In this document: positions 1 through 64,000 of the stretch, in pieces
Layout: every line of letters starts with the position of its first letter
How positions within the stretch are numbered: the stretch's first letter is position 1
Source: Massilia sp. YIM B02443
Lineage (GTDB): Bacteria; Pseudomonadota; Gammaproteobacteria; Burkholderiales; Burkholderiaceae_D
Assembly: GCF_030411955.1 (NCBI RefSeq)
Contig: NZ_JASNRA010000002.1
Span: forward strand, 186,001-250,000
Direction of reading: 5' to 3'
Length of the DNA stretch: 64,000 bases
The notes under the pieces: generated by a model
What the model saw: the letters and a program-made list of their open reading frames with translations, nothing else
Databases searched by the model: none
Told to the model about the DNA's origin: nothing
Made by a program: the position numbers and the translations under genes

Positions 1-2361
1 GTACGAGTGCATGTAGGCGCTGGTCAGCTTGGCGCTCAGGTTGCCCCACGCGCCCAGGTTCTTGCGGAAGGCGACGTCGATGTCGACGCCCTGCACTTCG
101 ACCGAGCCCTGGTTGGTCCATGGCTGGCGCACCATCAACAGCGGGCCGGTGCCGGGAATCGGATTGCCGTTGGCGTCCGTCACGAAGTTGGCCGGATTGG
201 TGTCGCGCACCACCAGGCCCGGGTTGCTGTCTTCGTTGCGCAGTGCATCGAACGCGCTGCCCAGCGCGACTTCGCCTTCCTTGCGGATCTTGTAGAAGTC
301 GAAGCCGAAATCCCAGTTGGCGGTTGGCGAGAACAGGATGCCGAACGAATAGCTCTTCGAGGTTTCCGGCTTCAGGTCCGGATTGGCGCCGCCGGTGCCG
401 GATGCGGACTTGTTGCAGTCGATTTCGGTCGCGCCCGGACGCGGGGTTTCCTCGTCGGTCTCGCAGCGCTTCGGATCGTACAGGCCGGACAGGAAGAACT
501 GGGCGCCGCCCGGGGTCACCTGCGACAGCGCCGGGGCGCGGAAGCCTTCGGCGTAGGTGCCGCGCAAGGCCAGGCTGTTGGTGACGGTCCACTTGGCGCC
601 GACCTTCGGCACGAAATTGGTCTTGATGCCCGGGTACTTGTCCCAGCGGCCGGCGAAGTCCATCTCGAAGTTCTTCAGGAACGGCGTGCGCATCTCGATG
701 AAGGCCGACTTCACGTCGCGCTCGCCGTCGATGATGGTGTTGGCCAGGCCAAAGATCTGGCCGCTGGCGAGCAGCTCGTCGGGACGCATGATCAGCTTTT
801 CGCGGCGCGCTTCGGCGCCCACGGCCAGGCCGATGGCGCCGCCCGGCAGCTGGCCGAACTCGGTGTTGGCCTTGACGTCGAACTGCAGGATCGAGGCCTT
901 GTCGTCGGTCGAGGTGCTGCGGAACAGGTCCGGATTGGCCGACAGTTCGGCCAGCGTGGCGCCCGCGTTCAGGGTGCGCAGGGTCGGCAGATACAGGCGG
1001 CCCTGATACGTGTCTTCGCGCCGCGCTTCGTTATACAGCACGCCGGTTTCCCAGTCCCAGCTGCCGGCGCTGCCCTGCAGGCCGGCCAGCAGGCGGCCGT
1101 TCTGGTTGATGGTCTCGGTGCCGCTCGGGGCGTTCTCGAAGCGGTAGGCGACCGAGGCGCGCGCATCCGGGAATGGATTGTCCGGGTGGCCGGCCGGCAA
1201 AATCGTCTGGTAGCTCGGCGCGATGCCGGCCGCGGTGAAGTTGGTGGTGACGCCGGTGCTGATGCCGATCGGCGCCGCGGTGTACTGGCGCTCGGTGCGG
1301 GCGTAGGCCACTTCGGCGAAGGCGCGCACGTTCTGGCTCAGCTTGAGCACGCCGCGGCTCATCAGGCTGGCGTCCTTGCCGGCGCCGGTGCCTTCCAGGT
1401 ACTGGTTGGTGTCGAAGTTGCAGAAGGTGCGGCCGATCCACACGCTGGAGGCCGACAGGCCCATGCCGGTCGAGCCGACCAGCTGGCGCGACGGGTCGCA
1501 ATCGGCGTTGTACACCAGGCGCTGGGCGGCGTTGGCCTGGGTCGCGGTGAACTGGCCCGAGCCGGGCGCGGTCTCGCGGTAGAACGCCGGCGTGCCGGAG
1601 ACGGTGCTGCCGTACGGCGTGGCGTAGCGGTTCGAGAGGCGCTGGTACTGGTTGAACTTGATGTCGCGCACTTCGTCGCGCTGGACCCGGTCGCGCTCGG
1701 AGAAGTCGCCGGTGACGAACACGTTGTAGCCGTCTTGTTCCAGGTCGCCGGTGCCGGCGAAGAAGTTCACGCCCTTGCGCTTGAAGTTGGCGTCGTCGTT
1801 GGCGCTGGCGCGCGCCGAGATCTCGCGGCCCTGGTAATTGGACTTGGTGATGAAGTTGATCACGCCGCCGATCGCGTCCGAGCCGTACACGGCCGAGGCG
1901 CCGTCGCGCAGGATCTCGACCCGCTCGAGGGCGGCGATCGGGATCGAGTTCAGGTCGTACAGGGTCGAGTTGCCGTTGTTCGGGTCGGCGTAGGCGGACG
2001 GCGTCATGCGCCGGCCGTTCAGCAGGATCAGGGTCGAGGTCGACGACAGGCCGCGCAGCGAGGCGGTCGAGACGCCGCGCGAGAAGCCGCCGTCATTGGT
2101 GTCGAGATTGGTATCGGTGCCCATCGACGGCACCAGGCGGATCAGCTCGGTCACCGTGGTGGCGCCGGTCTCGCGGATGTCCTTGGCGGTGATGGTCTGG
2201 ATCGGCTGGGTGCCCTCCTTGTCGGTGCGCTTCAGGTTGGAACCCGTGACGTACACGGTCTGGGCGGCTTCCGCGCCGGCGGTTTGCGCCGTGGCGAATG
2301 GTGTCGCGGCAAGCGCCAGGGCGACCGCGATCACGCTCTGCTTCAGGTGTGGAGTGTTCAA
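1..2361 (-). CDS. TonB-dependent receptor (3' end outside window)
   Basis: Outer-membrane TonB-gated transporter; substrate unknown. I place the start at a TTG at 2361 because it follows AGAGGAAAAAC at good spacing and opens a signal peptide (SVIAVALALAATPFATAQ). A TonB-box/plug start follows (QTVYVTGSNLKRTD), then plug motifs LILLNGRR and VYGSDAIGGVINFITK. The frame stays open for 787 codons to base 1 and still shows barrel strands at the edge (AWGNLSAKLTSAYMHSY), so the terminal strands lie outside. It is monocistronic, with an AT-rich 370-bp upstream gap. Family assignment is secure; the ligand is not visible. Confidence 0.9.
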   Translation of the reverse strand, partial: MNTPHLKQSVIAVALALAATPFATAQTAGAEAAQTVYVTGSNLKRTDKEGTQPIQTITAKDIRETGATTVTELIRLVPSMGTDTNLDTNDGGFSRGVSTASLRGLSSTSTLILLNGRRMTPSAYADPNNGNSTLYDLNSIPIAALERVEILRDGASAVYGSDAIGGVINFITKSNYQGREISARASANDDANFKRKGVNFFAGTGDLEQDGYNVFVTGDFSERDRVQRDEVRDIKFNQYQRLSNRYATPYGSTVSGTPAFYRETAPGSGQFTATQANAAQRLVYNADCDPSRQLVGSTGMGLSASSVWIGRTFCNFDTNQYLEGTGAGKDASLMSRGVLKLSQNVRAFAEVAYARTERQYTAAPIGISTGVTTNFTAAGIAPSYQTILPAGHPDNPFPDARASVAYRFENAPSGTETINQNGRLLAGLQGSAGSWDWETGVLYNEARREDTYQGRLYLPTLRTLNAGATLAELSANPDLFRSTSTDDKASILQFDVKANTEFGQLPGGAIGLAVGAEARREKLIMRPDELLASGQIFGLANTIIDGERDVKSAFIEMRTPFLKNFEMDFAGRWDKYPGIKTNFVPKVGAKWTVTNSLALRGTYAEGFRAPALSQVTPGGAQFFLSGLYDPKRCETDEETPRPGATEIDCNKSASGTGGANPDLKPETSKSYSFGILFSPTANWDFGFDFYKIRKEGEVALGSAFDALRNEDSNPGLVVRDTNPANFVTDANGNPIPGTGPLLMVRQPWTNQGSVEVQGVDIDVAFRKNLGAWGNLSAKLTSAYMHSY

Positions 2362-2731
2362 GTTTTTCCTCTCGGTGCAATGTCGTTTTCCCGGATCTGT
2401 GTCCGATATGCATGTTATGCATGCCGAATCAGTCTCTCAGACGAGTGCACGAAAAGAAATGTTTTTCCTATCGAAACCGTGAAAAATCACACTTTTGTTG
2501 TAAAAGCAAAACACTGAATATTATTCTCATGAATCTGAATATAGATATATGAAATTCTGCATCCTGACGAGAGTTTTCGACTTTCAGTCATTTTTTTACA
2601 CAAAAATACGATACTCAAGTCGGTAAAAATATGGCATGCATACGTCATAAAACCATGAACTCGTGACATTTTCATCTCGTAGACACGGGTTCGGCTATCG
2701 CCCGATAGCGGCGCCACGGCTGCACGGCGCG
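2362..2731. other. AT-rich intergenic region
   Basis: This stretch between the first TonB receptor and gapA is clearly richer in A/T than its flanks. It presumably carries the receptor promoter, but I see no clear -35/-10 pair, operator or small gene. Confidence 0.5.
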
Positions 2732-2767
2732 AAAAAAAGCCCCGGACGCCTTGGCGGCGTCCGGGGC
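2732..2767 (-). terminator. Rho-independent terminator of gapA
   Basis: A perfect 12-bp stem (2739-2750 with 2756-2767, 5-nt loop) is followed on the minus strand by seven T residues. It lies 35 nt after the gapA stop codon. Confidence 0.9.
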
Positions 2768-2801
2768 TGTACGAGCGACCGGAAGTCGTGCTCGAATGCG
2801 C

Positions 2802-3815
2802 TTATTTCGCGTTCATCAGCGCCACGGTGGTGTCCAGCATGCGGTTCGAGAAGCCCCACTCGTTGTCGTACCACGAGGTGACTTTCACCAGGCGGCCCGA
2901 GACTTTGGTCAGGGTCGCGTCGAAGTTCGACGATGCCGGGTTGTGGTTGAAGTCGACCGAAACCAGCGGATCGGTGTTGTAGGTCAGGATGCCTTTCAGG
3001 GCGCCTTCCGATGCGGCCTTCTTCATGATCTCGTTGATTTCTTCAACGGTGGTGTCGCGCTTGGCGATGAACGACAGGTCGACGATCGAGACGTTGATGG
3101 TCGGCACGCGGATCGCGAAGCCGTCCAGCTTGCCGTTCAGTTCCGGCAGCACCAGGCCGACCGCGGCGGCGGCGCCGGTCTTGGTCGGGATCATCGACTG
3201 GGTCGCCGAACGGGCGCGGCGCAGGTCTTCGTGCATCACGTCGGTCAGCACCTGGTCGTTGGTGTAGGCGTGCACGGTGGTCATCAGGCCGGTTTCCAGG
3301 CCGATCGCTTCGTTCAGCGGCTTGACCAGCGGCGCCAGGCAGTTGGTGGTGCACGAGGCGTTCGAGATCACGGTGTCGCTGGCTTTCAGCACGTCCTGGT
3401 TCACGCCGAACACGACGGTGGCGTCGACGTCCTTGCCGCCCGGGGCCGAGATGATGACTTTCTTGGCGCCGCCCTTCAGGTGGGCCGAGGCCTTCTCTTT
3501 GGTGGTGAAGAAGCCGGTGCACTCCAGCACCACGTCCACGCCCAGCTCGCCCCATGGGATCTCGGCCGGGTTGCGCTGCGCGAACACGCGGATCTTGTCG
3601 CCGTTGACGATCATGTTGTCGCCCTCGACCGTGACGGTGCCCGGGAACTTGCCGTGGGCGGTGTCGTAGCGGGTCAGGTGGGCGTTCGACTCGGCATTGC
3701 CGAGGTCGTTGATCGCCACGATCTCGATGTCCTGCTTCTTGCCGCCTTCGTAGAAGGCGCGCAGCACATTGCGGCCGATGCGGCCATAACCATTGATTGC
3801 AACTTTGATCGTCAT
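2802..3815 (-). CDS. gapA: Type I glyceraldehyde-3-phosphate dehydrogenase
   Basis: Cytosolic NAD-dependent enzyme converting glyceraldehyde-3-phosphate to 1,3-bisphosphoglycerate in glycolysis and gluconeogenesis. The 337-aa protein has the N-terminal Rossmann motif [14 protein letters not shown], the signature [12 protein letters not shown] with catalytic Cys155, and His182 in TTVHAYT. Asp37 in AINDL fits NAD rather than NADP preference, which is inference from the family. AGGAGC precedes the ATG. It lies 88 bp downstream of tkt on the same strand, separated by a hairpin, so the two may be partly co-transcribed in a central-carbon block. Confidence 0.97.
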
Positions 3816-3865
3816 GCTCTGCTCCTGATTTAGAAAAAAACTTTTTTGGAAACGAACAGTGTAGA

Positions 3866-3891
3866 ACGGGCTGCCCCGAGGGGCAGCCCGT
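3866..3891 (-). terminator. Hairpin between tkt and gapA
   Basis: A perfect 12-bp inverted repeat (3866-3877 with 3880-3891) has only a 2-nt centre and no T-run directly after it on the minus strand. It may be a weak terminator, a processing site or an mRNA stabiliser separating tkt from gapA. Confidence 0.5.
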
Positions 3892-3903
3892 ATCCGGCAA
3901 ACC

Positions 3904-5898
3904 TTATGCGATCACCGCTTTGGCTTTCGCCACGACGTTCTCGACGGTGAAGCCGAAGTGCTTGAACAGCACCGGCGCCGGCGCCGATTCGCCGAAGGTG
4001 TCGATGCCGACCACGGCGCCTTCCAGGCCCACGTACTTGTACCAGAAGGCGGTCACGCCGGCTTCGATCGCGACACGCGGGGTGCCTTTGGTCAGCACAC
4101 TTGCCTTGTAGGCGGCGTCCTGGCGGTCGAACACGTCGGTCGACGGCATCGAGACCACGCGCGCGGCGATGCCTTCCGCGGCCAGCGCGTCGAAGGCCTT
4201 CACGGCCAGTTCGACTTCGGAACCGGTGGCGATCAGGATCACTTTCGCATCGGCGCTGTCGCGCAGCACGTAGCCGCCCTTGGCGATGTCGGCCACCTGC
4301 GCCGCTTCACGCGCCATGAACGGCAGGTTCTGGCGCGAGAAGATCAGGGTCGACGGACCGTCCTTGCGCTGGACTGCCGCGCCCCATGCCACCGCCGATT
4401 CGACGGTGTCGCACGGACGCCAGTTGTCCAGGCCCGGGATCAGGCGCAGCGACGAGACGTGCTCGATCGACTGGTGGGTAGGACCGTCTTCGCCCAGGCC
4501 GATCGAGTCGTGGGTGAACACCGAGATCGAACGCACCTTCATCAGGGACGCCATGCGCAGCGCGTTGCGGCTGTAGTCCGAGAAGGTCAGGAAGGTGGCG
4601 CCGAACGGGATGAAGCCGCCGTGCAGGGCGACGCCGTTCTGGATCGCCGACATGCCGAATTCGCGCACGCCGTAGTTGATGTGGTTGCCCGCGATGCCCG
4701 AACGCACCGGCACCGATTCCTTCCAGTTGGTCAGGTTCGAGCCGGTCAGGTCGGCCGAGCCGCCCAGGAATTCCGGCAGGGTCGGCGCCAGCGCCTGGAT
4801 CGCGTTTTGCGAGGCCTTGCGGGTGGCGATGGTTTCGGCTTTGCTCACGCAATTGGCGATCGCGGCGTCCAGCGCTTGCTGGAAATCGGCCGGCAGCTCG
4901 CCCTTCATGCGGCGTTCGAGTTCGGCGGCCAGTTCAGGGTAGGCGCCACGGTAGCCGTCGAACAGGGTGGTCCATTCGGACTCGGCGCGCGCGCCGCGTT
5001 CTTTCGCGTCCCATGCTTCGTACAGTTCGGCAGGAATGTCGAACGGGATCGGGTCCCAGATCAGGTGCTTGCGCACGGCCGCGATCTCGGCGTCGCCCAG
5101 CGGCGCGCCGTGGACCTTGTCGCCGCCTTCCAGGTTCGGCGAACCCTTGCCGATGATGGTCTTGCAGCAGATCAGGGTCGGACGGTCCGACTGCTTTGCT
5201 TTCTCGATGGCGGCATCGATGTCGGCGACGCTGTGGCCGTCGACTTTCGGGATCACGTTCCAGCCATACGCCTCGAAGCGCTTCTGGGTATCGTCGGTGA
5301 ACCAGCCTTCGACGCGGCCGTCGATCGAGATGCCGTTGTCGTCGTACAGCCAGATCAGCTTGTTCAGGCGCAGGGTGCCGGCCAGCGACGCCACTTCGTG
5401 CGAGATGCCTTCCATCAGGCAGCCGTCGCCCAGGAAGGCGTAGGTGTAGTGGTCCACCACGTCGTAGCCCGGACGGTTGAATTCGTTACCCAGCAGCCAT
5501 TCTGCCAGCGCCATGCCGACCGAGTTGGCGATGCCCTGGCCCAGCGGACCGGTGGTGGTTTCCACGCCCGGGGTGATGCCGACTTCCGGGTGGCCCGGGG
5601 TCTTCGAGTGCATCTGGCGGAAGTCGCGCAGGTCGTCCATGCTCAGGTCGTAACCGGCCAGGTGCAGCAGCGCGTAGTGCAGCATCGAACCGTGGCCGTT
5701 CGACAGCAGGAAGCGGTCGCGGTTGATCCAGCCCGGATTGGCCGGATTGTGGCGATAGTGCTTGTCCCACAGGGCAACGGCGATTTCCGCCATGCCCATC
5801 GGCATGCCCGGGTGGCCCGAGTTGGCCTTTTGCACAGCGTCCATCGCCAGCGCGCGGATCGCGTTGGCCATCAGGGTGGTGGTTTGCGTAGATTTCAT
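3904..5898 (-). CDS. tkt: Transketolase
   Basis: Thiamine-diphosphate enzyme of the non-oxidative pentose phosphate pathway that moves two-carbon ketol units between sugar phosphates. The 664-aa length matches family size. The N-terminal ThDP domain shows [21 protein letters not shown], and GDGCLMEG with DDNGISIDG (the GDG...N metal/ThDP motif). The pyrimidine-binding and C-terminal domains follow ([18 protein letters not shown]). No strong ribosome site precedes the ATG. It is transcribed towards gapA. Confidence 0.97.
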
Positions 5899-6022
5899 GG
5901 AGATCGAGGATCAGGGATTGGAAGGCAGTGGGCCTGCGGCGGGCCGTAGCCCGTTATTTTACCAGAGCATGCGCGGCCGAAGCCGAAAGCGGTCTTCGCC
6001 GCAGTTGCATCTCCTGCCGTCA

Positions 6023-6057
6023 TAAAAGAAAAAAGCCCGGTGCACGGGCACCGGGCT
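6023..6057 (-). terminator. Terminator of the second TonB receptor
   Basis: A 10-bp stem (6034-6043 with 6048-6057, 4-nt loop) is followed on the minus strand by a T-rich run. It is 20 nt beyond the receptor stop codon. Confidence 0.85.
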
Positions 6058-6076
6058 TTCGGGGTCGACGCGCCGA

Positions 6077-8968
6077 TCAGAACCGGACGTTTGCACCCAG
6101 GGTGATGTAACGGCCGATCACGTCGTAGGTCTGCGGGAAGGTATTGCCCGCATTGACGCTGGTCGAACCGATCGAGCCGCCCACGATCGGCGGCTTCTTG
6201 TCGCCCAGGTTGTTCACCGACAGGGTCAGGCGCACGTTTTCGTTGAAGCGCCAGTTGGCGTTCAGGTCGACGTAGTGGTAAGCCTTGATGCTGGCGTAGG
6301 CCGGGAAGAAGTCGGTACCGCCCGGTTCTTCGATCACCGCGCTCTGGTAACGCCAGTTGTAGCCGACCGAGAAGGCGCCGACGTTCCAGGTCGTACGCTG
6401 GATGAACTTGCGCTTGAACATCGGACCGCTGACCACGTTGTTGCAGGCCACGCTGTAGTAACCGAGGCAGTCGCGCTCGAGCGAGGTCGGGGTGGCCTGG
6501 AACTTGTAGTCGGTGACGAAGTTCGCGCCCAGGCTCAGGTCGAGGCTGCCATAACGGCTGTCGAGACCCAGCTGGCTCATGTTGGCGCGGTAGGCCACGT
6601 TCAGGTCGAAGCCGGCGGTGCTCTGGGTGCCCAGGTTCGACTGCGGGGTCAGCACGCCGCGCGCCTCATTGCCGTTCAGGGTGCCGTTGATCGTGTTACG
6701 GCCGATCATTTCGCAATAGCTGTTGAACGTCAGGCCCGGGTTCAGGCCCGGGTTGTAGCAGCCGTCCAGGATGTCGGTGGTCGACGGCGACGAGACCGCG
6801 TCCTCGATCTCGATCTTGTAGTAGTCGACCGACATCGCCAGGCGCGGCAGCGGTTCGAGCACGAAGCCGAAGGTCCTGGTCTTGGCCGATTCCGGCCCCA
6901 GTTCCGGGTTGCCGCCGCCCAGGTTGTTGATCTGGCCCGACGACGGACCCGGCAGGCTGCCGATCTCGGACAGCGGCACGCCGGTCAGGCGGCACAGGTT
7001 GGCCAGGGTGCCGGCGGTATTCGCATCGCCCGCGCTGATGTTGCGGCCCTGGCACGGGTCGGTCGCCAGGTTCGACAGGCCGGTGACGCGCGGTGCGAAC
7101 AGTTCGTTGACGTTCGGCGCGCGGGTCGCTTTCTGCAGCATGCCGCGTACGCGGAAGCTCTGCACCGGCGCCCATTCGCCGCCCGCTTTCCAGCTGCCGT
7201 AATTGGTCTTGCTGTTGGTCTTGAAGCTGGTTTCGCGGTAGCCCAGCTCGGCATTCAGCGAACGCATGAACGGCTTGTTCTTGACCAGCGGCACGAACAT
7301 CTCGACCGCGTATTCCATCAGCTTGAACTCGCCGCGGCGATCCGGGGTCGGCGCGCCGGTGCCGAGCACCTCGCCCTGGATCTGCGAGGCGGCGTCGGAC
7401 TGGGTATTGGCGGAGACCTTGCGGTGCTCGGCCATCAGCGACACGGCGATCGGGTCTTCGGCGAACGGGCTGCGGATGGTTTCGCCCAGATTGCCCGACA
7501 CGGCCAGCTGGCCCACGTCCTGCTGCACTTTCTGGCGCAGCATGGTGGTCTGGTTGATGAAGGCGATCTGTTCCGGCGTGATGGTGCCTTCGGCGCCGAA
7601 CACGTTCAGCGGCACGCAGCCGTTGGCCGGATTCACGCAGGCGGTGGTCGACAGCGCGTTCAGGGCCTGCTGCACGCGCGTGCCCGAACCCCAGTTGATG
7701 CGGGTCTGGGTCTGCTCGGCGGTGCCGCGGCTCCAGTAGGTGTCGTAGGTCCAGTCGCCGATCAGGTCGCCCTTCAGGCCGATCGTGTACTGCAGCGTCT
7801 TGTTTTCGAAATTGCTGTAGCGCGGACCCATCTCGGTGAAGCGGCGGTTGACCAGCAGCGGCACGTTGGTGGCGTTGCCGGCCACGCAATTGGCCAGCGG
7901 GATGCCACGGCGCAGGCACAACTGCTCGCGCATCGGCTGCGGAATGTACGGGTTGCCGATCGGGACGTTGTAGGTGTTGCCGAAAGTGCCGGTCTGGGCC
8001 AGCGCCGACATCACTTCGCTGCCGGTGTAGAACACGTCGGTATATACCTCGGCGTGGTCGTTGATGCGGAAGTTGGCCAGCGAGGTGACCTGTGTACTGT
8101 CGAGGCCGGTCTGGTAGTAGTTCGACGGGTTGGTGTTCCATGGCACTGCCGGCGACACCAGGGCGCCGGTGGCCGGGTTGATCTGCCAGTTGCCCGCCAG
8201 GGTGGTGGTGCCGCCCGGGCCGATGCCGGTCGAGAACACGCCCGGCACGGCGGTGAACGAGCCGGTCGGCTGGCCGGTCACGGAATTGAGGTTGATGACG
8301 CTGAAATCGCGCTCGCCCTGGGTCACCGGATCGGACTTGGTCTTGCCGATGCTCAGCACCACGTTGCCGCGGCCATCTGCCAGCGAGCTGCCCATGGTGA
8401 GGTCGGTGCGGCGGCGCTTGGTGTCGTGCTCGTCGGCGGTGGCGCCGTAGGTGGTGGTCAGGTCGACGCCGGTGAAGTTGCGGCGCAGATTGAAGTTGGC
8501 CACGCCGGCGACGGCGTCGGCGCCGTACACCACCGAGGCGCCGCCGGTCAGCACGTCGACGCGGTTGATCAGCGCGAGGGGAATCGAGTTGGTGTCGACC
8601 GTGCCGTTCAGGTTGAACGGCACGATGCGGCGACCGTTGATCAGCACCAGCGAGCGGTTCGCGCCCAGGCCACGCAGGTCGATCGAGGCGCCGCCGCCGG
8701 TGCCGTTGTTGGTGCCGGGGCCGGTGGCCGGGGTCGCCGAAGGCAGGGTCTTGAAGAATTCTTCGACCGCGATCGGCTGGGTGCTGCGGATTTCTTCCGC
8801 CGTGACCGACGAGATCGGGCTGTTGGAGGTAATGCCGGGCGAAGTGATGCGGGTACCCGTGACTTGCACGACGTTGGCGGATTGCTGCGCCAGGACAGGC
8901 AGCGAGGTCAGGCCCGCGACGACCAGGGTGAGACGTACAGCTCGCGTGATTGCTTTCTCTTTAATCAT
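6077..8968 (-). CDS. TonB-dependent receptor
   Basis: Outer-membrane TonB-dependent receptor of 963 aa, substrate unknown. I start at the ATG at 8968 (MIKEKAITRAVRL) because it opens a signal peptide ending PVLAQQ; the frame is open further upstream but that stretch does not look coding. The plug shows VVQVTGTRI, RSLVLINGRR and VYGADAVAGVANF; the barrel ends with the usual terminal aromatic (YITLGANVRF). It resembles the large receptors of this group that carry many Asn/Thr-rich extracellular loops. It stands alone, with its own terminator and a 300-bp upstream region. Confidence 0.92.
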   Translation of the reverse strand: MIKEKAITRAVRLTLVVAGLTSLPVLAQQSANVVQVTGTRITSPGITSNSPISSVTAEEIRSTQPIAVEEFFKTLPSATPATGPGTNNGTGGGASIDLRGLGANRSLVLINGRRIVPFNLNGTVDTNSIPLALINRVDVLTGGASVVYGADAVAGVANFNLRRNFTGVDLTTTYGATADEHDTKRRRTDLTMGSSLADGRGNVVLSIGKTKSDPVTQGERDFSVINLNSVTGQPTGSFTAVPGVFSTGIGPGGTTTLAGNWQINPATGALVSPAVPWNTNPSNYYQTGLDSTQVTSLANFRINDHAEVYTDVFYTGSEVMSALAQTGTFGNTYNVPIGNPYIPQPMREQLCLRRGIPLANCVAGNATNVPLLVNRRFTEMGPRYSNFENKTLQYTIGLKGDLIGDWTYDTYWSRGTAEQTQTRINWGSGTRVQQALNALSTTACVNPANGCVPLNVFGAEGTITPEQIAFINQTTMLRQKVQQDVGQLAVSGNLGETIRSPFAEDPIAVSLMAEHRKVSANTQSDAASQIQGEVLGTGAPTPDRRGEFKLMEYAVEMFVPLVKNKPFMRSLNAELGYRETSFKTNSKTNYGSWKAGGEWAPVQSFRVRGMLQKATRAPNVNELFAPRVTGLSNLATDPCQGRNISAGDANTAGTLANLCRLTGVPLSEIGSLPGPSSGQINNLGGGNPELGPESAKTRTFGFVLEPLPRLAMSVDYYKIEIEDAVSSPSTTDILDGCYNPGLNPGLTFNSYCEMIGRNTINGTLNGNEARGVLTPQSNLGTQSTAGFDLNVAYRANMSQLGLDSRYGSLDLSLGANFVTDYKFQATPTSLERDCLGYYSVACNNVVSGPMFKRKFIQRTTWNVGAFSVGYNWRYQSAVIEEPGGTDFFPAYASIKAYHYVDLNANWRFNENVRLTLSVNNLGDKKPPIVGGSIGSTSVNAGNTFPQTYDVIGRYITLGANVRF

Positions 8969-9274
8969 TCTTATATTCCCACGTATTGAACAACATGAAA
9001 TGCGGCCAAACTTGGTGCTACGCTCTACGGCGATTCGAATGCCTTGCAACCTCCTTTCGACGGTGTCCCGGTGACGTATTGATGAGTATGTACGTACATC
9101 CATAGGACCATTTTTAATTGATTTATGTCAATGACATATAGCAATGTGTCGGAAAAATGACACGCACTTTTTGCCATATGCATATGCCTTGACTGCCGGC
9201 TTTTTTCAGGCCGTCTGTTCCATCGCGGACGGGCACACTACAATGCGCCGTTACCGATCTTTTCCAGGCCCCGC

Positions 9275-10000
9275 ATGCCCCGCTTTTACTGCCCCCAGGC
9301 GCTCGTTCCCGGCGCCACCGTCGAACTGCCGGCCGACGTTGCCCACCACCTGCATGTGGTCCGGCTCCAGCCGGGCGCCACGCTCACACTGTTCAATGGT
9401 GATGGCGGTCAATACGTCGTTACCCTTGTTGAGTTATGCAAAAAGCGGGCCAACGTACATATCGACGCCTTCGAGGCGGTCGAGGTCGAGACCCCGTACG
9501 CGGTGACGCTGGCCCAGGCCCTGCCGGAAGGATCGAAGATGGACTGGATCGTCGAGAAGGCGGTCGAGCTGGGCGCGAGCGCGATCCAGCCGCTGGCGGC
9601 GCAGCGCAGCGTGGTGCGGCTGTCTGGCGAGCGTCTTGACAAGCGTCTGGCGCATTGGCAAGGCGTAATAGTTTCCGCATCAGAACAGTGCGGCCGCAAC
9701 CGCCTGGTGCAGTTGCACGCACTGGCCGAGATCAAGCCGTGGCTGGCGGCACCCTCCCCGTCGCCACGGATTCTGCTTACGCCGCGCGCCACGCAATCGC
9801 TGGCCGGCTGGGCAAAGGCCAATCCGCCGCAGGCGGTGACGCTGATGGTAGGGCCGGAAGGCGGCTTCACGCCGGAAGAAGAAGACGCGGCACGGGCGGC
9901 CGGCGCGATTGCGCTGTCGATGGGGCTGCGCGTACTGCGCACCGAGACCGCCGGGCTGGCGGCGCTGACGCTACTGGCAGGTGCATGGGGCGGGATCTGA
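9275..10000 (+). CDS. rsmE: 16S rRNA (uracil1498-N3)-methyltransferase
   Basis: SPOUT-class methyltransferase that methylates N3 of U1498 in 16S rRNA using S-adenosylmethionine. The 241-aa protein has an N-terminal PUA-like domain (MPRFYCPQAL, HHLHVVRL) and the C-terminal trefoil-knot motifs LMVGPEGGFTPEE and GLRVLRTETA that define RsmE. Length is normal. It is on the plus strand, divergent from the upstream receptor, and followed by an AT-rich non-coding stretch. A TACAAT box at 9239-9244 could be its -10, with a poor -35. Confidence 0.95.
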   Translation: MPRFYCPQALVPGATVELPADVAHHLHVVRLQPGATLTLFNGDGGQYVVTLVELCKKRANVHIDAFEAVEVETPYAVTLAQALPEGSKMDWIVEKAVELGASAIQPLAAQRSVVRLSGERLDKRLAHWQGVIVSASEQCGRNRLVQLHALAEIKPWLAAPSPSPRILLTPRATQSLAGWAKANPPQAVTLMVGPEGGFTPEEEDAARAAGAIALSMGLRVLRTETAGLAALTLLAGAWGGI

Positions 10001-10304
10001 TCCGCCTGTATCGGGGATGGTCAGAATTCGATTCTATTTGATGATCGAATGTCTTATTTATAAGCGCTGTTTTTCGAAAAAGGCCTAATCGAAGCCTCGA
10101 TCAGGCCGCCGGGCATCGATATACATAATCACAGGACTGCTACGCACGCCTTTCCGGCAATTAAATAACATTGAGCGAAGTAAATGAATAGCCGTTTTTT
10201 AAATCACCCTTGGAGCGGATGAGATGTTCAAGATATATTAAGTTCTGATTTCTTCATGTCACACCCAGTTTGCAGATTCGATCTTAAAAGCGACTGCCAC
10301 TCTT
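10001..10304. other. AT-rich non-coding stretch after rsmE
   Basis: I see no credible gene here. The base composition drops sharply below that of the surrounding core genes, and the stretch separates rsmE from a converging small exported gene. Confidence 0.5.
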
Positions 10305-10574
10305 TCAGCCCCATGGATAAGGGTCGACAGGCGGTGGTGGCCCCTCCGGTGCTGTTGGATTTCCGCAAGAATAGTTCTCGATAACATAATTTTCTGTTCT
10401 TACACCCCATGACGTGAACATGCCATTGCATCCCAAATGCTCGTAGCCTACCCTGATCCCATGCTCGTCATAATAGTGAATAATCTCTCTTTCGGCTGGT
10501 GCCGTGTAGGCAGCGGTAGCAAAGAGCGCACCTGCTAATGCTAGACCACCCATGATTCCGTAACGATTTTTCAT
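10305..10574 (-). CDS. Small exported DUF6289-type protein
   Basis: An 89-aa protein with a clear signal peptide (MKNRYGIMGGLALAGALFATAAYTAPA). The mature part is short, with IIHYYDEHGIRVGYEHLGCNG, a WG pair, a second Cys in NYSCG, and a proline-rich tail. This pattern (YYD/E, VG, GCNG, WG, C) resembles the uncharacterised DUF6289 exported proteins; that is recall, not a search. GAGGGATT precedes the ATG at good spacing, which supports a real gene. Role unknown. It sits alone in an AT-rich pocket, suggesting accessory DNA. Confidence 0.65.
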   Translation of the reverse strand: MKNRYGIMGGLALAGALFATAAYTAPAEREIIHYYDEHGIRVGYEHLGCNGMFTSWGVRTENYVIENYSCGNPTAPEGPPPPVDPYPWG

Positions 10575-11633
10575 AATCCCTCACGCAAGGTTTGCATCGA
10601 CAATCACTTTACACTTCCGATGGAAGAATTTCATCCTATCAATCGGCTAAAAACGAGTCAATGCAGCACTCATAGAGTGCCACTACAATCGAAAAAAAGA
10701 TGCAGACATTGGCAGTACATAAATAATGATTTGCTGATCTAAGCCAAGATAAAATACTTTTCATTACTATGAGTACGGGATATTGCACTTGCTCCGGTTT
10801 GGGATCGATCACGAAAAGTTGATTTTTCGACATCGCCCCCACCAAACGCACTGAGGGATTTTCTGCGTCTATCAAGCATGATTAGATTATGGCGTCTGTC
10901 ACAAAGATTCTTCGAACAGAGGTCGCTTTAGGTAATGTACCGAGGCGCATTTCTATCACTGTCGTCAACTCAAAATAAAACGACTCGGCTATCAACCTAC
11001 TATTTTCACTTCAAGACCAGCACGTCCCTCGGTCGAACGCGCAAGCGTGCACGGCACTTCCTTTCGTTGGCGCCGTCGGTTTCGGCATAGGGTGAAGCTA
11101 AATCGACGGTACTTCTACCGTCACTACCGAGGCCAGTGTAAATGTCCCACGGATAATTCTTACGGACCGCAAGCTGGACCGCTCAGAAAGGAAACGTGTT
11201 GAATGGACAGAAGAATGAGGTATCTCACGTGAGCTAAATTGCACGTTAATCACGTGCAACTGCAGTGGACAAACTATCGCTGAGGTGAAGAGATGGACCG
11301 AGATCTGTCATCGAAACTAGATCCGCAAGCCCTAATATTAGCCATTCACACGCCATTTATCCCGCCTCCACTCGCCGTCATGGTATTAAGAATGGAGCCG
11401 GCAGTTGCGGGCCAGCAAGCGAGCGACCGGTTAGCGGACAAGGCAATACAAGTGCATAACGTGAATTCTTATCCCCAGGGCTTTCTGCAATCCATATCGC
11501 CAGCAAAGATGTGGCATCGTGCCAATTATCGAATTTTCTAGCACAGGCCGGGCTGGACATGGGTCGCCTCATCAGCTCCAAGCAATTGCTATGCAACACG
11601 ATTAAACTCATCCATCTATGTTGGTGACAACGT
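10575..11633. other. Gene-poor AT-rich accessory stretch
   Basis: About 1 kb with low G+C, many stops in all frames and no recognisable domain. The best open frame, 11293-11541 on the plus strand (82 codons), follows a fair GAGGTGAAGAG site but its protein resembles nothing I know. A short inverted repeat (GCACGT/ACGTGC) lies near 11250-11270. It may be a decayed insertion. Confidence 0.45.
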
Positions 11634-11670
11634 AAACGAAAACGGCCCGGCCGAAAAATCGACCGAGCCG
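11634..11670 (-). terminator. Terminator of first Oar-like receptor
   Basis: A 12-bp stem with G-U pairs spans 11643-11670 with a short T-rich loop. On the minus strand it is followed by TTTTCGTTT, 50 nt after the receptor stop. Confidence 0.75.
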
Positions 11671-11720
11671 CATTGTGCAACGTTGCGGCCAGACAGCGCC
11701 GCAACAATTGCAATGCTCGC

Positions 11721-14700
11721 TTAGTTGAAGCGCTTGTTGTACTCGACCGTAAAGCGAGCCGCACGCGGCGCGGTGAAGTAGGTTGGCATTTCGTACTGTG
11801 CGTAACGTGCCAGGCCAGTGTTGTAACGCTCGTTGACCTTCGAGATCGATTGGTCGTTGAACACGTTGAACACGTCAACGCGCAGCGACAAGCCATCCAC
11901 GATTGCCGGACGATAGGTTACGTTCAGGTCCAGGGTCTTCTCCCATGGCAGGCGGCCCAGGGTACCGCGCGGGACCAGCACATTCTGTTCGCCGGTGGCG
12001 CCCAGGCAGTAGCGCGAAGCCGAGTTGTAGTTAGGACCGTCGTGGCCGACTGCGCTGGTGATCGGGCTCGCGCCCAGGCACGAACGCGGACGACCCGATG
12101 CCAGCAGCAGGTTGGCGCCAACGTTGATTTCCTTGGTCACTTCGACGAAGCCGAATGCCTTGATCTGGTGCTTGCGGTCGTTCGGCAGCAGGCCGTCGGC
12201 GCCGACCATCAGCTCTGGATAATCCCAGGTCTGGGTAGCGGCCACGTCACCCTGGGCAGTCGCGGTATCCGACAGGGTCTGGCCTTCGGTGTTGCCGCGG
12301 CTGCGCGCCAGGGTGTAGTTCACCTTTGCGTACCAGCCATCGCGGAAAGCATGTTCCAAGAAGAAGTCCAGTGCGGCGTAGGTACGCTTCGGCTTGTCAA
12401 AGCCCAGCTCTTCCTTGCTCAGGTGGACTTCGGTGTAGGTGCCGTTGCCCGCGTAGTCGACCAGGAAGTCGTTGTCTTCGCCCGGGTTGAAGGTAGCGCA
12501 ACCGAAACCTGCATAGTTCGAGGTGTCGATGTTGTTACGCGCGGCATATGCGTCGAATGGACGGTAGTCGCAGGTATCGTCGATGGTCGAACGCAGCTTG
12601 CGGTAGGTGAACTTGGCACCGAAGTTGTAGTTCGGCGTCAGCTGACGCTCCAGGCCCAGGGTGATTTCGTCCTGGTAAGCCGGCTTCATGTCTTGCGCAG
12701 CAACGGTCTTCGGATCCTTCGCCTGGCCGAATTCGTTGTTGGACGAACCCAGGCCGGTCAGCTGAGTAATGCCGGTCGGCTGGCCGTTGGCGTCGGTGCC
12801 GGTGTAGGCAAAGTACTGGGTGGTGTTTTGCGAACCGTTGGCGCCGCGCAGGGCCACCAGGCTCGGGATCGGCACCGTGTAGCGGCCGGCGCTACCGTAG
12901 ATCTTGAACGAGCTGTCGCCGTTCACGTCCCACGCCACGTTCAGGCGCGGAGCGATCTGGTTCTTCATTTCGATGTACTTCACGCCGTCCTGGTTGGCGT
13001 TGTAGAAGCCTTCACGACGCACGCCGACGGTGACCAGGAGGTCCTTGGTCGCTTGCCAGCGGTCTTCCAGGTATTGCGCATCCTGGCCTGAGAAGGCATC
13101 CGAGACGGTCGAAACGATGGTACGGCTGACGTAGTAGCCTTGGCCTGCCAGGCCGCCATACTGTCCGAGCGCAGGGATGACGACGCCGTTGTCGCTGATC
13201 GGGCGGGTGATCTGCGGCGAGCCGTCCGCGTTGGTCGCGCGCAGGTAGGTCCAGAGACCGCCGCCCGCATAGGCGTCACCCGCGTTCATCGATGCGGCCT
13301 TGTTGTTGTCGAGACCGGCGCGCAGGGTGTGGTTGCCGAGCTTGTATTCCAGGTCCAGGCGCTTGGAGGTCACTTCATCGGTTGCGCCACTGTATGGGAT
13401 GCTGCCGCTGACGCGCTGGCCGCCGACGTAGCTCAGGCCTGGTGCGCGGTTTTCCGGCGATGCGGTCACCTGCAGGATGCTTGGATCGTAACCGGTCGGC
13501 ACATAGATGTGGTCGGCCTTCATCTTGCCGTACAAGACGTTGACGGTCAGGTCTTCGGTGATGTTGCCAATATAGCGCAGGCTGTTCAGCTTACCGCCGT
13601 TGGCGTGGAAGGGACCGAACTCCTGGTGGATCGACGAAGCGACGTTGGCACCAACTTCGCGGGTAGTGTAGTTGTAGGAACGGTAGGTCAGGTCCGACTC
13701 AGGCAGGTCGCCGATGGCAGTGAATTCCAGGCGATGATTGTCGTTGATGTTCCAGTCCAGCTTGCCGAAGTAGCGCTTGGTCGTGGTCTCGGCTTCGCGG
13801 AAGCCATTGCTGCCAAGGGTGGTCGACGCGGTCGAACCGTTGACCAGCTTCTGGTCACGCTCGTTTTGCTCGATCGCGGCGTACATGAACACCTTGTCTT
13901 CGATGATCGGACCGCCGACCCATGCCGCGTACTGCTTCTCGGTCAGTTCGTTGTCTTCGCGGCGCTGGAACAGCGTGCCGTCAGTGCGCGGGAACGCGCC
14001 GGTATTCGAATAGTACTGGTCGCGGTACTTGGCGCGGGTCGATTTCGGGGTGATCGACGCGTAGCCGCCTGCTTCCCAGACGTTGGTACCCGACTTGGTG
14101 GTGATGTTGATGATGCCACCGGTCGAACGGCCGAATTCGGCGCCGAAGCCGCCGGTCAGGATCTGTGCCTGCTCGATCGCGCCGTACGGCAGTTCCATGC
14201 CGCCCAGCTGGGTCAGCGAGTTGGTCACGGTCATGCCGTTGATGTAGTACGAGTTCTCCGATGCCGCGCCGCCGCCCAGGCTAGGACCGGCCGGGTAGCT
14301 CGGGTCGCTGCGGGTGGTGTTCGGTGCCAGCTGGACGATCGACTCGACCGAGCGGCCGACCGGCAGGCGTGCCAGTTCGCGCGAGGTGAAGGTCGCGCCA
14401 TTGTTCGAGTTCGACACGTCGATACGGTTGCGGCGGCCGCTCACCTGGACGGTAGCGGTGCCGGCAGCAGGCGCTGCTGCTGCTGCGAAGTCGGCTTCGA
14501 CGCCCTGACCGGCCAGGACTTCGACCTGGGTGGTGCCGACGGTTGCGCCGCCCTTGGTCAGGGTCACGGTATAGATACCGATCGGCAGGCTCGTAACACG
14601 GAAGTTGCCGTTCGCATCCAGGGTTGCGGTACGGGTTGCGTTGGTGCCGTTGTTACGGAGGGTAACGGTATCGGCGGTGCCTGCGGCGACCTTGCCGTAA

Positions 14701-14813
14701 GCAACACCCGAGGCGTTGGATTGCGCCATGGCGGTCGGCGTCATCGCTACGGTAATAGCACCAGTTGCAAAAGCCAACTGCAACGCACGAACCAAAACAG
14801 TATTTCTAAACAT
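11721..14813 (-). CDS. Oar-like TonB-dependent receptor, copy 1
   Basis: A 1030-aa outer-membrane receptor. The signal peptide (ending PTAMAQS) is followed by a carboxypeptidase-regulatory-like beta-sandwich at about residues 35-110 (RTATLDANGNFRVTSLPIGIYTV). The plug then shows SENSYYINGMTVTN, QILTGGFGAEFGRSTGG and INITTKSGTN, and the barrel follows. These are hallmarks of Oar-type receptors, in some bacteria linked to export or uptake of large substrates; the substrate here is unknown. AGGAAATCAC precedes the ATG. A close paralogue lies directly upstream on the same strand (15444-18491), a tandem duplication with separate terminators. Confidence 0.92.
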   Translation of the reverse strand: MFRNTVLVRALQLAFATGAITVAMTPTAMAQSNASGVAYGKVAAGTADTVTLRNNGTNATRTATLDANGNFRVTSLPIGIYTVTLTKGGATVGTTQVEVLAGQGVEADFAAAAAPAAGTATVQVSGRRNRIDVSNSNNGATFTSRELARLPVGRSVESIVQLAPNTTRSDPSYPAGPSLGGGAASENSYYINGMTVTNSLTQLGGMELPYGAIEQAQILTGGFGAEFGRSTGGIINITTKSGTNVWEAGGYASITPKSTRAKYRDQYYSNTGAFPRTDGTLFQRREDNELTEKQYAAWVGGPIIEDKVFMYAAIEQNERDQKLVNGSTASTTLGSNGFREAETTTKRYFGKLDWNINDNHRLEFTAIGDLPESDLTYRSYNYTTREVGANVASSIHQEFGPFHANGGKLNSLRYIGNITEDLTVNVLYGKMKADHIYVPTGYDPSILQVTASPENRAPGLSYVGGQRVSGSIPYSGATDEVTSKRLDLEYKLGNHTLRAGLDNNKAASMNAGDAYAGGGLWTYLRATNADGSPQITRPISDNGVVIPALGQYGGLAGQGYYVSRTIVSTVSDAFSGQDAQYLEDRWQATKDLLVTVGVRREGFYNANQDGVKYIEMKNQIAPRLNVAWDVNGDSSFKIYGSAGRYTVPIPSLVALRGANGSQNTTQYFAYTGTDANGQPTGITQLTGLGSSNNEFGQAKDPKTVAAQDMKPAYQDEITLGLERQLTPNYNFGAKFTYRKLRSTIDDTCDYRPFDAYAARNNIDTSNYAGFGCATFNPGEDNDFLVDYAGNGTYTEVHLSKEELGFDKPKRTYAALDFFLEHAFRDGWYAKVNYTLARSRGNTEGQTLSDTATAQGDVAATQTWDYPELMVGADGLLPNDRKHQIKAFGFVEVTKEINVGANLLLASGRPRSCLGASPITSAVGHDGPNYNSASRYCLGATGEQNVLVPRGTLGRLPWEKTLDLNVTYRPAIVDGLSLRVDVFNVFNDQSISKVNERYNTGLARYAQYEMPTYFTAPRAARFTVEYNKRFN

Positions 14814-15365
14814 GTGATTTCCTATTAATTGTTAGCCTGCCGGCCTACACATCTCTCTGAACCAGGCTCTTTCGGCCCTGAGCTCCACCGCCGCCTAACC
14901 TCCACGACGCACAGCAACTTCTACATAGAAATGTTACTGAAGTTACAAATAAAAACACGTGGTGCATGCGAGTGTCAACGCTAAAAGTTACATTTGTGCA
15001 TTTCTGCAACGATACGTTAACGATATGCAACGAATTGATATCTAGTGGTGCGCAAATGTGCAATTATGTGGCAGGGCTGCACCAAAAAAGACGGCATCCA
15101 AACAGCATGAAAAATCAAAAAAATGTGCGACTGCAAAATTTTCGTGTGGAAAATCTCGGAAAATTTTCGCAAGGATGGGTGCAGTCATCCGTTTGAAATA
15201 TCTCCTGCCTGTGCTGCAGAGCACGGAAAACGATCACTCAGCGCATTAAGATATTCACGAAACAGCAGTAGACATCAAATGGCATTCCATATTCCGCTGT
15301 CGACACGGCGGCGTCAGACATGGAAACCGGCCCGTCATGTCACAGACGCCAGCATGGCCCACAAA
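14814..15365. other. AT-rich intergenic between tandem receptors
   Basis: This 550-bp stretch upstream of receptor copy 1 is markedly A/T-rich with no convincing gene. It must hold the promoter of copy 1, but I cannot fix its elements. Confidence 0.5.
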
Positions 15366-15395
15366 TAAAAAAACCGCCGGTTTCCCGGCGGTTTT
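15366..15395 (-). terminator. Terminator of second Oar-like receptor
   Basis: A 9-bp stem (15372-15380 with 15385-15393, 4-nt loop) is flanked by A-run and T-run, so it could work in both directions. It lies about 50 nt after the stop of receptor copy 2. Confidence 0.85.
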
Positions 15396-15443
15396 CAGAG
15401 GTAACGGCAGACTGCCGGCACTGTCAGGACACTGTCGTCCCGA

Positions 15444-18400
15444 TCAGAATTTGCCGTCGTACATCACCGATATGCGCGCATAGCGTGGCGTGCTGTACGA
15501 CAGCGGCAGTTCGTACGTCGAGCTGATCTCGGTGCCCGAGTTGTACGCTTCGCTCACGCTTTCGATTTCCTGGCGGTTGAACACGTTGAACACGTCCAGG
15601 CGCACCTGCAGCCCTTTCAGGAACGACGGCTTGTAGGCCAGGTTCAGGTCGAGCGTGCGCTCCCATGGCAGGTTGCCCAGGGTGCCGCGGCCGACGACAC
15701 GGTTCTCGGTTACCACGCTGCCCAGGCAGTAGAAGGTCTGGTTCTCGTAGTTCGGCGAGTCGCCCGGCTCCGGTTCGCTGCCGATGCAGCTGCGTGGACG
15801 GCCCGAGGCCAGCACGGCATTGGCGCCGACCGTCAACTCCTTGGTGATATCGAAGAAGCCGAAGGCCTTGATCTGGTGCTCGCGATCGTTCGGCAGACGG
15901 CCATAGGCGCCCAGCATCAGTTCCGGATAATCCCAGGTCGAGGTCACCGCCACGTCGGCCTGGCCGTTATCCGAGCGCACCTGGCCTTCAGTATTGCCCT
16001 TGTTGCGCGACCAGGTGTAGTTGACCCGGCCGTACCAGCCGTCGCGGTAAGGATGTTCGGCGAACAGGTCGACCGCGGCGTAGGTGCGTTTCGGTTTCGG
16101 GAAGCCCTGCTCGGCGGCGGTCAGCGACACTTCGGTCAGGCGCGACGGATCGCCGTAGAAGTCCACCATGAAGGTGTTGTCGCGGCCCGGATTGAACGTC
16201 TGGCAGGCATTGCCCCACAGTGGGTTGGTGATGGTGATGCCGCGCGCCTCGGCCCAGCGCGCGAATGGACGGCCATCGCAGAAGTCGTCGATGGTTTCCT
16301 TCAGTTCGCGGTACATGATCTTGCCGCCGAAGTTGAGGGTCGGCGACCAAGCGCGCTCGAAGCCGAGCGTGACTTCGTCCTGGTAGGACGGCTTCATGTC
16401 GAGCGCCGCCAGCGCCGCCACCACCTTTTCCTGGCCGTATTCGTTGTTCGCCGACAGCGGCTGGCTGAGCTGGGTCAGGCCGGTCGGATTGCCCTTGGCA
16501 TCGATGCCGCTGTACGTGAAGTACTGGCTGGTGAAGGTCGAGCGGCCGGCGCCGCGCACCGAGATGTGGGTCGGGATCGGCACCGAATAGCGGCCGGCGG
16601 TGCCGAAGATCTTGAGGCTGGCATCGCCGTTCACGTCCCAGGCCGCTGCGAGGCGCGGCTGGATCTGGTTCTTCATCTCGAGGAAGGTGACCTTGCTCTC
16701 GTTCTGGTTCTTGAACGATTCGCTGCGCACGCCCAGCGTCAGCAACAGGTTCGGGGTTGTCTGCCAGCGGTCTTCAAGGTAGAACGCGCTTTGCTCGCCG
16801 AACGAATCGGTGACGCTGGTGAAGATGCCCTTGACCACGTAAAAGCCTTGCGGACCGTAGCCGCCGCCGGTCGCCACCGCCGGTACGGTATTTCCGCCCG
16901 GTCCGCTGATCGGACGGTTCGGGGTGCTGGTGAAGGAATAGGTCCAGCGGCCGCCGCCTGCGCGGTCGTCACCCGCGTTCTTCGACTCGATCTTGGTCTG
17001 GTCCCAGCCGCCGCGCAGCATGTGGTCGCCCAGGCGGTATTCGAGGTCGATACGTGCCGAATCGACGATGTCCTTGGATCCTGGCGCCAGGATGTTGGTC
17101 ATTACCGATTGCGGATTGGTGTAGGTCAGGCCGGGCACCTGGGCAGTCGGCGTGAACACGATCTGGTACTGGTTCGGATCATAGCCTTCGAAGGTGTTTT
17201 CGTGCTTGGCTTCGGAGCGGCCATACAGCGCGGTCAGGGTCAGGTCCTGGGTCAGGTTGCCGACGTAGCGCAGGGTAGCGCTTTCGCCGCCGTTGTTGGC
17301 GACATTGACGCGTTTCTGGCGTGCGGTGACGACGCCGTTGCGCGAGCGGTCGGCATAATTGAAGCCGCTGTCCGCGTATTCCACCGTCGGGGTGTCGCCC
17401 AGGGCGGTCAGTTCGAGGCGGTGGTTGTCGGTGATGTTGAAGTCGATCTTGCCCATGTAGCGCTCGAGCTCGGTGTCGCGGTCACGCCAGCCGAAGGCGG
17501 TGTTCGAGGCCGCCGACGCAGTGCGGGTACCGTTGACGTAGCCTTCCTCGCGCTCGGTCATTTCGGCCGACAGGAACATGAACAGCTTGTCCTTGATGAT
17601 CGGGCCGCCGACATAGGCGCCATAGATCTTCTGTTCGCGCGTGTTGTCGCGGCGCGCCTCGTTGAGCGTGCCGTCGGTAAGCGGATTGGCGCCGGTATTG
17701 GCATAGTAGAAGTCCTTCGGGCTGGCGCGCCACTTCTTCGGTTCATAGGCGACGATGCCGCCGGCTTCCCAGTTGTTGGTGCCGCTCTTGGTGATGATGT
17801 TCACCACCCCGCCGATCGAGCGGCCGAATTCGGCGCCGAAGCCGCCGGTCAGGATCTGCGCCTCGGCGATCGCGCCGAACGGCAGCTGCGCCGCGCCCAG
17901 GCCGGTCAATGGATTGGTGACCGGGAAGCCGTTGATGTAGTACGAGTTTTCGGACGCTGCACCGCCACCGAACGAGGCGCCGCCGGCGAAGCGGCTGTCG
18001 GCGCGGGTCGTGTTCGGCGCCAGCTGGATGATGGCGTCGAGGGTGCGCGCGATTGGAAGCGCGGCCAGCTGGCGCGCATTGAAGGTCGCGCCGCTGTTGA
18101 CGCTGCTGACGTCGATGGTGCGCCGGGTGCCGGTCACTTCCACGGTCTGGACGCCGCTGGCCGGGAAGATTGCCTCGGCGTTGGCGCCAATACTGGTTTC
18201 GACTTCGACAGTCGAAATCACCTGGCCATCGCGCAACTGCGAGACACGGTAGACACCGGTCGGCAGCGAAGTCGCATTGAAGCGTCCCTGCGCATCGGGC
18301 GTCAGGGTGCGGCGCAGGCCGATGGCAGGGTTCTCGATCAGAACCTGGACGTTGCCGCCTGGCGCCACGGTGCCATACACCGAAGCGGTGGCGTTCGATT

Positions 18401-18491
18401 GCGCCATGGCCGGCGCCATCACGGCGACAGTCAGCGCAGCACTACTGAATGCCAATCCCAGCGCATGGACTAAAACGGTCTTTTTGAACAT
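15444..18491 (-). CDS. Oar-like TonB-dependent receptor, copy 2
   Basis: A 1015-aa paralogue of the neighbour at 11721-14813 with the same order: signal peptide (ending PAMAQS), carboxypeptidase-regulatory-like domain (LTPDAQGRFNATSLPTGVYRV), plug (SENSYYINGFPVTN, QILTGGFGAEFGRSIGG, VNIITKSGTNNW) and barrel ending VMYDGKF. Long stretches match copy 1 closely, including FVNGT-type loops and YCLG segments, while surface loops differ. The leader just before the ATG (AGGAAATCACA) is the same as in copy 1. Outer-membrane location; substrate unknown. The pair probably arose by local duplication and diverged in specificity. Confidence 0.92.
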   Translation of the reverse strand: MFKKTVLVHALGLAFSSAALTVAVMAPAMAQSNATASVYGTVAPGGNVQVLIENPAIGLRRTLTPDAQGRFNATSLPTGVYRVSQLRDGQVISTVEVETSIGANAEAIFPASGVQTVEVTGTRRTIDVSSVNSGATFNARQLAALPIARTLDAIIQLAPNTTRADSRFAGGASFGGGAASENSYYINGFPVTNPLTGLGAAQLPFGAIAEAQILTGGFGAEFGRSIGGVVNIITKSGTNNWEAGGIVAYEPKKWRASPKDFYYANTGANPLTDGTLNEARRDNTREQKIYGAYVGGPIIKDKLFMFLSAEMTEREEGYVNGTRTASAASNTAFGWRDRDTELERYMGKIDFNITDNHRLELTALGDTPTVEYADSGFNYADRSRNGVVTARQKRVNVANNGGESATLRYVGNLTQDLTLTALYGRSEAKHENTFEGYDPNQYQIVFTPTAQVPGLTYTNPQSVMTNILAPGSKDIVDSARIDLEYRLGDHMLRGGWDQTKIESKNAGDDRAGGGRWTYSFTSTPNRPISGPGGNTVPAVATGGGYGPQGFYVVKGIFTSVTDSFGEQSAFYLEDRWQTTPNLLLTLGVRSESFKNQNESKVTFLEMKNQIQPRLAAAWDVNGDASLKIFGTAGRYSVPIPTHISVRGAGRSTFTSQYFTYSGIDAKGNPTGLTQLSQPLSANNEYGQEKVVAALAALDMKPSYQDEVTLGFERAWSPTLNFGGKIMYRELKETIDDFCDGRPFARWAEARGITITNPLWGNACQTFNPGRDNTFMVDFYGDPSRLTEVSLTAAEQGFPKPKRTYAAVDLFAEHPYRDGWYGRVNYTWSRNKGNTEGQVRSDNGQADVAVTSTWDYPELMLGAYGRLPNDREHQIKAFGFFDITKELTVGANAVLASGRPRSCIGSEPEPGDSPNYENQTFYCLGSVVTENRVVGRGTLGNLPWERTLDLNLAYKPSFLKGLQVRLDVFNVFNRQEIESVSEAYNSGTEISSTYELPLSYSTPRYARISVMYDGKF

Positions 18492-19101
18492 TGTGATTTC
18501 CTGTCTTGTGTCGGCGATTCTTGTGAAACGGCCGATCGTGGTTTTTGTTTGCGAATCACTGCTGCCAGCTTATTTCCTGCTTCTCTCTCGACTTCAACGA
18601 ATCAATATTCACAAAATTGATAATTCGCAAAAGACGTATGGACATAAAACCATGAGGAAACTTGCAATGTCAACGCACTGAAATATAAATGTGTCCATAA
18701 ACAACAGATCATGCAACACAGATAAATACACTAAATTTTCGTTGGTCGATACGGTGCTCGACTGCACTTTTTTGGCAATCTATCGCACCGTTTTGGCTAT
18801 TTATGAAATTTTCTATCAGAGTGAAGCTTTTCTGATGAAAGGTTCGTTACATTGTTTCGACTCATACGATGTGCATTCAAACCATCTCATGCTGAATAGC
18901 TGACGGATAGATGATCAGGTAATATTTTGGCGACAATATAATTTTTACTTATAATGGATAATTGGAAGCCGCCAGCTTTCTGCATCCGAAAAGCAACGCT
19001 TTCTCTTGAAACTCTGCCGTCAGGGTCATGGAATGAAAGGCCGGCTGAAGTAAAATAGCGGTTTGCCCGTCACTTTTGTCGCCTCACCAGCGACCACCTC
19101 C
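18492..19101. other. AT-rich intergenic region
   Basis: About 600 bp of A/T-rich DNA between the divergent receptor copy 2 and the FAD dehydrogenase. Short open frames occur but none has coding character. It should contain both promoters. Confidence 0.5.
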
Positions 19102-20718
19102 ATGCTCCGAATTAACGAACTCAAACTCCCCCTGAACCATCCGGAACCCGCCCTGCGCGAAGCCATCCTGGCGCGCCTGGGCGTGGCGGAAGCCGACCTG
19201 ATCGACTTCACCGTCTTCAAGCGCAGCTACGACGCGCGCAAGAAATCCAGCATCGTGCTGATCTACTCGATCGACGCCGAAGTGCGCGGCGAAGCGGCCG
19301 TGCTGGCACGCCTGAAAGACCAGCACGTGATGCCCTCGCCCGACACCGGCTACAAATTCGTCGACGCCGCCAGGCCGGCGCCCGGCACGCCGCGTCCGAT
19401 CGTGGTCGGCACCGGCCCCTGCGGCCTGTTCATCGCCCTGATCCTGGCCCAGATGGGCCTGAACCCCTTGGTGCTCGAACGCGGCAAGATCGTGCGCGAG
19501 CGTACCGTCGACACCTTCGGCTTCTGGCGCAAGCGCAAACTGAATACCGAGTCGAACGTGCAGTTCGGCGAAGGCGGCGCCGGCACCTTCTCGGACGGCA
19601 AGCTGTACAGCCAGATCAAGGACACCAAGCATTACGGCCGCAAGGTGCTGACCGAATTCGTGAAGGCCGGTGCGCCGGAAGAGATCATGTACGTCAGCAA
19701 GCCGCACATCGGCACCTTCCGCCTGGTGAAAATGGTGGAACAGATGCGCGCCGAGATCCAGCAACTGGGCGGCGAGATCCGTTTCGAGACGCGCGTCGAC
19801 GACGTCTTGATCAGCGAAGAAAACGGCGTGCGCCAGGTGGTCGGCGTGCGCCTGGCCAGCGGCGAGGAGATTCCCACCCGCCACCTGGCGATGGCGGTCG
19901 GCCACAGCGCGCGCGACACCTTCCAGATGCTGTACGACCGCGGCGTGTACGTCGAAGCCAAGCCGTTCTCGATCGGCTTCCGGGTCGAGCATCCGCAGTC
20001 GCTGATCGACGTCTGCCGCTTCGGCCCCAACGCCGGCAACAAGCTGCTGGGCGCGGCCGACTACAAGATCGTGCACCACGCCTCGAATGGCCGTTCGGTG
20101 TACAGCTTCTGCATGTGCCCGGGCGGCACCGTGGTCGCGGCGTCGAGCGAAGAAGGCCGCGTGGTCACCAACGGCATGAGCCAGTACTCGCGCGCCGAGC
20201 GCAACGCCAACAGCGCGATCGTGGTCGGCATCACGCCGGAAGACTATCCGGGCCACCCGCTGGCCGGCATCGCCTTCCAGCGCGAGCTGGAGTCGCGCGC
20301 GTTTGTCCTGGGCGGCTCGACCTACGACGCGCCGGGCCAGCTGATGGGCGACTTCGTGGCAGGCAGGGCGTCGAAAGAATTCGGTTCGGTGACGCCGTCG
20401 TTCCGCCCGGCCGTGCACCTGACCGACCTGGCGCCGTCGCTGCCCGACTACGCGATCGTGGCGCTGCGCGAAGCCTTCGTCGCTTTCGACAAGCAGATCA
20501 AGGGCTACTACAAGGAAGACGCGGTGCTGACCGGCGTCGAGACCCGCACCTCGTCGCCGATCCGCATCAAGCGGGGCGAACAAGACCTGCAAAGCCTGAA
20601 CACGCGCGGCCTGTTCCCGGCCGGCGAGGGCGCCGGCTACGCGGGCGGCATCATGTCGGCGGCAGTGGACGGCATCCGCGTCGCCGAAGCCGTGGCCACC
20701 GCGATGGCCGCCAAGTGA
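19102..20718 (+). CDS. FAD-dependent dehydrogenase (COG2509-like)
   Basis: A 538-aa flavoprotein. The N-terminal part (MLRINELKLPLNHPEPALREAI) is the substrate-like cap typical of the uncharacterised COG2509 dehydrogenases. The dinucleotide fold follows (PIVVGTGPCGLFIALILAQMG) with E in VLERG, then FGEGGAGTFSDGKL, and a C-terminal FAD motif (RGLFPAGEGAGYAGGIMSAA). Physiological substrate unknown. I start at the ATG at 19102 rather than the upstream TTG at 19063, because homology-like sequence begins there. Its TGA overlaps the ATG of the next gene (TGATG), indicating translational coupling to the exporter. Confidence 0.85.
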   Translation: MLRINELKLPLNHPEPALREAILARLGVAEADLIDFTVFKRSYDARKKSSIVLIYSIDAEVRGEAAVLARLKDQHVMPSPDTGYKFVDAARPAPGTPRPIVVGTGPCGLFIALILAQMGLNPLVLERGKIVRERTVDTFGFWRKRKLNTESNVQFGEGGAGTFSDGKLYSQIKDTKHYGRKVLTEFVKAGAPEEIMYVSKPHIGTFRLVKMVEQMRAEIQQLGGEIRFETRVDDVLISEENGVRQVVGVRLASGEEIPTRHLAMAVGHSARDTFQMLYDRGVYVEAKPFSIGFRVEHPQSLIDVCRFGPNAGNKLLGAADYKIVHHASNGRSVYSFCMCPGGTVVAASSEEGRVVTNGMSQYSRAERNANSAIVVGITPEDYPGHPLAGIAFQRELESRAFVLGGSTYDAPGQLMGDFVAGRASKEFGSVTPSFRPAVHLTDLAPSLPDYAIVALREAFVAFDKQIKGYYKEDAVLTGVETRTSSPIRIKRGEQDLQSLNTRGLFPAGEGAGYAGGIMSAAVDGIRVAEAVATAMAAK

Positions 20719-21587
20719 TGCCCGCCGGGCGCCAGGGCGACGCTGCAACGGCACTCGGTCCGGGCCTGGCGATCCTGGCTTCGATGGTGTCGGTGAATGC
20801 CGGCGCCGCCTGGGCCAAGGGACTGTTCCCGGTCGTCGGCAGCGAAGGCCTGACCGCGCTGCGCGTCGGCCTGGCCGCCCTGTTGCTGCTGGCCGTAGTA
20901 CGGCCCTGGCGCACCCGCGTCACGCGTCTCGACGCACGCAACCTGCTGGTGTATGGCCTGATGCTGGGCATGATGAACCTGTGTATCTACCGTGCGTTCG
21001 AACGCATCCCGCTCGGGATCGCGGTGGCGATCGAGGTCACCGGGCCGCTGGCGGTGGTGATCCTGGCCTCGCGCCACCTGCGCGACTTCGTGTGGGTGGC
21101 GTGCGCAGGACTCGGCCTGTGGCTGCTGCTCCCCTTGCGCGAAGGCGCGGCTGTTCTCGATCCGGTCGGGGTGCTGTACGCCCTGGCCGCTGCCTTCTGC
21201 TGGGCGATGTACATCGTGTTCGGCAAGCGTGTCTCGACCCTGAAAGGCGGCCAGGCGGTGGCGTGGGGAATGCTGGCGGCGAGCCTGTTCGCGGTGCCGT
21301 TCGGCGTCGCGCACGCGGGTGCGGCGCTGTTCACGCCGTCGATGCTGATGGGCGGGCTGGCGGTGGCGCTGCTGTCGAGCGCCCTGCCCTACACGCTCGA
21401 GATGATGGCGCTGGCGCGCCTGCCGCAGCGGGTATTCGGGATTTTGGTCAGCGCCGGGCCCGCGATCGCGGCGCTGGCCGGGTTCTTCATGCTGAATGAA
21501 CGCTTGAGCACGGTGCAGTGGCTGGCGATCGCGCTGGTGATCATGGCATCCGGCGGCGCTGCGGCAACGGCCGACCGCCGCGCGTAG
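20718..21587 (+). CDS. rhtA: RhtA-like EamA transporter
   Basis: A 289-aa inner-membrane protein of the drug/metabolite transporter superfamily with about ten hydrophobic segments (two EamA repeats). Its wording follows Escherichia coli RhtA closely: VGSEGLTALRVGLAALLL, PLGIAVAIEVTGPLAVV, FVWVACAGLGLWLLLPL, SSALPYTLEMMALARLP. RhtA exports threonine and homoserine, so an amino-acid exporter role is likely. The start ATG overlaps the preceding stop. The TAG stop lies inside the left end of a 125-bp inverted repeat. Confidence 0.8.
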   Translation: MPAGRQGDAATALGPGLAILASMVSVNAGAAWAKGLFPVVGSEGLTALRVGLAALLLLAVVRPWRTRVTRLDARNLLVYGLMLGMMNLCIYRAFERIPLGIAVAIEVTGPLAVVILASRHLRDFVWVACAGLGLWLLLPLREGAAVLDPVGVLYALAAAFCWAMYIVFGKRVSTLKGGQAVAWGMLAASLFAVPFGVAHAGAALFTPSMLMGGLAVALLSSALPYTLEMMALARLPQRVFGILVSAGPAIAALAGFFMLNERLSTVQWLAIALVIMASGGAAATADRRA

Positions 21588-21708
21588 GGTTGGCGGCTAC
21601 GCCGCCGACGCGGTGATGGTTGGCGGTGAGATCATCCGGCTCGAAATCGGAGCCGATACCGATCACCGCGTCGGCGGCGTAGCGCGGGGCCGCCTAGGCC
21701 AACCCTAC
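21584..21708. repeat. 125-bp inverted repeat ending two convergent genes
   Basis: The outer arms GTAGGGTTGGC (21584-21594) and its complement (21698-21708) match perfectly. The next arms also match over 21 bp (21597-21617 with 21662-21682), and a small inner stem lies at about 21638-21656. The whole element can fold into one long three-part hairpin. Its two ends provide the TAG stops of the rhtA-like gene (21585-21587) and of corA (21705-21707). It looks like a dispersed MITE/REP-type repeat that may double as a bidirectional terminator. Confidence 0.8.
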
Positions 21709-22673
21709 AGCCACCCTGCCCGCTTGAAGCGCCGGTACAGGTAAGCGCACACGCCCACCATCACCAGCATCGCCATCGGATAGCCGTACTTCCATTTCAG
21801 CTCGGGCATGAACTCGAAGTTCATCCCCCACACGCCGGCGAATGCGGTGAACACGGCGAAGATCGCCGCGTACGACGCCAGCTTCTTGCTGACCTCATTC
21901 TCTTCGATCGCCACCATCGACAGCGTCACCTGGATCGCGGTGTTGATGGTGTCGCGCACCGCATCGAGGCGGCCGGCGATGCGGTACAGGTGGTCGTGCA
22001 CGTCGCGGAAGTAGTCTTCGGTCTCGCGCACCACGTTCGGCACGCGCCCGCCATACAGGCGTCCCACCGCATCCATCAGCGGCACCACCGCGTGGCGCAG
22101 CGTCTGCGCCTTGCGCTTGAGTTCATACAGGCGCTCGACGTTGGCGCGCTGCTTGCCCTGCATGCCGAAGATGTGGTCCTCGATCGACTCGAGTTCGGAT
22201 TCGAGCATGTCGACCACCGGGAAGTAGCGGTCGACCACTGCGTCGACCAGCGCATACAGCACGAAGCCGGCGCCCTTTTTCAATTGATGCGGCTCGCGTT
22301 CGGCGCGCGCACGCACGCCGAGGAAGCCCTGGTTGGCGTCGCGCCGCACCGACAGCACGTAGTTCTCGCCGGCGAACACGGCCAGCTGGCCGACGTTCAG
22401 TTCATCGCCCGCCAGCTCCACGATCTGGACCACGACGAACAGCGAGTCGCCATACTCTTCCAGCTTGGGACGCTGGTGGCCGCGCAGCGCGTCTTCCACC
22501 GCCAGCTCGTGCAGGCCGAATTCTTCCTGCATCAGCATGATGTCGGCCGGCGCCGGATCGCGCTGGGCGACCCAGACGAAGGTATCGGGTTGTTTCAGGT
22601 ATTCGCTGATATCCTCGACCGGGATATCGGACAGCTTCTTGCCTTCCTGGTAGGCGACGCAGTTGATCAGCAT
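21705..22673 (-). CDS. corA: CorA-type magnesium/cobalt transporter
   Basis: A 322-aa inner-membrane Mg2+/Co2+ channel. A large cytosolic N-domain (MLINCVAYQEGKKLSDIPV...) is followed by a long helix (ELESIEDHIFGMQGKQRANVERLYELKRK) and two C-terminal membrane segments. The first segment ends in the invariant GMN filter (AFAGVWGMNFEFMPELKW). The start at 22673 fits the family; the open frame continues upstream without coding character. It is 83 bp downstream of ntrC on the same strand. Its stop codon lies in the inverted repeat described separately. Confidence 0.93.
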   Translation of the reverse strand: MLINCVAYQEGKKLSDIPVEDISEYLKQPDTFVWVAQRDPAPADIMLMQEEFGLHELAVEDALRGHQRPKLEEYGDSLFVVVQIVELAGDELNVGQLAVFAGENYVLSVRRDANQGFLGVRARAEREPHQLKKGAGFVLYALVDAVVDRYFPVVDMLESELESIEDHIFGMQGKQRANVERLYELKRKAQTLRHAVVPLMDAVGRLYGGRVPNVVRETEDYFRDVHDHLYRIAGRLDAVRDTINTAIQVTLSMVAIEENEVSKKLASYAAIFAVFTAFAGVWGMNFEFMPELKWKYGYPMAMLVMVGVCAYLYRRFKRAGWL

Positions 22674-22756
22674 TGCATTGGCTTGAGACAGGCGCGGCGC
22701 GCCGATGCAAGAGCTTACACCAAACGCGCCGCGTTCCCCATCTCGGCAGTACCAGG

Positions 22757-24271
<1,515 letters not shown>

Positions 24272-24340
24272 GTATTCGTGCTTCCCGCAACTTGGATTCA
24301 ATAATGGACTGACGCCCTCGCCCCGCCCTGCCTGATTTGC

Positions 24341-25444
24341 TTATGGCAGGGGCAGCAGGATCCGGAAATCCGTCAGTCCAGGCCGGCTTTCGCACTCGAT
24401 CACGCCCAGGTGCTGCTGCACGAAGGTTTGCGCCAGCGTGAGCCCCAGGCCGCTGCCGCCTTCGCGCCCGGAGACGAGCGGATAGAAGATGCGGTCGCGG
24501 ATGTCGGGTGCGATGCCCGGTCCATTGTCAATGATATGCAAGTCTAGTGCCAGCCCGTAACGGACCTTCGCCAGGGTGACCTGGCGCGCCACCCGGGTGC
24601 GCAAGGTGATCTCGGCGTCGCCCTGCGCGATGCGTCCCGCCAGCGCTTGCGCGGCGTTATGGGCGATGTTCAGCACCACCTGGATCAGCTGCTCGAAGTC
24701 GCCGCGGAATTCGGGAATCGAGGCGTCGTAGTCGCGCCGGATGGTCAGGCCTTGCGGGAATTCGGCCAGGATCAGGCTGCGCACCCGCTCGCACACTTCG
24801 TGGATATTGACGTCGCCGACGATGTGCGGCTTCCTGTGCGGCGCCAGCAGGCGGTCGACCAGGGTCTGCAGGCGGTCGGCTTCCTTGATGATCACCTGCG
24901 TGTATTCCTGCAGATCGGCCAGATGGTGCGGCGGCAGCTCGAGTTCGAGCAGCTGCGCGGCGCCGCGGATGCCGCCCAGCGGGTTCTTGATCTCGTGCGC
25001 CAGGTTGCGGATCAGTTCCTTGTTGGCCTGGCTCTGGTCGAGGATGCGCTCCTCGCGGTCGAGCTTCAACTGCTGCACGTTCTCGCGCAGCTCGATCAGC
25101 AAGGTAGCGTCGCCCAGCGCGCTGACGATGCCGTTCACGTGCAGCGGCTCACGTCCGAGGCGCAGCAGGGTCAGGTCCTGGCGCAGGTCGGCGTACTGGT
25201 GCGCCAGCGCCTGGGTGGCCAGCTGACTGAGCTCGGCGCCGTTGGTGAACAGCTCGTACAGGCAGTGGCGCTGCAGGGATTTCAGCGACAGCTCCATCAT
25301 GTTCTCGGCCGCCGGATTGGCATAGTGCACGTGGCCGTCGGCGTCGAGCAGCAGCACGGCCGAGGCCAGCAGGTCGAGGCCGGTGAAGCGGGCCGGGTCG
25401 TTCGCTTCGTGGGCGGAGACGGTGACGTTGGGCGGGACGTTCAT
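24341..25444 (-). CDS. ntrB: Nitrogen sensor histidine kinase NtrB
   Basis: A 367-aa cytosolic kinase/phosphatase partner of NtrC, controlled by PII proteins. An N-terminal PAS domain (FTGLDLLASAVLLLDADGHVHYANPAAENMM) precedes the H-box NLAHEIKNPLGG with His150. The ATPase domain follows, with the N-box (VVLNIAHNAAQAL), DNGPGI and GSGLGL. There are no membrane segments, as expected for NtrB. It lies 26 bp downstream of the DUF4124 gene and upstream of ntrC, probably one transcript. Confidence 0.95.
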   Translation of the reverse strand: MNVPPNVTVSAHEANDPARFTGLDLLASAVLLLDADGHVHYANPAAENMMELSLKSLQRHCLYELFTNGAELSQLATQALAHQYADLRQDLTLLRLGREPLHVNGIVSALGDATLLIELRENVQQLKLDREERILDQSQANKELIRNLAHEIKNPLGGIRGAAQLLELELPPHHLADLQEYTQVIIKEADRLQTLVDRLLAPHRKPHIVGDVNIHEVCERVRSLILAEFPQGLTIRRDYDASIPEFRGDFEQLIQVVLNIAHNAAQALAGRIAQGDAEITLRTRVARQVTLAKVRYGLALDLHIIDNGPGIAPDIRDRIFYPLVSGREGGSGLGLTLAQTFVQQHLGVIECESRPGLTDFRILLPLP

Positions 25445-25470
25445 GGTGGTGGTATTTGTGTAAGAGAGGC

Positions 25471-25989
25471 TTACCGGATATTGCCGATCTCGCGCCGCAG
25501 GGCTTCGATATTGCGCTCGGTGCGGCCGATCTCGTCGCGCATCGAAGCCACACGCTCCTGGTACTTGGCGTAGTTGCGCTCGTTGCCCTGGCGCTCCGGC
25601 TCGCCGTTGTTGAAGGTGCGTTTCAGGTCGGCCAGCTTCTTTTCTTCGATGCGCAGTTCGTCGCCCAGGATCTCGCGCCGTTCGTCGTCGCGCGCGCGCT
25701 GCTGCGAGGTTTCCACGCGCGGGAAATTGGCCGGCGAGGTGCTCGGCGCCGGCGCGCTTGAACTACTGGAGCTGCTCGGCGGACGCGGCGCCGGTATCGG
25801 CGGCGACGATGCCGGCATCGACGGGCCGGTATCGATCAGCTGGCACTTGCCGACCTTGACGTCGGTGTACAGCGGGCGGCCGTTGGCGTCGACGCAGCGG
25901 TAGATCTGGGCCTGGGCGAGATTCGATAATGGCAGCGCCAGCGCGGCCAGCGCTGGCAGCAAGACACGGCGGAATACGGTGTTTGTCAT
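25471..25989 (-). CDS. Exported DUF4124-domain protein
   Basis: A 172-aa protein with a signal peptide (RRVLLPALAALALPLSNLAQAQ) followed at once by a DUF4124 motif (IYRCVDANGRPLYTD). Then come a Pro/Ser-rich linker with a run of serines and a long charged coiled coil from about residue 100 to the end (RDDERREILGDELRIEEKKLADLK...). Periplasmic; function unknown. I start at MTNTVFRR because it opens the signal peptide. Its place between glnA and ntrB is recurrent in this bacterial group as far as I recall, so it may share nitrogen control. Confidence 0.85.
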   Translation of the reverse strand: MTNTVFRRVLLPALAALALPLSNLAQAQIYRCVDANGRPLYTDVKVGKCQLIDTGPSMPASSPPIPAPRPPSSSSSSSAPAPSTSPANFPRVETSQQRARDDERREILGDELRIEEKKLADLKRTFNNGEPERQGNERNYAKYQERVASMRDEIGRTERNIEALRREIGNIR

Positions 25990-26060
25990 TCGGATCACTC
26001 GAGAAGCTGCACACGCAGCGTGCAGGCATTGTAGTCGCGCCCGACTATACCCGAAGCAAC

Positions 26061-26095
26061 AAAAAAAGCGGGGAAAGCCATGGCTTTCCCCGCTT
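26061..26095 (-). terminator. Terminator of glnA
   Basis: A near-perfect palindrome (26066-26095, about 12-bp stem with 4-nt loop) is followed on the minus strand by seven Ts. It lies 71 nt after the glnA stop, so most glnA transcripts probably end before the DUF4124-ntrBC genes. Confidence 0.88.
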
Positions 26096-26166
26096 TGATC
26101 ACCTTGCCGCAACGCGAACGACGTTCTTAAACAACGCCCGCGTTGGCAATGGATTACGACCGAATC

Positions 26167-27582
26167 TTACGACGAATAGTACATGTCGAATTCAGCCGGG
26201 TGCGGGGTCATGCGCAGACGCTGCACTTCGTTCATCTTCAGCTCGATGTAGGCATCGATCATGCTGTCGCTGAACACGCCGCCGCGGGTCAGGAACTCGC
26301 GGTCCTTGTCCAGGGCTTCCAGCGCTTCTTCCAGCGAGGCGCACACCGTCGGGATCAGCTTGTCTTCTTCCGGCGGCAGGTGGTACAGGTCCTTGGTGGC
26401 GGCTTCGCCCGGGTGGATCTTGTTCTGGATGCCGTCCAGGCCGGCCATCATCAGCGCGGCGAAGCACAGGTACACGTTGGCCAGCGGATCCGGGAAGCGG
26501 GTCTCGATGCGGCGGCCTTTCGGGTTCGCCACGTGCGGGATGCGGATCGAGGCCGAACGGTTGCGGGCCGAGTAGGCCAGCTTGACCGGGGCTTCGTAGC
26601 CCGGCACCAGGCGCTTGTACGAGTTGGTGCCCGGGTTGGTGATCGCGTTCAGCGCGCGGGCGTGCTTGATGATGCCGCCGATGTAGAACAGCGCGGTTTC
26701 CGACAGGCCGGCATAGCCGTCGCCGGCGAACAGGTTCTTGCCGTCTTTCCAGATCGACTGGTGCACGTGCATGCCCGAGCCGTTGTCGCCGTTGATCGGC
26801 TTCGGCATGAAGGTCGCGGTCTTGCCGTAGCTGTGGGCCACGTTCCAGATCACGTACTTCATGTTCTGGGTCCAGTCGGCGCGCTCGACCAGGGTCGAGA
26901 ACTTGGTGCCGATTTCGTTCTGGCCGGCGCCGGCCACTTCGTGGTGGTGCACTTCGACCGGGATGCCCATCGATTCCAGGATCAGCGACATTTCCGAACG
27001 CATGTCCTGGAAGCTGTCGACCGGCGGGACCGGGAAGTAGCCGCCCTTGACGGTCGGACGGTGGCCGCTGTTGCCGCCTTCGATTTCCTTGTCGGTGGCC
27101 CACGACGACTCGTCCGAATCGATCTTGACGAAGCAGCCCGACATGTCGATCTTCCAGCGGATCGAGTCGAAGATGAAGAATTCTGGTTCCGGGCCGAAGT
27201 AGGCGGTGTCGCCGATGCCCGACGACTTCAGGTAGGCTTCGGCGCGTTTCGCGATCGAGCGCGGGTCGCGGTCATAGCCCTTGCCGTCCGACGGTTCGAT
27301 CACGTCGCACTGCATGAAGATGGTGGTCTCTTCCATGAACGGGTCGAGATTGGCGGTGTTCGGATCCGGGATCAGGAGCATGTCCGAGGCTTCGATGCCT
27401 TTCCAGCCGGCGATCGACGAACCGTCGAAGGCGTGACCGGATTCGAATTTGTCCAGGTCGAAGTGCGACACCGGCACCGTCACGTGCTGTTCCTTGCCGC
27501 GGGTATCGGCGAAGCGTAAATCAACGAACTTGACTTCGTTGTCCTTAACCATTTGCATTACATCTGCGGCCGACTTTGCCAT
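26167..27582 (-). CDS. glnA: Type I glutamine synthetase
   Basis: A 471-aa GSI enzyme making glutamine from glutamate, ammonia and ATP; cytosolic dodecamer. Seen motifs are FDGSSIAGW, the metal-binding [23 protein letters not shown] and NRSASIRIP. Tyr400 in [10 protein letters not shown] is the predicted adenylylation site of the GSI-beta type, so activity is probably also controlled by GlnE. TAGGAGATT precedes the ATG. Upstream are a sigma-54 promoter and NtrC boxes, matching control by the NtrBC pair encoded just downstream. Confidence 0.97.
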
Positions 27583-27646
27583 TCGGAATCTCCTAATTGA
27601 AAAAGGGATGTCGGATCATGCGGTCCGACAACTTATATCCTATTGA

Positions 27647-27662
27647 AGCATGAAGCGTGCCA
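27647..27662 (-). promoter_or_regulatory. Sigma-54 promoter of glnA
   Basis: On the minus strand the sequence reads TGGCACGCTTCATGCT, with the invariant GG and GC separated by exactly 10 nt (consensus TGGCAC-N5-TTGC, one mismatch). The predicted start site is about 55 nt upstream of the glnA ATG. Confidence 0.75.
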
Positions 27663-27795
27663 AGCCTGCGGCAACGCCGTGCCCACCGTTGCGCATGAGC
27701 TCATGCACAAATCATTCTTGGGGAAAAAACCAGTTTACCCATAAAATCGCGCCAACCGGGGTGTTGGGCGAGATTTTTGCTCAGCCCGCTTGATC

Positions 27796-27810
27796 GCACC
27801 ACCTTGGTGC
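27796..27810. promoter_or_regulatory. NtrC-binding box, perfect palindrome
   Basis: GCACCACCTTGGTGC matches the NtrC consensus GCACCA-N3-TGGTGC fully, as in E. coli glnA enhancers. It lies about 160 bp upstream of the predicted glnA start site, a normal enhancer distance. Confidence 0.75.
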
Positions 27811-27849
27811 AAATCACCATCAGCGCACCATCGCAGCGCAGGATACACT

Positions 27850-27865
27850 GATCCACGATGGTGCA
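27850..27865. promoter_or_regulatory. Second, imperfect NtrC-type box
   Basis: On the minus strand it reads TGCACCATCGTGGATC: one perfect half-site GCACCA and a weaker TGG half. A further lone half-site (GCGCACCATCG) lies near 27824-27834. Several weak sites beside one strong site are typical of NtrC enhancers. Confidence 0.5.
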
Positions 27866-27899
27866 CCGCCAGCCAGTGCTCGAAAACGGAACAGAACTC

Positions 27900-28358
27900 A
27901 TGACCAAAGAAACTATTTTAGACGTGGCGCGCGAACGTGGTGCCGGCCTGCCCTATGCCGGGGCGGTCACGCCGCAGGAAGCGTTTGCATTGCTGCAGGC
28001 CGATCCGAACGTGAAATTGGTCGATGTGCGTACCAATGCCGAACGTGACTGGGTGGGACGGGTGGCGTTGCCCGAGCAGCAACATGTGGCGGTGGAATGG
28101 GCCACCTATCCGGGTGGCCAGCCGAATCCGGGATTCGGGCCCCAGCTCGAGCAGCAGGTCGCGGACAAGGACCAGCCGCTGCTGTTCCTGTGCCGCTCCG
28201 GGGTGCGCTCGCGCCACAGTGCACGCGTGGCGACTGAGCTCGGCTACAAGAACGCGTTCGACATCCTGGAAGGCTTCGAGGGCGACCGCGACGGCGAAGG
28301 CCATCGCAAGACGATCGGGGGATGGTGCAAGGCGGGCCTGCCCTGGGTCGGCGCTTGA
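27900..28358 (+). CDS. Rhodanese-like sulfurtransferase
   Basis: A 152-aa single-domain rhodanese. It has KLVDVRTNAERDWVG and the active-site loop LFLCRSGVRSRHSA with Cys98, then LEGFEGDRDGEGHRKTIGGW typical of stand-alone bacterial rhodaneses. The likely role is sulfur or persulfide transfer; the acceptor is unknown. I prefer MTKETILDV at 27900 over the start at 27858, because the latter would put the start codon inside the NtrC-box region and adds no domain sequence. It is divergent from glnA. Confidence 0.85.
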   Translation: MTKETILDVARERGAGLPYAGAVTPQEAFALLQADPNVKLVDVRTNAERDWVGRVALPEQQHVAVEWATYPGGQPNPGFGPQLEQQVADKDQPLLFLCRSGVRSRHSARVATELGYKNAFDILEGFEGDRDGEGHRKTIGGWCKAGLPWVGA

Positions 28359-28376
28359 TCATCCATTAACCAAAAA

Positions 28377-28485
28377 ACCGTCGTTCCCGCGCAGGCGGGA
28401 ACCTCAGTTTGCATGTATCGTTGCCTACTTATGCATGAGAGGCAGCGCAACGAACTTGGGTTCCCGCCTGCGCGGGAACGACGGT
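28377..28485. repeat. REPIN-like inverted pair of hairpins
   Basis: A 27-bp sequence at 28377-28403 recurs as its perfect reverse complement at 28459-28485. Each arm is itself a hairpin (GTTCCCGC-GCAG-GCGGGAAC). The spacer adds a partial stem (CGTTGCCT with AGGCAGCGCAACG). Two inverted REP hairpins with a spacer are the form of a REPIN, usually spread by a RAYT transposase that is not in this window. It lies between convergent genes, a typical location. Confidence 0.8.
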
Positions 28486-28525
28486 CTTCAGGCTGACAAA
28501 AAAACGGGCTTGCCAATAACCCTCT

Positions 28526-30481
28526 TCAGCGGGCCGGCAATACCATCAGCTGCAGCCCGGACGCGTTGTCCGGCGCACGATATACACGCTGGGTCGCCTT
28601 GCGGAAGTCTTCCGGCTTGGCTTCCGGAATGCGCATGAAGGTCTGCGGATTCAGGTCGATCAGCGGGAACCACGAACTCTGCACCTGCACCATGATCCGG
28701 TGTCCGCGGCGGAAGGTGTGATTCACGTCGCCCAGGCCGTAGCTGATCGCTTCCACCTTGCCCGGCACGAACGGCTCGGGCTTCTCGTAGCTGTTGCGGA
28801 ACTTGCCGCGCAGCGGATTGCCGCGCACCAGTTGCTGGAAGCCGCCCAGGTTCACGGCCGGCGGGCCGACGTCCTTGCGGCTGCGCTCAGCTTGTTCACT
28901 GGGATAGGCGGCCGGATACACGTCGATCAGTTTCACCACCCAGTCGGCGTCGGTGCCGCTGGTCGACACGAACAGCTTCGGAATCACGCTGCCCGCCACC
29001 GTCACGTCTTCTTCCAGCACCTCGCTCTGGTACACCAGCACGTCGGGACGGGTGGCGGCGAAGCGCTGGTCGGACACCATGTATTCCTTCGGCACACCAA
29101 GGGCCGGATAGCCGATGTACGGCACCGGGCGGCGCGGGTCGGCCACGTATTCGTCGTAGCCGGCGCCGCTGCTCGCTGCGGGCTGGGTCCAGCTCAGGCT
29201 GCCGTTGGCGCCGAAGTACAGCGTGCGCGCCCTGGCCGGCTTCGGCGGCCAGGCGGCGTAGCTGCGCCAGACGTTGGAACCGGTCTCGAACACGGTCACC
29301 GGCGCCAGCGCCCTGGCCGGCTTGACGCCCTTCAGGTGCTGCTCGAAGAACGGGAACTGGATCTCGCGCCGGAAGTATTCGCTGGTTTTCGCGTCGAAGC
29401 GCACATGGCCCAGGCGGGCGCCATCGCCGCGCGCCCAGCCGCCGTGCACCCAGGGGCCGATCACCAGCGAGTTGCTGGTATTCGGGTTGTGGCGCGCGAT
29501 CGCGTCGTGGATGGTGAACGGTCCGTGGAAATCCTCGGCGTCGTACCAGCCGCCCACGGTCAGCACCGCCGCCTTGACGTTCTTCATGTGCGGGCCGATG
29601 GCGCGCGACTGCCAGAACCCGTCGTAGGTGTCGTGCTCGATGTTCGGCATGAACAGTTCGCGCTGCTTGGCGCTCATGGCGGCGGCAATGTTCGACAGCG
29701 TCAGGCGCTTGAGGAAGAAGTCGTAGCCATCCGCTTCGCCGTAGTCGAAGTCGGCCCAGGTCTTGGGCAGCGGGGTCGGGTTCTCGACCGCGGTAAAGGC
29801 GGCGTAGAAGTCGAAATTGCCGGCCAGCTTGAAGGCGCCGCCGTGGTAGGAATCGTCGCCCATGTACAGGTCGGCAATCGGCGCCTGCGGCGAGGCGGCC
29901 TTGATCGCCGGGTGCGAGTCGATGATGCTGGCGGCGGTATAGAAGCCGGGATAGCTGATGCCGAGGATGCCGACCTTGCCGTTGTTGTTGGGGACGTTTT
30001 TCAGCAGCCAGGCCACGGTGTCGTGCATGTCCTCGCTCTCGCGGCCCTCGCCTTTTTCCAGCCTGGCCTTGCCGTGCGGCGTCATTTCCTGCCACCTGCC
30101 CTCGGACATATAGCGTCCGCGCACGTCCTGCTCGACGAAGATGTAGCCGGCCTGCTCGAACTCGGGCGACGGGCCGAGCGACTCGGGCATCCAGTCCACG
30201 CCGTAACGCAGCTCGCCCTGGGCATGGGTGCCGGCGCTGTACGGGGTGCGTTCCATCAGGAAGGGATAGGCGCGCGAACCGTCCTTCGGCACGTAGACCG
30301 TGGTGAACAGGCGCACGCCGTCGCGCATCGGGATCCGGAATTCGTACTTGGTGTAGTGCTCGCGCACGCTGCGTTTGGCGGCAGGCGCTTCATCGGCAGC
30401 GTCCCTGGCGACGGCCAATGGCGCAGTTGCGCAGGCGAGCAGGCTGCTCAGGACGAGAACGGAAAACGGACGGCGGATCAT
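28526..30481 (-). CDS. CocE/NonD family hydrolase
   Basis: A 651-aa exported alpha/beta-hydrolase related to X-Pro dipeptidyl peptidases and cocaine esterase. The N-terminus is hydrophobic with either a lipobox (SLLAC) or a signal peptidase I site (AVARD). The catalytic domain has RTPYSAG, QDVRGRYMSEG and the nucleophile elbow GISYPGF (Ser176). GGWYDAED carries the likely acid and GPWVHGGW a likely His. A C-terminal jelly-roll follows (VSTSGTDADWVVKLIDVYP, RGHRIMVQVQSSWFP). GAAGGAAGCC precedes the ATG at 30481; the longer open frame upstream is not coding-like. Probable peptide or ester substrate. Confidence 0.88.
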   Translation of the reverse strand: MIRRPFSVLVLSSLLACATAPLAVARDAADEAPAAKRSVREHYTKYEFRIPMRDGVRLFTTVYVPKDGSRAYPFLMERTPYSAGTHAQGELRYGVDWMPESLGPSPEFEQAGYIFVEQDVRGRYMSEGRWQEMTPHGKARLEKGEGRESEDMHDTVAWLLKNVPNNNGKVGILGISYPGFYTAASIIDSHPAIKAASPQAPIADLYMGDDSYHGGAFKLAGNFDFYAAFTAVENPTPLPKTWADFDYGEADGYDFFLKRLTLSNIAAAMSAKQRELFMPNIEHDTYDGFWQSRAIGPHMKNVKAAVLTVGGWYDAEDFHGPFTIHDAIARHNPNTSNSLVIGPWVHGGWARGDGARLGHVRFDAKTSEYFRREIQFPFFEQHLKGVKPARALAPVTVFETGSNVWRSYAAWPPKPARARTLYFGANGSLSWTQPAASSGAGYDEYVADPRRPVPYIGYPALGVPKEYMVSDQRFAATRPDVLVYQSEVLEEDVTVAGSVIPKLFVSTSGTDADWVVKLIDVYPAAYPSEQAERSRKDVGPPAVNLGGFQQLVRGNPLRGKFRNSYEKPEPFVPGKVEAISYGLGDVNHTFRRGHRIMVQVQSSWFPLIDLNPQTFMRIPEAKPEDFRKATQRVYRAPDNASGLQLMVLPAR

Positions 30482-30561
30482 GGCTTCCTTCGAAACGGAG
30501 AACTGGGCCGCCAGTGTAATCCGATTCCTCAAGGAATGACCATGCTGGAATGCCCAGCCGC

Positions 30562-32151
30562 TCAGCTCGCTACTTCGGCGATGCAAGGTTCGGCCGCGCG
30601 CCAGGCCACGCGGTTGCGCCCCGCGGTCTTGGCCTCGTACAGCAAGCCATCGGCCGCTTCGACCCAGGTCGAGGCGCTGCAATCGTCCTGCGCCGGCCGC
30701 GCGGTGAACACGCCCAGGCTGGCGGTGACGTGGCCATACGGACTGTCGGCATGCTCGGTGCCGATGGCGGCGACCGCGCTGCGGATGTTCTCGGCAACCA
30801 GGCGCGCGCCCTCCAGGTCGGTGTCGGGCAGGATCACCACGAATTCCTCGCCGCCATAGCGCGCCGCCAGGTCGGTCGGGCGGCGCGTGCCGCCGTCGAT
30901 CGCACGCGCCACCCGGCGCAGGCATTCGTCGCCGGCCACGTGACCGTAGCGGTCGTTGAACTTCTTGAAGTGGTCGACGTCGATCAGGATCAGCGAACAC
31001 GGCTGGCCGTTGCGGCGCGCCCGCTCGCGCTCGGCGCCCAGGGTGATCTCGAAGTGGCGCCGGTTGGCCATGCCGGTCAGGCCGTCGCTGTCGGCCAGCA
31101 CCTGCAGTTCTTCGTTCTGCTGCTCCAGCTTGATGCGCGCGCGGCGCAGCTGGTCTTCCAGCGCCTCGCGCACCTTCAGCTGGCGCACCATGCGCAGCGC
31201 GCCCCAGCCCAGCAGCGCCAGCGCCACCAGCACCACGCCGCTCATCTTGACCACCACGATCCACCATTCGTGCAGGATTTCCTCGCGCGAGATGGCGATC
31301 GCCACCACCAGCGGGAAACCTTCGACCTTGCGATAGCTGTACAGGCGCTCGACGCCGTCGATCCTGGCGACCCGCATCGCGGTGCCGGCCACGCCCATGG
31401 TGCGGTACATGTCGAAGATGGCGATATTGCTGACGTTGGTGCCGACCATCGATTCCTTGAACGGGCGGCGGTACAGCAGCGTGCCGTCGTCGATCGCCAG
31501 CACGATGGTGCCGGTCTGGCCGACGTCGAAACTGTCGTAGAAATTGCCAAAGAAACTCAGCTTGAGCGAGGCCATCGCCACGCCGCCAAAGCTGCCGTCC
31601 GGGCGGTCGATGCGGCGCGACAGCGGGATGGTAAGAATGCCGGTCGAACGGCTGCGGATCGGCTTGCCGATATAGGTGCCGCGCCCGGCATGGGTCTGGT
31701 GGTAGCGGAAATACTCGCGGTCGGCATTGCTGCCCTCGAGCAGGTGCGGCAGCGAGGTAGCCAGCCGTTCGCCGTCGGCGCCGTAGATGAACAGTTCCTG
31801 GATCTGCGGCGTCACGGTGGCGATATGGGTCAGGCGCGCGTGCAGGTGCACGGCCGGGGTGCCGTCCGGGCTGCCGGCCATCTCGCCGTTCTCGGCGCGC
31901 TCGACCATTTCATCGAGCACCGCATCGCCCAGCTCGATCGTGCGTTCGGCATGCGAGGCCAGCGCCCGCGCCATATTGGCGGTGCTGGTGCCGGTGCCGT
32001 CGATCTCGGCCTGGCGCGCGGCGAACAGGCTCCACATGTGCAGGCACACCAGCAGCAGCGAGATACCGCCGATCAACGTGATCGTACGCTTGACCATCGG
32101 TTTGCACATCTGGTCCAGACGATCGATATGGGATTGGGAAAAATCTAGCAT
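30562..32151 (-). CDS. Membrane diguanylate cyclase, Cache sensor and GGDEF
   Basis: A 529-aa inner-membrane signalling protein. The N-terminal membrane segment (TLIGGISLLLVCLHMWSLF) is followed by a periplasmic Cache-type sensor at about 50-290 (SNADREYFRYHQ, YIGKPIRSRSTGILTIPLSRR). A second segment is at about 300-325, then a short coiled coil and a GGDEF domain (DSDGLTGMANRR, YGGEEF). The active site is intact. RPTD five residues before it is a product-inhibition I-site, so the enzyme should make cyclic-di-GMP and be feedback-controlled. The sensor ligand is unknown. Confidence 0.93.
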   Translation of the reverse strand: MLDFSQSHIDRLDQMCKPMVKRTITLIGGISLLLVCLHMWSLFAARQAEIDGTGTSTANMARALASHAERTIELGDAVLDEMVERAENGEMAGSPDGTPAVHLHARLTHIATVTPQIQELFIYGADGERLATSLPHLLEGSNADREYFRYHQTHAGRGTYIGKPIRSRSTGILTIPLSRRIDRPDGSFGGVAMASLKLSFFGNFYDSFDVGQTGTIVLAIDDGTLLYRRPFKESMVGTNVSNIAIFDMYRTMGVAGTAMRVARIDGVERLYSYRKVEGFPLVVAIAISREEILHEWWIVVVKMSGVVLVALALLGWGALRMVRQLKVREALEDQLRRARIKLEQQNEELQVLADSDGLTGMANRRHFEITLGAERERARRNGQPCSLILIDVDHFKKFNDRYGHVAGDECLRRVARAIDGGTRRPTDLAARYGGEEFVVILPDTDLEGARLVAENIRSAVAAIGTEHADSPYGHVTASLGVFTARPAQDDCSASTWVEAADGLLYEAKTAGRNRVAWRAAEPCIAEVAS

Positions 32152-32336
32152 GGGCGCGGTCGATTATGAGAGGAACGGCGCGGGCCACGTCGATCACTAT
32201 CGGTCGACCAACTCACGCAACATCCATTTCCACACAGCAAGCAAACACTGTATCACATCCTTTGCCGACTTTTCGCATTTTGCTGATTGCGTGGAATGAA
32301 TACAACGTTCCTGGACAAGCGCCCTGCCCGGCGCCT

Positions 32337-33794
32337 TCAGCCCGGAGATGCCGAAGCCTGCGGATCGACCGCCGGGTGAACCGGCACATCCTCGACCTGC
32401 GCTCCACCACGTACGCGCTCGCGCACCAGGTGAATATGGCTGCGCAGGCGGTACAGCTCGTCGGCATAGGCGAGCGGCACCGAAATGTGGTTGACCCGGT
32501 CTTCCAGCCCGTCCAGGCGCCGGCCCAGGTCCTTGCGTACCGCGTCGCCGGGCGCGGCGCCGCTGTCTTCATAGGCCTGCTCGATGGCGCGCAATTCGCC
32601 ATACCAGCGATACACGCGCGAGCGCACGCGCCAGACATAGATCGGCGGCACGATCTTGGAGAGCGGGATCAGCAGCGCGGTCAGCGCCACCACCACCACC
32701 CACAGCCGCTCGGCAAGGTTCGCCAGCCAGAAGCGCATGTAGCGCTGCAGCAGCGGCGGACCGTCGCGGTAGTAGCGCGCCGCCTCGGGCGCGACCGGAA
32801 TCTCGGTGTACTTGGGCGATGGGAATTGTCCCTGCTGCTGGAACCAGCCGGCGCCGCCATGGATCTCGCCGGCCGACTTCACCAGCAGGCCCACCAGCGC
32901 CGGATGCAATTCCTCGCGCGCCACCAGCGTGGCGGTGGGCGCGATCAGGTGGTAATCCTGGGCCGGGATGTTGCGCCCCAGGTCGACGATCCCGCGCGGC
33001 AGCACCACGTGGGTCAGGAACGGCAGGCGCCGGGTATAGGCTTCGGCCTGGGAAAAGTCGAACAGCCGGATGCCGGGCGTTTGCAGCAGCATCTGGATCA
33101 GCGGCGCTTCCGGCGCCGAGCTGAACACCAGGCCGTCGATGCGGCCGGCCAGCAGTTCGACCGTGGCCGGGGTGTCGGCCAGGTCGCCGGTCTTCAGGTC
33201 TTGCGGGGCAATGCCGTTGGCGTCCAGCACCTGCCGGATCAGGCGCGGCACGCCGGTGCCTTCCGGGCCCAGGTTGATGCGCTTGCCGCGCAGGTCGGTC
33301 AATTGGCGTACGTTCGCCCCTTCGCGCAGGAACAGCCACACCGGCTCGGTGAACAGGCTGCCAAGCGAAACCAGGCCAGCGCTTTCGATGTCGTCTTGCC
33401 CTGCCTGGTCGGGATCGGTCGAGCCGCTCTGCACGAAGGCGACGTCGGCTTCGCCGCGGCGCAGGCGTTCCAGGTTCTCGCGCGAGCCGAGCGAGCTCTG
33501 CAGCGTGACCCGGATCTCGTCCCGGGCCAGCAGTGCCGCATAGCGCTTGCCGAACTGTTCGTAGGCGGAATTTTCCTGGCCGCCCGCCAGGCGCAGGCTG
33601 CGCGGCGGGGCCGGGTCGACCCACCAGTAGGCCAGCAATACCGCACCGATCACCAGCAGGATGGTGGGGCCGGAGGCGACGATCAGGTCACGCAGCGAGA
33701 CGATGCTGAAGTTCTGCAGGCGCGAGGAAACGGCGTTGCGGGCGCGGCCGATGTATCTGGACGCGCCCTGCTCTTTCTTGCTCAACGCACGCAC
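32337..33794 (-). CDS. Membrane-tethered TAXI solute-binding protein
   Basis: A 485-aa protein. A membrane segment at about 35-57 is followed by a periplasmic binding domain of the TAXI type (LRLAGGQENSAYEQFGKRYAALL, ADVAFVQSGSTD, LRGKRINLGPEGTGVPRL). A second membrane segment (LWVVVVALTALLIPLSKIVPP) and a charged cytosolic tail with coiled-coil character follow. TAXI proteins normally feed TRAP permeases, yet no permease is adjacent, and the C-terminal anchor plus tail suggests sensing or scaffolding. The first 13 nt overlap the end of the penicillin-binding protein gene, so they are co-translated. Confidence 0.85.
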   Translation of the reverse strand: MRALSKKEQGASRYIGRARNAVSSRLQNFSIVSLRDLIVASGPTILLVIGAVLLAYWWVDPAPPRSLRLAGGQENSAYEQFGKRYAALLARDEIRVTLQSSLGSRENLERLRRGEADVAFVQSGSTDPDQAGQDDIESAGLVSLGSLFTEPVWLFLREGANVRQLTDLRGKRINLGPEGTGVPRLIRQVLDANGIAPQDLKTGDLADTPATVELLAGRIDGLVFSSAPEAPLIQMLLQTPGIRLFDFSQAEAYTRRLPFLTHVVLPRGIVDLGRNIPAQDYHLIAPTATLVAREELHPALVGLLVKSAGEIHGGAGWFQQQGQFPSPKYTEIPVAPEAARYYRDGPPLLQRYMRFWLANLAERLWVVVVALTALLIPLSKIVPPIYVWRVRSRVYRWYGELRAIEQAYEDSGAAPGDAVRKDLGRRLDGLEDRVNHISVPLAYADELYRLRSHIHLVRERVRGGAQVEDVPVHPAVDPQASASPG

Positions 33795-36700
33795 TGGCGC
33801 GGCGCCGCCGCGCCTGGCGCCGGGACCGGCGGTTCGATCATCGGCATCAGGCTCGGCGCCAGCGTCACCAGCAATTGCACCGGCAGCGCGCTGGTGAAGT
33901 CGTAGTGCTCGGACTGCGGACCGTGCACGTAGGCGGTCATGCTGCCGTAGAAGCGCTCGCCGATGTTGAACACGAAGGCGGCCGAGCGGTTCACGTAGCG
34001 CGACTCGATCAGACGGCCGCCGCGCGCATACACGTCGAAGCGCTGGTCGCCGGTGCCGGTCTTGCCGCCCAGCGCGATCACCTGGCCGTCGGCCTGCACG
34101 AAGGCGGTTTTCACGCGCTTGGCGGTGCCGTCCGAGACCACGCCCTGGATGGCGTCGGCCACCGTGCGCGCGACTTCCGGCGCCAGCACCTGCTCCTTGC
34201 CGCCGCCCTTGTTACGGCGCACCAGGGTTTCGTACGGCGTGTCCTTGGCGAAGTGCAGCGAGTCGATGCGCTCGACCGGTTTGCGCACGCCGCCGTTGAC
34301 GATGATGCCCATCAGCTCGGCCAGCGCGGCCGGACGGTCGGCCGAGGCGCCCAGCGTGGTCGCGAACGACGGCACCAGCGAGTCGAACGGGTAGCCCATC
34401 TTCTTCCACTGGGCGTGGATCTTGAGGAAGGCTTCCACCTCCAAGAGGCCCGCGATGCGCTTGTCCTGGGCGTTCTTGCGGCTGGTCTTGAACAGCCACT
34501 GGTAGACCTCCTGGCGCTCCTTGACGCTGGCGGCCGTGACTTCGGACCAGGTCGCCTTCGGATGGGTGCGCAGGTAGCTCACCAGCCACAGTTCGAGCGG
34601 GTGCACCGAGGCCACGTAGCCGCGGTCGGCCAGCGACATATTGCGCGGGTCGTACATCTCGTACATCTTCGGGATGCGTTCCGGATCGACTTCGTTGGCG
34701 GATGGCAGGGTGGCGTTGATGAAGGCGCCGAACTGGTCCAGCGTGGCGTTCGGCACCACGGTACGGTGTGCCGCCGCCAGCTTGGAAGCCAGCGGACGCA
34801 CGCCGGAGAACAGCAACTGGTCCACTTCGGCCGGGGTCTTGCCCTTGTACTTGTTCCAGAACTTGGCCAGGAAGTCCTTGCCCTCGTTGTCGGCGAAGCG
34901 CGCCAGGTAGGCCGCGCGGCGCGGATCGTTGGCGTCGGCCAGCAGCTGCGCGGACGAGCCCGGCAGCTGGAACATGTAGTAGCGCACCACGTCGCGCATC
35001 ATGCGCACGAACACCAGGTTGGTCGAATTGCGCAGCGCCTGGTGCACGTCCATGATGCGGCTGTCGTCGAGCTTGCTGAAGTTGCCGAAGGTGTGCAGGC
35101 CGCCGCCGGTCATGAAGCGCTCGCCCGGGCTGGCCGAATACTTGCGTTCCATCGCCGCGTGCAGCATCGGCGTGAGGCCGCGATCGGCACCGTCGGGGAG
35201 CGCCTTGAAATACTCGAGCGCCCATTGCGACATGCGGTCCTTGGCGTCGACTTCCACGCCCATCAGGCCGATCCGGTCCATCGGCTCGAAGCGCTTGTGC
35301 AGCTGGTCGACGATGTCGAGGTAGGTCACCAGGGTGCGCAGCTTGGCGGTCGAGCCGAGATCGAGCTTGGCGCCTTCGTTGATGTCCAGTGGCTGGTCGT
35401 AGTTGTCGGTCTGCACCCGCAGGTAATTGACGTGCTCGCCGCGCTCCATCAACGTGAAGCTGTACACCACTTGCGCCGGGTCGCCGTTGCCGAGCAGGCC
35501 CTTGCCGGTCAGGCCGGCCTGCTTGGCGTGCTCGGCATCGGTCAGGGCGCGCAGCGCCGCCGTCACCGCCTGCTGGGCGTTGCCGTCCAGGGTCGAGACC
35601 ACCGACAGATCCAGGCGGTCGACGTTGTACAGGCGCGAGTCGCCGATCAGGTAACCGAGGTGGTTGCGCACCGCGTTGGCGGCCTTGCGCGACACGAACG
35701 CGTCGGCCGGCGGCGCCGCCACGCCGCTGTGCAGCGCCGGCTTCAGGCGCGCGCCCAGCGCGGCGTCACGCAATTGCGGCGAGATCACGCCGGCCTGGGC
35801 CAGCACGCGCAGGTGGCTGTTGGTCAGCGTTTCCAGGTCTTGCTCGCCGGCGCCCAGGTAATAGGCAGGACGGCGCTGGGCGATCATCAGCGACAGCGCT
35901 TCCTTGTAGGCCAGCACTGCATCCGGGCTGGTCATCGGGCCCTTGAGCATGCCGTTGACCTTGTCGAAGTCGCGCCCGTACCAGACCCACAGGCCGTCGC
36001 CGATGCCGTTGACTTCGCCATAGCCGCCCTTGGCCGACAGCGGCACCGTGTTCAGGTAGTCGAGCACGATCTGGCGCCGCGCCCTGGACGTGTCTTCGCC
36101 GTCCTGGTAGGCGCGCAGCGTGGCCGACGACATCTGGATGATCTTGTCGGTCAGCGAACCGGTGCGCCCTTCCGGCGAGTGGCGGTATTTCTCGATCTGG
36201 GTCGCCAGCGTGCTGCCGCCGGCGACGCGCCCGGCGCCGCCCAGGCCGACGCTGGACAGGGTCTTGTCGAACACGGCTTTCGAGAAGCGGTCCCACTCGA
36301 CTGCCGGGTTGCGGCGCGGGTTGCTCGGGTCGAGCAGTTCGCGGTTCTCGATGAACAGCAGGCTCTGCACCAGCAGCGGCGGCGCGGCGTTGAAGTCGTG
36401 GTAGAAGCGCTCCGGGAAGCGCGAAGTGAACAGGGGCTGGGCGCGGCAATCGAGGATCTCGAGGCCGACCTTGGTCTTTTCGTGATAGGTCGCGTACAGG
36501 CCGAGGTCGTGCATCTTGACCATCTTGGGCGAGATACGCGCCTGCGCCGCCACCGCGTAGTCGCGCTGGCCGAGGCGTTCCAGGTAGTGCGGCAGGCCGG
36601 CGTAGCCGAGGCGGGTGTCGTAGGGGCTGGCGTCCGGGAAGCGGATCGAATCGCTGGGGCCATTGCCCATGCGATAGGTCAGCTCGCTGGCCATGTCGGA

Positions 36701-37084
36701 GAAGATTTTCGCTTGCAGCCTGGACGTGCGCGTCTCGAGCATTGCCCAGCCGGCCAGCAGCAGGAGCAGCAACAGCAGGCCGAGCGCGAGCCACAGCTTG
36801 AAGCGGCGCTTGCGCGGACGCGGTTCCCCGGACGGGTCGGACGGGCCGCCCGGTTCGCCCGGCGCACCGCCGCCCGGCGCCAGGTGCGGGAAGGCTTCGT
36901 ACAGCGGGACGTCGTTGCCGGCGGCCGGTGCGGCAGCGGACGCGGAAGCGGCCGCACCGGCGGCGAGCGCAGGCGCGCCTGCCGCCGTTTCGCTGGCGGC
37001 GTCGATCGACGGCTCGCGGCGCGCGGAGGCTGCGCGTTTGCCGAACACATTACTAGGCCGTGCTAGACGGCGAATACTTTCCAT
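33782..37084 (-). CDS. Class A penicillin-binding protein, unusually long
   Basis: An 1100-aa bifunctional peptidoglycan synthase. A 90-residue Ala/Pro-rich cytosolic tail and a membrane segment at 95-114 lead to a glycosyltransferase-51 domain (catalytic Glu246 in FIENREL, GGSTLATQIEKY, LDYLNTVPL). The transpeptidase domain has Ser578-Thr-Ala-Lys581, Ser687-Thr-Asn689 and Lys1008-Thr-Gly. All three transpeptidase motifs are present, so both activities look intact. It is longer than usual because of an insert between SxN and KTG (about 320 residues). It starts the operon with the TAXI gene. It is not clearly PBP1a or 1b by eye. Confidence 0.88.
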   Translation of the reverse strand: MESIRRLARPSNVFGKRAASARREPSIDAASETAAGAPALAAGAAASASAAAPAAGNDVPLYEAFPHLAPGGGAPGEPGGPSDPSGEPRPRKRRFKLWLALGLLLLLLLLAGWAMLETRTSRLQAKIFSDMASELTYRMGNGPSDSIRFPDASPYDTRLGYAGLPHYLERLGQRDYAVAAQARISPKMVKMHDLGLYATYHEKTKVGLEILDCRAQPLFTSRFPERFYHDFNAAPPLLVQSLLFIENRELLDPSNPRRNPAVEWDRFSKAVFDKTLSSVGLGGAGRVAGGSTLATQIEKYRHSPEGRTGSLTDKIIQMSSATLRAYQDGEDTSRARRQIVLDYLNTVPLSAKGGYGEVNGIGDGLWVWYGRDFDKVNGMLKGPMTSPDAVLAYKEALSLMIAQRRPAYYLGAGEQDLETLTNSHLRVLAQAGVISPQLRDAALGARLKPALHSGVAAPPADAFVSRKAANAVRNHLGYLIGDSRLYNVDRLDLSVVSTLDGNAQQAVTAALRALTDAEHAKQAGLTGKGLLGNGDPAQVVYSFTLMERGEHVNYLRVQTDNYDQPLDINEGAKLDLGSTAKLRTLVTYLDIVDQLHKRFEPMDRIGLMGVEVDAKDRMSQWALEYFKALPDGADRGLTPMLHAAMERKYSASPGERFMTGGGLHTFGNFSKLDDSRIMDVHQALRNSTNLVFVRMMRDVVRYYMFQLPGSSAQLLADANDPRRAAYLARFADNEGKDFLAKFWNKYKGKTPAEVDQLLFSGVRPLASKLAAAHRTVVPNATLDQFGAFINATLPSANEVDPERIPKMYEMYDPRNMSLADRGYVASVHPLELWLVSYLRTHPKATWSEVTAASVKERQEVYQWLFKTSRKNAQDKRIAGLLEVEAFLKIHAQWKKMGYPFDSLVPSFATTLGASADRPAALAELMGIIVNGGVRKPVERIDSLHFAKDTPYETLVRRNKGGGKEQVLAPEVARTVADAIQGVVSDGTAKRVKTAFVQADGQVIALGGKTGTGDQRFDVYARGGRLIESRYVNRSAAFVFNIGERFYGSMTAYVHGPQSEHYDFTSALPVQLLVTLAPSLMPMIEPPVPAPGAAAPRQCVR

Positions 37085-37493
37085 GATGGCTTAACCGGTC
37101 TGAATCAAAATGCTTTGCAATCCCCGCCAACCTGCTCGCCATCGGTGTTTGCTGCTGGTCCGTTCGAGTGATTGTGGTCTCTTTAGTTCGCACAATCGGC
37201 AGGGCAATCGAACTCCGGATCATGCCCTCCGTAGGCAATATTCCACCACATCAATACGACCGGCGCGAGACGCCGTTTAACATATTTGACGAACACAGAA
37301 TATTTTCGCAAAAAAACAACGGGCGCCCCGGGCGCAGGGGAACAAGACTTGGCTGGGTGACATCCCTTCTTGCAAATGCGCTATCGCATCTCGGTGCGAG
37401 CCTCGCTCAGCGCGTGCCACCATCGCGGTCCAGTGCGTTCAACGCGCCAGCCGCGGCATCGGTGCACAAGCGCGGCAATGCGACGGATCGCCG
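37085..37493. other. Intergenic region upstream of the penicillin-binding protein
   Basis: About 400 bp with no coding signal that I trust. It holds the promoter of the penicillin-binding protein operon and the 3' region of the EI24 gene; a GC-rich imperfect hairpin (GGGCGCCCCGGGCGC) lies near 37322. Confidence 0.45.
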
Positions 37494-38309
37494 TTACGGC
37501 GCCGGCACTGCTTCCTGCGCGCGCAGCTGTTCCAGTGCCTGCAGGCAGTAATACTGGAACCACAGCCCAGCGAACAGGAAGATCATGATGTACAGCCACA
37601 CCGACACCATGGCCAGCACCGGGAACAGCAGGATCGAGAAGATCGCGCCGCCCATCCAGGCGATGCCGGGCAGCGCCCCGGCCAGGCCGGAAGCGAAACC
37701 GATCGCCAGCAACGGCGTGCGATGGCGCCGCATCAGGGCCTGGCGCTCGGCCGCGCTGGCGTGCGCCGCCAGCGCGTCGTAGCTCATCACGCGCGAGGTC
37801 ACCCAGGCCCACAGCGCCGCCTGCACCAGCCAGGCCAGCGGCGGCACCGCGTACAGCGGCAGCGTCAGCAGCCACAGCAGGGCAAAGACGATGGTACTGC
37901 CGAGGTTGATCCCGAGGCTGCCGAAGAAGCTGCCGCCCTCCTTCTTTTCCAGCTTCGGAAACTGGCGCCGGCCGACGTGGCGCTCGATCGCCGGCATCGC
38001 GATCACGCCCATGAACAGCAGGTTGGACGCGATCATCAGCGGCAGCAGCAGCGCGATCGCCAGGAGCGGCACCACCATCACCTTCAGCATGCCCATGCCG
38101 AGCATGGCCAGCACGCTGTTGCTGGTCTCGTGGGCGCCGTAGGCTTCGAACGTGCCTTGCAGCCAGTCGATCAGCGGCTGCGCCCCCAGCCACAGCAGCA
38201 CGCCCCACAGCGCCAGCGACAGCAGCAGCGGGGCCAGCGACAGCAGCAGCATGCCGCCGCTGAACTGCGCACGCAGTGCGCGCCGGTAGGCAGCGAGCAC
38301 GCCTTTCAT
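37494..38309 (-). CDS. EI24 domain membrane protein
   Basis: A 271-aa inner-membrane protein with about six hydrophobic segments (MLLLSLAPLLLSLALWGVLLW, VVPLLAIALLLPLMIASNLLF, STIVFALLWLLTLPLYAVPP and others). The family words AIERHVGRRQFPKLEKKEGGS and WAWVTSRVMSYDALAAHAS are typical of EI24/CysZ-like proteins. CysZ is a sulfate transporter, but this branch is uncharacterised, so transport of sulfate is only a possibility. No ligand is visible. It is divergent from the FKBP gene. Confidence 0.8.
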   Translation of the reverse strand: MKGVLAAYRRALRAQFSGGMLLLSLAPLLLSLALWGVLLWLGAQPLIDWLQGTFEAYGAHETSNSVLAMLGMGMLKVMVVPLLAIALLLPLMIASNLLFMGVIAMPAIERHVGRRQFPKLEKKEGGSFFGSLGINLGSTIVFALLWLLTLPLYAVPPLAWLVQAALWAWVTSRVMSYDALAAHASAAERQALMRRHRTPLLAIGFASGLAGALPGIAWMGGAIFSILLFPVLAMVSVWLYIMIFLFAGLWFQYYCLQALEQLRAQEAVPAP

Positions 38310-38517
38310 GGCGACACCTCGGGCGCGTGGGTGGCTAAGCGGGCGGCGGCGGACATGCGGGCTCCTGATGAGGATGTCGGGATTGTCATTTTACGCACAA
38401 CTTCGCCGCCGGCAGCCATGGGCTTGCCGCGAACACGATGGCGCCAGCGGGACACGCATGGCGCTTTGGAGACCCATGGACTACAATCGCCGTTCAATCT
38501 GAACAACAAGGAAGACC

Positions 38518-38874
38518 ATGTCCACCACCACTACCGATTCTGGCCTGCAATACGAAGAACTGATCGCCGGCAGCGGCGACGAAGCCAAGGCCGGCCAGCA
38601 CGTCACCGTGCACTACACCGGCTGGCTGCGCAACGACGACGGCACCCAGGGCGCCAAGTTCGATTCGAGCAAGGACCGCAACGACCCGTTCCAGTTCGCG
38701 CTGGGCGCCGGCCACGTGATCCGCGGCTGGGACGAAGGCGTGCAGGGCATGAAGGTCGGCGGCCTGCGCCGCCTGACCATCCCGGCCAGCCTGGGCTACG
38801 GCGCGCGCGGCGCGGGCGGCGTGATTCCGCCGAACGCGACCCTGATCTTCGACGTCGAACTGCTGGCTGTCTAA
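38518..38874 (+). CDS. FKBP-type peptidyl-prolyl isomerase
   Basis: A 118-aa single-domain FKBP with no signal peptide, so cytosolic. It has VTVHYTGWL, the hydrophobic pocket words FDSSKDRNDPFQFALG, VIRGWDEGVQGMKVGG, and the closing ASLGYGARGAGGVIPPNATLIFDVEL. The active-site aromatic and Asp residues of the family are present. It catalyses cis-trans isomerisation of X-Pro bonds, as chaperone or folding aid. AAGGAAG precedes the ATG. Confidence 0.95.
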   Translation: MSTTTTDSGLQYEELIAGSGDEAKAGQHVTVHYTGWLRNDDGTQGAKFDSSKDRNDPFQFALGAGHVIRGWDEGVQGMKVGGLRRLTIPASLGYGARGAGGVIPPNATLIFDVELLAV

Positions 38875-39062
38875 GCTTCGCACTGCAGCCGCCGCTGCAG
38901 TGTCGACCAATGCGCGCGCCTGCTTCGGGCACGGCGCGTGCATTTGAACTTCCCTTCTAAAATGCGGCCGTTTCAGCCGCCCGCGCGCCCCTCCTGCGCT
39001 AAGATGCCTGCCACATTGTCCAAGCGACAATATCGCAATCAACCATCATCACGGGAGTTTCC

Positions 39063-39317
39063 ATGAGCTTGCAGGAACAGTTCAACCAGGCGCAAATCGA
39101 TTCCAAGAACCTGTCCGAGCGTCCGGACAACATGACCTTGCTGAAGATCTACGCCCTGTTCAAGCAGGGTTCGAGCGGCGACGCCAGCGGCGAGCGTCCG
39201 GGCATGACCGATTTCGTGGCGCGCGCCAAGTACGACGCCTGGGCCAACCTGAAGGGCACCTCGCAGGAAGAGGCGCAACAGCAGTATGTCGATCTGATCG
39301 AAGAGCTGAAGGGCTGA
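39063..39317 (+). CDS. Acyl-CoA-binding protein
   Basis: An 84-aa four-helix ACBP. The signature is complete: LKIYALFKQGSSGDASGERPG and KYDAWANLKGTSQEEAQQQYVDLIEEL. It binds medium and long acyl-CoA in the cytosol and buffers the pool for lipid and polyhydroxyalkanoate metabolism; a link to nearby PHA genes is inference. GGGAG precedes the ATG. It is monocistronic. Confidence 0.95.
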   Translation: MSLQEQFNQAQIDSKNLSERPDNMTLLKIYALFKQGSSGDASGERPGMTDFVARAKYDAWANLKGTSQEEAQQQYVDLIEELKG

Positions 39318-39398
39318 TTGCCGGAAGCTCGGTCGCCTGTACTGTTCAGTCAGGCGCCAGCACATGACTGTCGTCCCCTGCGCGCGGGACGACCTTGT

Positions 39399-39680
39399 TC
39401 ACGCCGCCGTAAATACCCGCCGCATCTTGTCCGCCACCTTGGCCTCGATCGCCGGCGCGAACGCCCCCATGAAGAAGCCGAGGCGGATCCGCATCGCCGC
39501 ACGCTGGTGTTCCAGCGTCAGCGCCCCTTCCACGCCGCTGCGCTCGAAGCGCAATACGTCGCCGTCCCATTTGCAGTCCAGTCCATATTCCGCAGCGATG
39601 CGCTGCGCCACCTGCTCGGCCGCCGAACGCGCCGCGTCCGGGCTCAGGCTGTGTTGCTGGACGATGCTAATTTCCGCCAT
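39399..39680 (-). CDS. Polyhydroxyalkanoic acid system family protein
   Basis: A 93-aa protein with HSLSPDAARSAAEQVAQRIAAEYGL, then WDGDVLRFERSGVEGALTL, then a helical C-terminus ending in IEAKVADKMRRVF. This is the pattern of the small PHA granule-region family that binds or sits near PHA granules. Mechanism unknown. GGAAGG lies 9 nt upstream of the ATG. It is convergent with the acyl-CoA-binding gene and divergent from the metallopeptidase gene. Confidence 0.8.
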   Translation of the reverse strand: MAEISIVQQHSLSPDAARSAAEQVAQRIAAEYGLDCKWDGDVLRFERSGVEGALTLEHQRAAMRIRLGFFMGAFAPAIEAKVADKMRRVFTAA

Positions 39681-39858
39681 CTAAACAATCCTTCCTAGTC
39701 GATTCCACACAATCCGCCATGATGCCACTCGAAGCCGCCTCATGCCAGAGCTCGCTACTCTTGAAGGTGTCGAGCGGCATCAATTGATGAGTCTCAAGGC
39801 GTGCCCGGCCCGGCGCGCGACCATGAAAACGCATCCCGTCATTACGCGAGGAGTCGAC

Positions 39859-41391
39859 ATGGAATTGCCCGCCTTGATGCCCCATCAGTTGATGCCTGAT
39901 CCGCTGATGCCCGATCCCCGAATCTCCGACAACGGGGCCGACGACGGCCCGCCGGTCGAGGCCGAGCCGCTGCCGCACGCCTTCGGTGCGCGCGTCCTGA
40001 TGTGGAAGCAGGACCCGTCGGTGGACGAGATCGGCACCCGCAAGGCTTACCTGCCCGGGGTGGTGCTGGCCGGTCCGCGCGACGCCCGCATCGCGCCCGG
40101 CGAACCGGGCATCGCGGCGGTCGAGCCGAACGCCTTCGGCGATTTCGTGCCCCAGCCCGACACGCCCGGCTTCGACGCCGTGCACACCTTCGCCGTGGTG
40201 CGCCAGACCCTGACCATGTACCAGCGCGCGCTGGGCGCGGCCGGCGTCGCCATGCCGCTGCCGTGGCAATGGAACAGCAGCGTCGACACCAGTCCGCTGC
40301 GGGTGTTCCCGCACGGCCTGCCGGACGTGATGAACGCCTTCTACAGCCGCGCCCAGGGCTGCCTCAAGTTCGGCGATTTCGTTCCCGCCGGCGGCGGCGA
40401 GCGCGTCTACATCTGCCGCTCGTTCGACATCGTGGCCCACGAGACCGCGCACGCGGTGCTGGACGGCATCAAGCCGCGCTGGCTGCAGGCCGACGCCCCG
40501 CCCCAGACCGGCGGCCTGCACGAATCCTTCGGCGACCTGAGCGCGATCTTCCTGGCCCTGTCCCAGTTCGACCAGTGCGAAGCGATCGTGGCCCAGACCA
40601 AGGCCAGCCTGCACGACAAATCCTACCTGACCGACATCGCCGAGCAGTTCGGCGTGGCGCTCGGCACCGGCACCGGCCTGCGCAACGCCGACAACGACCT
40701 GCGCCTGGGCCAGGCCGGCACCCAGGTGCACGCCATCTCGCAGGTGTTCACCGGCGCCGTGTACGACGTGCTGGCCGACCTGTTCGCCTACGAGCGCGCG
40801 CCCGAACGCGAGGACGACGCCGCCGTGCTGCACCGGGTGGCCGGCTACCTGGCCGGGGTGCTGCTGCGCGCCCTGATTGCGTCCCCCGAAGAAGCCGCCA
40901 CCTTCGCCGACGTGGTCAACGCCATGCTGCAGGCGGTGGCGCAGGACGGCAAGCCGCCCGCCTACAGCGGCTTCATCCGCAACCAGTTCAGCCGCCGCGA
41001 CGTGGTCGAGGCCGGGCATGGTGCGGCCCTGGGTGCGGGAATCGGCGGCACGGTCGGCGCCCCCCTCGGGGCCGCGCTCGGCGCCGGCGCCGACTTCCTG
41101 TCCTGCATCCCGCTGGCGGCCAAGGTGTGCGACGCGCCCGGCGCGCGTCAGGACCGGCGCGCCTGCTGCGGCACCATGCAGCTGGCCGAGTACGCCAACG
41201 CCGAAAGCCTGCTGGCCGGCGAGGCGCGCCTGCTGGCGCGCTGGTGCGCCGAGCACGGCCGGCATGGGCCGGCGCTGCCGGGGATCTCTCCGGGCAGCCG
41301 GCCGGGAATGGCGCCGGGCGCGGCCGCCGCCGTGCCCGCATCGGGCCTGCCGGCGGCGGCGGGCGCGCTGGACGGGACGCTGCTGGCATGA
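39859..41391 (+). CDS. M4-like zinc metallopeptidase without signal peptide
   Basis: A 510-aa gluzincin. Zinc ligands are in HETAH (His194, His198) with catalytic Glu195. The third ligand is Glu222 in HESFGD, with Asp226 giving the ExxxD of thermolysin-like enzymes. His291 in QVHAISQVFTGAVYD fits the M4 transition-state His. No signal peptide is seen, as in protealysin-type enzymes. I start at 39859 because AGGAG lies 6 nt before that ATG; the frame is open from 39742. The last 110 residues are unusual: a Gly/Ala-zipper-like segment and Cys-rich patch. The stop overlaps the next start (ATGA), coupling it to a probable inhibitor. Confidence 0.75.
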   Translation: MELPALMPHQLMPDPLMPDPRISDNGADDGPPVEAEPLPHAFGARVLMWKQDPSVDEIGTRKAYLPGVVLAGPRDARIAPGEPGIAAVEPNAFGDFVPQPDTPGFDAVHTFAVVRQTLTMYQRALGAAGVAMPLPWQWNSSVDTSPLRVFPHGLPDVMNAFYSRAQGCLKFGDFVPAGGGERVYICRSFDIVAHETAHAVLDGIKPRWLQADAPPQTGGLHESFGDLSAIFLALSQFDQCEAIVAQTKASLHDKSYLTDIAEQFGVALGTGTGLRNADNDLRLGQAGTQVHAISQVFTGAVYDVLADLFAYERAPEREDDAAVLHRVAGYLAGVLLRALIASPEEAATFADVVNAMLQAVAQDGKPPAYSGFIRNQFSRRDVVEAGHGAALGAGIGGTVGAPLGAALGAGADFLSCIPLAAKVCDAPGARQDRRACCGTMQLAEYANAESLLAGEARLLARWCAEHGRHGPALPGISPGSRPGMAPGAAAAVPASGLPAAAGALDGTLLA

Positions 41392-41756
41392 AGATCAGCG
41401 CCCGCGCCAGCGGCGGCTTCGCCGGCCGCGATCAGACGGTCGAGCTCGATACCACCGCCCGCCCCGACGGCGCCGCGCTCGAAGCGCTGCTGGGGCGGCT
41501 CGACTTCTTCTCGGCCGCGCCCGCATGCGCGGTCGGCGCCGACCTGCCGCGCTGGGAAATCACGGTCGAGGACGGTGCGCGCTGCCACACCGTGTTCCTG
41601 AGCGACGATGGCGGCACCGCCAGTGAGGCCGGCAGCCATGTCGGCGACAGCGCCGGCAATCGTGCAGACCTCATCGCAGGCAATGGCGCCGGCAATAGCG
41701 CCGGCACCAGCGCCGACTGGCAAACGCTGCTCGGCCACCTGCGCCGGCTCGCCTGA
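41388..41756 (+). CDS. Probable emfourin-type inhibitor of the M4 peptidase
   Basis: A 122-aa protein starting MKISARASGGFAGRDQTVELDT, then ALEALLGRLDFF and WEITVEDGARCHTVFL. SGGFAG near the start, a short helix and a beta-rich end recall emfourin, the protein inhibitor encoded next to protealysin-like peptidases. Overlap of 4 nt with the peptidase gene fits an enzyme-inhibitor pair. Between the last strand and the terminal helix is a low-complexity insert rich in Gly, Asn, Ser and Ala (about residues 80-110) that I do not expect in the family. The assignment rests on motif and context only. Confidence 0.6.
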   Translation: MKISARASGGFAGRDQTVELDTTARPDGAALEALLGRLDFFSAAPACAVGADLPRWEITVEDGARCHTVFLSDDGGTASEAGSHVGDSAGNRADLIAGNGAGNSAGTSADWQTLLGHLRRLA

Positions 41757-41982
41757 AACGGTAGCGCGCGCCCTGTTCGGGGGACGCTGCGCTACCATTC
41801 CACGGCGCCGGAACCGCACGCCCGTGCGGCTGGGCCATCATTTGCTTATGTGGAATGTATATATAGGCGAATTTGTGGGAAAACCTGAATTGCCCTAAAA
41901 TACAGTGCTTTGCCATGTCCGGCCGGCCTATTCACGCATCTGCGCCCGGCGACGCGACACTCCACCAATTGATAGGACTGTT

Positions 41983-42306
41983 ATGACCCACGTTGTCACC
42001 GAATCGTGCATCCGTTGTCGTTACACCGACTGCGTCGATGTATGCCCGGTAGATTGTTTCCGGGAAGGCCCGAATTTCCTCGCCATCGATCCCGACGAGT
42101 GCATCGACTGCGCCGTCTGCGTGGCCGAATGCCCGGTGAATGCAATCTACGCCGAGGAAGACGTGCCTGGCGACCAGCAGCAGTTCATCAAGCTCAACGC
42201 CGACCTGGCCCGTTTCTGGCCTTCGATCACCAAGACGAAGCCGGCCCTGCCAGACGCGGAAGAGTGGAAAGACGTCAAGGACAAGCTCGACCAACTGGCC
42301 CGCTGA
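41983..42306 (+). CDS. fdxA: 7Fe ferredoxin
   Basis: A 107-aa FdxA-type ferredoxin with one [3Fe-4S] and one [4Fe-4S] cluster. The cysteine pattern is [18 protein letters not shown] and [17 protein letters not shown], followed by the usual C-terminal helix ([11 protein letters not shown]). It carries electrons in the cytosol. The next gene is a ferredoxin-NADP reductase, a likely redox partner. I start at 41983 (MTHVVTESC), the standard N-terminus; AGGA lies upstream. Confidence 0.95.
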
Positions 42307-42434
42307 TGCGCCTTCGCGCAACCCGTCCGGCGCCGGCGGCGCGCGGACGCTCGCGGCGCCCGCACAGGGTCGTTTTGCATGGCAGTGCTGGCTGCCATCG
42401 CCTCACCAATCAAAAAACACAGGAAGCTTAGCGC

Positions 42435-43532
42435 ATGACTATCAATGCCACCCAGGACGCGGGCAGCATCGCTCCCAACAGTTCCTTCGCCGGCGCCATC
42501 GAAGCCGATGCCGTGATCATCGGCGCCGGCCCGGTCGGCCTGTTCCAGGTCTTCGAACTCGGCCTGCTCGAGATCAAGGCCCACGTCATCGATTCGCTGG
42601 CGGCCGTCGGCGGCCAGTGCGTGGAACTGTACCCGGACAAGCCGATCTATGACATCCCGGCGGTGCCGATCTGTACCGGCCAGGAACTGACCGACAACCT
42701 GCTCAAGCAGATCGAGCCGTTCGAGCCGACCTTCCACCTGGGCCAGGAAGTGACCACCGTGCAGCGCCGCGAAGACCAGCGCTTCAACGTCGAGACCACG
42801 CTGGGCACCCGTTTCATCACCAAGACCATCTTCATCGCCGCCGGCGTCGGTTCGTTCCAGGCGCGCACGATCAAGGTCGACGGCATCGACAAGTTCGAGA
42901 ACGAGCAGCTGTTCTACCGCGTCAAGGATCCGGCACTGTTCGAAGGCAAGAACCTGGTCATCTGCGGCGGCGGCGACTCGGCCCTGGACTGGGCCCTGAA
43001 CTTCGTCGGCAAGGCCGAATCGGTGGTGCTGGTGCACCGCCGCGACGACTTCCGTGCGGCCCCGGCATCGGTGGCCAAGATGAAGGCGCTGTGCGACGAG
43101 TACGAGATGCAGCTGATCACCGGCCAGGTCACCGGCTTCGACGAGAAAGACGGCCAGCTGAGCGAAGTGAAGGTCACCGGCGCCGACGGCGTCACCCGCC
43201 GCGTGCCGCTGGACATGCTGCTGGTATTCTTCGGCCTGTCGCCGAAGCTGGGTCCGATCGCCGAATGGGGCCTGGACATCGAGCGCAAGCAGCTGAAGGT
43301 GATGGACACCGAGAAGTTCGAGACCAACGTGCCGGGCATCTTCGCCGTGGGTGATATCAACACCTACCCGGGCAAGAAGAAGCTGATCCTGTCGGGCTTC
43401 CACGAAGCCGCGCTGGCCGCCTTCGGCGCCGCGCCGTACATCTTCCCGGACAAGAAGATCCACATGCAGTACACGACGACCTCGCCGAAGCTGCACAAGA
43501 TCCTGGGCGTCGAAACCCCGGTCTTCGACTGA
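42435..43532 (+). CDS. Thioredoxin-reductase-like ferredoxin-NADP reductase
   Basis: A 365-aa flavoprotein moving electrons between NADPH and ferredoxin or flavodoxin. FAD motif [12 protein letters not shown], then [18 protein letters not shown], an NADPH motif [14 protein letters not shown], and the C-terminal [20 protein letters not shown]. The CxxC redox pair of thioredoxin reductase is absent, as expected for this FNR class. It follows fdxA by 128 bp. Two strong hairpins follow the gene. Confidence 0.93.
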
Positions 43533-43560
43533 TTTCCAGTCTGCAGTGCGTAGTCCGCAT

Positions 43561-43595
43561 CGTCGTGCCGAGCGTTCAGTAACTTCGGCACGACG
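43561..43595 (+). terminator. Perfect 11-bp hairpin after the FNR gene
   Basis: 43561-43571 pairs fully with 43585-43595 across a 13-nt loop. There is no T-run, so it may slow polymerase or protect the mRNA just before the true terminator at 43607. Confidence 0.5.
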
Positions 43596-43606
43596 AAGCC
43601 CCCTCG

Positions 43607-43632
43607 AATGCCCCGCCCAGCGGGGCATTTTT
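43607..43632 (+). terminator. Terminator of the FNR gene
   Basis: A 10-bp stem (43607-43616 with 43620-43629) followed by a T-run. It lies 75 nt after the FNR stop. Confidence 0.88.
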
Positions 43633-43738
43633 GTTTATGTGGGGCGGCCCACCAACGGCGGGCGGGCAAATATGCTACAAGTGCAGCATACATAAGGGAT
43701 GCCTAAGTCCTTGTTTCCACAGGCCAACGCAATTCCCC

Positions 43739-43744
43739 TATAAT
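43739..43744 (+). promoter_or_regulatory. -10 box of phaZ
   Basis: A perfect TATAAT lies 57 nt upstream of the phaZ ATG. The best -35 at normal spacing (TTCCAC, 18-nt spacer) is poor. Confidence 0.5.
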
Positions 43745-43800
43745 GATTTGAAGCAAGCCGCAATTGTTTGCGACGCGCTGTCACCCCGAAGGAATACCCT

Positions 43801-45036
43801 ATGCTTTATCAACTGCACGAGATGCAACGCTCCTTCCTGACCCCGCTGATGCAGTGGGCCGATGCGTCCTCCAAGCTGTTTTCGAATCCCGTGTCGCCGT
43901 TCGCGCACACCCCGTTTTCCCAACGTATCGCCGCCGGTTACGAGCTGATGTACCGCCTCGGCAAGGAATACCAGAAGCCGGCCTTTGGCCTGGACACCAC
44001 CACCATCGCCGGCAAGGAAGTCGCGATCCACGAGCGCACCGTGCTCGAGAAACCGTTCTGCAAGCTGCTGCACTTCAGGAAAGACCTGCCGGACGCCGAA
44101 TTCGCCGCCCTCAACCAGCCGAGCGTGCTGGTGGTGGCGCCGCTGTCCGGCCACCACGCGACCCTGCTGCGCGACACCGTGCGCGCGCTGCTGGTCGAGC
44201 ATGACGTCTACATCACCGACTGGACCGACGCGCGCATGGTGCCGCTGGCCGCCGGCCCGTTCCACCTCGACGACTACATCTTCTACGTGCAGGACTTCAT
44301 CCGCCACCTGGGCCCGGAAGTGCACGTGATCTCGGTGTGCCAGCCGACCGTGCCGGTGCTGGCCGCGATCGCCCTGATGGCCAGCAACGACGACCCCAAG
44401 CTGCCGCGCACGATGACGATGATGGGCGGCCCGATCGACCCGCGCAAGTCGCCCACCGCGGTCAACGACCTGGCCATCGAGAAGCCGTTCTCGTGGTTCG
44501 AGAACACCGTGATCTATGCGGTGCCGGGCAATTACCCGGGCTTCGGGCGCAAGGTGTATCCGGGCTTCCTGCAGCACGCCGGCTTCATCGCCATGAACCC
44601 GGGCCGCCACGCCCAGTCGCACCGCGAGTTCTACCAGCACCTGGTGCGCGGCGACGACGATTCGGCCGAGGCGCACCGCCAGTTCTACGACGAATACAAC
44701 GCCGTGCTCGACATGCCGGCCGAATACTACCTGGACACCATCAAGACCGTGTTCCAGGACTTCAGCCTGCCGAAAGGCACCTGGGAAGTCGGCGGCCAGC
44801 TGGTGCGTCCGCAGGACATCAAGAATGTCGCCCTGCTTACCGTCGAAGGCGAGCTAGACGACATCTCGGGCCTGGGCCAGACCAGCGCCGCGCACGGCCT
44901 GTGCAGCAGCATCCCGCCAGAGAAGAAGCTGGAGTTCGTGGTGCCGAAGGCCGGCCACTACGGCATCTTCTCGGGCCGCCGCTGGCGCGAGATCGTGTGT
45001 CCGAAGATTACCGGGTTCATCCAGGCGAACCGCTGA
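43801..45036 (+). CDS. phaZ: Intracellular polyhydroxybutyrate depolymerase
   Basis: A 411-aa PhaZ that breaks down stored PHB granules. The nucleophile is Cys180 in the lipase-like box SVCQPTV, as in PhaZa enzymes of Ralstonia/Cupriavidus. Likely acid and His are in GELDDISG and KAGHYGIFSG. The N-terminus MLYQLHEMQRSFLTPLMQWA is standard for the family, which fixes the start; GAAGGAATA precedes it. With the acyl-CoA-binding and PHA granule proteins nearby, it points to PHB storage. Confidence 0.95.
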   Translation: MLYQLHEMQRSFLTPLMQWADASSKLFSNPVSPFAHTPFSQRIAAGYELMYRLGKEYQKPAFGLDTTTIAGKEVAIHERTVLEKPFCKLLHFRKDLPDAEFAALNQPSVLVVAPLSGHHATLLRDTVRALLVEHDVYITDWTDARMVPLAAGPFHLDDYIFYVQDFIRHLGPEVHVISVCQPTVPVLAAIALMASNDDPKLPRTMTMMGGPIDPRKSPTAVNDLAIEKPFSWFENTVIYAVPGNYPGFGRKVYPGFLQHAGFIAMNPGRHAQSHREFYQHLVRGDDDSAEAHRQFYDEYNAVLDMPAEYYLDTIKTVFQDFSLPKGTWEVGGQLVRPQDIKNVALLTVEGELDDISGLGQTSAAHGLCSSIPPEKKLEFVVPKAGHYGIFSGRRWREIVCPKITGFIQANR

Positions 45037-45058
45037 CCGGGAGCGCCGGTCATGAAAG

Positions 45059-45087
45059 ATGCCGTGGTACGCCACGGCATTTTTTTA
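45059..45087 (+). terminator. Terminator of phaZ
   Basis: A 9-bp stem (45059-45067 with 45072-45080, 4-nt loop) is followed by eight Ts. The convergent gene at 45110 ends just beyond it. Confidence 0.92.
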
Positions 45088-45109
45088 TCCCTGGTTCGTG
45101 CATCGCCTG

Positions 45110-46303
45110 TCAGCGCGTCCAGATGCTTGCCAGATTACAATCGACATACACCGTACCGGGCGATGTTGTCATGGACGGGTTGGCAATGATCTTCCCGGTG
45201 TAGCCCGGGGCGACCTTGCCATGCAGTGATATGCGATCCCAGGTGCGCGCGGTTGTTCTCTGTACGCGATCCACTTCGTGATCGAATAAAAACAAAGTCC
45301 CCGTAGAATTTGAATCGATCACATTCACGGTAGCATCGACGTCCCGTATATAACCTTCGGCCTCGGCGCCTTGGTGGTAGAAATGGACATAGGCACTGTG
45401 TATGCAATCGCCGGACACGTCCACCCGTACCCGTACGTTCTCCACATTACCGGTACTGGCGCCATTCGTAGCGAGAGACACCAGCCCATTGCTTCCGGGC
45501 CAATTCAGGCTGTTGGACGTCGTGATCGCGATGTCGCCCTTCCGTAACGAACATGCAATGAAGGCGCGCCTGACATTATGGCAAACCAGATCGACGTTGA
45601 CGTTCTTCATGATGAAGCTCGCTCCCACGCCATAGTACGCATGGCGTACTTCGCCTTGTACGCTGATATCCGAAAGATGTCGCTGACTCGATGCATTGTT
45701 ATTGGACGCGAATAGCCCGACAACGCTTTCGGCATAGCAGTCGACCATGCGCAAGCCGCTGCTGGCCTGGTCTGCCTGGATGCCGACGCAATACATCCCT
45801 CTCCAGTTAAGCCATGGACTGAATCCCGGATCCATAAAGCTGGCGCCGGCAATAGTGACGTTGGAGAAATTGAAGAAATAAAACATATTGGGCACGACCC
45901 GTGCCGACGTCGTTGCCATGAACGTGGCGCCATAGGCCGAGATGGCGACGTTGCGCACATTACGGCACAAGATGATGTAAGCCGGGTCGGCGTGGCTGCC
46001 AAAATCATAGAGGCCGGGCGGAACGAACAAGATGCCGCCGCCGCGGCGTTCGAGCGCAGCCAGGGCCCGACGGAAGGCGCCGGCGAGGATGGTCCGTCCG
46101 GTGCCGGGTACGCCGCCAAAGTCGGCCAGGCTCACGCGATTGGACGGCACCGCAGCGCCGCCGGTATCGCCCACCTTGCCGCGCTTCCTGATCCTCGGCG
46201 GCGCATCCTGCAAACGCAGCGGCCACAGGCATGCCGCGCCCGCGCTCGCACCGCCGATCAGAAAACGGCGTCGCCCGCGCGCATATCCGGTTCCAATCCT
46301 CAT
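45110..46303 (-). CDS. Tat-exported right-handed beta-helix protein
   Basis: A 397-aa protein with a twin-arginine-type signal (GRRRFLIGGASAGAACLWPL). The mature protein resembles the pectate-lyase superfamily fold: SLADFGGVPGTGRT opening, GGGILFVPPGLYDFGS, then coils of short strands (VRNVAISAYGATF, FSNVTIAGASF, SSGLRMVDCY). Polysaccharide binding or cleavage is possible; no catalytic set is evident. I start at MRIGTGY (46303) with GGAGG upstream. Codon use and composition appear less GC-rich than in adjacent core genes, suggesting transfer. Confidence 0.7.
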   Translation of the reverse strand: MRIGTGYARGRRRFLIGGASAGAACLWPLRLQDAPPRIRKRGKVGDTGGAAVPSNRVSLADFGGVPGTGRTILAGAFRRALAALERRGGGILFVPPGLYDFGSHADPAYIILCRNVRNVAISAYGATFMATTSARVVPNMFYFFNFSNVTIAGASFMDPGFSPWLNWRGMYCVGIQADQASSGLRMVDCYAESVVGLFASNNNASSQRHLSDISVQGEVRHAYYGVGASFIMKNVNVDLVCHNVRRAFIACSLRKGDIAITTSNSLNWPGSNGLVSLATNGASTGNVENVRVRVDVSGDCIHSAYVHFYHQGAEAEGYIRDVDATVNVIDSNSTGTLFLFDHEVDRVQRTTARTWDRISLHGKVAPGYTGKIIANPSMTTSPGTVYVDCNLASIWTR

Positions 46304-46493
46304 CTGCCGCCTCCGTCTGGCCACCCGACACTACCGCGTCCACTTTGACAGAGAACTGCAGTCTTTTCATGCCATCGGCACAGGCTCTTGATCTGTCAGT
46401 AGCGTGCAAAGAGGACAGGTTCGGGCAGCGCGGCATCGACCGTCCGCCGGCGGACGTGATTGGCAGCGCAGAAGGCGGGATGCGAGACGGCCG

Positions 46494-46841
46494 CTAGCGC
46501 ACCACCTGCGCTACCCGGCCGGTAGCGATCGCTACCAGCGCATAACTGCCGCCGGTCTGCACCCACTGGTGCCCGCGCGGCGGCTTGGCCAGGCGCAGCG
46601 AGCGCCAGTTCTCGACTACGTATTGATGCGTCTGGTAGCGTGCCGGCAGGCGTTCGCCACGGCGCAGCTCACCATCCGATTCGACGCTGCGGTACGGCCC
46701 CGCCTTCAGCGCCGCCGGCTGCACCTGGGCCGGCGCGCCCGGGTTCGCCGCACTGGCCGGTGCGCCGCCCGTGCGCGGCTGCAAGCCATCCCCGGCCGAC
46801 ATCAGCGCGGCGAAGATCAGCGGCGCAATCAACTCGTTCAT
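46494..46841 (-). CDS. RcnB-like periplasmic protein
   Basis: A 115-aa protein. A short hydrophobic N-terminus (MNELIAPLIFAALMSAG) is followed by an Ala/Pro-rich linker and a C-terminal RcnB-type domain (RYQTHQYVVENWRSLRLAKPP, GHQWVQTGGSYALVAIATGRVAQVV). RcnB limits nickel and cobalt loss in E. coli, but many family members have unknown roles, so metal function is uncertain. GAGGGGG precedes the ATG; the open frame runs further upstream without coding character. It is divergent from rsxB. Confidence 0.75.
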   Translation of the reverse strand: MNELIAPLIFAALMSAGDGLQPRTGGAPASAANPGAPAQVQPAALKAGPYRSVESDGELRRGERLPARYQTHQYVVENWRSLRLAKPPRGHQWVQTGGSYALVAIATGRVAQVVR

Positions 46842-47052
46842 CTCGGCCCCCTCGGTCAGTGAGCCGCCAGTACACCAGCGTATCGGGGCCGCGTCTGTTA
46901 GCTCGAACACGTACATTACAAACGGCTGAGCTCGAGTCGATCGAAACGGATCGCCTTTGCGCAAGCTCAAGCCACGCCGAGTGCCGCGCGCCGACGACTG
47001 TTTTGGCGGATAATGTCGGCTTATCAGATTTGAATCGCCGATTTTCTCCGCC

Positions 47053-47730
47053 GTGACCAAGCCCCTCGCCGACCAGCTCGAAGACCTGCTGCCGCAGACC
47101 CAGTGCACCAAATGCGGTTATCCCGCCTGCCGTCCGTACGCCGAAGCGATGGCGCGCGGCGAAGCGGAGATCAACCAGTGCCCGCCGGGCGGCATCGAAG
47201 GCGTGCGCCGCCTGGCGGCCGCCACCGGGCGCCCGGTGATCCCGATCAACCCGGCCAACGGCGTCGAGCGTCCGCGCCCGGTCGCCTTCATCGACGAGTC
47301 GCTGTGCATCGGCTGCACGCTGTGCATCCAGGCCTGCCCGGTCGACGCCATCCTGGGCGCGGCCAAGCAGATGCACACCATCCTGCCCAGCCTGTGCACC
47401 GGCTGCGACCTGTGCGTGGCGCCGTGCCCGGTCGACTGCATCGCCATGGTGCCGGTCACCGGCGCCGCCACCGGCTGGGACGCCTGGTCGCAGGCGGACG
47501 CCGACGCCGCAAGAAGCCGCCACGACTTCCGCAGCGCGCGCCTGCAGCGCGAGCGCGAAGAGAACGATGCGCGGCTGGCCGCCAAGGCGGTGGAGAAGAT
47601 GCGCGCCGTCACCGCCGAAGCCACCAATACCCCGGAAGAACTGGCCGAGAAGGAGCGCAAGCGCGCCATCATCGCCGCCGCCATGGAACGCGCGCGCCTG
47701 AAGGCCGCCGGCAACCCAGACAAGACCTGA
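47053..47730 (+). CDS. rsxB: Soluble RsxB/RnfB-like ferredoxin
   Basis: A 225-aa iron-sulfur protein. The N-terminal cluster motif is [16 protein letters not shown], then two [4Fe-4S] motifs [14 protein letters not shown] and [14 protein letters not shown]. It then has a charged C-terminal helical tail. The N-terminal membrane anchor of E. coli RsxB is missing, and no other rnf/rsx genes are nearby, so it is probably a soluble electron carrier. The start is GTG. It is 3 nt upstream of nth; the RsxB-Nth pairing suggests redox support of the Nth iron-sulfur cluster, an inference. Confidence 0.88.
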
Positions 47731-47733
47731 ACG

Positions 47734-48441
47734 ATGAACCCCGCCAAACGCCTCGAGATCTTCACCCGTTTCCGCGAAGCCAATCCCCATCCCACGACCG
47801 AACTCGAATTCACGACGCCGTTCGAACTCCTGATCGCGGTGCTGCTGTCGGCGCAGGCCACCGACGTCGGCGTCAACAAGGCGATGCGGCGCCTGTTCCC
47901 GGTGGCGAACACGCCGCAGGCGATCCTGGATCTCGGCATCGACGAACTGAAAAGCTATATCGCGACCATCGGTCTGTACAACACCAAGGCCAAGAACGTG
48001 ATGGCCACCTGCCAGATCCTGGTCGAGCAGCACGGCGGCGAAGTGCCGCCGCTGCGCGAAGCGCTGGAAGCCTTGCCGGGCGTGGGCCGCAAGACCGCCA
48101 ACGTGGTGCTGAACACGGCGTTCGGCCAGCCGACCATGGCGGTCGACACCCACATCTTCCGCGTGTCCAACCGCACCAAGATCGCGCCGGGCAAGAACGT
48201 CGACATCGTCGAGCAGAAGCTGCTGAAATTCGTGCCCAAAGACTTTTTGCAAGACGCCCATCACTGGCTGATCCTGCACGGGCGCTACACCTGCGTAGCG
48301 CGCAAGCCCAAATGCTGGAACTGCCTGATCGCCGACCTGTGCGAATTCAAGGACAAGACCCCGGCGCCGAGCGGGGTGCACGACCCGGCGCTGGACGCTC
48401 AGGTCGATGCCGCCGTTGCGGCAGTCTCTGCCGCAAGCTGA
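47734..48441 (+). CDS. nth: Endonuclease III
   Basis: A 235-aa base-excision repair enzyme with DNA glycosylase and AP-lyase activity on oxidised pyrimidines. The helix-hairpin-helix LPGVGRKTANVVL includes the catalytic Lys, AVDTHIFRVSNR has the catalytic Asp, and the four Cys of the [4Fe-4S] cluster occur as C-x6-C-x2-C-x5-C near residue 190-206. A short Ala-rich tail extends beyond the usual end. It sits 3 nt after rsxB, co-transcribed. Confidence 0.96.
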   Translation: MNPAKRLEIFTRFREANPHPTTELEFTTPFELLIAVLLSAQATDVGVNKAMRRLFPVANTPQAILDLGIDELKSYIATIGLYNTKAKNVMATCQILVEQHGGEVPPLREALEALPGVGRKTANVVLNTAFGQPTMAVDTHIFRVSNRTKIAPGKNVDIVEQKLLKFVPKDFLQDAHHWLILHGRYTCVARKPKCWNCLIADLCEFKDKTPAPSGVHDPALDAQVDAAVAAVSAAS

Positions 48442-48444
48442 ACG

Positions 48445-48801
48445 CTAGAGGCGGGTTTCCCCGGTCGCGAACGAGGCGCGCGCGATGCGCCCGTCGACCA
48501 CTTCATACACGCACAGCATTTCCACAGTCCCCTTCCCTTCAGGGAAGTTGCGGGTGACGATCTCGAGGTCGGTGACGAAGTTGTCGAGCACCGTGCGCGA
48601 CAGCAGGCGCGCATGCAGGTCCGGTTCCACGAAGCGCGCTTCGTAGCGCGGGCGGATCTGGTCGTGGCCCGTGGCCAGCAGCGCGCCGTGCAGGGCGAAT
48701 TGCTGCGCATCCGGCGCATAGGTGGCCATCAGGGCGTCGAGGTCCTTGGCGTTGTAGGCGTCGAGCTGGGCCTGGACCACGGCGAGTGGAGACATCGGCA
48801 T
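48445..48801 (-). CDS. NTF2-like (SnoaL-type) protein
   Basis: A 118-aa single-domain protein of the cone-shaped alpha+beta NTF2-like fold. The opening helix (VVQAQLDAYNAKDLDALMATYAPDAQQFAL) is diagnostic, followed by strands (VTDLEIVTRNFPEGKGTVEMLCVYEVVDGRI). These folds serve as enzymes or binding modules; no function can be read here. Start is MPMSPL at 48801 or MSPL at 48795. The stop is 3 nt from the convergent nth stop. Confidence 0.8.
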   Translation of the reverse strand: MPMSPLAVVQAQLDAYNAKDLDALMATYAPDAQQFALHGALLATGHDQIRPRYEARFVEPDLHARLLSRTVLDNFVTDLEIVTRNFPEGKGTVEMLCVYEVVDGRIARASFATGETRL

Positions 48802-48832
48802 ACGTTCTTTCGATAAAAAAGTCGCACCGATT

Positions 48833-49969
48833 CTACAACAGCACCAGGTTGTCGCGATGGATCAGTTCATGGCCTTCGACGAAACCGAGGATGCTTTCGA
48901 TCTCGCCCGATGAATGGCGCATGATGCGCCGCACTTCGCCGCTGGCGTAGTTGCTCAGCCCGCGTGCCAGCGGCCGGCCCGCCTCATCGACGCAGGTCAC
49001 CACCTGGCCGCGTCCGAATTCGCCCTTCACCGCCAGCACCCCGATCGGCAGCAGCGACTTGCCGTCGCGCGTGAGCTTCGCGGCGGCGCCGGCGTCGATC
49101 ACCACTTCGCCGGCCGTGTGCAGGTGGTCGACCATCCATTGGCGCCGTGCGGTCAGGCGCCCGGTGGCGGCGCGCAGTTCGGTGCCGATCGCTTCGCCGC
49201 CGGCAAGCCGGGTCAGCACGTCGGGCTCGCGGCCCCAGGCGATGATGGTATGCGCGCCCGAGCGCGCCGCGCGGCGCGCCGCCAGCACCTTGGTCAGCAT
49301 GCCGCCGCGCCCGATGCTGCTGCCGGCGCCGCCGGCCATCGCTTCCAGCTGCGGATCGCCCGCCTCGGCCTGCCCGATGAGTTGCGCGTCCGGGTCCTTG
49401 CGCGGGTCGCTCGAGAACAGGCCGCGCTGGTCGGTCAGGATCACCAGCGCATCGGCCTCGATCAGGTTGGCTACCAGCGCGCCGAGGGTGTCGTTGTCGC
49501 CGAACTTGATCTCGTCGGTAACGACCGTGTCGTTCTCGTTGATGATCGGGACCACTTTCAGGCGCAGCAGCGTGCTCAGGGTCGAGCGCGCGTTCAGGTA
49601 GCGCTCGCGGTCGGCCAGGTCGGCGTGGGTCAGCAGCACTTGCGCGGTGGCGACGTCGTGGGCGCGAAAGCTCGACTCGTAGATCTGGGCCAGGCCCATC
49701 TGGCCGCAGGCGGCGCAGGCCTGCAGTTCATGGATGTCGGTCGGGCGCTTGCTGAAGCCGAGGCGCAGCATGCCTTCGGCGATCGCGCCCGAGCTGACCA
49801 GGATGACTTCCTTGCCGAGCGCGCGCAGGGCGGCGATCTGCTGCGCCCAGCGGGCGATGGCGGCGTGGTCGAGGCCCCTTCCCTCGTCGGTGACGAGCGA
49901 GGAGCCGACCTTGACGATGATGCGGTTGGCTTGCTGAAGTACGGAGTGAGCGGAGTTGGCTGGATTCAT
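48833..49969 (-). CDS. proB: Glutamate 5-kinase
   Basis: A 378-aa enzyme catalysing the first step of proline synthesis, ATP-dependent phosphorylation of glutamate. The amino-acid kinase domain shows [45 protein letters not shown] and [17 protein letters not shown]-terminal PUA domain follows ([24 protein letters not shown]). Length is normal. The ATG overlaps the stop of the upstream membrane-protein gene (ATGA), so translation is coupled. It is in the rplU-rpmA-obgE operon line. Confidence 0.96.
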
Positions 49970-50430
49970 GGCGACAGGATTTTCCCTCGCGGGCGCAGCG
50001 CCAGCAGGGAAAGTCCTGCCAGCAGCTCGACCGCGCAGACGACGAATAATACCCCCGTGGGCAAGCCGATCGCGAAGGCCGCCACCAGGCGGCCGGCCGG
50101 CTGGGCCAGGAGGAACAGGGCAACGAGGTCGCCGAGCAGCGGCTGGTCGCCGTGCCGGGAAGCCAACAGCGCCAGTCCCGCGGTAGCGAGACGGATGCCG
50201 ACATAGATGGCGTAGAACTGGCTGTAGCCGTTCACGCCGACGAGAAACAGGCCCATCGCCGACGCGACGCGGTCGGGATCGAGCATGGCCACCAGGGCGG
50301 CCAGGGAACTGACGGTGGCGACCAGCGACAACAGCCGGGCGCGCAGCCCGGCACGCGACCACGGACCGTCGGCGCTTGCTGCGGCGGCAGTTGCCGTGGC
50401 CTTGGCAGTGCGTGGAACGCCGGCGCTCAA
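49966..50430 (-). CDS. Small membrane protein between obgE and proB (DUF4345-like)
   Basis: A 154-aa protein with four hydrophobic segments ([82 protein letters not shown]). The [16 protein letters not shown] part recalls DUF4345-type proteins. The likely TTG start (50430) is two bases after the obgE stop (TGATTTG) and the stop overlaps the proB ATG. This tight packing suggests a real, coupled gene. Function unknown; an internal ATG start is possible. Confidence 0.65.
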
Positions 50431-50431
50431 A

Positions 50432-51556
<1,125 letters not shown>

Positions 51557-51615
51557 TTAAAAACTAAAAAGGCCCTACCGTGGGCAGAGCCTTTCGATGG
51601 AAGGCTTACGCCTTG

Positions 51616-51642
51616 CAAAGAAGCGCCGCATGATGCGGCGCT
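51616..51642 (-). terminator. Hairpin between rpmA and obgE
   Basis: A 9-bp stem (51622-51630 with 51634-51642) with a T-rich run (TTCTTT) after it on the minus strand, starting 9 nt past the rpmA stop. It likely reduces read-through from ribosomal protein genes into obgE. Confidence 0.7.
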
Positions 51643-51650
51643 GAGTGCTA

Positions 51651-51923
51651 TTACGCTGCGACTGCTTCGTTGGCAACGACGGTCACGAATTGCTTCGAGC
51701 CCACGCCTTGCTTGACGAACTTGACGGTACCGTCGACCAGCGCGAACAGGGTGTGATCCTTGCCGGTGCCGACGTTGGCGCCAGCGCGCACCGGGGTGCC
51801 GCGTTGACGGATGATGATGCCGCCGGCGTTGATCGCCTGGCCGCCGTAGACTTTCACGCCGAGGCGTTTGCTTTCTGAGTCACGGCCGTTGCGGGTAGTA
51901 CCGCCGCCTTTTTTGTGTGCCAT
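51651..51923 (-). CDS. rpmA: 50S ribosomal protein L27
   Basis: A 90-aa bL27. It begins [22 protein letters not shown] and contains [15 protein letters not shown] and [12 protein letters not shown], all diagnostic. L27 reaches the peptidyl transferase centre of the 50S subunit. It follows rplU by 41 bp. Confidence 0.98.
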
Positions 51924-51964
51924 TGTATTACTCCTTGATGACTATGCTGGGAACCGGACGGCGA

Positions 51965-52276
51965 TTAGCCGTTGATCGAAACGATCTGGATTTCGGTGAA
52001 GTTCTGGCGATGGCCCTGACGCTTCTGGTAGTGCTTACGACGGCGCATCTTGAAGATACGGACCTTGTCGTGACGACCATGCGAAACCACTTTCACCAGC
52101 ACCGTTGCACCTTCGACCAGCGGAGCACCAAACTTGATGCTGTCGCCCGCGCCAACGGCGAGGACCTGATCGATCGTGAGTTCGGAACCAATGTCAGCCG
52201 GTATCTGTTCTACTTTAAGTTTTTCACCAGCGACAACTTTGTATTGCTTGCCACCGGTTTTTATGACCGCGTACAT
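51965..52276 (-). CDS. rplU: 50S ribosomal protein L21
   Basis: A 103-aa bL21, beginning [14 protein letters not shown], with the RNA-binding [16 protein letters not shown] segment near the end. I choose MYAVIK (52276) as start, six codons inside the longest frame, because it is the universal L21 N-terminus. First gene of the rplU-rpmA-obgE-proB line. Confidence 0.97.
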
Positions 52277-52512
52277 GATTTGAAACCTCATCAAATGTTA
52301 AAAGAATCCCTGGCGCAGATGAGCCGCACTGCTGCGCTGAACTGTTTGAAAGCCGGGGAACAGGGGATTATACATGGGACAGGCATGTGCGTCAAAGCCG
52401 ATTGCGCTTTGCGCCGGCGCCTGTTGCAACGGCGGCGTAAGGACGGTGCGCGCCCCGCCGCGCCATAGGGAGAACGCGGCCGCGGCATAGGACGCATTTC
52501 CCTTGCATGTCG

Positions 52513-52518
52513 TATAAT
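52513..52518 (+). promoter_or_regulatory. -10 box of ispB
   Basis: A perfect TATAAT. The hexamer 17 bp upstream (GGACGC) is a poor -35. A start site near 52525 excludes the ATG at 52507 and supports the TTG at 52558. Confidence 0.5.
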
Positions 52519-52557
52519 CGCCGCACTCATATACAATCCATCGCCTGCAGGTTCGCC

Positions 52558-53547
52558 TTGTCCGCCGCCAATCAACACGCCCAACAGAACACCATCGTCC
52601 AATCGATCGCGCCCGACATGGAGGCCGTCAACACGGTGATCCGCCAGCGGCTGCATTCCGAAGTCACCCTGGTGAACCAGATCGCCGAGTACATCATCAG
52701 CGCCGGCGGCAAGCGTATCCGCCCGGTGCTGGTGCTGCTGCTGGCCAATGCCTACGGCTACAAGGGCGAGGACCACCACGAACTGGCGGCGGTGGTCGAA
52801 TTCATCCATACCGCGACGCTGCTGCACGACGACGTGGTCGACGAATCGTCGATGCGGCGCGGGCGCCAGACCGCCAACGCCTTGTTCGGCAACGCAGCCT
52901 CGGTGCTGGTCGGCGACTTCTTGTACTCGCGTTCGTTCCAGATGATGGTCGGCCTGGACAATATGCGCGTGATGCGCATCCTGTCCGACGCCACCAACGT
53001 GATCGCCGAAGGCGAAGTGCTGCAGCTGCTGAACATGCACGATCCGGACGTGACCGAAGCGGCCTACCTCTTGGTGATCCGCTCCAAGACCGCCAAGCTG
53101 TTCGAAGCCGCCGCCGAACTCGGCGCGCTGGTGGCCGGCGCCAACGATGAACAGATTGCCGCGGCCGGCGAATACGGCCGCTCGCTCGGCACCGCCTTCC
53201 AGCTGATCGACGATGTGCTCGACTACGCCGGCGACGCCGCCGAGATCGGCAAGAATCTGGGCGACGACCTGCGCGAAGGCAAACCTACCCTGCCGCTGAT
53301 CTGGCTGATGGAGCACGGCAGCGCGCAGCAGCGCGAGCTGGTGCGCAGCTGCATCGAGCAAGGCGACGAGCAGCAGTTCGACGCGGTGCTGGCGGCGGTG
53401 ACCTCGAGCGGCGCCCTGGATTACACCCGTTCGCAGGCCGAACAGGCGGCGCGGCGCGCGTCGGCGTCCATCGCCGATCTGCCCGACAGCATCTACAAAA
53501 ACAGCCTGCTCCAGCTCTGCAGCTTCGCTGTTGACAGGAACCATTAA
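52558..53547 (+). CDS. ispB: All-trans octaprenyl-diphosphate synthase
   Basis: A 329-aa polyprenyl synthase that makes the ubiquinone side chain from farnesyl and isopentenyl diphosphates. Both Asp-rich motifs are seen, LLHDDVVDE and LIDDVLDYAG, plus GGKRIRPVLVLLLA and RSKTAKLFEAAAELGA. I choose the TTG at 52558 (LSAANQHAQ...) since the TATAAT lies between it and the upstream ATG. It is divergent from rplU. Its last codons overlap the -35 region of the tRNA-Pro promoter. Confidence 0.94.
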   Translation: MSAANQHAQQNTIVQSIAPDMEAVNTVIRQRLHSEVTLVNQIAEYIISAGGKRIRPVLVLLLANAYGYKGEDHHELAAVVEFIHTATLLHDDVVDESSMRRGRQTANALFGNAASVLVGDFLYSRSFQMMVGLDNMRVMRILSDATNVIAEGEVLQLLNMHDPDVTEAAYLLVIRSKTAKLFEAAAELGALVAGANDEQIAAAGEYGRSLGTAFQLIDDVLDYAGDAAEIGKNLGDDLREGKPTLPLIWLMEHGSAQQRELVRSCIEQGDEQQFDAVLAAVTSSGALDYTRSQAEQAARRASASIADLPDSIYKNSLLQLCSFAVDRNH

Positions 53548-53559
53548 GATTATTATAGT
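53531..53559 (+). promoter_or_regulatory. Sigma-70 promoter of tRNA-Pro
   Basis: TTGACA (53531-53536), a 17-nt spacer and TATAGT (53554-53559) form a near-consensus promoter. Its -35 lies inside the last codons of ispB. The start site should be about 53566, 34 nt before the tRNA. Confidence 0.85.
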
Positions 53560-53599
53560 AATGCCTTCCCGGGATGGCTGTAATGACGTCCCGAACCGT

Positions 53600-53676
53600 C
53601 GGGGTGTAGCTTAGCCCGGTAGAGCGCTACGTTCGGGACGTAGAGGCCGGAGGTTCGAATCCTCTCACCCCGACCA
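53600..53676 (+). tRNA. tRNA-Pro (anticodon CGG)
   Basis: 77 nt fold into a complete cloverleaf: acceptor CGGGGTG/CACCCCG, D arm, anticodon stem CTACG/CGTAG with loop TTCGGGA, and a T arm with TTCGAAT. CCA is encoded. The anticodon is CGG, reading CCG codons. Its 3' part from the anticodon loop on is repeated at 55890, marking it as an integration site. Confidence 0.95.
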
Positions 53677-53683
53677 CAGAATT
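53632..53683 (+). repeat. att-like direct repeat, left copy
   Basis: 52 bp running from the anticodon loop of tRNA-Pro to 7 nt past the CCA. Identical base for base to 55890-55941. Confidence 0.85.
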
Positions 53684-53692
53684 TATCACACG

Positions 53693-53717
53693 ACAGCGGC
53701 CGCCGGGCCGCTGTTTT
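53693..53717 (+). terminator. Terminator after tRNA-Pro
   Basis: A 9-bp stem (53693-53701 with 53706-53714, 4-nt loop) followed by TTTT. It lies inside the island's left boundary, so it probably arrived with the element. Confidence 0.8.
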
Positions 53718-53953
53718 CGTTTACGCCTGCGCTATCGAATATTTCCCTGAAAATGAGTCTACGGACCGAAGAGTGCGGGGTCTCTGCATTAACCGGGGTT
53801 TGGCACACTTCATCTTGCGCGGCTCGTTTACACCACCAACTGCCGTGCTGATGTGAGCATTAGACTTATTACCCTTTTTTTTGGATAAGGATCTCTACCG
53901 ACAATCACAAATTTGGCATATCCTAGCGGTAGACATGGTTAAGAAGGATGTGC

Positions 53954-54538
53954 ATGGCGGGCGAAATTATTCGGTTAGGTGACAAGACAAGCCAAGACGG
54001 TACCGTGGTGGAAGGATCACTGACTGATATCTGCATGGGCAAGCCGATCGCGTACATCGGCCACCAGACCTACTGCCCCAAGTGCAAGGGAAACTATCCG
54101 ATCATAGAAGGTGTACTCACCACCACCTTTTATGGCAAAGGCGTAGCGGTAGCTGGTATGAAGACGGCTTGTGGTGCTGTGTTGCTGGCCAGTCAATTTA
54201 CCGACGTTGTCGAATGCGGATCGGGCACCAGTGCCAGCTCTAGCGTGACTGCCCAAAAAAGGGCTGACGCGGCAACAGCGAGGGCGGCGCAAGCAATTCC
54301 TTCACACAATGCCGCGCAGAGTGGCAGTGAGGACGACGAAATTGAAATCGAGCATTTTTATAGCCTGGTCGGTGAAGATGGCAAGCCAGTCGATGCCTAC
54401 TGTTACGACCTGCGCATGGCCGATGTCTTACACACCAAAGCGGGCATTTATACAGATGGAGAAACGGTCAAGATCACCGGCGCCGGACAGTCTTGCCTTA
54501 TCACGTGGCTCGACAGGGATGGTGGATTGCGGGGATGA
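53954..54538 (+). CDS. PAAR-repeat protein with C-terminal extension
   Basis: A 194-aa protein. Two PAAR-type repeats fill about residues 5-90 (IIRLGDKTSQDGTVVEGS, GKPIAYIGHQTYCPKCKG, GKGVAVAGMKTACGAVLLASQ). A Ser/Ala-rich linker follows at about 91-125, then a small beta domain (FYSLVGEDGKPVDAYCYDL, IYTDGETVKITGAG) like the extensions that join PAAR tips to cargo. PAAR proteins cap the type VI secretion spike. I prefer the ATG at 53954, which AAGGA precedes at good spacing, to the one at 53948. The stop overlaps the next start (ATGA). Confidence 0.85.
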   Translation: MAGEIIRLGDKTSQDGTVVEGSLTDICMGKPIAYIGHQTYCPKCKGNYPIIEGVLTTTFYGKGVAVAGMKTACGAVLLASQFTDVVECGSGTSASSSVTAQKRADAATARAAQAIPSHNAAQSGSEDDEIEIEHFYSLVGEDGKPVDAYCYDLRMADVLHTKAGIYTDGETVKITGAGQSCLITWLDRDGGLRG

Positions 54539-55161
54539 GTGACACTAACACCATCAGTAAAGAAATGCGTATTCTGGCAGCCATGGCTTATGGCGAGGCC
54601 TCGCCGAAGGATGTGCCAGAAGAGATCAGCGCCATCGCGTATGTGCTAGTACGCCAGCGAAATGCGCGCGGGTATTCGGATATGAGCACCTTCGTTACGT
54701 CCGACAAAACGTTTTCCTTCGTCGTCAAGGACGGCAACGCGCGCTACAAGAAATTCACGAATGCCAGCGAAGCAGAGATCGCCAAGGATGCTGGCATGAG
54801 CGCTGCGCTTGACGCAGCGAAGAAGGCACTCGCATACGAGGGTGCGGATTTTTCGAACGGCGGCTATTTCTGGGATGGCGCCGATATCAAGTCCAATTAC
54901 AAAAATCATTTTAAAGTGAAACATGGGATCCAGTTTTCCGATCCTACACATAACATCTATGACATCAAGGAATCGACCAAGCTGGTTATCATCACCAAGA
55001 CGATAGTCAAGAAGAAAAAAGGCAAGGTGATCAGTTCGGAAACAGTGGAAGTAGCCAGGTACGACCACATCTATGTTTCCACCGCCGCATATGGCGGCAC
55101 AATCTTCTGGAAGCACAATCCGGCCTATATGAAAGCCACCGGCGCAAAGGAATACAAGTGA
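54535..55161 (+). CDS. Putative wall-hydrolase effector (SleB/lysozyme-like)
   Basis: A 208-aa protein without a signal peptide. The first part, MRILAAMAYGEASPKDVPEEISAIA followed by VLVRQRNARGY, and later TFSFVV, resemble the catalytic core of SleB/CwlJ-type cell-wall hydrolases, in which YGEA carries the catalytic Glu (here Glu21). GGYFWDGADIK and a Lys-rich C-terminal part follow. Coupled by 4 nt to the PAAR gene and to a signal-peptide protein, it is best read as a type VI effector acting on peptidoglycan. The fold call is by eye and not certain. Confidence 0.6.
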   Translation: MSDTNTISKEMRILAAMAYGEASPKDVPEEISAIAYVLVRQRNARGYSDMSTFVTSDKTFSFVVKDGNARYKKFTNASEAEIAKDAGMSAALDAAKKALAYEGADFSNGGYFWDGADIKSNYKNHFKVKHGIQFSDPTHNIYDIKESTKLVIITKTIVKKKKGKVISSETVEVARYDHIYVSTAAYGGTIFWKHNPAYMKATGAKEYK

Positions 55162-55673
55162 AAGCACTCTTTGCTGGACTACTACTGGGCGTCCTCACCG
55201 CGCAGGCCTGTGCCAGGCCCAGTCCTGCTGTCGTAGACGCCTGCCTGCGCACCGAGAGCGTGTCGCCCAAGGTGCGTTACACTTCGATAACAGCAGACGC
55301 CTTCCAGGTAACCGAAGATGAAGAAGCGGGGAAAACCGATATCACACTGCAACACGGCCCCGACACCGTCGGGACCTGGGAAATAAAAAAACCGCAAGCG
55401 TTCGGCTTGGTATTCAATGGGAAGGAAACGCCTCTGTCACGTGTCACGCGCCTTGACAAGCGCAAGCCGCCTGCAGTGTTCAATCCGTATGAAGCGATAT
55501 GGGGCGAGGCGCGCGAAGGCAGCAAGTCATACATTTGCGCCACCTTCAACTTCGACGGTTTGGGAAAGAGCGGCAGTTTCCAGAACATGCGCGGATTGTA
55601 TCTGATCGAGCGTAAGGCGCATGACGGTGCTACGTTCTATGCGTCAGGCAATATAGCCGTGAGCGAAAAATAA
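55158..55673 (+). CDS. Exported protein, candidate immunity protein
   Basis: A 171-aa protein starting with GTG inside the previous stop (GTGA). The signal peptide MKALFAGLLLGVLTAQACA precedes a mature beta-rich domain with no family that I recognise (KTDITLQHGPDTVGTWEIKK, KSYICATFNFDGLGKSG, YLIERKAHDGATFYASGNIAV). Periplasmic location and position directly behind a putative wall hydrolase fit an immunity protein that protects producer peptidoglycan. Function is inferred from context only. Confidence 0.6.
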   Translation: MKALFAGLLLGVLTAQACARPSPAVVDACLRTESVSPKVRYTSITADAFQVTEDEEAGKTDITLQHGPDTVGTWEIKKPQAFGLVFNGKETPLSRVTRLDKRKPPAVFNPYEAIWGEAREGSKSYICATFNFDGLGKSGSFQNMRGLYLIERKAHDGATFYASGNIAVSEK

Positions 55674-55889
55674 TACTATCGCCAGGTATGTATGCGGTAT
55701 GCGGCCGTCACCTACGAGGTAGAAGCGCCCCGCCAGGCGGTCATCAGCCGAGTGATTCTCTGCGTTTCGGATGCTACACGGGAAGTCGGTTTATGTGACC
55801 GTCCAGCAATATCGTGCATAGTGTAGTACTGCTTTTAAAAAAAAGCCATAACTCGCATGCCTTCAGGCTTTCGAATCTCGCGTTTATTA

Positions 55890-55941
55890 TTCGGGACGTA
55901 GAGGCCGGAGGTTCGAATCCTCTCACCCCGACCACAGAATT
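55890..55941 (+). repeat. att-like direct repeat, right copy
   Basis: A 52-bp perfect copy of tRNA-Pro from the anticodon loop to 7 nt past CCA. It is only a fragment and cannot form a tRNA. It marks the right end of the island. Confidence 0.85.
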
Positions 55942-55965
55942 CTACGCGATCTCGAGGTCGCAAAA

Positions 55966-55996
55966 AAACAGCCGGCAATGCCGGCTGTTTTGTTTT
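55966..55996. terminator. Terminator right of the island
   Basis: A 10-11 bp stem (55966-55976 with 55980-55990) with an A-run before and a T-run after, so it can act both ways. It was probably the original tRNA-Pro terminator before insertion, and also ends the convergent gene at 56103. Confidence 0.8.
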
Positions 55997-56102
55997 GCGC
56001 GTCTGCTTTCTCTGCGCACCCATTCCTGAATGACGTACTGCGCGCCCTCCGCGGGTTGGCGGCGGCATGCCGCCGCCAACCCGTGTCAGGTCGCGGAACC
56101 GC

Positions 56103-57962
<1,860 letters not shown>

Positions 57963-58852
57963 GAAAACAATCGCTTTTCAAAAAAAATGACGAACACTGG
58001 GTGCGAGACGTCCCGACCGCCCTTGCAATGCAATGGCAGGGATTACCCGCAGAAAATCAGCGCGAACCGTCCCGCCGCCGCTTGCAGAGCAAATGGCGGG
58101 AACAGACCCGCAGGAATGACGTAAAAGGAACTGACCGGACCAGGTCAGCGTGTGACGGGGATAGCGCTACAACGAGCGCTACGGTAAATGATCGACAAGG
58201 CGGGACAGAAGCATCGGTTCACCACAACGTACAAGAAAGACCACCAACGAAGACCCCTGAAAAGATTTCTCCTTCCACTAAGTTAAATTGCGTTCTGTCA
58301 TATGAACTCCTCGATGTCCAGATTACGTACCGTTAGAATTTCCTCGCATCATTAAGTTCCCCGGATAAAGATATTTATTTGAGGAAGTCTGATGTCTCGT
58401 CGGTGATTCCATCCTGCGTAAGGTATATGTTCGGATCCTAATTCCCGCTAAGCTCTTTGATCTCTGTCATAGAACTCGCCGAAAATTTCGGATAAAGGAG
58501 CACGTTGGAGCGGGTTTCTTCGCGGTTAGTTCCTCAAAATAAGAAAAATTTTTTCTTGGGGAAAATGAAATGTTGCAAGAACGGCTCAGTGGGTTGCAAT
58601 GAATCAATACGCAAGGTGAATTGCACCTCATGCATATCGAATCAAGAGTTTCAGTGGGGATATTGGAATAAGGAAACTAATCGCTCGCGCGCATGCCTTA
58701 GATAATCCTGCGCTTGCTGCGGAATGGAAAGACGTGGGTGGTCGGCCTATTCAAGCTCGGCCAGTGTGGAACGCGCAATGCCTGTTGAATCGATCACTCG
58801 GAAGCCGGCCCGGCCGGCTGGTGCATGCAGGCATGCCTTGTATCTACCAGCA
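57963..58852. other. 890-bp gene-poor region
   Basis: No convincing gene. From about 58250 to 58720 the DNA is A/T-rich. A hairpin TAGCGCT/AGCGCTA lies at 58162-58181. A 66-codon frame (58505-58705) starts with TTG after AAGGAGCACG and encodes a Cys-rich peptide of no known family; I do not call it a gene. Confidence 0.45.
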
Positions 58853-60016
58853 TCAGCGCGGGGAGTCGGCCACGGATGCAGGGCTCTGGCGCGGCGTGGC
58901 AGACTGCGGTCGGGCGCTGAACAAGTCTTCCCACATGTGCGAAATCCTGATGATCGAAAACCGTTGGCGCGCCTCGACGGCGCGGGAGGCGAACGCCGAG
59001 CGCAGCGCTGCATCGCGCATCAGCCGGTCGAGTTCGCCGTGCAAGGCCCCGGCATCGCCCGCCGCCACCAGCAAGCCATCGATCTGGTGCCGGATGATGT
59101 CGCGCGGTCCGGTATCGCAATCAAAACTTACCGCCGGCAAACCATAGGCCATGGCCTCGACCAGCGTATTGGGAAAGCCTTCGAAGTGCGAGCTCATCGC
59201 GTACAGGTCGGCGCGCGCGTACCAGTCGCCGACATTGCCGACCGAACCTGGCAGCAAAACACGATCCTGCAGTCCCAGCGCGCGTGCCTGCGCCGCCAGC
59301 TCGGCGCGTAGCGGCCCGTCGCCGACGATGACCAGGTCCCAGTCCGGATGGGCGGGCGCCAGCCGCGCGAACACGGCGATCAGGGCGGCGAAATTCTTTT
59401 CCGCGCTGAGGCGCCCGACACCGAGCACGATGCGGCGCCCTGCCCCGCACAAGGCCGCAGGATCGACGTGCGGCACGTGTTGCGCCAGGGGCCAGGACAC
59501 GGGATTCGGAATGACCAGGATCTTGCGCGCCAGCGAATGCGCCGCCAGCCAGGCCGCACACTCCTGGGTCAGCGCCACCACCGCGTCCAGCCGCCCATAG
59601 GCGTGGCGGCGCAGCGTTTCCCAGATGATGCCCATCGGCGACTTTGGCGGGAAATTGTGTTCGGAACCGATCGTGCGCAGGCGCGCCATGCCGCGCGCCG
59701 CCAGCGCCAGCACGACGTTGGCGGTATGCATCGCCGACAAGGCCACGTCCGGGCGCACCGCGCGCAGCACCCGGCGCAGGGCGTGCACCCGGCGCGCGGT
59801 GCGCCAGAATCCGGCCAGCACGTTGCGCCGGTTGCCGGGCAGGTCGAGCGCGATGCGGCGCACCGCCGGGTCGAGCGCATAGAAGTCGCGCGCCCGCGAC
59901 GCCACCGTCACCAGCGTGATGTCCCAGCCAAGCGCCACCCAGTGGTTGGCCAGGTTGGCGACGACGCGCTCGGCGCCGCCGTTTTCGAGGGAATGAATAT
60001 AGATCAGCAATCGCAT
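58853..60016 (-). CDS. GT4 family glycosyltransferase
   Basis: A 387-aa GT-B fold enzyme of the retaining GT4 family. MRLLIYIHSLENGGAERVVANLA opens the acceptor domain. The donor domain has VGRLSAEKNFAALI, LVIVGDGPLRAEL and the E-x7-E motif HFEGFPNTLVEAMAYGLP. It likely adds a sugar to a polysaccharide or lipid-linked oligosaccharide on the cytosolic side; donor unknown. It is the last gene of the minus-strand surface polysaccharide cluster. Confidence 0.9.
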   Translation of the reverse strand: MRLLIYIHSLENGGAERVVANLANHWVALGWDITLVTVASRARDFYALDPAVRRIALDLPGNRRNVLAGFWRTARRVHALRRVLRAVRPDVALSAMHTANVVLALAARGMARLRTIGSEHNFPPKSPMGIIWETLRRHAYGRLDAVVALTQECAAWLAAHSLARKILVIPNPVSWPLAQHVPHVDPAALCGAGRRIVLGVGRLSAEKNFAALIAVFARLAPAHPDWDLVIVGDGPLRAELAAQARALGLQDRVLLPGSVGNVGDWYARADLYAMSSHFEGFPNTLVEAMAYGLPAVSFDCDTGPRDIIRHQIDGLLVAAGDAGALHGELDRLMRDAALRSAFASRAVEARQRFSIIRISHMWEDLFSARPQSATPRQSPASVADSPR

Positions 60017-60182
60017 AGGAAATCCGCTTTCTCGGTGCCGGCCATGCGGCCATCCGCTGGCTTGTGCGCGCCTGGCGCGGCCGTGCGGTTCAAGGTGGCG
60101 AAGGTGGCGACGGTGGCGCCTCCATCATCGCGCGACCGCTGACGGCGCTGTTCGCGGCCGCCGTGACGGCGCAGCGGCGCGA

Positions 60183-61256
60183 TCAATCCGCGATTTTGTT
60201 CTTGAAAAAGTAAAACGACTTGAATGCATATCTGGCCCACGCTTTCTGCTTGTGACGGTGCAGGACGTTCTTGAGGTAGCCAAGGTATCCGCTGGCCGCG
60301 GATGTCAACACCCGGTCCAGGTTGCGCAGCATCCTGGGATAGGAGCGGTAAATGGTCAGTTCATCCATACAGAGCGGCACGCCGAGCATGCGCTTCTTGA
60401 AATCGAATACGCCGCCGCCGAGATAGAATTTCCTGGCGCCGCGCCGGATGCTTTCGCAAATCGTCTGGTGCACCGACAACTTGCCCAAGCCGTATTTTTC
60501 GTACCTTGGGTCGTACCCGGTCACTTCGCCAAAACAGCTGGTCCCGACACGGTAATTGATGGAGCCGGCGCAGATGCGGCCGTCGATCAGGAACACATTG
60601 ACGAACCCGCAAGCCCGGACCAGCGCCAGGATACGGTCGATATCGTGCGCGATGTTGACGCCCTGAGCATGGAGCTTTTGTTCGCTGAAGCGAATGATGT
60701 CGCGAACATATTGCTCATCCACATCTTCATTCACAAAGAATTCGGATTTGAACGTCAGAAAATCCCTGACCACGTTGTTCATCTGATGCCTGAGTCCGGC
60801 CCGCGTCGACTTTCCTATACTCGCGGTATATTCCTCCGGCTTGCCGGGCAGTGTGATGACGTAGGTTGATTTCGAATCATGTTTTTGTACTGGAAAAGCG
60901 AAGCCGCCGATCTCGGCTTTTACTGCCTTGAAACTGATGACGTCAATGCGTGCGAACCGGCTGAAAACGTAGCGCGCGAAGCGATCCAGTTCGGCCTGCT
61001 CGACCTCGATCATTTCGTTCAGGACCTCGACGCTGCGGCCCTGGCAGGTAAATAACAGGATCGTGTGCGGATGGCCCGGGCGCCGCGCGACATAGCAATT
61101 GGCGTGAAGCAGCGACCTGAATATCCTGAAGAACGGCAGGGACGCGTGCAGGGTTTCATAGGAACGGACGAGTTCCTTCTCAACAAAAGGAGGAATCTCG
61201 TACATATAGCAGGAAACAGATTCTTCATTCGATTGAACCAAATCACGGGTATTCAT
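60183..61256 (-). CDS. FemAB/BioF2-type GNAT acyltransferase
   Basis: About 357 aa. It contains YTASIGKSTRAGLRHQMNNVVRDF and INYRVGTSCFGEVTGYDPRYEKYGLGKLSVHQTI, the pattern of the BioF2-like acetyltransferase domain (tandem GNAT fold, FemAB relatives) common in exopolysaccharide clusters. It probably transfers an acyl or aminoacyl group in polymer assembly; the substrate is unknown. Start is uncertain: ATG at 61256 or ATG at 61277, either overlapping the upstream gene. Confidence 0.7.
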   Translation of the reverse strand: MNTRDLVQSNEESVSCYMYEIPPFVEKELVRSYETLHASLPFFRIFRSLLHANCYVARRPGHPHTILLFTCQGRSVEVLNEMIEVEQAELDRFARYVFSRFARIDVISFKAVKAEIGGFAFPVQKHDSKSTYVITLPGKPEEYTASIGKSTRAGLRHQMNNVVRDFLTFKSEFFVNEDVDEQYVRDIIRFSEQKLHAQGVNIAHDIDRILALVRACGFVNVFLIDGRICAGSINYRVGTSCFGEVTGYDPRYEKYGLGKLSVHQTICESIRRGARKFYLGGGVFDFKKRMLGVPLCMDELTIYRSYPRMLRNLDRVLTSAASGYLGYLKNVLHRHKQKAWARYAFKSFYFFKNKIAD

Positions 61257-62940
61257 GTTTCTGGTCTCGGTTGACATCCATCCCGTTGCGCGCGCGGCCG
61301 CAAGCTAAAGCACGCGCTTCTTCGCTAAAACCGCAGGTCTCCATCACCGTGCGCAAGGCGTCATCGAGGACGCCGCGGTAGTACACGCTCACATCGGATT
61401 TTCGCCCGTGCAGATCGGTCACGATCTGGAGCAGGAAATCCCGTATCAGGCCGTCTTTTCCCAGGTCGCGATGGACGTACAGGTTCGACAGCACGATGGC
61501 GTCCGCTGCCGGCGCCCTGTCCATGCCGGCGTCTGCCATCTCGGCACCAGGAAAACCCGCCTGAGCCCAGCAACAGATCTGCAGTTTTCCGTCCCGGACA
61601 TGGCTGTATACATCGCACGACCTTTCCATGCGCCGCATTGCGGCGCTCAGGAATTCGCGGTAATCGAACGATGCGCCAAGCGCGTCGAATCTCATCACAT
61701 CGTGCAATCTGTTTCGGGAAATTGACAGATCGTTTTCCGGACCAGACGCAACCATGCCGCCGTGCCTGAATAGCTTTGCCTGAACCGGCGCGCGGCGGCG
61801 CAAGGCCGCATACAAGACTTTCATTCCACCCCGATGCTTCAGCTTCTGGATGGCGGCCATGATCGCGTCCGGACGATAACCTGCGTTCTGCAACTTGTCT
61901 TTCACTACGCCAGTCGCCGCCAGGACCGTTTCATCGCGCCAGCGCCGCGTTTGATTTGCATACACGGTGAGCCCGAATACGACATCGTGATCGGTCGCAA
62001 AATGCTCCTTGTAGCGGTCTCCTCCCGGCGTCAAATCGAGCCACGGGATATGTTCGTCAGCCAGATGCACGCCCAGCATCGCCAACAGCAGATTGCCGGG
62101 CGAGTGCGCGGCACATGCCGGATCGTGGGTATTGATGCCCAGATGGACCGCGCGCCCGTGGGTCAACAATCCGATATGCGATGCGGCAATCGCCTCGCCC
62201 ACGCGCAAGACCGACACGTGCAGCATGCCTTTCTCGTGCAGCCCGATATAGAACGGCTTTTTTGCAGGGTCGTCGGTGAACGGCATGCTGCGATACAGTG
62301 CGGCCTGCCTGAAGTCGTACTGCATGCACATCTCGTCGAACGCGGCGACGAATTCGCCGTGCCCGACCACGTGCTCGAAGCGCACCGCCGCACCCCGTCC
62401 CAGCCGGTTGAAATTCTGGCGGTGATTCTTTTTATTGCGCTGGCGCGCCATGGCGGCCGCCTCGATCCTCATCAGCGGCCGCCGGTACCGGTGCAGGGAA
62501 AACGGCGCGCCAACGTTGCCTCCCGCTTGAAACGCATCGAGCGGCATGCCGGGCGGCAGATAACGCAGCTGCAGATCGGCAGCCGGATACGCGCTGCGCA
62601 GCGCGCGTATCGCCGCCAGGATAAAGGACGCATCCCGGTCCGGGCGCTGCATCCAGCCCTGGTATTCGGCCTGGTGGTCTCCTGCCCCGCTCAGCTTTCG
62701 ACCGCCCCGGTGCAGGGCCAGCGTCAGCAGGCCGGACAAGGCGCCGCCGTCGTCTTCGTCGAACACCACCACCGGCAGGTAGCGCGCGCGATAACAGCGG
62801 TACCAGGTGAGGACGAAGTCCGGATGCTGGCACGCCGTGACCCAGGGGCAGGCCGCGTACAGCGTCCGCCACCTCGACTGGAAGGCGTCGGTGCCGATAC
62901 GTTCAAGCGCATCCGCTCCCGTCAGCAGCGTCACTCCCAT
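61243..62940 (-). CDS. FemAB/BioF2-type GNAT acyltransferase, CelD-like
   Basis: A 565-aa protein. The N-terminal part (ADALERIGTDAFQSRWRTLYAACPWVTACQHPDFVLTWY) is the usual start of CelD/BioF2-like proteins in polysaccharide loci. The core has RQRNKKNHRQNFNRLGRGA, AIAASHIGLLTHGRAVHLGI and WLDLTPGGDRYKEHFA. A C-terminal second domain (from about 430) seems an added GNAT-like fold. I start at MGVTLLTGA (62940), with GGAGAAACT upstream. It overlaps the next acyltransferase gene, so the two are co-translated and probably work together. Confidence 0.72.
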   Translation of the reverse strand: MGVTLLTGADALERIGTDAFQSRWRTLYAACPWVTACQHPDFVLTWYRCYRARYLPVVVFDEDDGGALSGLLTLALHRGGRKLSGAGDHQAEYQGWMQRPDRDASFILAAIRALRSAYPAADLQLRYLPPGMPLDAFQAGGNVGAPFSLHRYRRPLMRIEAAAMARQRNKKNHRQNFNRLGRGAAVRFEHVVGHGEFVAAFDEMCMQYDFRQAALYRSMPFTDDPAKKPFYIGLHEKGMLHVSVLRVGEAIAASHIGLLTHGRAVHLGINTHDPACAAHSPGNLLLAMLGVHLADEHIPWLDLTPGGDRYKEHFATDHDVVFGLTVYANQTRRWRDETVLAATGVVKDKLQNAGYRPDAIMAAIQKLKHRGGMKVLYAALRRRAPVQAKLFRHGGMVASGPENDLSISRNRLHDVMRFDALGASFDYREFLSAAMRRMERSCDVYSHVRDGKLQICCWAQAGFPGAEMADAGMDRAPAADAIVLSNLYVHRDLGKDGLIRDFLLQIVTDLHGRKSDVSVYYRGVLDDALRTVMETCGFSEEARALACGRARNGMDVNRDQKHEYP

Positions 62941-62982
62941 AGTTTCTCCACGACGAGCCTCAACCATCATCCGCATGGCGCA

Positions 62983-64000
62983 TCAGTCCCGTTCCAGCCG
63001 GTCCACCGTCGTCTTCACGCGCTGCACCGAGCGCTCCCTGCCGGCCGCCTCGAGCTGTCCGATGGTGCTCAGGTACTTGGCGATCACGATGTTCTCGTCG
63101 AACTGCGCCATCACCTTGTCCCGGCCGGCCATCCCCATCCGCAGGCGCTGCTCGTCCGAAAGGCGCAGCATGGCCAGCATCTTTTCCGCCAGGTCGGCCG
63201 CGTCGCGCACCTTGCACAGCAAGCCGTTCGACTGGTGATCGACCACGTCCCTGCAACCGGCGACGTCGGTGGCGATGATCGGGCGCGCCATCGCCGCCGC
63301 TTCCAGCAGCGAATGGGACACGCCCTCGCGGTAGGACGGCAGCACGATGCAATCGGCGTTGCCCAGGTAGGGCCGGACGTCGTCGGCCTCTTTCAGGTAC
63401 TGGACCAGGCCGTTCCTTTCCCAGTCCATGATGCGCGCCAGCGGAATCGAATTCGGATTCTTCGTGTCGACCGGGCCCAGCAGTTGAAACTGGACCGCGG
63501 GCAGGTACTGGCGCACGATCTTCGCCGCGGCCGCGAATTCCTCGACTCCTTTATCCCTGAGCATTCTCGACACCAGCAGGAAGCGGAACGGGCGCCCGCT
63601 CCCCGCCGGCGCCAGCGGCACGAAATGCTGCAGGTCGATCCCCGAGCCGGGCAGCACGTCCGCCACGCCGGGCTGGGCCAGGCCTTCCTGCACGAACAGG
63701 TTGCGGTCGTCCACGTTCTGGAAGAACACCCGGCGCGACTTGCGCAGCGACAGCCGGTACAGGCGCTTGACCAGGCTCGTCAGCAGTGTGTTCCTGATGA
63801 AGGTTGCGCCCAGCCCCGCAATATTGTTGATCACCGGGATCTCGAGCCCGTGCGCCGCGATCGATCCGTACACGTTCGGCTTGATGGTGTAGCCCAGGTA
63901 GGCCAGCGGGCGCACCGATTGCAGCACGCGCCAGTACTTGATCAACAGCGCCAGGTCGCGTCCCGGACTGGTGCCGTTGTTGTCCATCGCCAGCATCTTG
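62983..64000 (-). CDS. GT4 family glycosyltransferase (5' end outside window)
   Basis: At least 338 aa, open to the window edge; the true start lies beyond 64000, as the visible part begins inside the acceptor domain (LAMDNNGTSPGRDLALLIKYW). The frame continues into the last bases. GYTIKPNVYGSIAAH and NNIAGLGATFIRN resemble PglA-like GT4 enzymes, and the donor domain shows LLVSRMLRDKGVEEFAAAA, LPSYREGVSHSLLEAAAMARP. It probably builds the same surface glycan as the neighbours. Confidence 0.88.
   Translation of the reverse strand, partial: KMLAMDNNGTSPGRDLALLIKYWRVLQSVRPLAYLGYTIKPNVYGSIAAHGLEIPVINNIAGLGATFIRNTLLTSLVKRLYRLSLRKSRRVFFQNVDDRNLFVQEGLAQPGVADVLPGSGIDLQHFVPLAPAGSGRPFRFLLVSRMLRDKGVEEFAAAAKIVRQYLPAVQFQLLGPVDTKNPNSIPLARIMDWERNGLVQYLKEADDVRPYLGNADCIVLPSYREGVSHSLLEAAAMARPIIATDVAGCRDVVDHQSNGLLCKVRDAADLAEKMLAMLRLSDEQRLRMGMAGRDKVMAQFDENIVIAKYLSTIGQLEAAGRERSVQRVKTTVDRLERD

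Follow-up and report, generated by a model that had tools for sequence, protein, structure and literature searches.

A divergent M4-like zinc peptidase gene overlapping an emfourin gene in Massilia: a probably cytoplasmic enzyme with a probable dedicated inhibitor

The Massilia group comprises soil bacteria. In the window, a stretch of 64,000 nucleotides from Massilia sp. YIM B02443 (contig NZ_JASNRA010000002.1, positions 186,001–250,000, forward strand), a two-gene unit at 39859–41756 consists of a gene for an M4-like zinc metallopeptidase followed by a gene for an emfourin-family protein (Table 1), and these limits, given by a first-pass annotation, proved correct when the frames were read again. 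A methionine is aligned at the peptidase start in 53 of the 56 distinct orthologs. The stop codon of the peptidase gene (41389–41391) overlaps the emfourin ATG at 41388, so that the ATGA by which the small gene had been described as coupled to the peptidase gene can be read directly. The first-pass annotation spoke of genes fused in an operon; one probable operon is indeed present, but the genes are adjacent and in separate frames, and no natural peptidase–emfourin fusion was found, the frames being separate in all 27 named loci with emfourin. The pairing of a peptidase and an emfourin in one operon is itself backed by family search, gene order and phylogeny. A scan of the locus for a promoter and a terminator found none. 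In the source genome, the small gene is the single Pfam Emfourin match, and there are two Peptidase_M4 matches, the second of which scores 115.7 bits.

Table 1. Features of the peptidase–emfourin unit (window coordinates; residue numbers refer to the encoded proteins)
Feature	Position	Strand	Basis
Shine–Dalgarno-like AGGAG, 5 nt ahead of the peptidase ATG	39849..39853	+	Sequence
M4-like zinc metallopeptidase gene, 510 aa	39859..41391	+	Pfam Peptidase_M4; model like M4/M36
Cys186, eight residues ahead of HExxH	40414..40416	+	56/56 distinct orthologs
HETAH zinc-binding/catalytic motif, residues 194–198	40438..40452	+	H194, E195 and H198 in 56/56 orthologs
Third zinc ligand E222 and ESFGD, residues 222–226	40522..40536	+	E222 and D226 in 56/56; profile alignment
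His291	40729..40731	+	56/56 distinct orthologs
Gly/Ala-rich low-complexity stretch of the window copy	41029..41097	+	12-bp tandem repeat at 41042–41086
Cys436–Cys437 of the C-terminal ACCGTM tail	41164..41169	+	Both Cys in 56/56
Emfourin-family inhibitor gene, 122 aa	41388..41756	+	Pfam Emfourin; ATGA overlap with the peptidase gene
Emfourin insert, about residues 78–104	41619..41699	+	Absent from 26 aligned orthologs; pLDDT < 50

The HExxH and ExxxD motifs noted in the first reading are confirmed as HETAH and HESFGD (residues 221–226), with H194, E195, H198, E222 and D226 invariant in the 56 distinct orthologs, and profile alignment sets ESFGD on the canonical Glu motif. Comparing by eye with thermolysin numbering, we take His291 to be the candidate for thermolysin His231, and Asn159–Ala160 and Arg275 to be the counterparts of thermolysin substrate-binding residues. 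All 56 distinct orthologs share a His198–Glu222 spacing of 24, whereas it is 20 (14 enzymes), 22 (five) or 23 (three) in a set of 22 canonical enzymes; the spacing of 24 first reported therefore stands, but its contrast with a fixed value of 20 does not, as the canonical range is 20–23 and 24 lies just outside it. This canonical set was taken from 24 loci beside other emfourins (L084 not included), 22 of which were aligned, with a 428-residue frame (L102) and a 440-residue frame (L107) left out of both the alignment and the length range. The 56 orthologs are 443–557 residues long (the shortest is cut by a contig end) versus 337–366 residues in the 22 canonical enzymes, and thus the protein is, as had been stated, longer than protealysin. 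The sequence CCGTM is found in 55 of the 56 distinct orthologs, and Cys168, Cys240 and Cys463 are near-invariant (28/31, 29/31 and 29/31, respectively), so that cysteine conservation reaches beyond the tail.

Among the 31 peptidase orthologs scanned at E-values up to 10, all matched Peptidase_M4 (PF01447), the window copy with the best E-value, although its residues 107–201 pass narrowly (23.7 bits against a cut-off of 22.4); Peptidase_M4_C (PF02868) matched five of the 31 (best E-value 0.034), the window copy not among them, and NCBIfam gave no match at E-values up to 1. In searches for solved relatives by sequence, the peptidase profile gave weak unrelated rows only and the peptidase alone gave none. 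Confidence in the predicted model is low (mean pLDDT 57, pTM 0.59), and a Foldseek search with it returned no match with E < 0.001, the top 20 rows being M4 or M36 enzymes. When the Foldseek chains were aligned with VIA-align, 29 of 999 reached Z ≥ 8, all of them M4 or M36, and the rows that followed this block had Z ≤ 7.4. The highest score was obtained with the M36 fungalysin 7z6t (Z 18.8, 279 residues, 4.2 Å), compared with Z 15.4 for thermolysin 1kei (250 residues, 4.0 Å) and Z 14.1 for the protealysin precursor 2vqx (228 residues, 3.8 Å). The modelled peptidase thus resembles the thermolysin-type fold.

The highest mean Kyte–Doolittle hydropathy of any 19-residue segment within residues 1–60 is 0.22, and the top value among the 31 orthologs is 1.2, which bears out the signal-less N-terminus of the first-pass annotation and suggests that the peptidase is probably intracellular and cytoplasmic. 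The protealysin propeptide (PF16485) was matched by none of the 31 members, a weak test, since two canonical enzymes also fall below its cut-off. Of the 56 orthologs, 49 have a PTPSA-type segment near the N-terminus; neither the window copy nor the M. aurea clade has it, and in the window, LMPxP-like repeats occur at 39859–39980, where this segment is missing. Towards the C-terminus, a linker of variable sequence (about residues 383–420), which holds different inserts in other orthologs, is followed by the conserved tail.

The small protein had been called an emfourin from its SGGFAG start, which occupies residues 8–13, and the comparison with the family that had been called for assigns it to Emfourin (PF20242) with 36.9 bits against a gathering cut-off of 27; the family was also matched by all 27 ortholog proteins scanned at E-values up to 1. 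Invariant residues of the emfourin include Gly–Gly, Asp–Thr and Gly–Ala–Asp. Its model has a mean pLDDT of 68, and Foldseek gave no row with E < 0.001, the top rows being subtilisin inhibitors with an E-value of 0.18; the solved emfourin was not among the best 50 rows, and a sequence search for solved relatives gave weak unrelated rows only. The extra stretch of the window copy contains a 12-bp tandem repeat (41675–41715), and the simplest reading of this insert and of the Gly/Ala stretch of the peptidase would be a recent repeat expansion. At the 29 other loci centred on an emfourin, the neighbour is a canonical M4 enzyme in 25, the divergent enzyme described here in two, and neither was recognized in two.

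Peptidase matches were found in 62 of 245 genomes of the family, including the source genome, and the breadth of this distribution, together with the low dN/dS ratios described below, indicates that the peptidase frame is not a chance one. Two distant matches (best E-values 8.3e-22 and 7.0e-14) were set aside, leaving 60 close orthologs. An emfourin adjoins 50 of these, 46 recognized with Pfam and four (G125, G182, G094 and G238) with a model of the emfourin clade, which still found two of them when those rows were held out; Pfam alone, by which 14 of the 60 would be without a neighbouring emfourin, is too strict for calling absence. In eight of the 60 orthologs, emfourin is absent within about 1.3 kb, so that the inhibitor appears not always to be needed, and in the remaining two (G091 and G113) the peptidase match lies at a contig end. 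In a sample of 299 genomes of the phylum, close orthologs occur in the source genome and one congener, and distant matches in six more.

The 41 named loci comprise 27 with emfourin and 14 without, L065 among the latter being truncated at its contig end. In all 41, a divergent PHA_gran_rgn gene lies ahead of the peptidase gene, and fdxA, fpr and phaZ, as we name the respective Pfam matches, are found in 38, 36 and 38, respectively. The contigs of L052 and L065 end early, L060 is without all three genes though its contig continues, and L058 and L059 are without fpr. The locus is therefore a syntenic chromosomal site between polyhydroxyalkanoate (PHA) and ferredoxin genes, and this fixed place is a first, weak hint on the physiology of the pair. 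At nine loci from genomes without the enzyme, PHA_gran_rgn is followed by fdxA after about 217–238 bases in two (L136 and L137), which represent the empty site, about 1.3 kb separate the two genes in L139, and no fdxA was found within 1.5 kb in the other six. Elsewhere in the L136 and L137 genomes, an emfourin adjoins a canonical M4 enzyme. Mutual exclusion between the enzyme and other emfourins was considered and not retained, as emfourins that are not beside an ortholog occur in one of the 60 enzyme-bearing genomes and in 14 of the 185 others, a difference that is not significant (Fisher p 0.13). With regard to a mobile origin, 166 plasmid records matched the peptidase, none covering 80% of it, and none matched the emfourin.

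The absence of the inhibitor is scattered over the peptidase tree (n = 55, 39 with emfourin and 16 without; L065, cut by its contig end, was left out), which requires at least ten changes of label, eight of them forced by well-supported branches, and which by itself does not separate gains from losses. Remnants of emfourin were sought by eye in twelve of the emfourin-less named loci (L056 not included): L036, L037 and L038 have a short frame with an emfourin-like C-terminal end, L044 keeps about the first ten emfourin codons and L067 keeps the first ten and the last twelve in one frame, and in 120 bases of each of the other seven no remnant was seen. Because such remnants are kept at some loci, they speak for loss, rather than gain, as the likely origin of the pattern. 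In the ten closest pairs, dN/dS is 0.12–0.26 for emfourin-less and 0.11–0.26 for emfourin-bearing peptidases, and for all usable pairs the medians are 0.35 for emfourin-less, 0.42 for emfourin-bearing and 0.39 for mixed pairs. The terminal branches of the tree are longest for two emfourin-less peptidases, L022 (0.67) and L030 (0.64), and mixed pairs that include either reach dN/dS of 0.51–0.67; constraint may, with some uncertainty, be relaxed in these two, and the emfourin-bearing L027 and L031 have long branches too. In the M. aurea and L055–L057 clades, the enzyme is, to judge from the sequences, kept under selection without the inhibitor, and the catalytic residues are kept in all 56 distinct peptidases although some of their loci are without emfourin.

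We consider it likely that the two genes specify a thermolysin-fold zinc peptidase that is cytoplasmic and belongs to a divergent M4-like clade, together with a dedicated emfourin inhibitor, and from the features described above we infer the location, activity, binding and translational coupling of the pair. The ATGA overlap would supply the inhibitor along with the enzyme, and the emfourin, which is predicted by analogy to inhibit the M4-like peptidase of its locus, would bind at the active site and hold the enzyme inactive; at a guess as to trigger and substrate, a signal or damage would then free the peptidase, which would cut cytoplasmic proteins. For protealysin and its emfourin, PMC9505478 reports a single operon, a complex of 1:1 stoichiometry at the active-site region, and an optical density that falls earlier when emfourin alone is deleted.

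The sequence pattern also suggests a second control on the enzyme besides emfourin. Since Cys186, Cys436 and Cys437 are invariant and the inhibitor is missing in places, we can envisage a latch of the enzyme's own, in which the ACCGTM tail (Cys436–Cys437), carried on the variable linker, would reach the cleft and hold the zinc or pair with Cys186. A redox change or cleavage would release the tail, and emfourin would be a second, dispensable lock; a latch of this kind would explain the repeated absence of emfourin. We regard it as rather improbable, and the low-confidence peptidase model cannot place the C-terminal tail. To our knowledge, no such latch is known in M4-type enzymes, and a literature search on a cysteine switch in the thermolysin/M4 family found no paper; searches on a protealysin-like inhibitor operon and on Massilia M4 family metallopeptidases likewise found none.

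Against the preferred reading of a divergent peptidase with its own inhibitor, the locus might be a canonical protealysin operon that has merely diverged in sequence, as the gene order, the close coupling and the M4 and Emfourin families are alike in both. We think this unlikely, because a profile of the orthologs aligned with the 22 canonical enzymes over just 68 columns, in the region of HExxH and the Glu motif (probability 91.6, E-value 8.1e-7), and the N-terminal regions showed no likeness to the canonical ones (hhalign probability 0.2). Moreover, the nearest core relatives outside the clade, at about 26–35% identity, are M4-like proteins of Rhizobiales plasmids and other Pseudomonadota that are without known emfourin. 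The emfourins are also separate: in a tree of 27 emfourins of the clade and 22 others, the 27 form one side of a branch with an SH-aLRT of 99.6, although with 100 columns and long branches the inner order and the root of this tree are unsure (L095, L096 and L102, which have no emfourin frame, were left out, and L112, whose partner was not recognized, was included). On these comparisons, the peptidase is best classified as a member of a divergent M4-like clade and not as an ordinary protealysin.

An effector–immunity pair, in which the peptidase would be exported to kill neighbouring cells and emfourin would provide immunity, would equally place enzyme and inhibitor in one operon, an argument made for protealysin in PMC9505478. 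A cell that lost immunity before the toxin should suffer, yet a search that did find the positive controls G125 and G182 showed no emfourin of the clade anywhere in the 17 genomes whose enzyme is emfourin-less (two pairs of which carry identical peptidases); 14 of the 17 are also without any Pfam Emfourin match, and the other three have one beside a canonical M4 enzyme. Selection on the enzyme without its inhibitor argues against a plain toxin–immunity pair, as does the syntenic chromosomal site, and we hold this explanation to be very unlikely. A scaffold that emfourin binds but that has no catalytic activity would agree with the low M4 score, but is highly improbable with the zinc ligands, the catalytic glutamate and the third histidine invariant in 56 of 56 orthologs. 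Least probable of all is a peptidase that is inserted in the membrane or secreted, with the Gly/Ala zipper of the first-pass annotation as anchor or tag, since residues 403–421 have a mean Kyte–Doolittle value of 1.51 but residues 323–341, inside the predicted fold, score alike (1.53), the stretch holds a 12-bp repeat and is missing from all 30 other aligned orthologs, and of the clustered cysteines it is the invariance of Cys436–Cys437 that stands and not a role in membrane insertion or secretion.

Among known systems, the locus most resembles the protealysin–emfourin operon of Serratia proteamaculans (M4 and PF20242), in which a signal-less M4-type peptidase is likewise followed by an emfourin, whereas the Massilia enzyme differs in its 510 residues, its spacing of 24, its C-terminal Cys–Cys tail, the absence of a recognizable PLN propeptide and an emfourin from a clade of its own. 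The M36 fungalysins give the highest fold scores with the model, yet M36 (PF02128) was matched by none of the 31 scanned orthologs at E-values up to 10; across 116 family genomes, this profile had two matches, one of them above the cut-off and neither in the source genome. The M4-like proteins of the Rhizobiales plasmids and other Pseudomonadota share HExxH and an FHE-type Glu motif with the Massilia clade; in the best ten plasmid matches the alignment stops at or before residue 384, leaving the tail unmatched, and at three plasmid loci inspected no emfourin is annotated alongside, in gene tables that are incomplete. Other M4-like proteins were seen in varied settings: a 405-residue HExxH protein whose start lies some 50 bases after a TfuA-family gene (PF07812, 122.9 bits; L079:180–2172, genome G367); a 971-residue frame (L076:433–3348) that combines a subtilase domain (PF00082) with an M4-like region missed by Pfam, with a related plasmid protein annotated merely as a serine protease (L134); and a distant protein without a Pfam match on a Rhizobium phaseoli plasmid (L133:2620–6890), whose neighbours on either side are an LCAT-like hydrolase and a protein with weak likeness to beta-lactamases, with S8 peptidase and lysozyme genes near. 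The results contain nothing that bears on invasion, to which the first-pass annotation had tied protealysin–emfourin pairs. The published emfourin work that we found rests on protealysin, and here the partner of emfourin is an enzyme far from protealysin, whose close relatives, some with the inhibitor and some lacking it, offer a natural comparison for the purpose of the inhibitor and for changes in its specificity.
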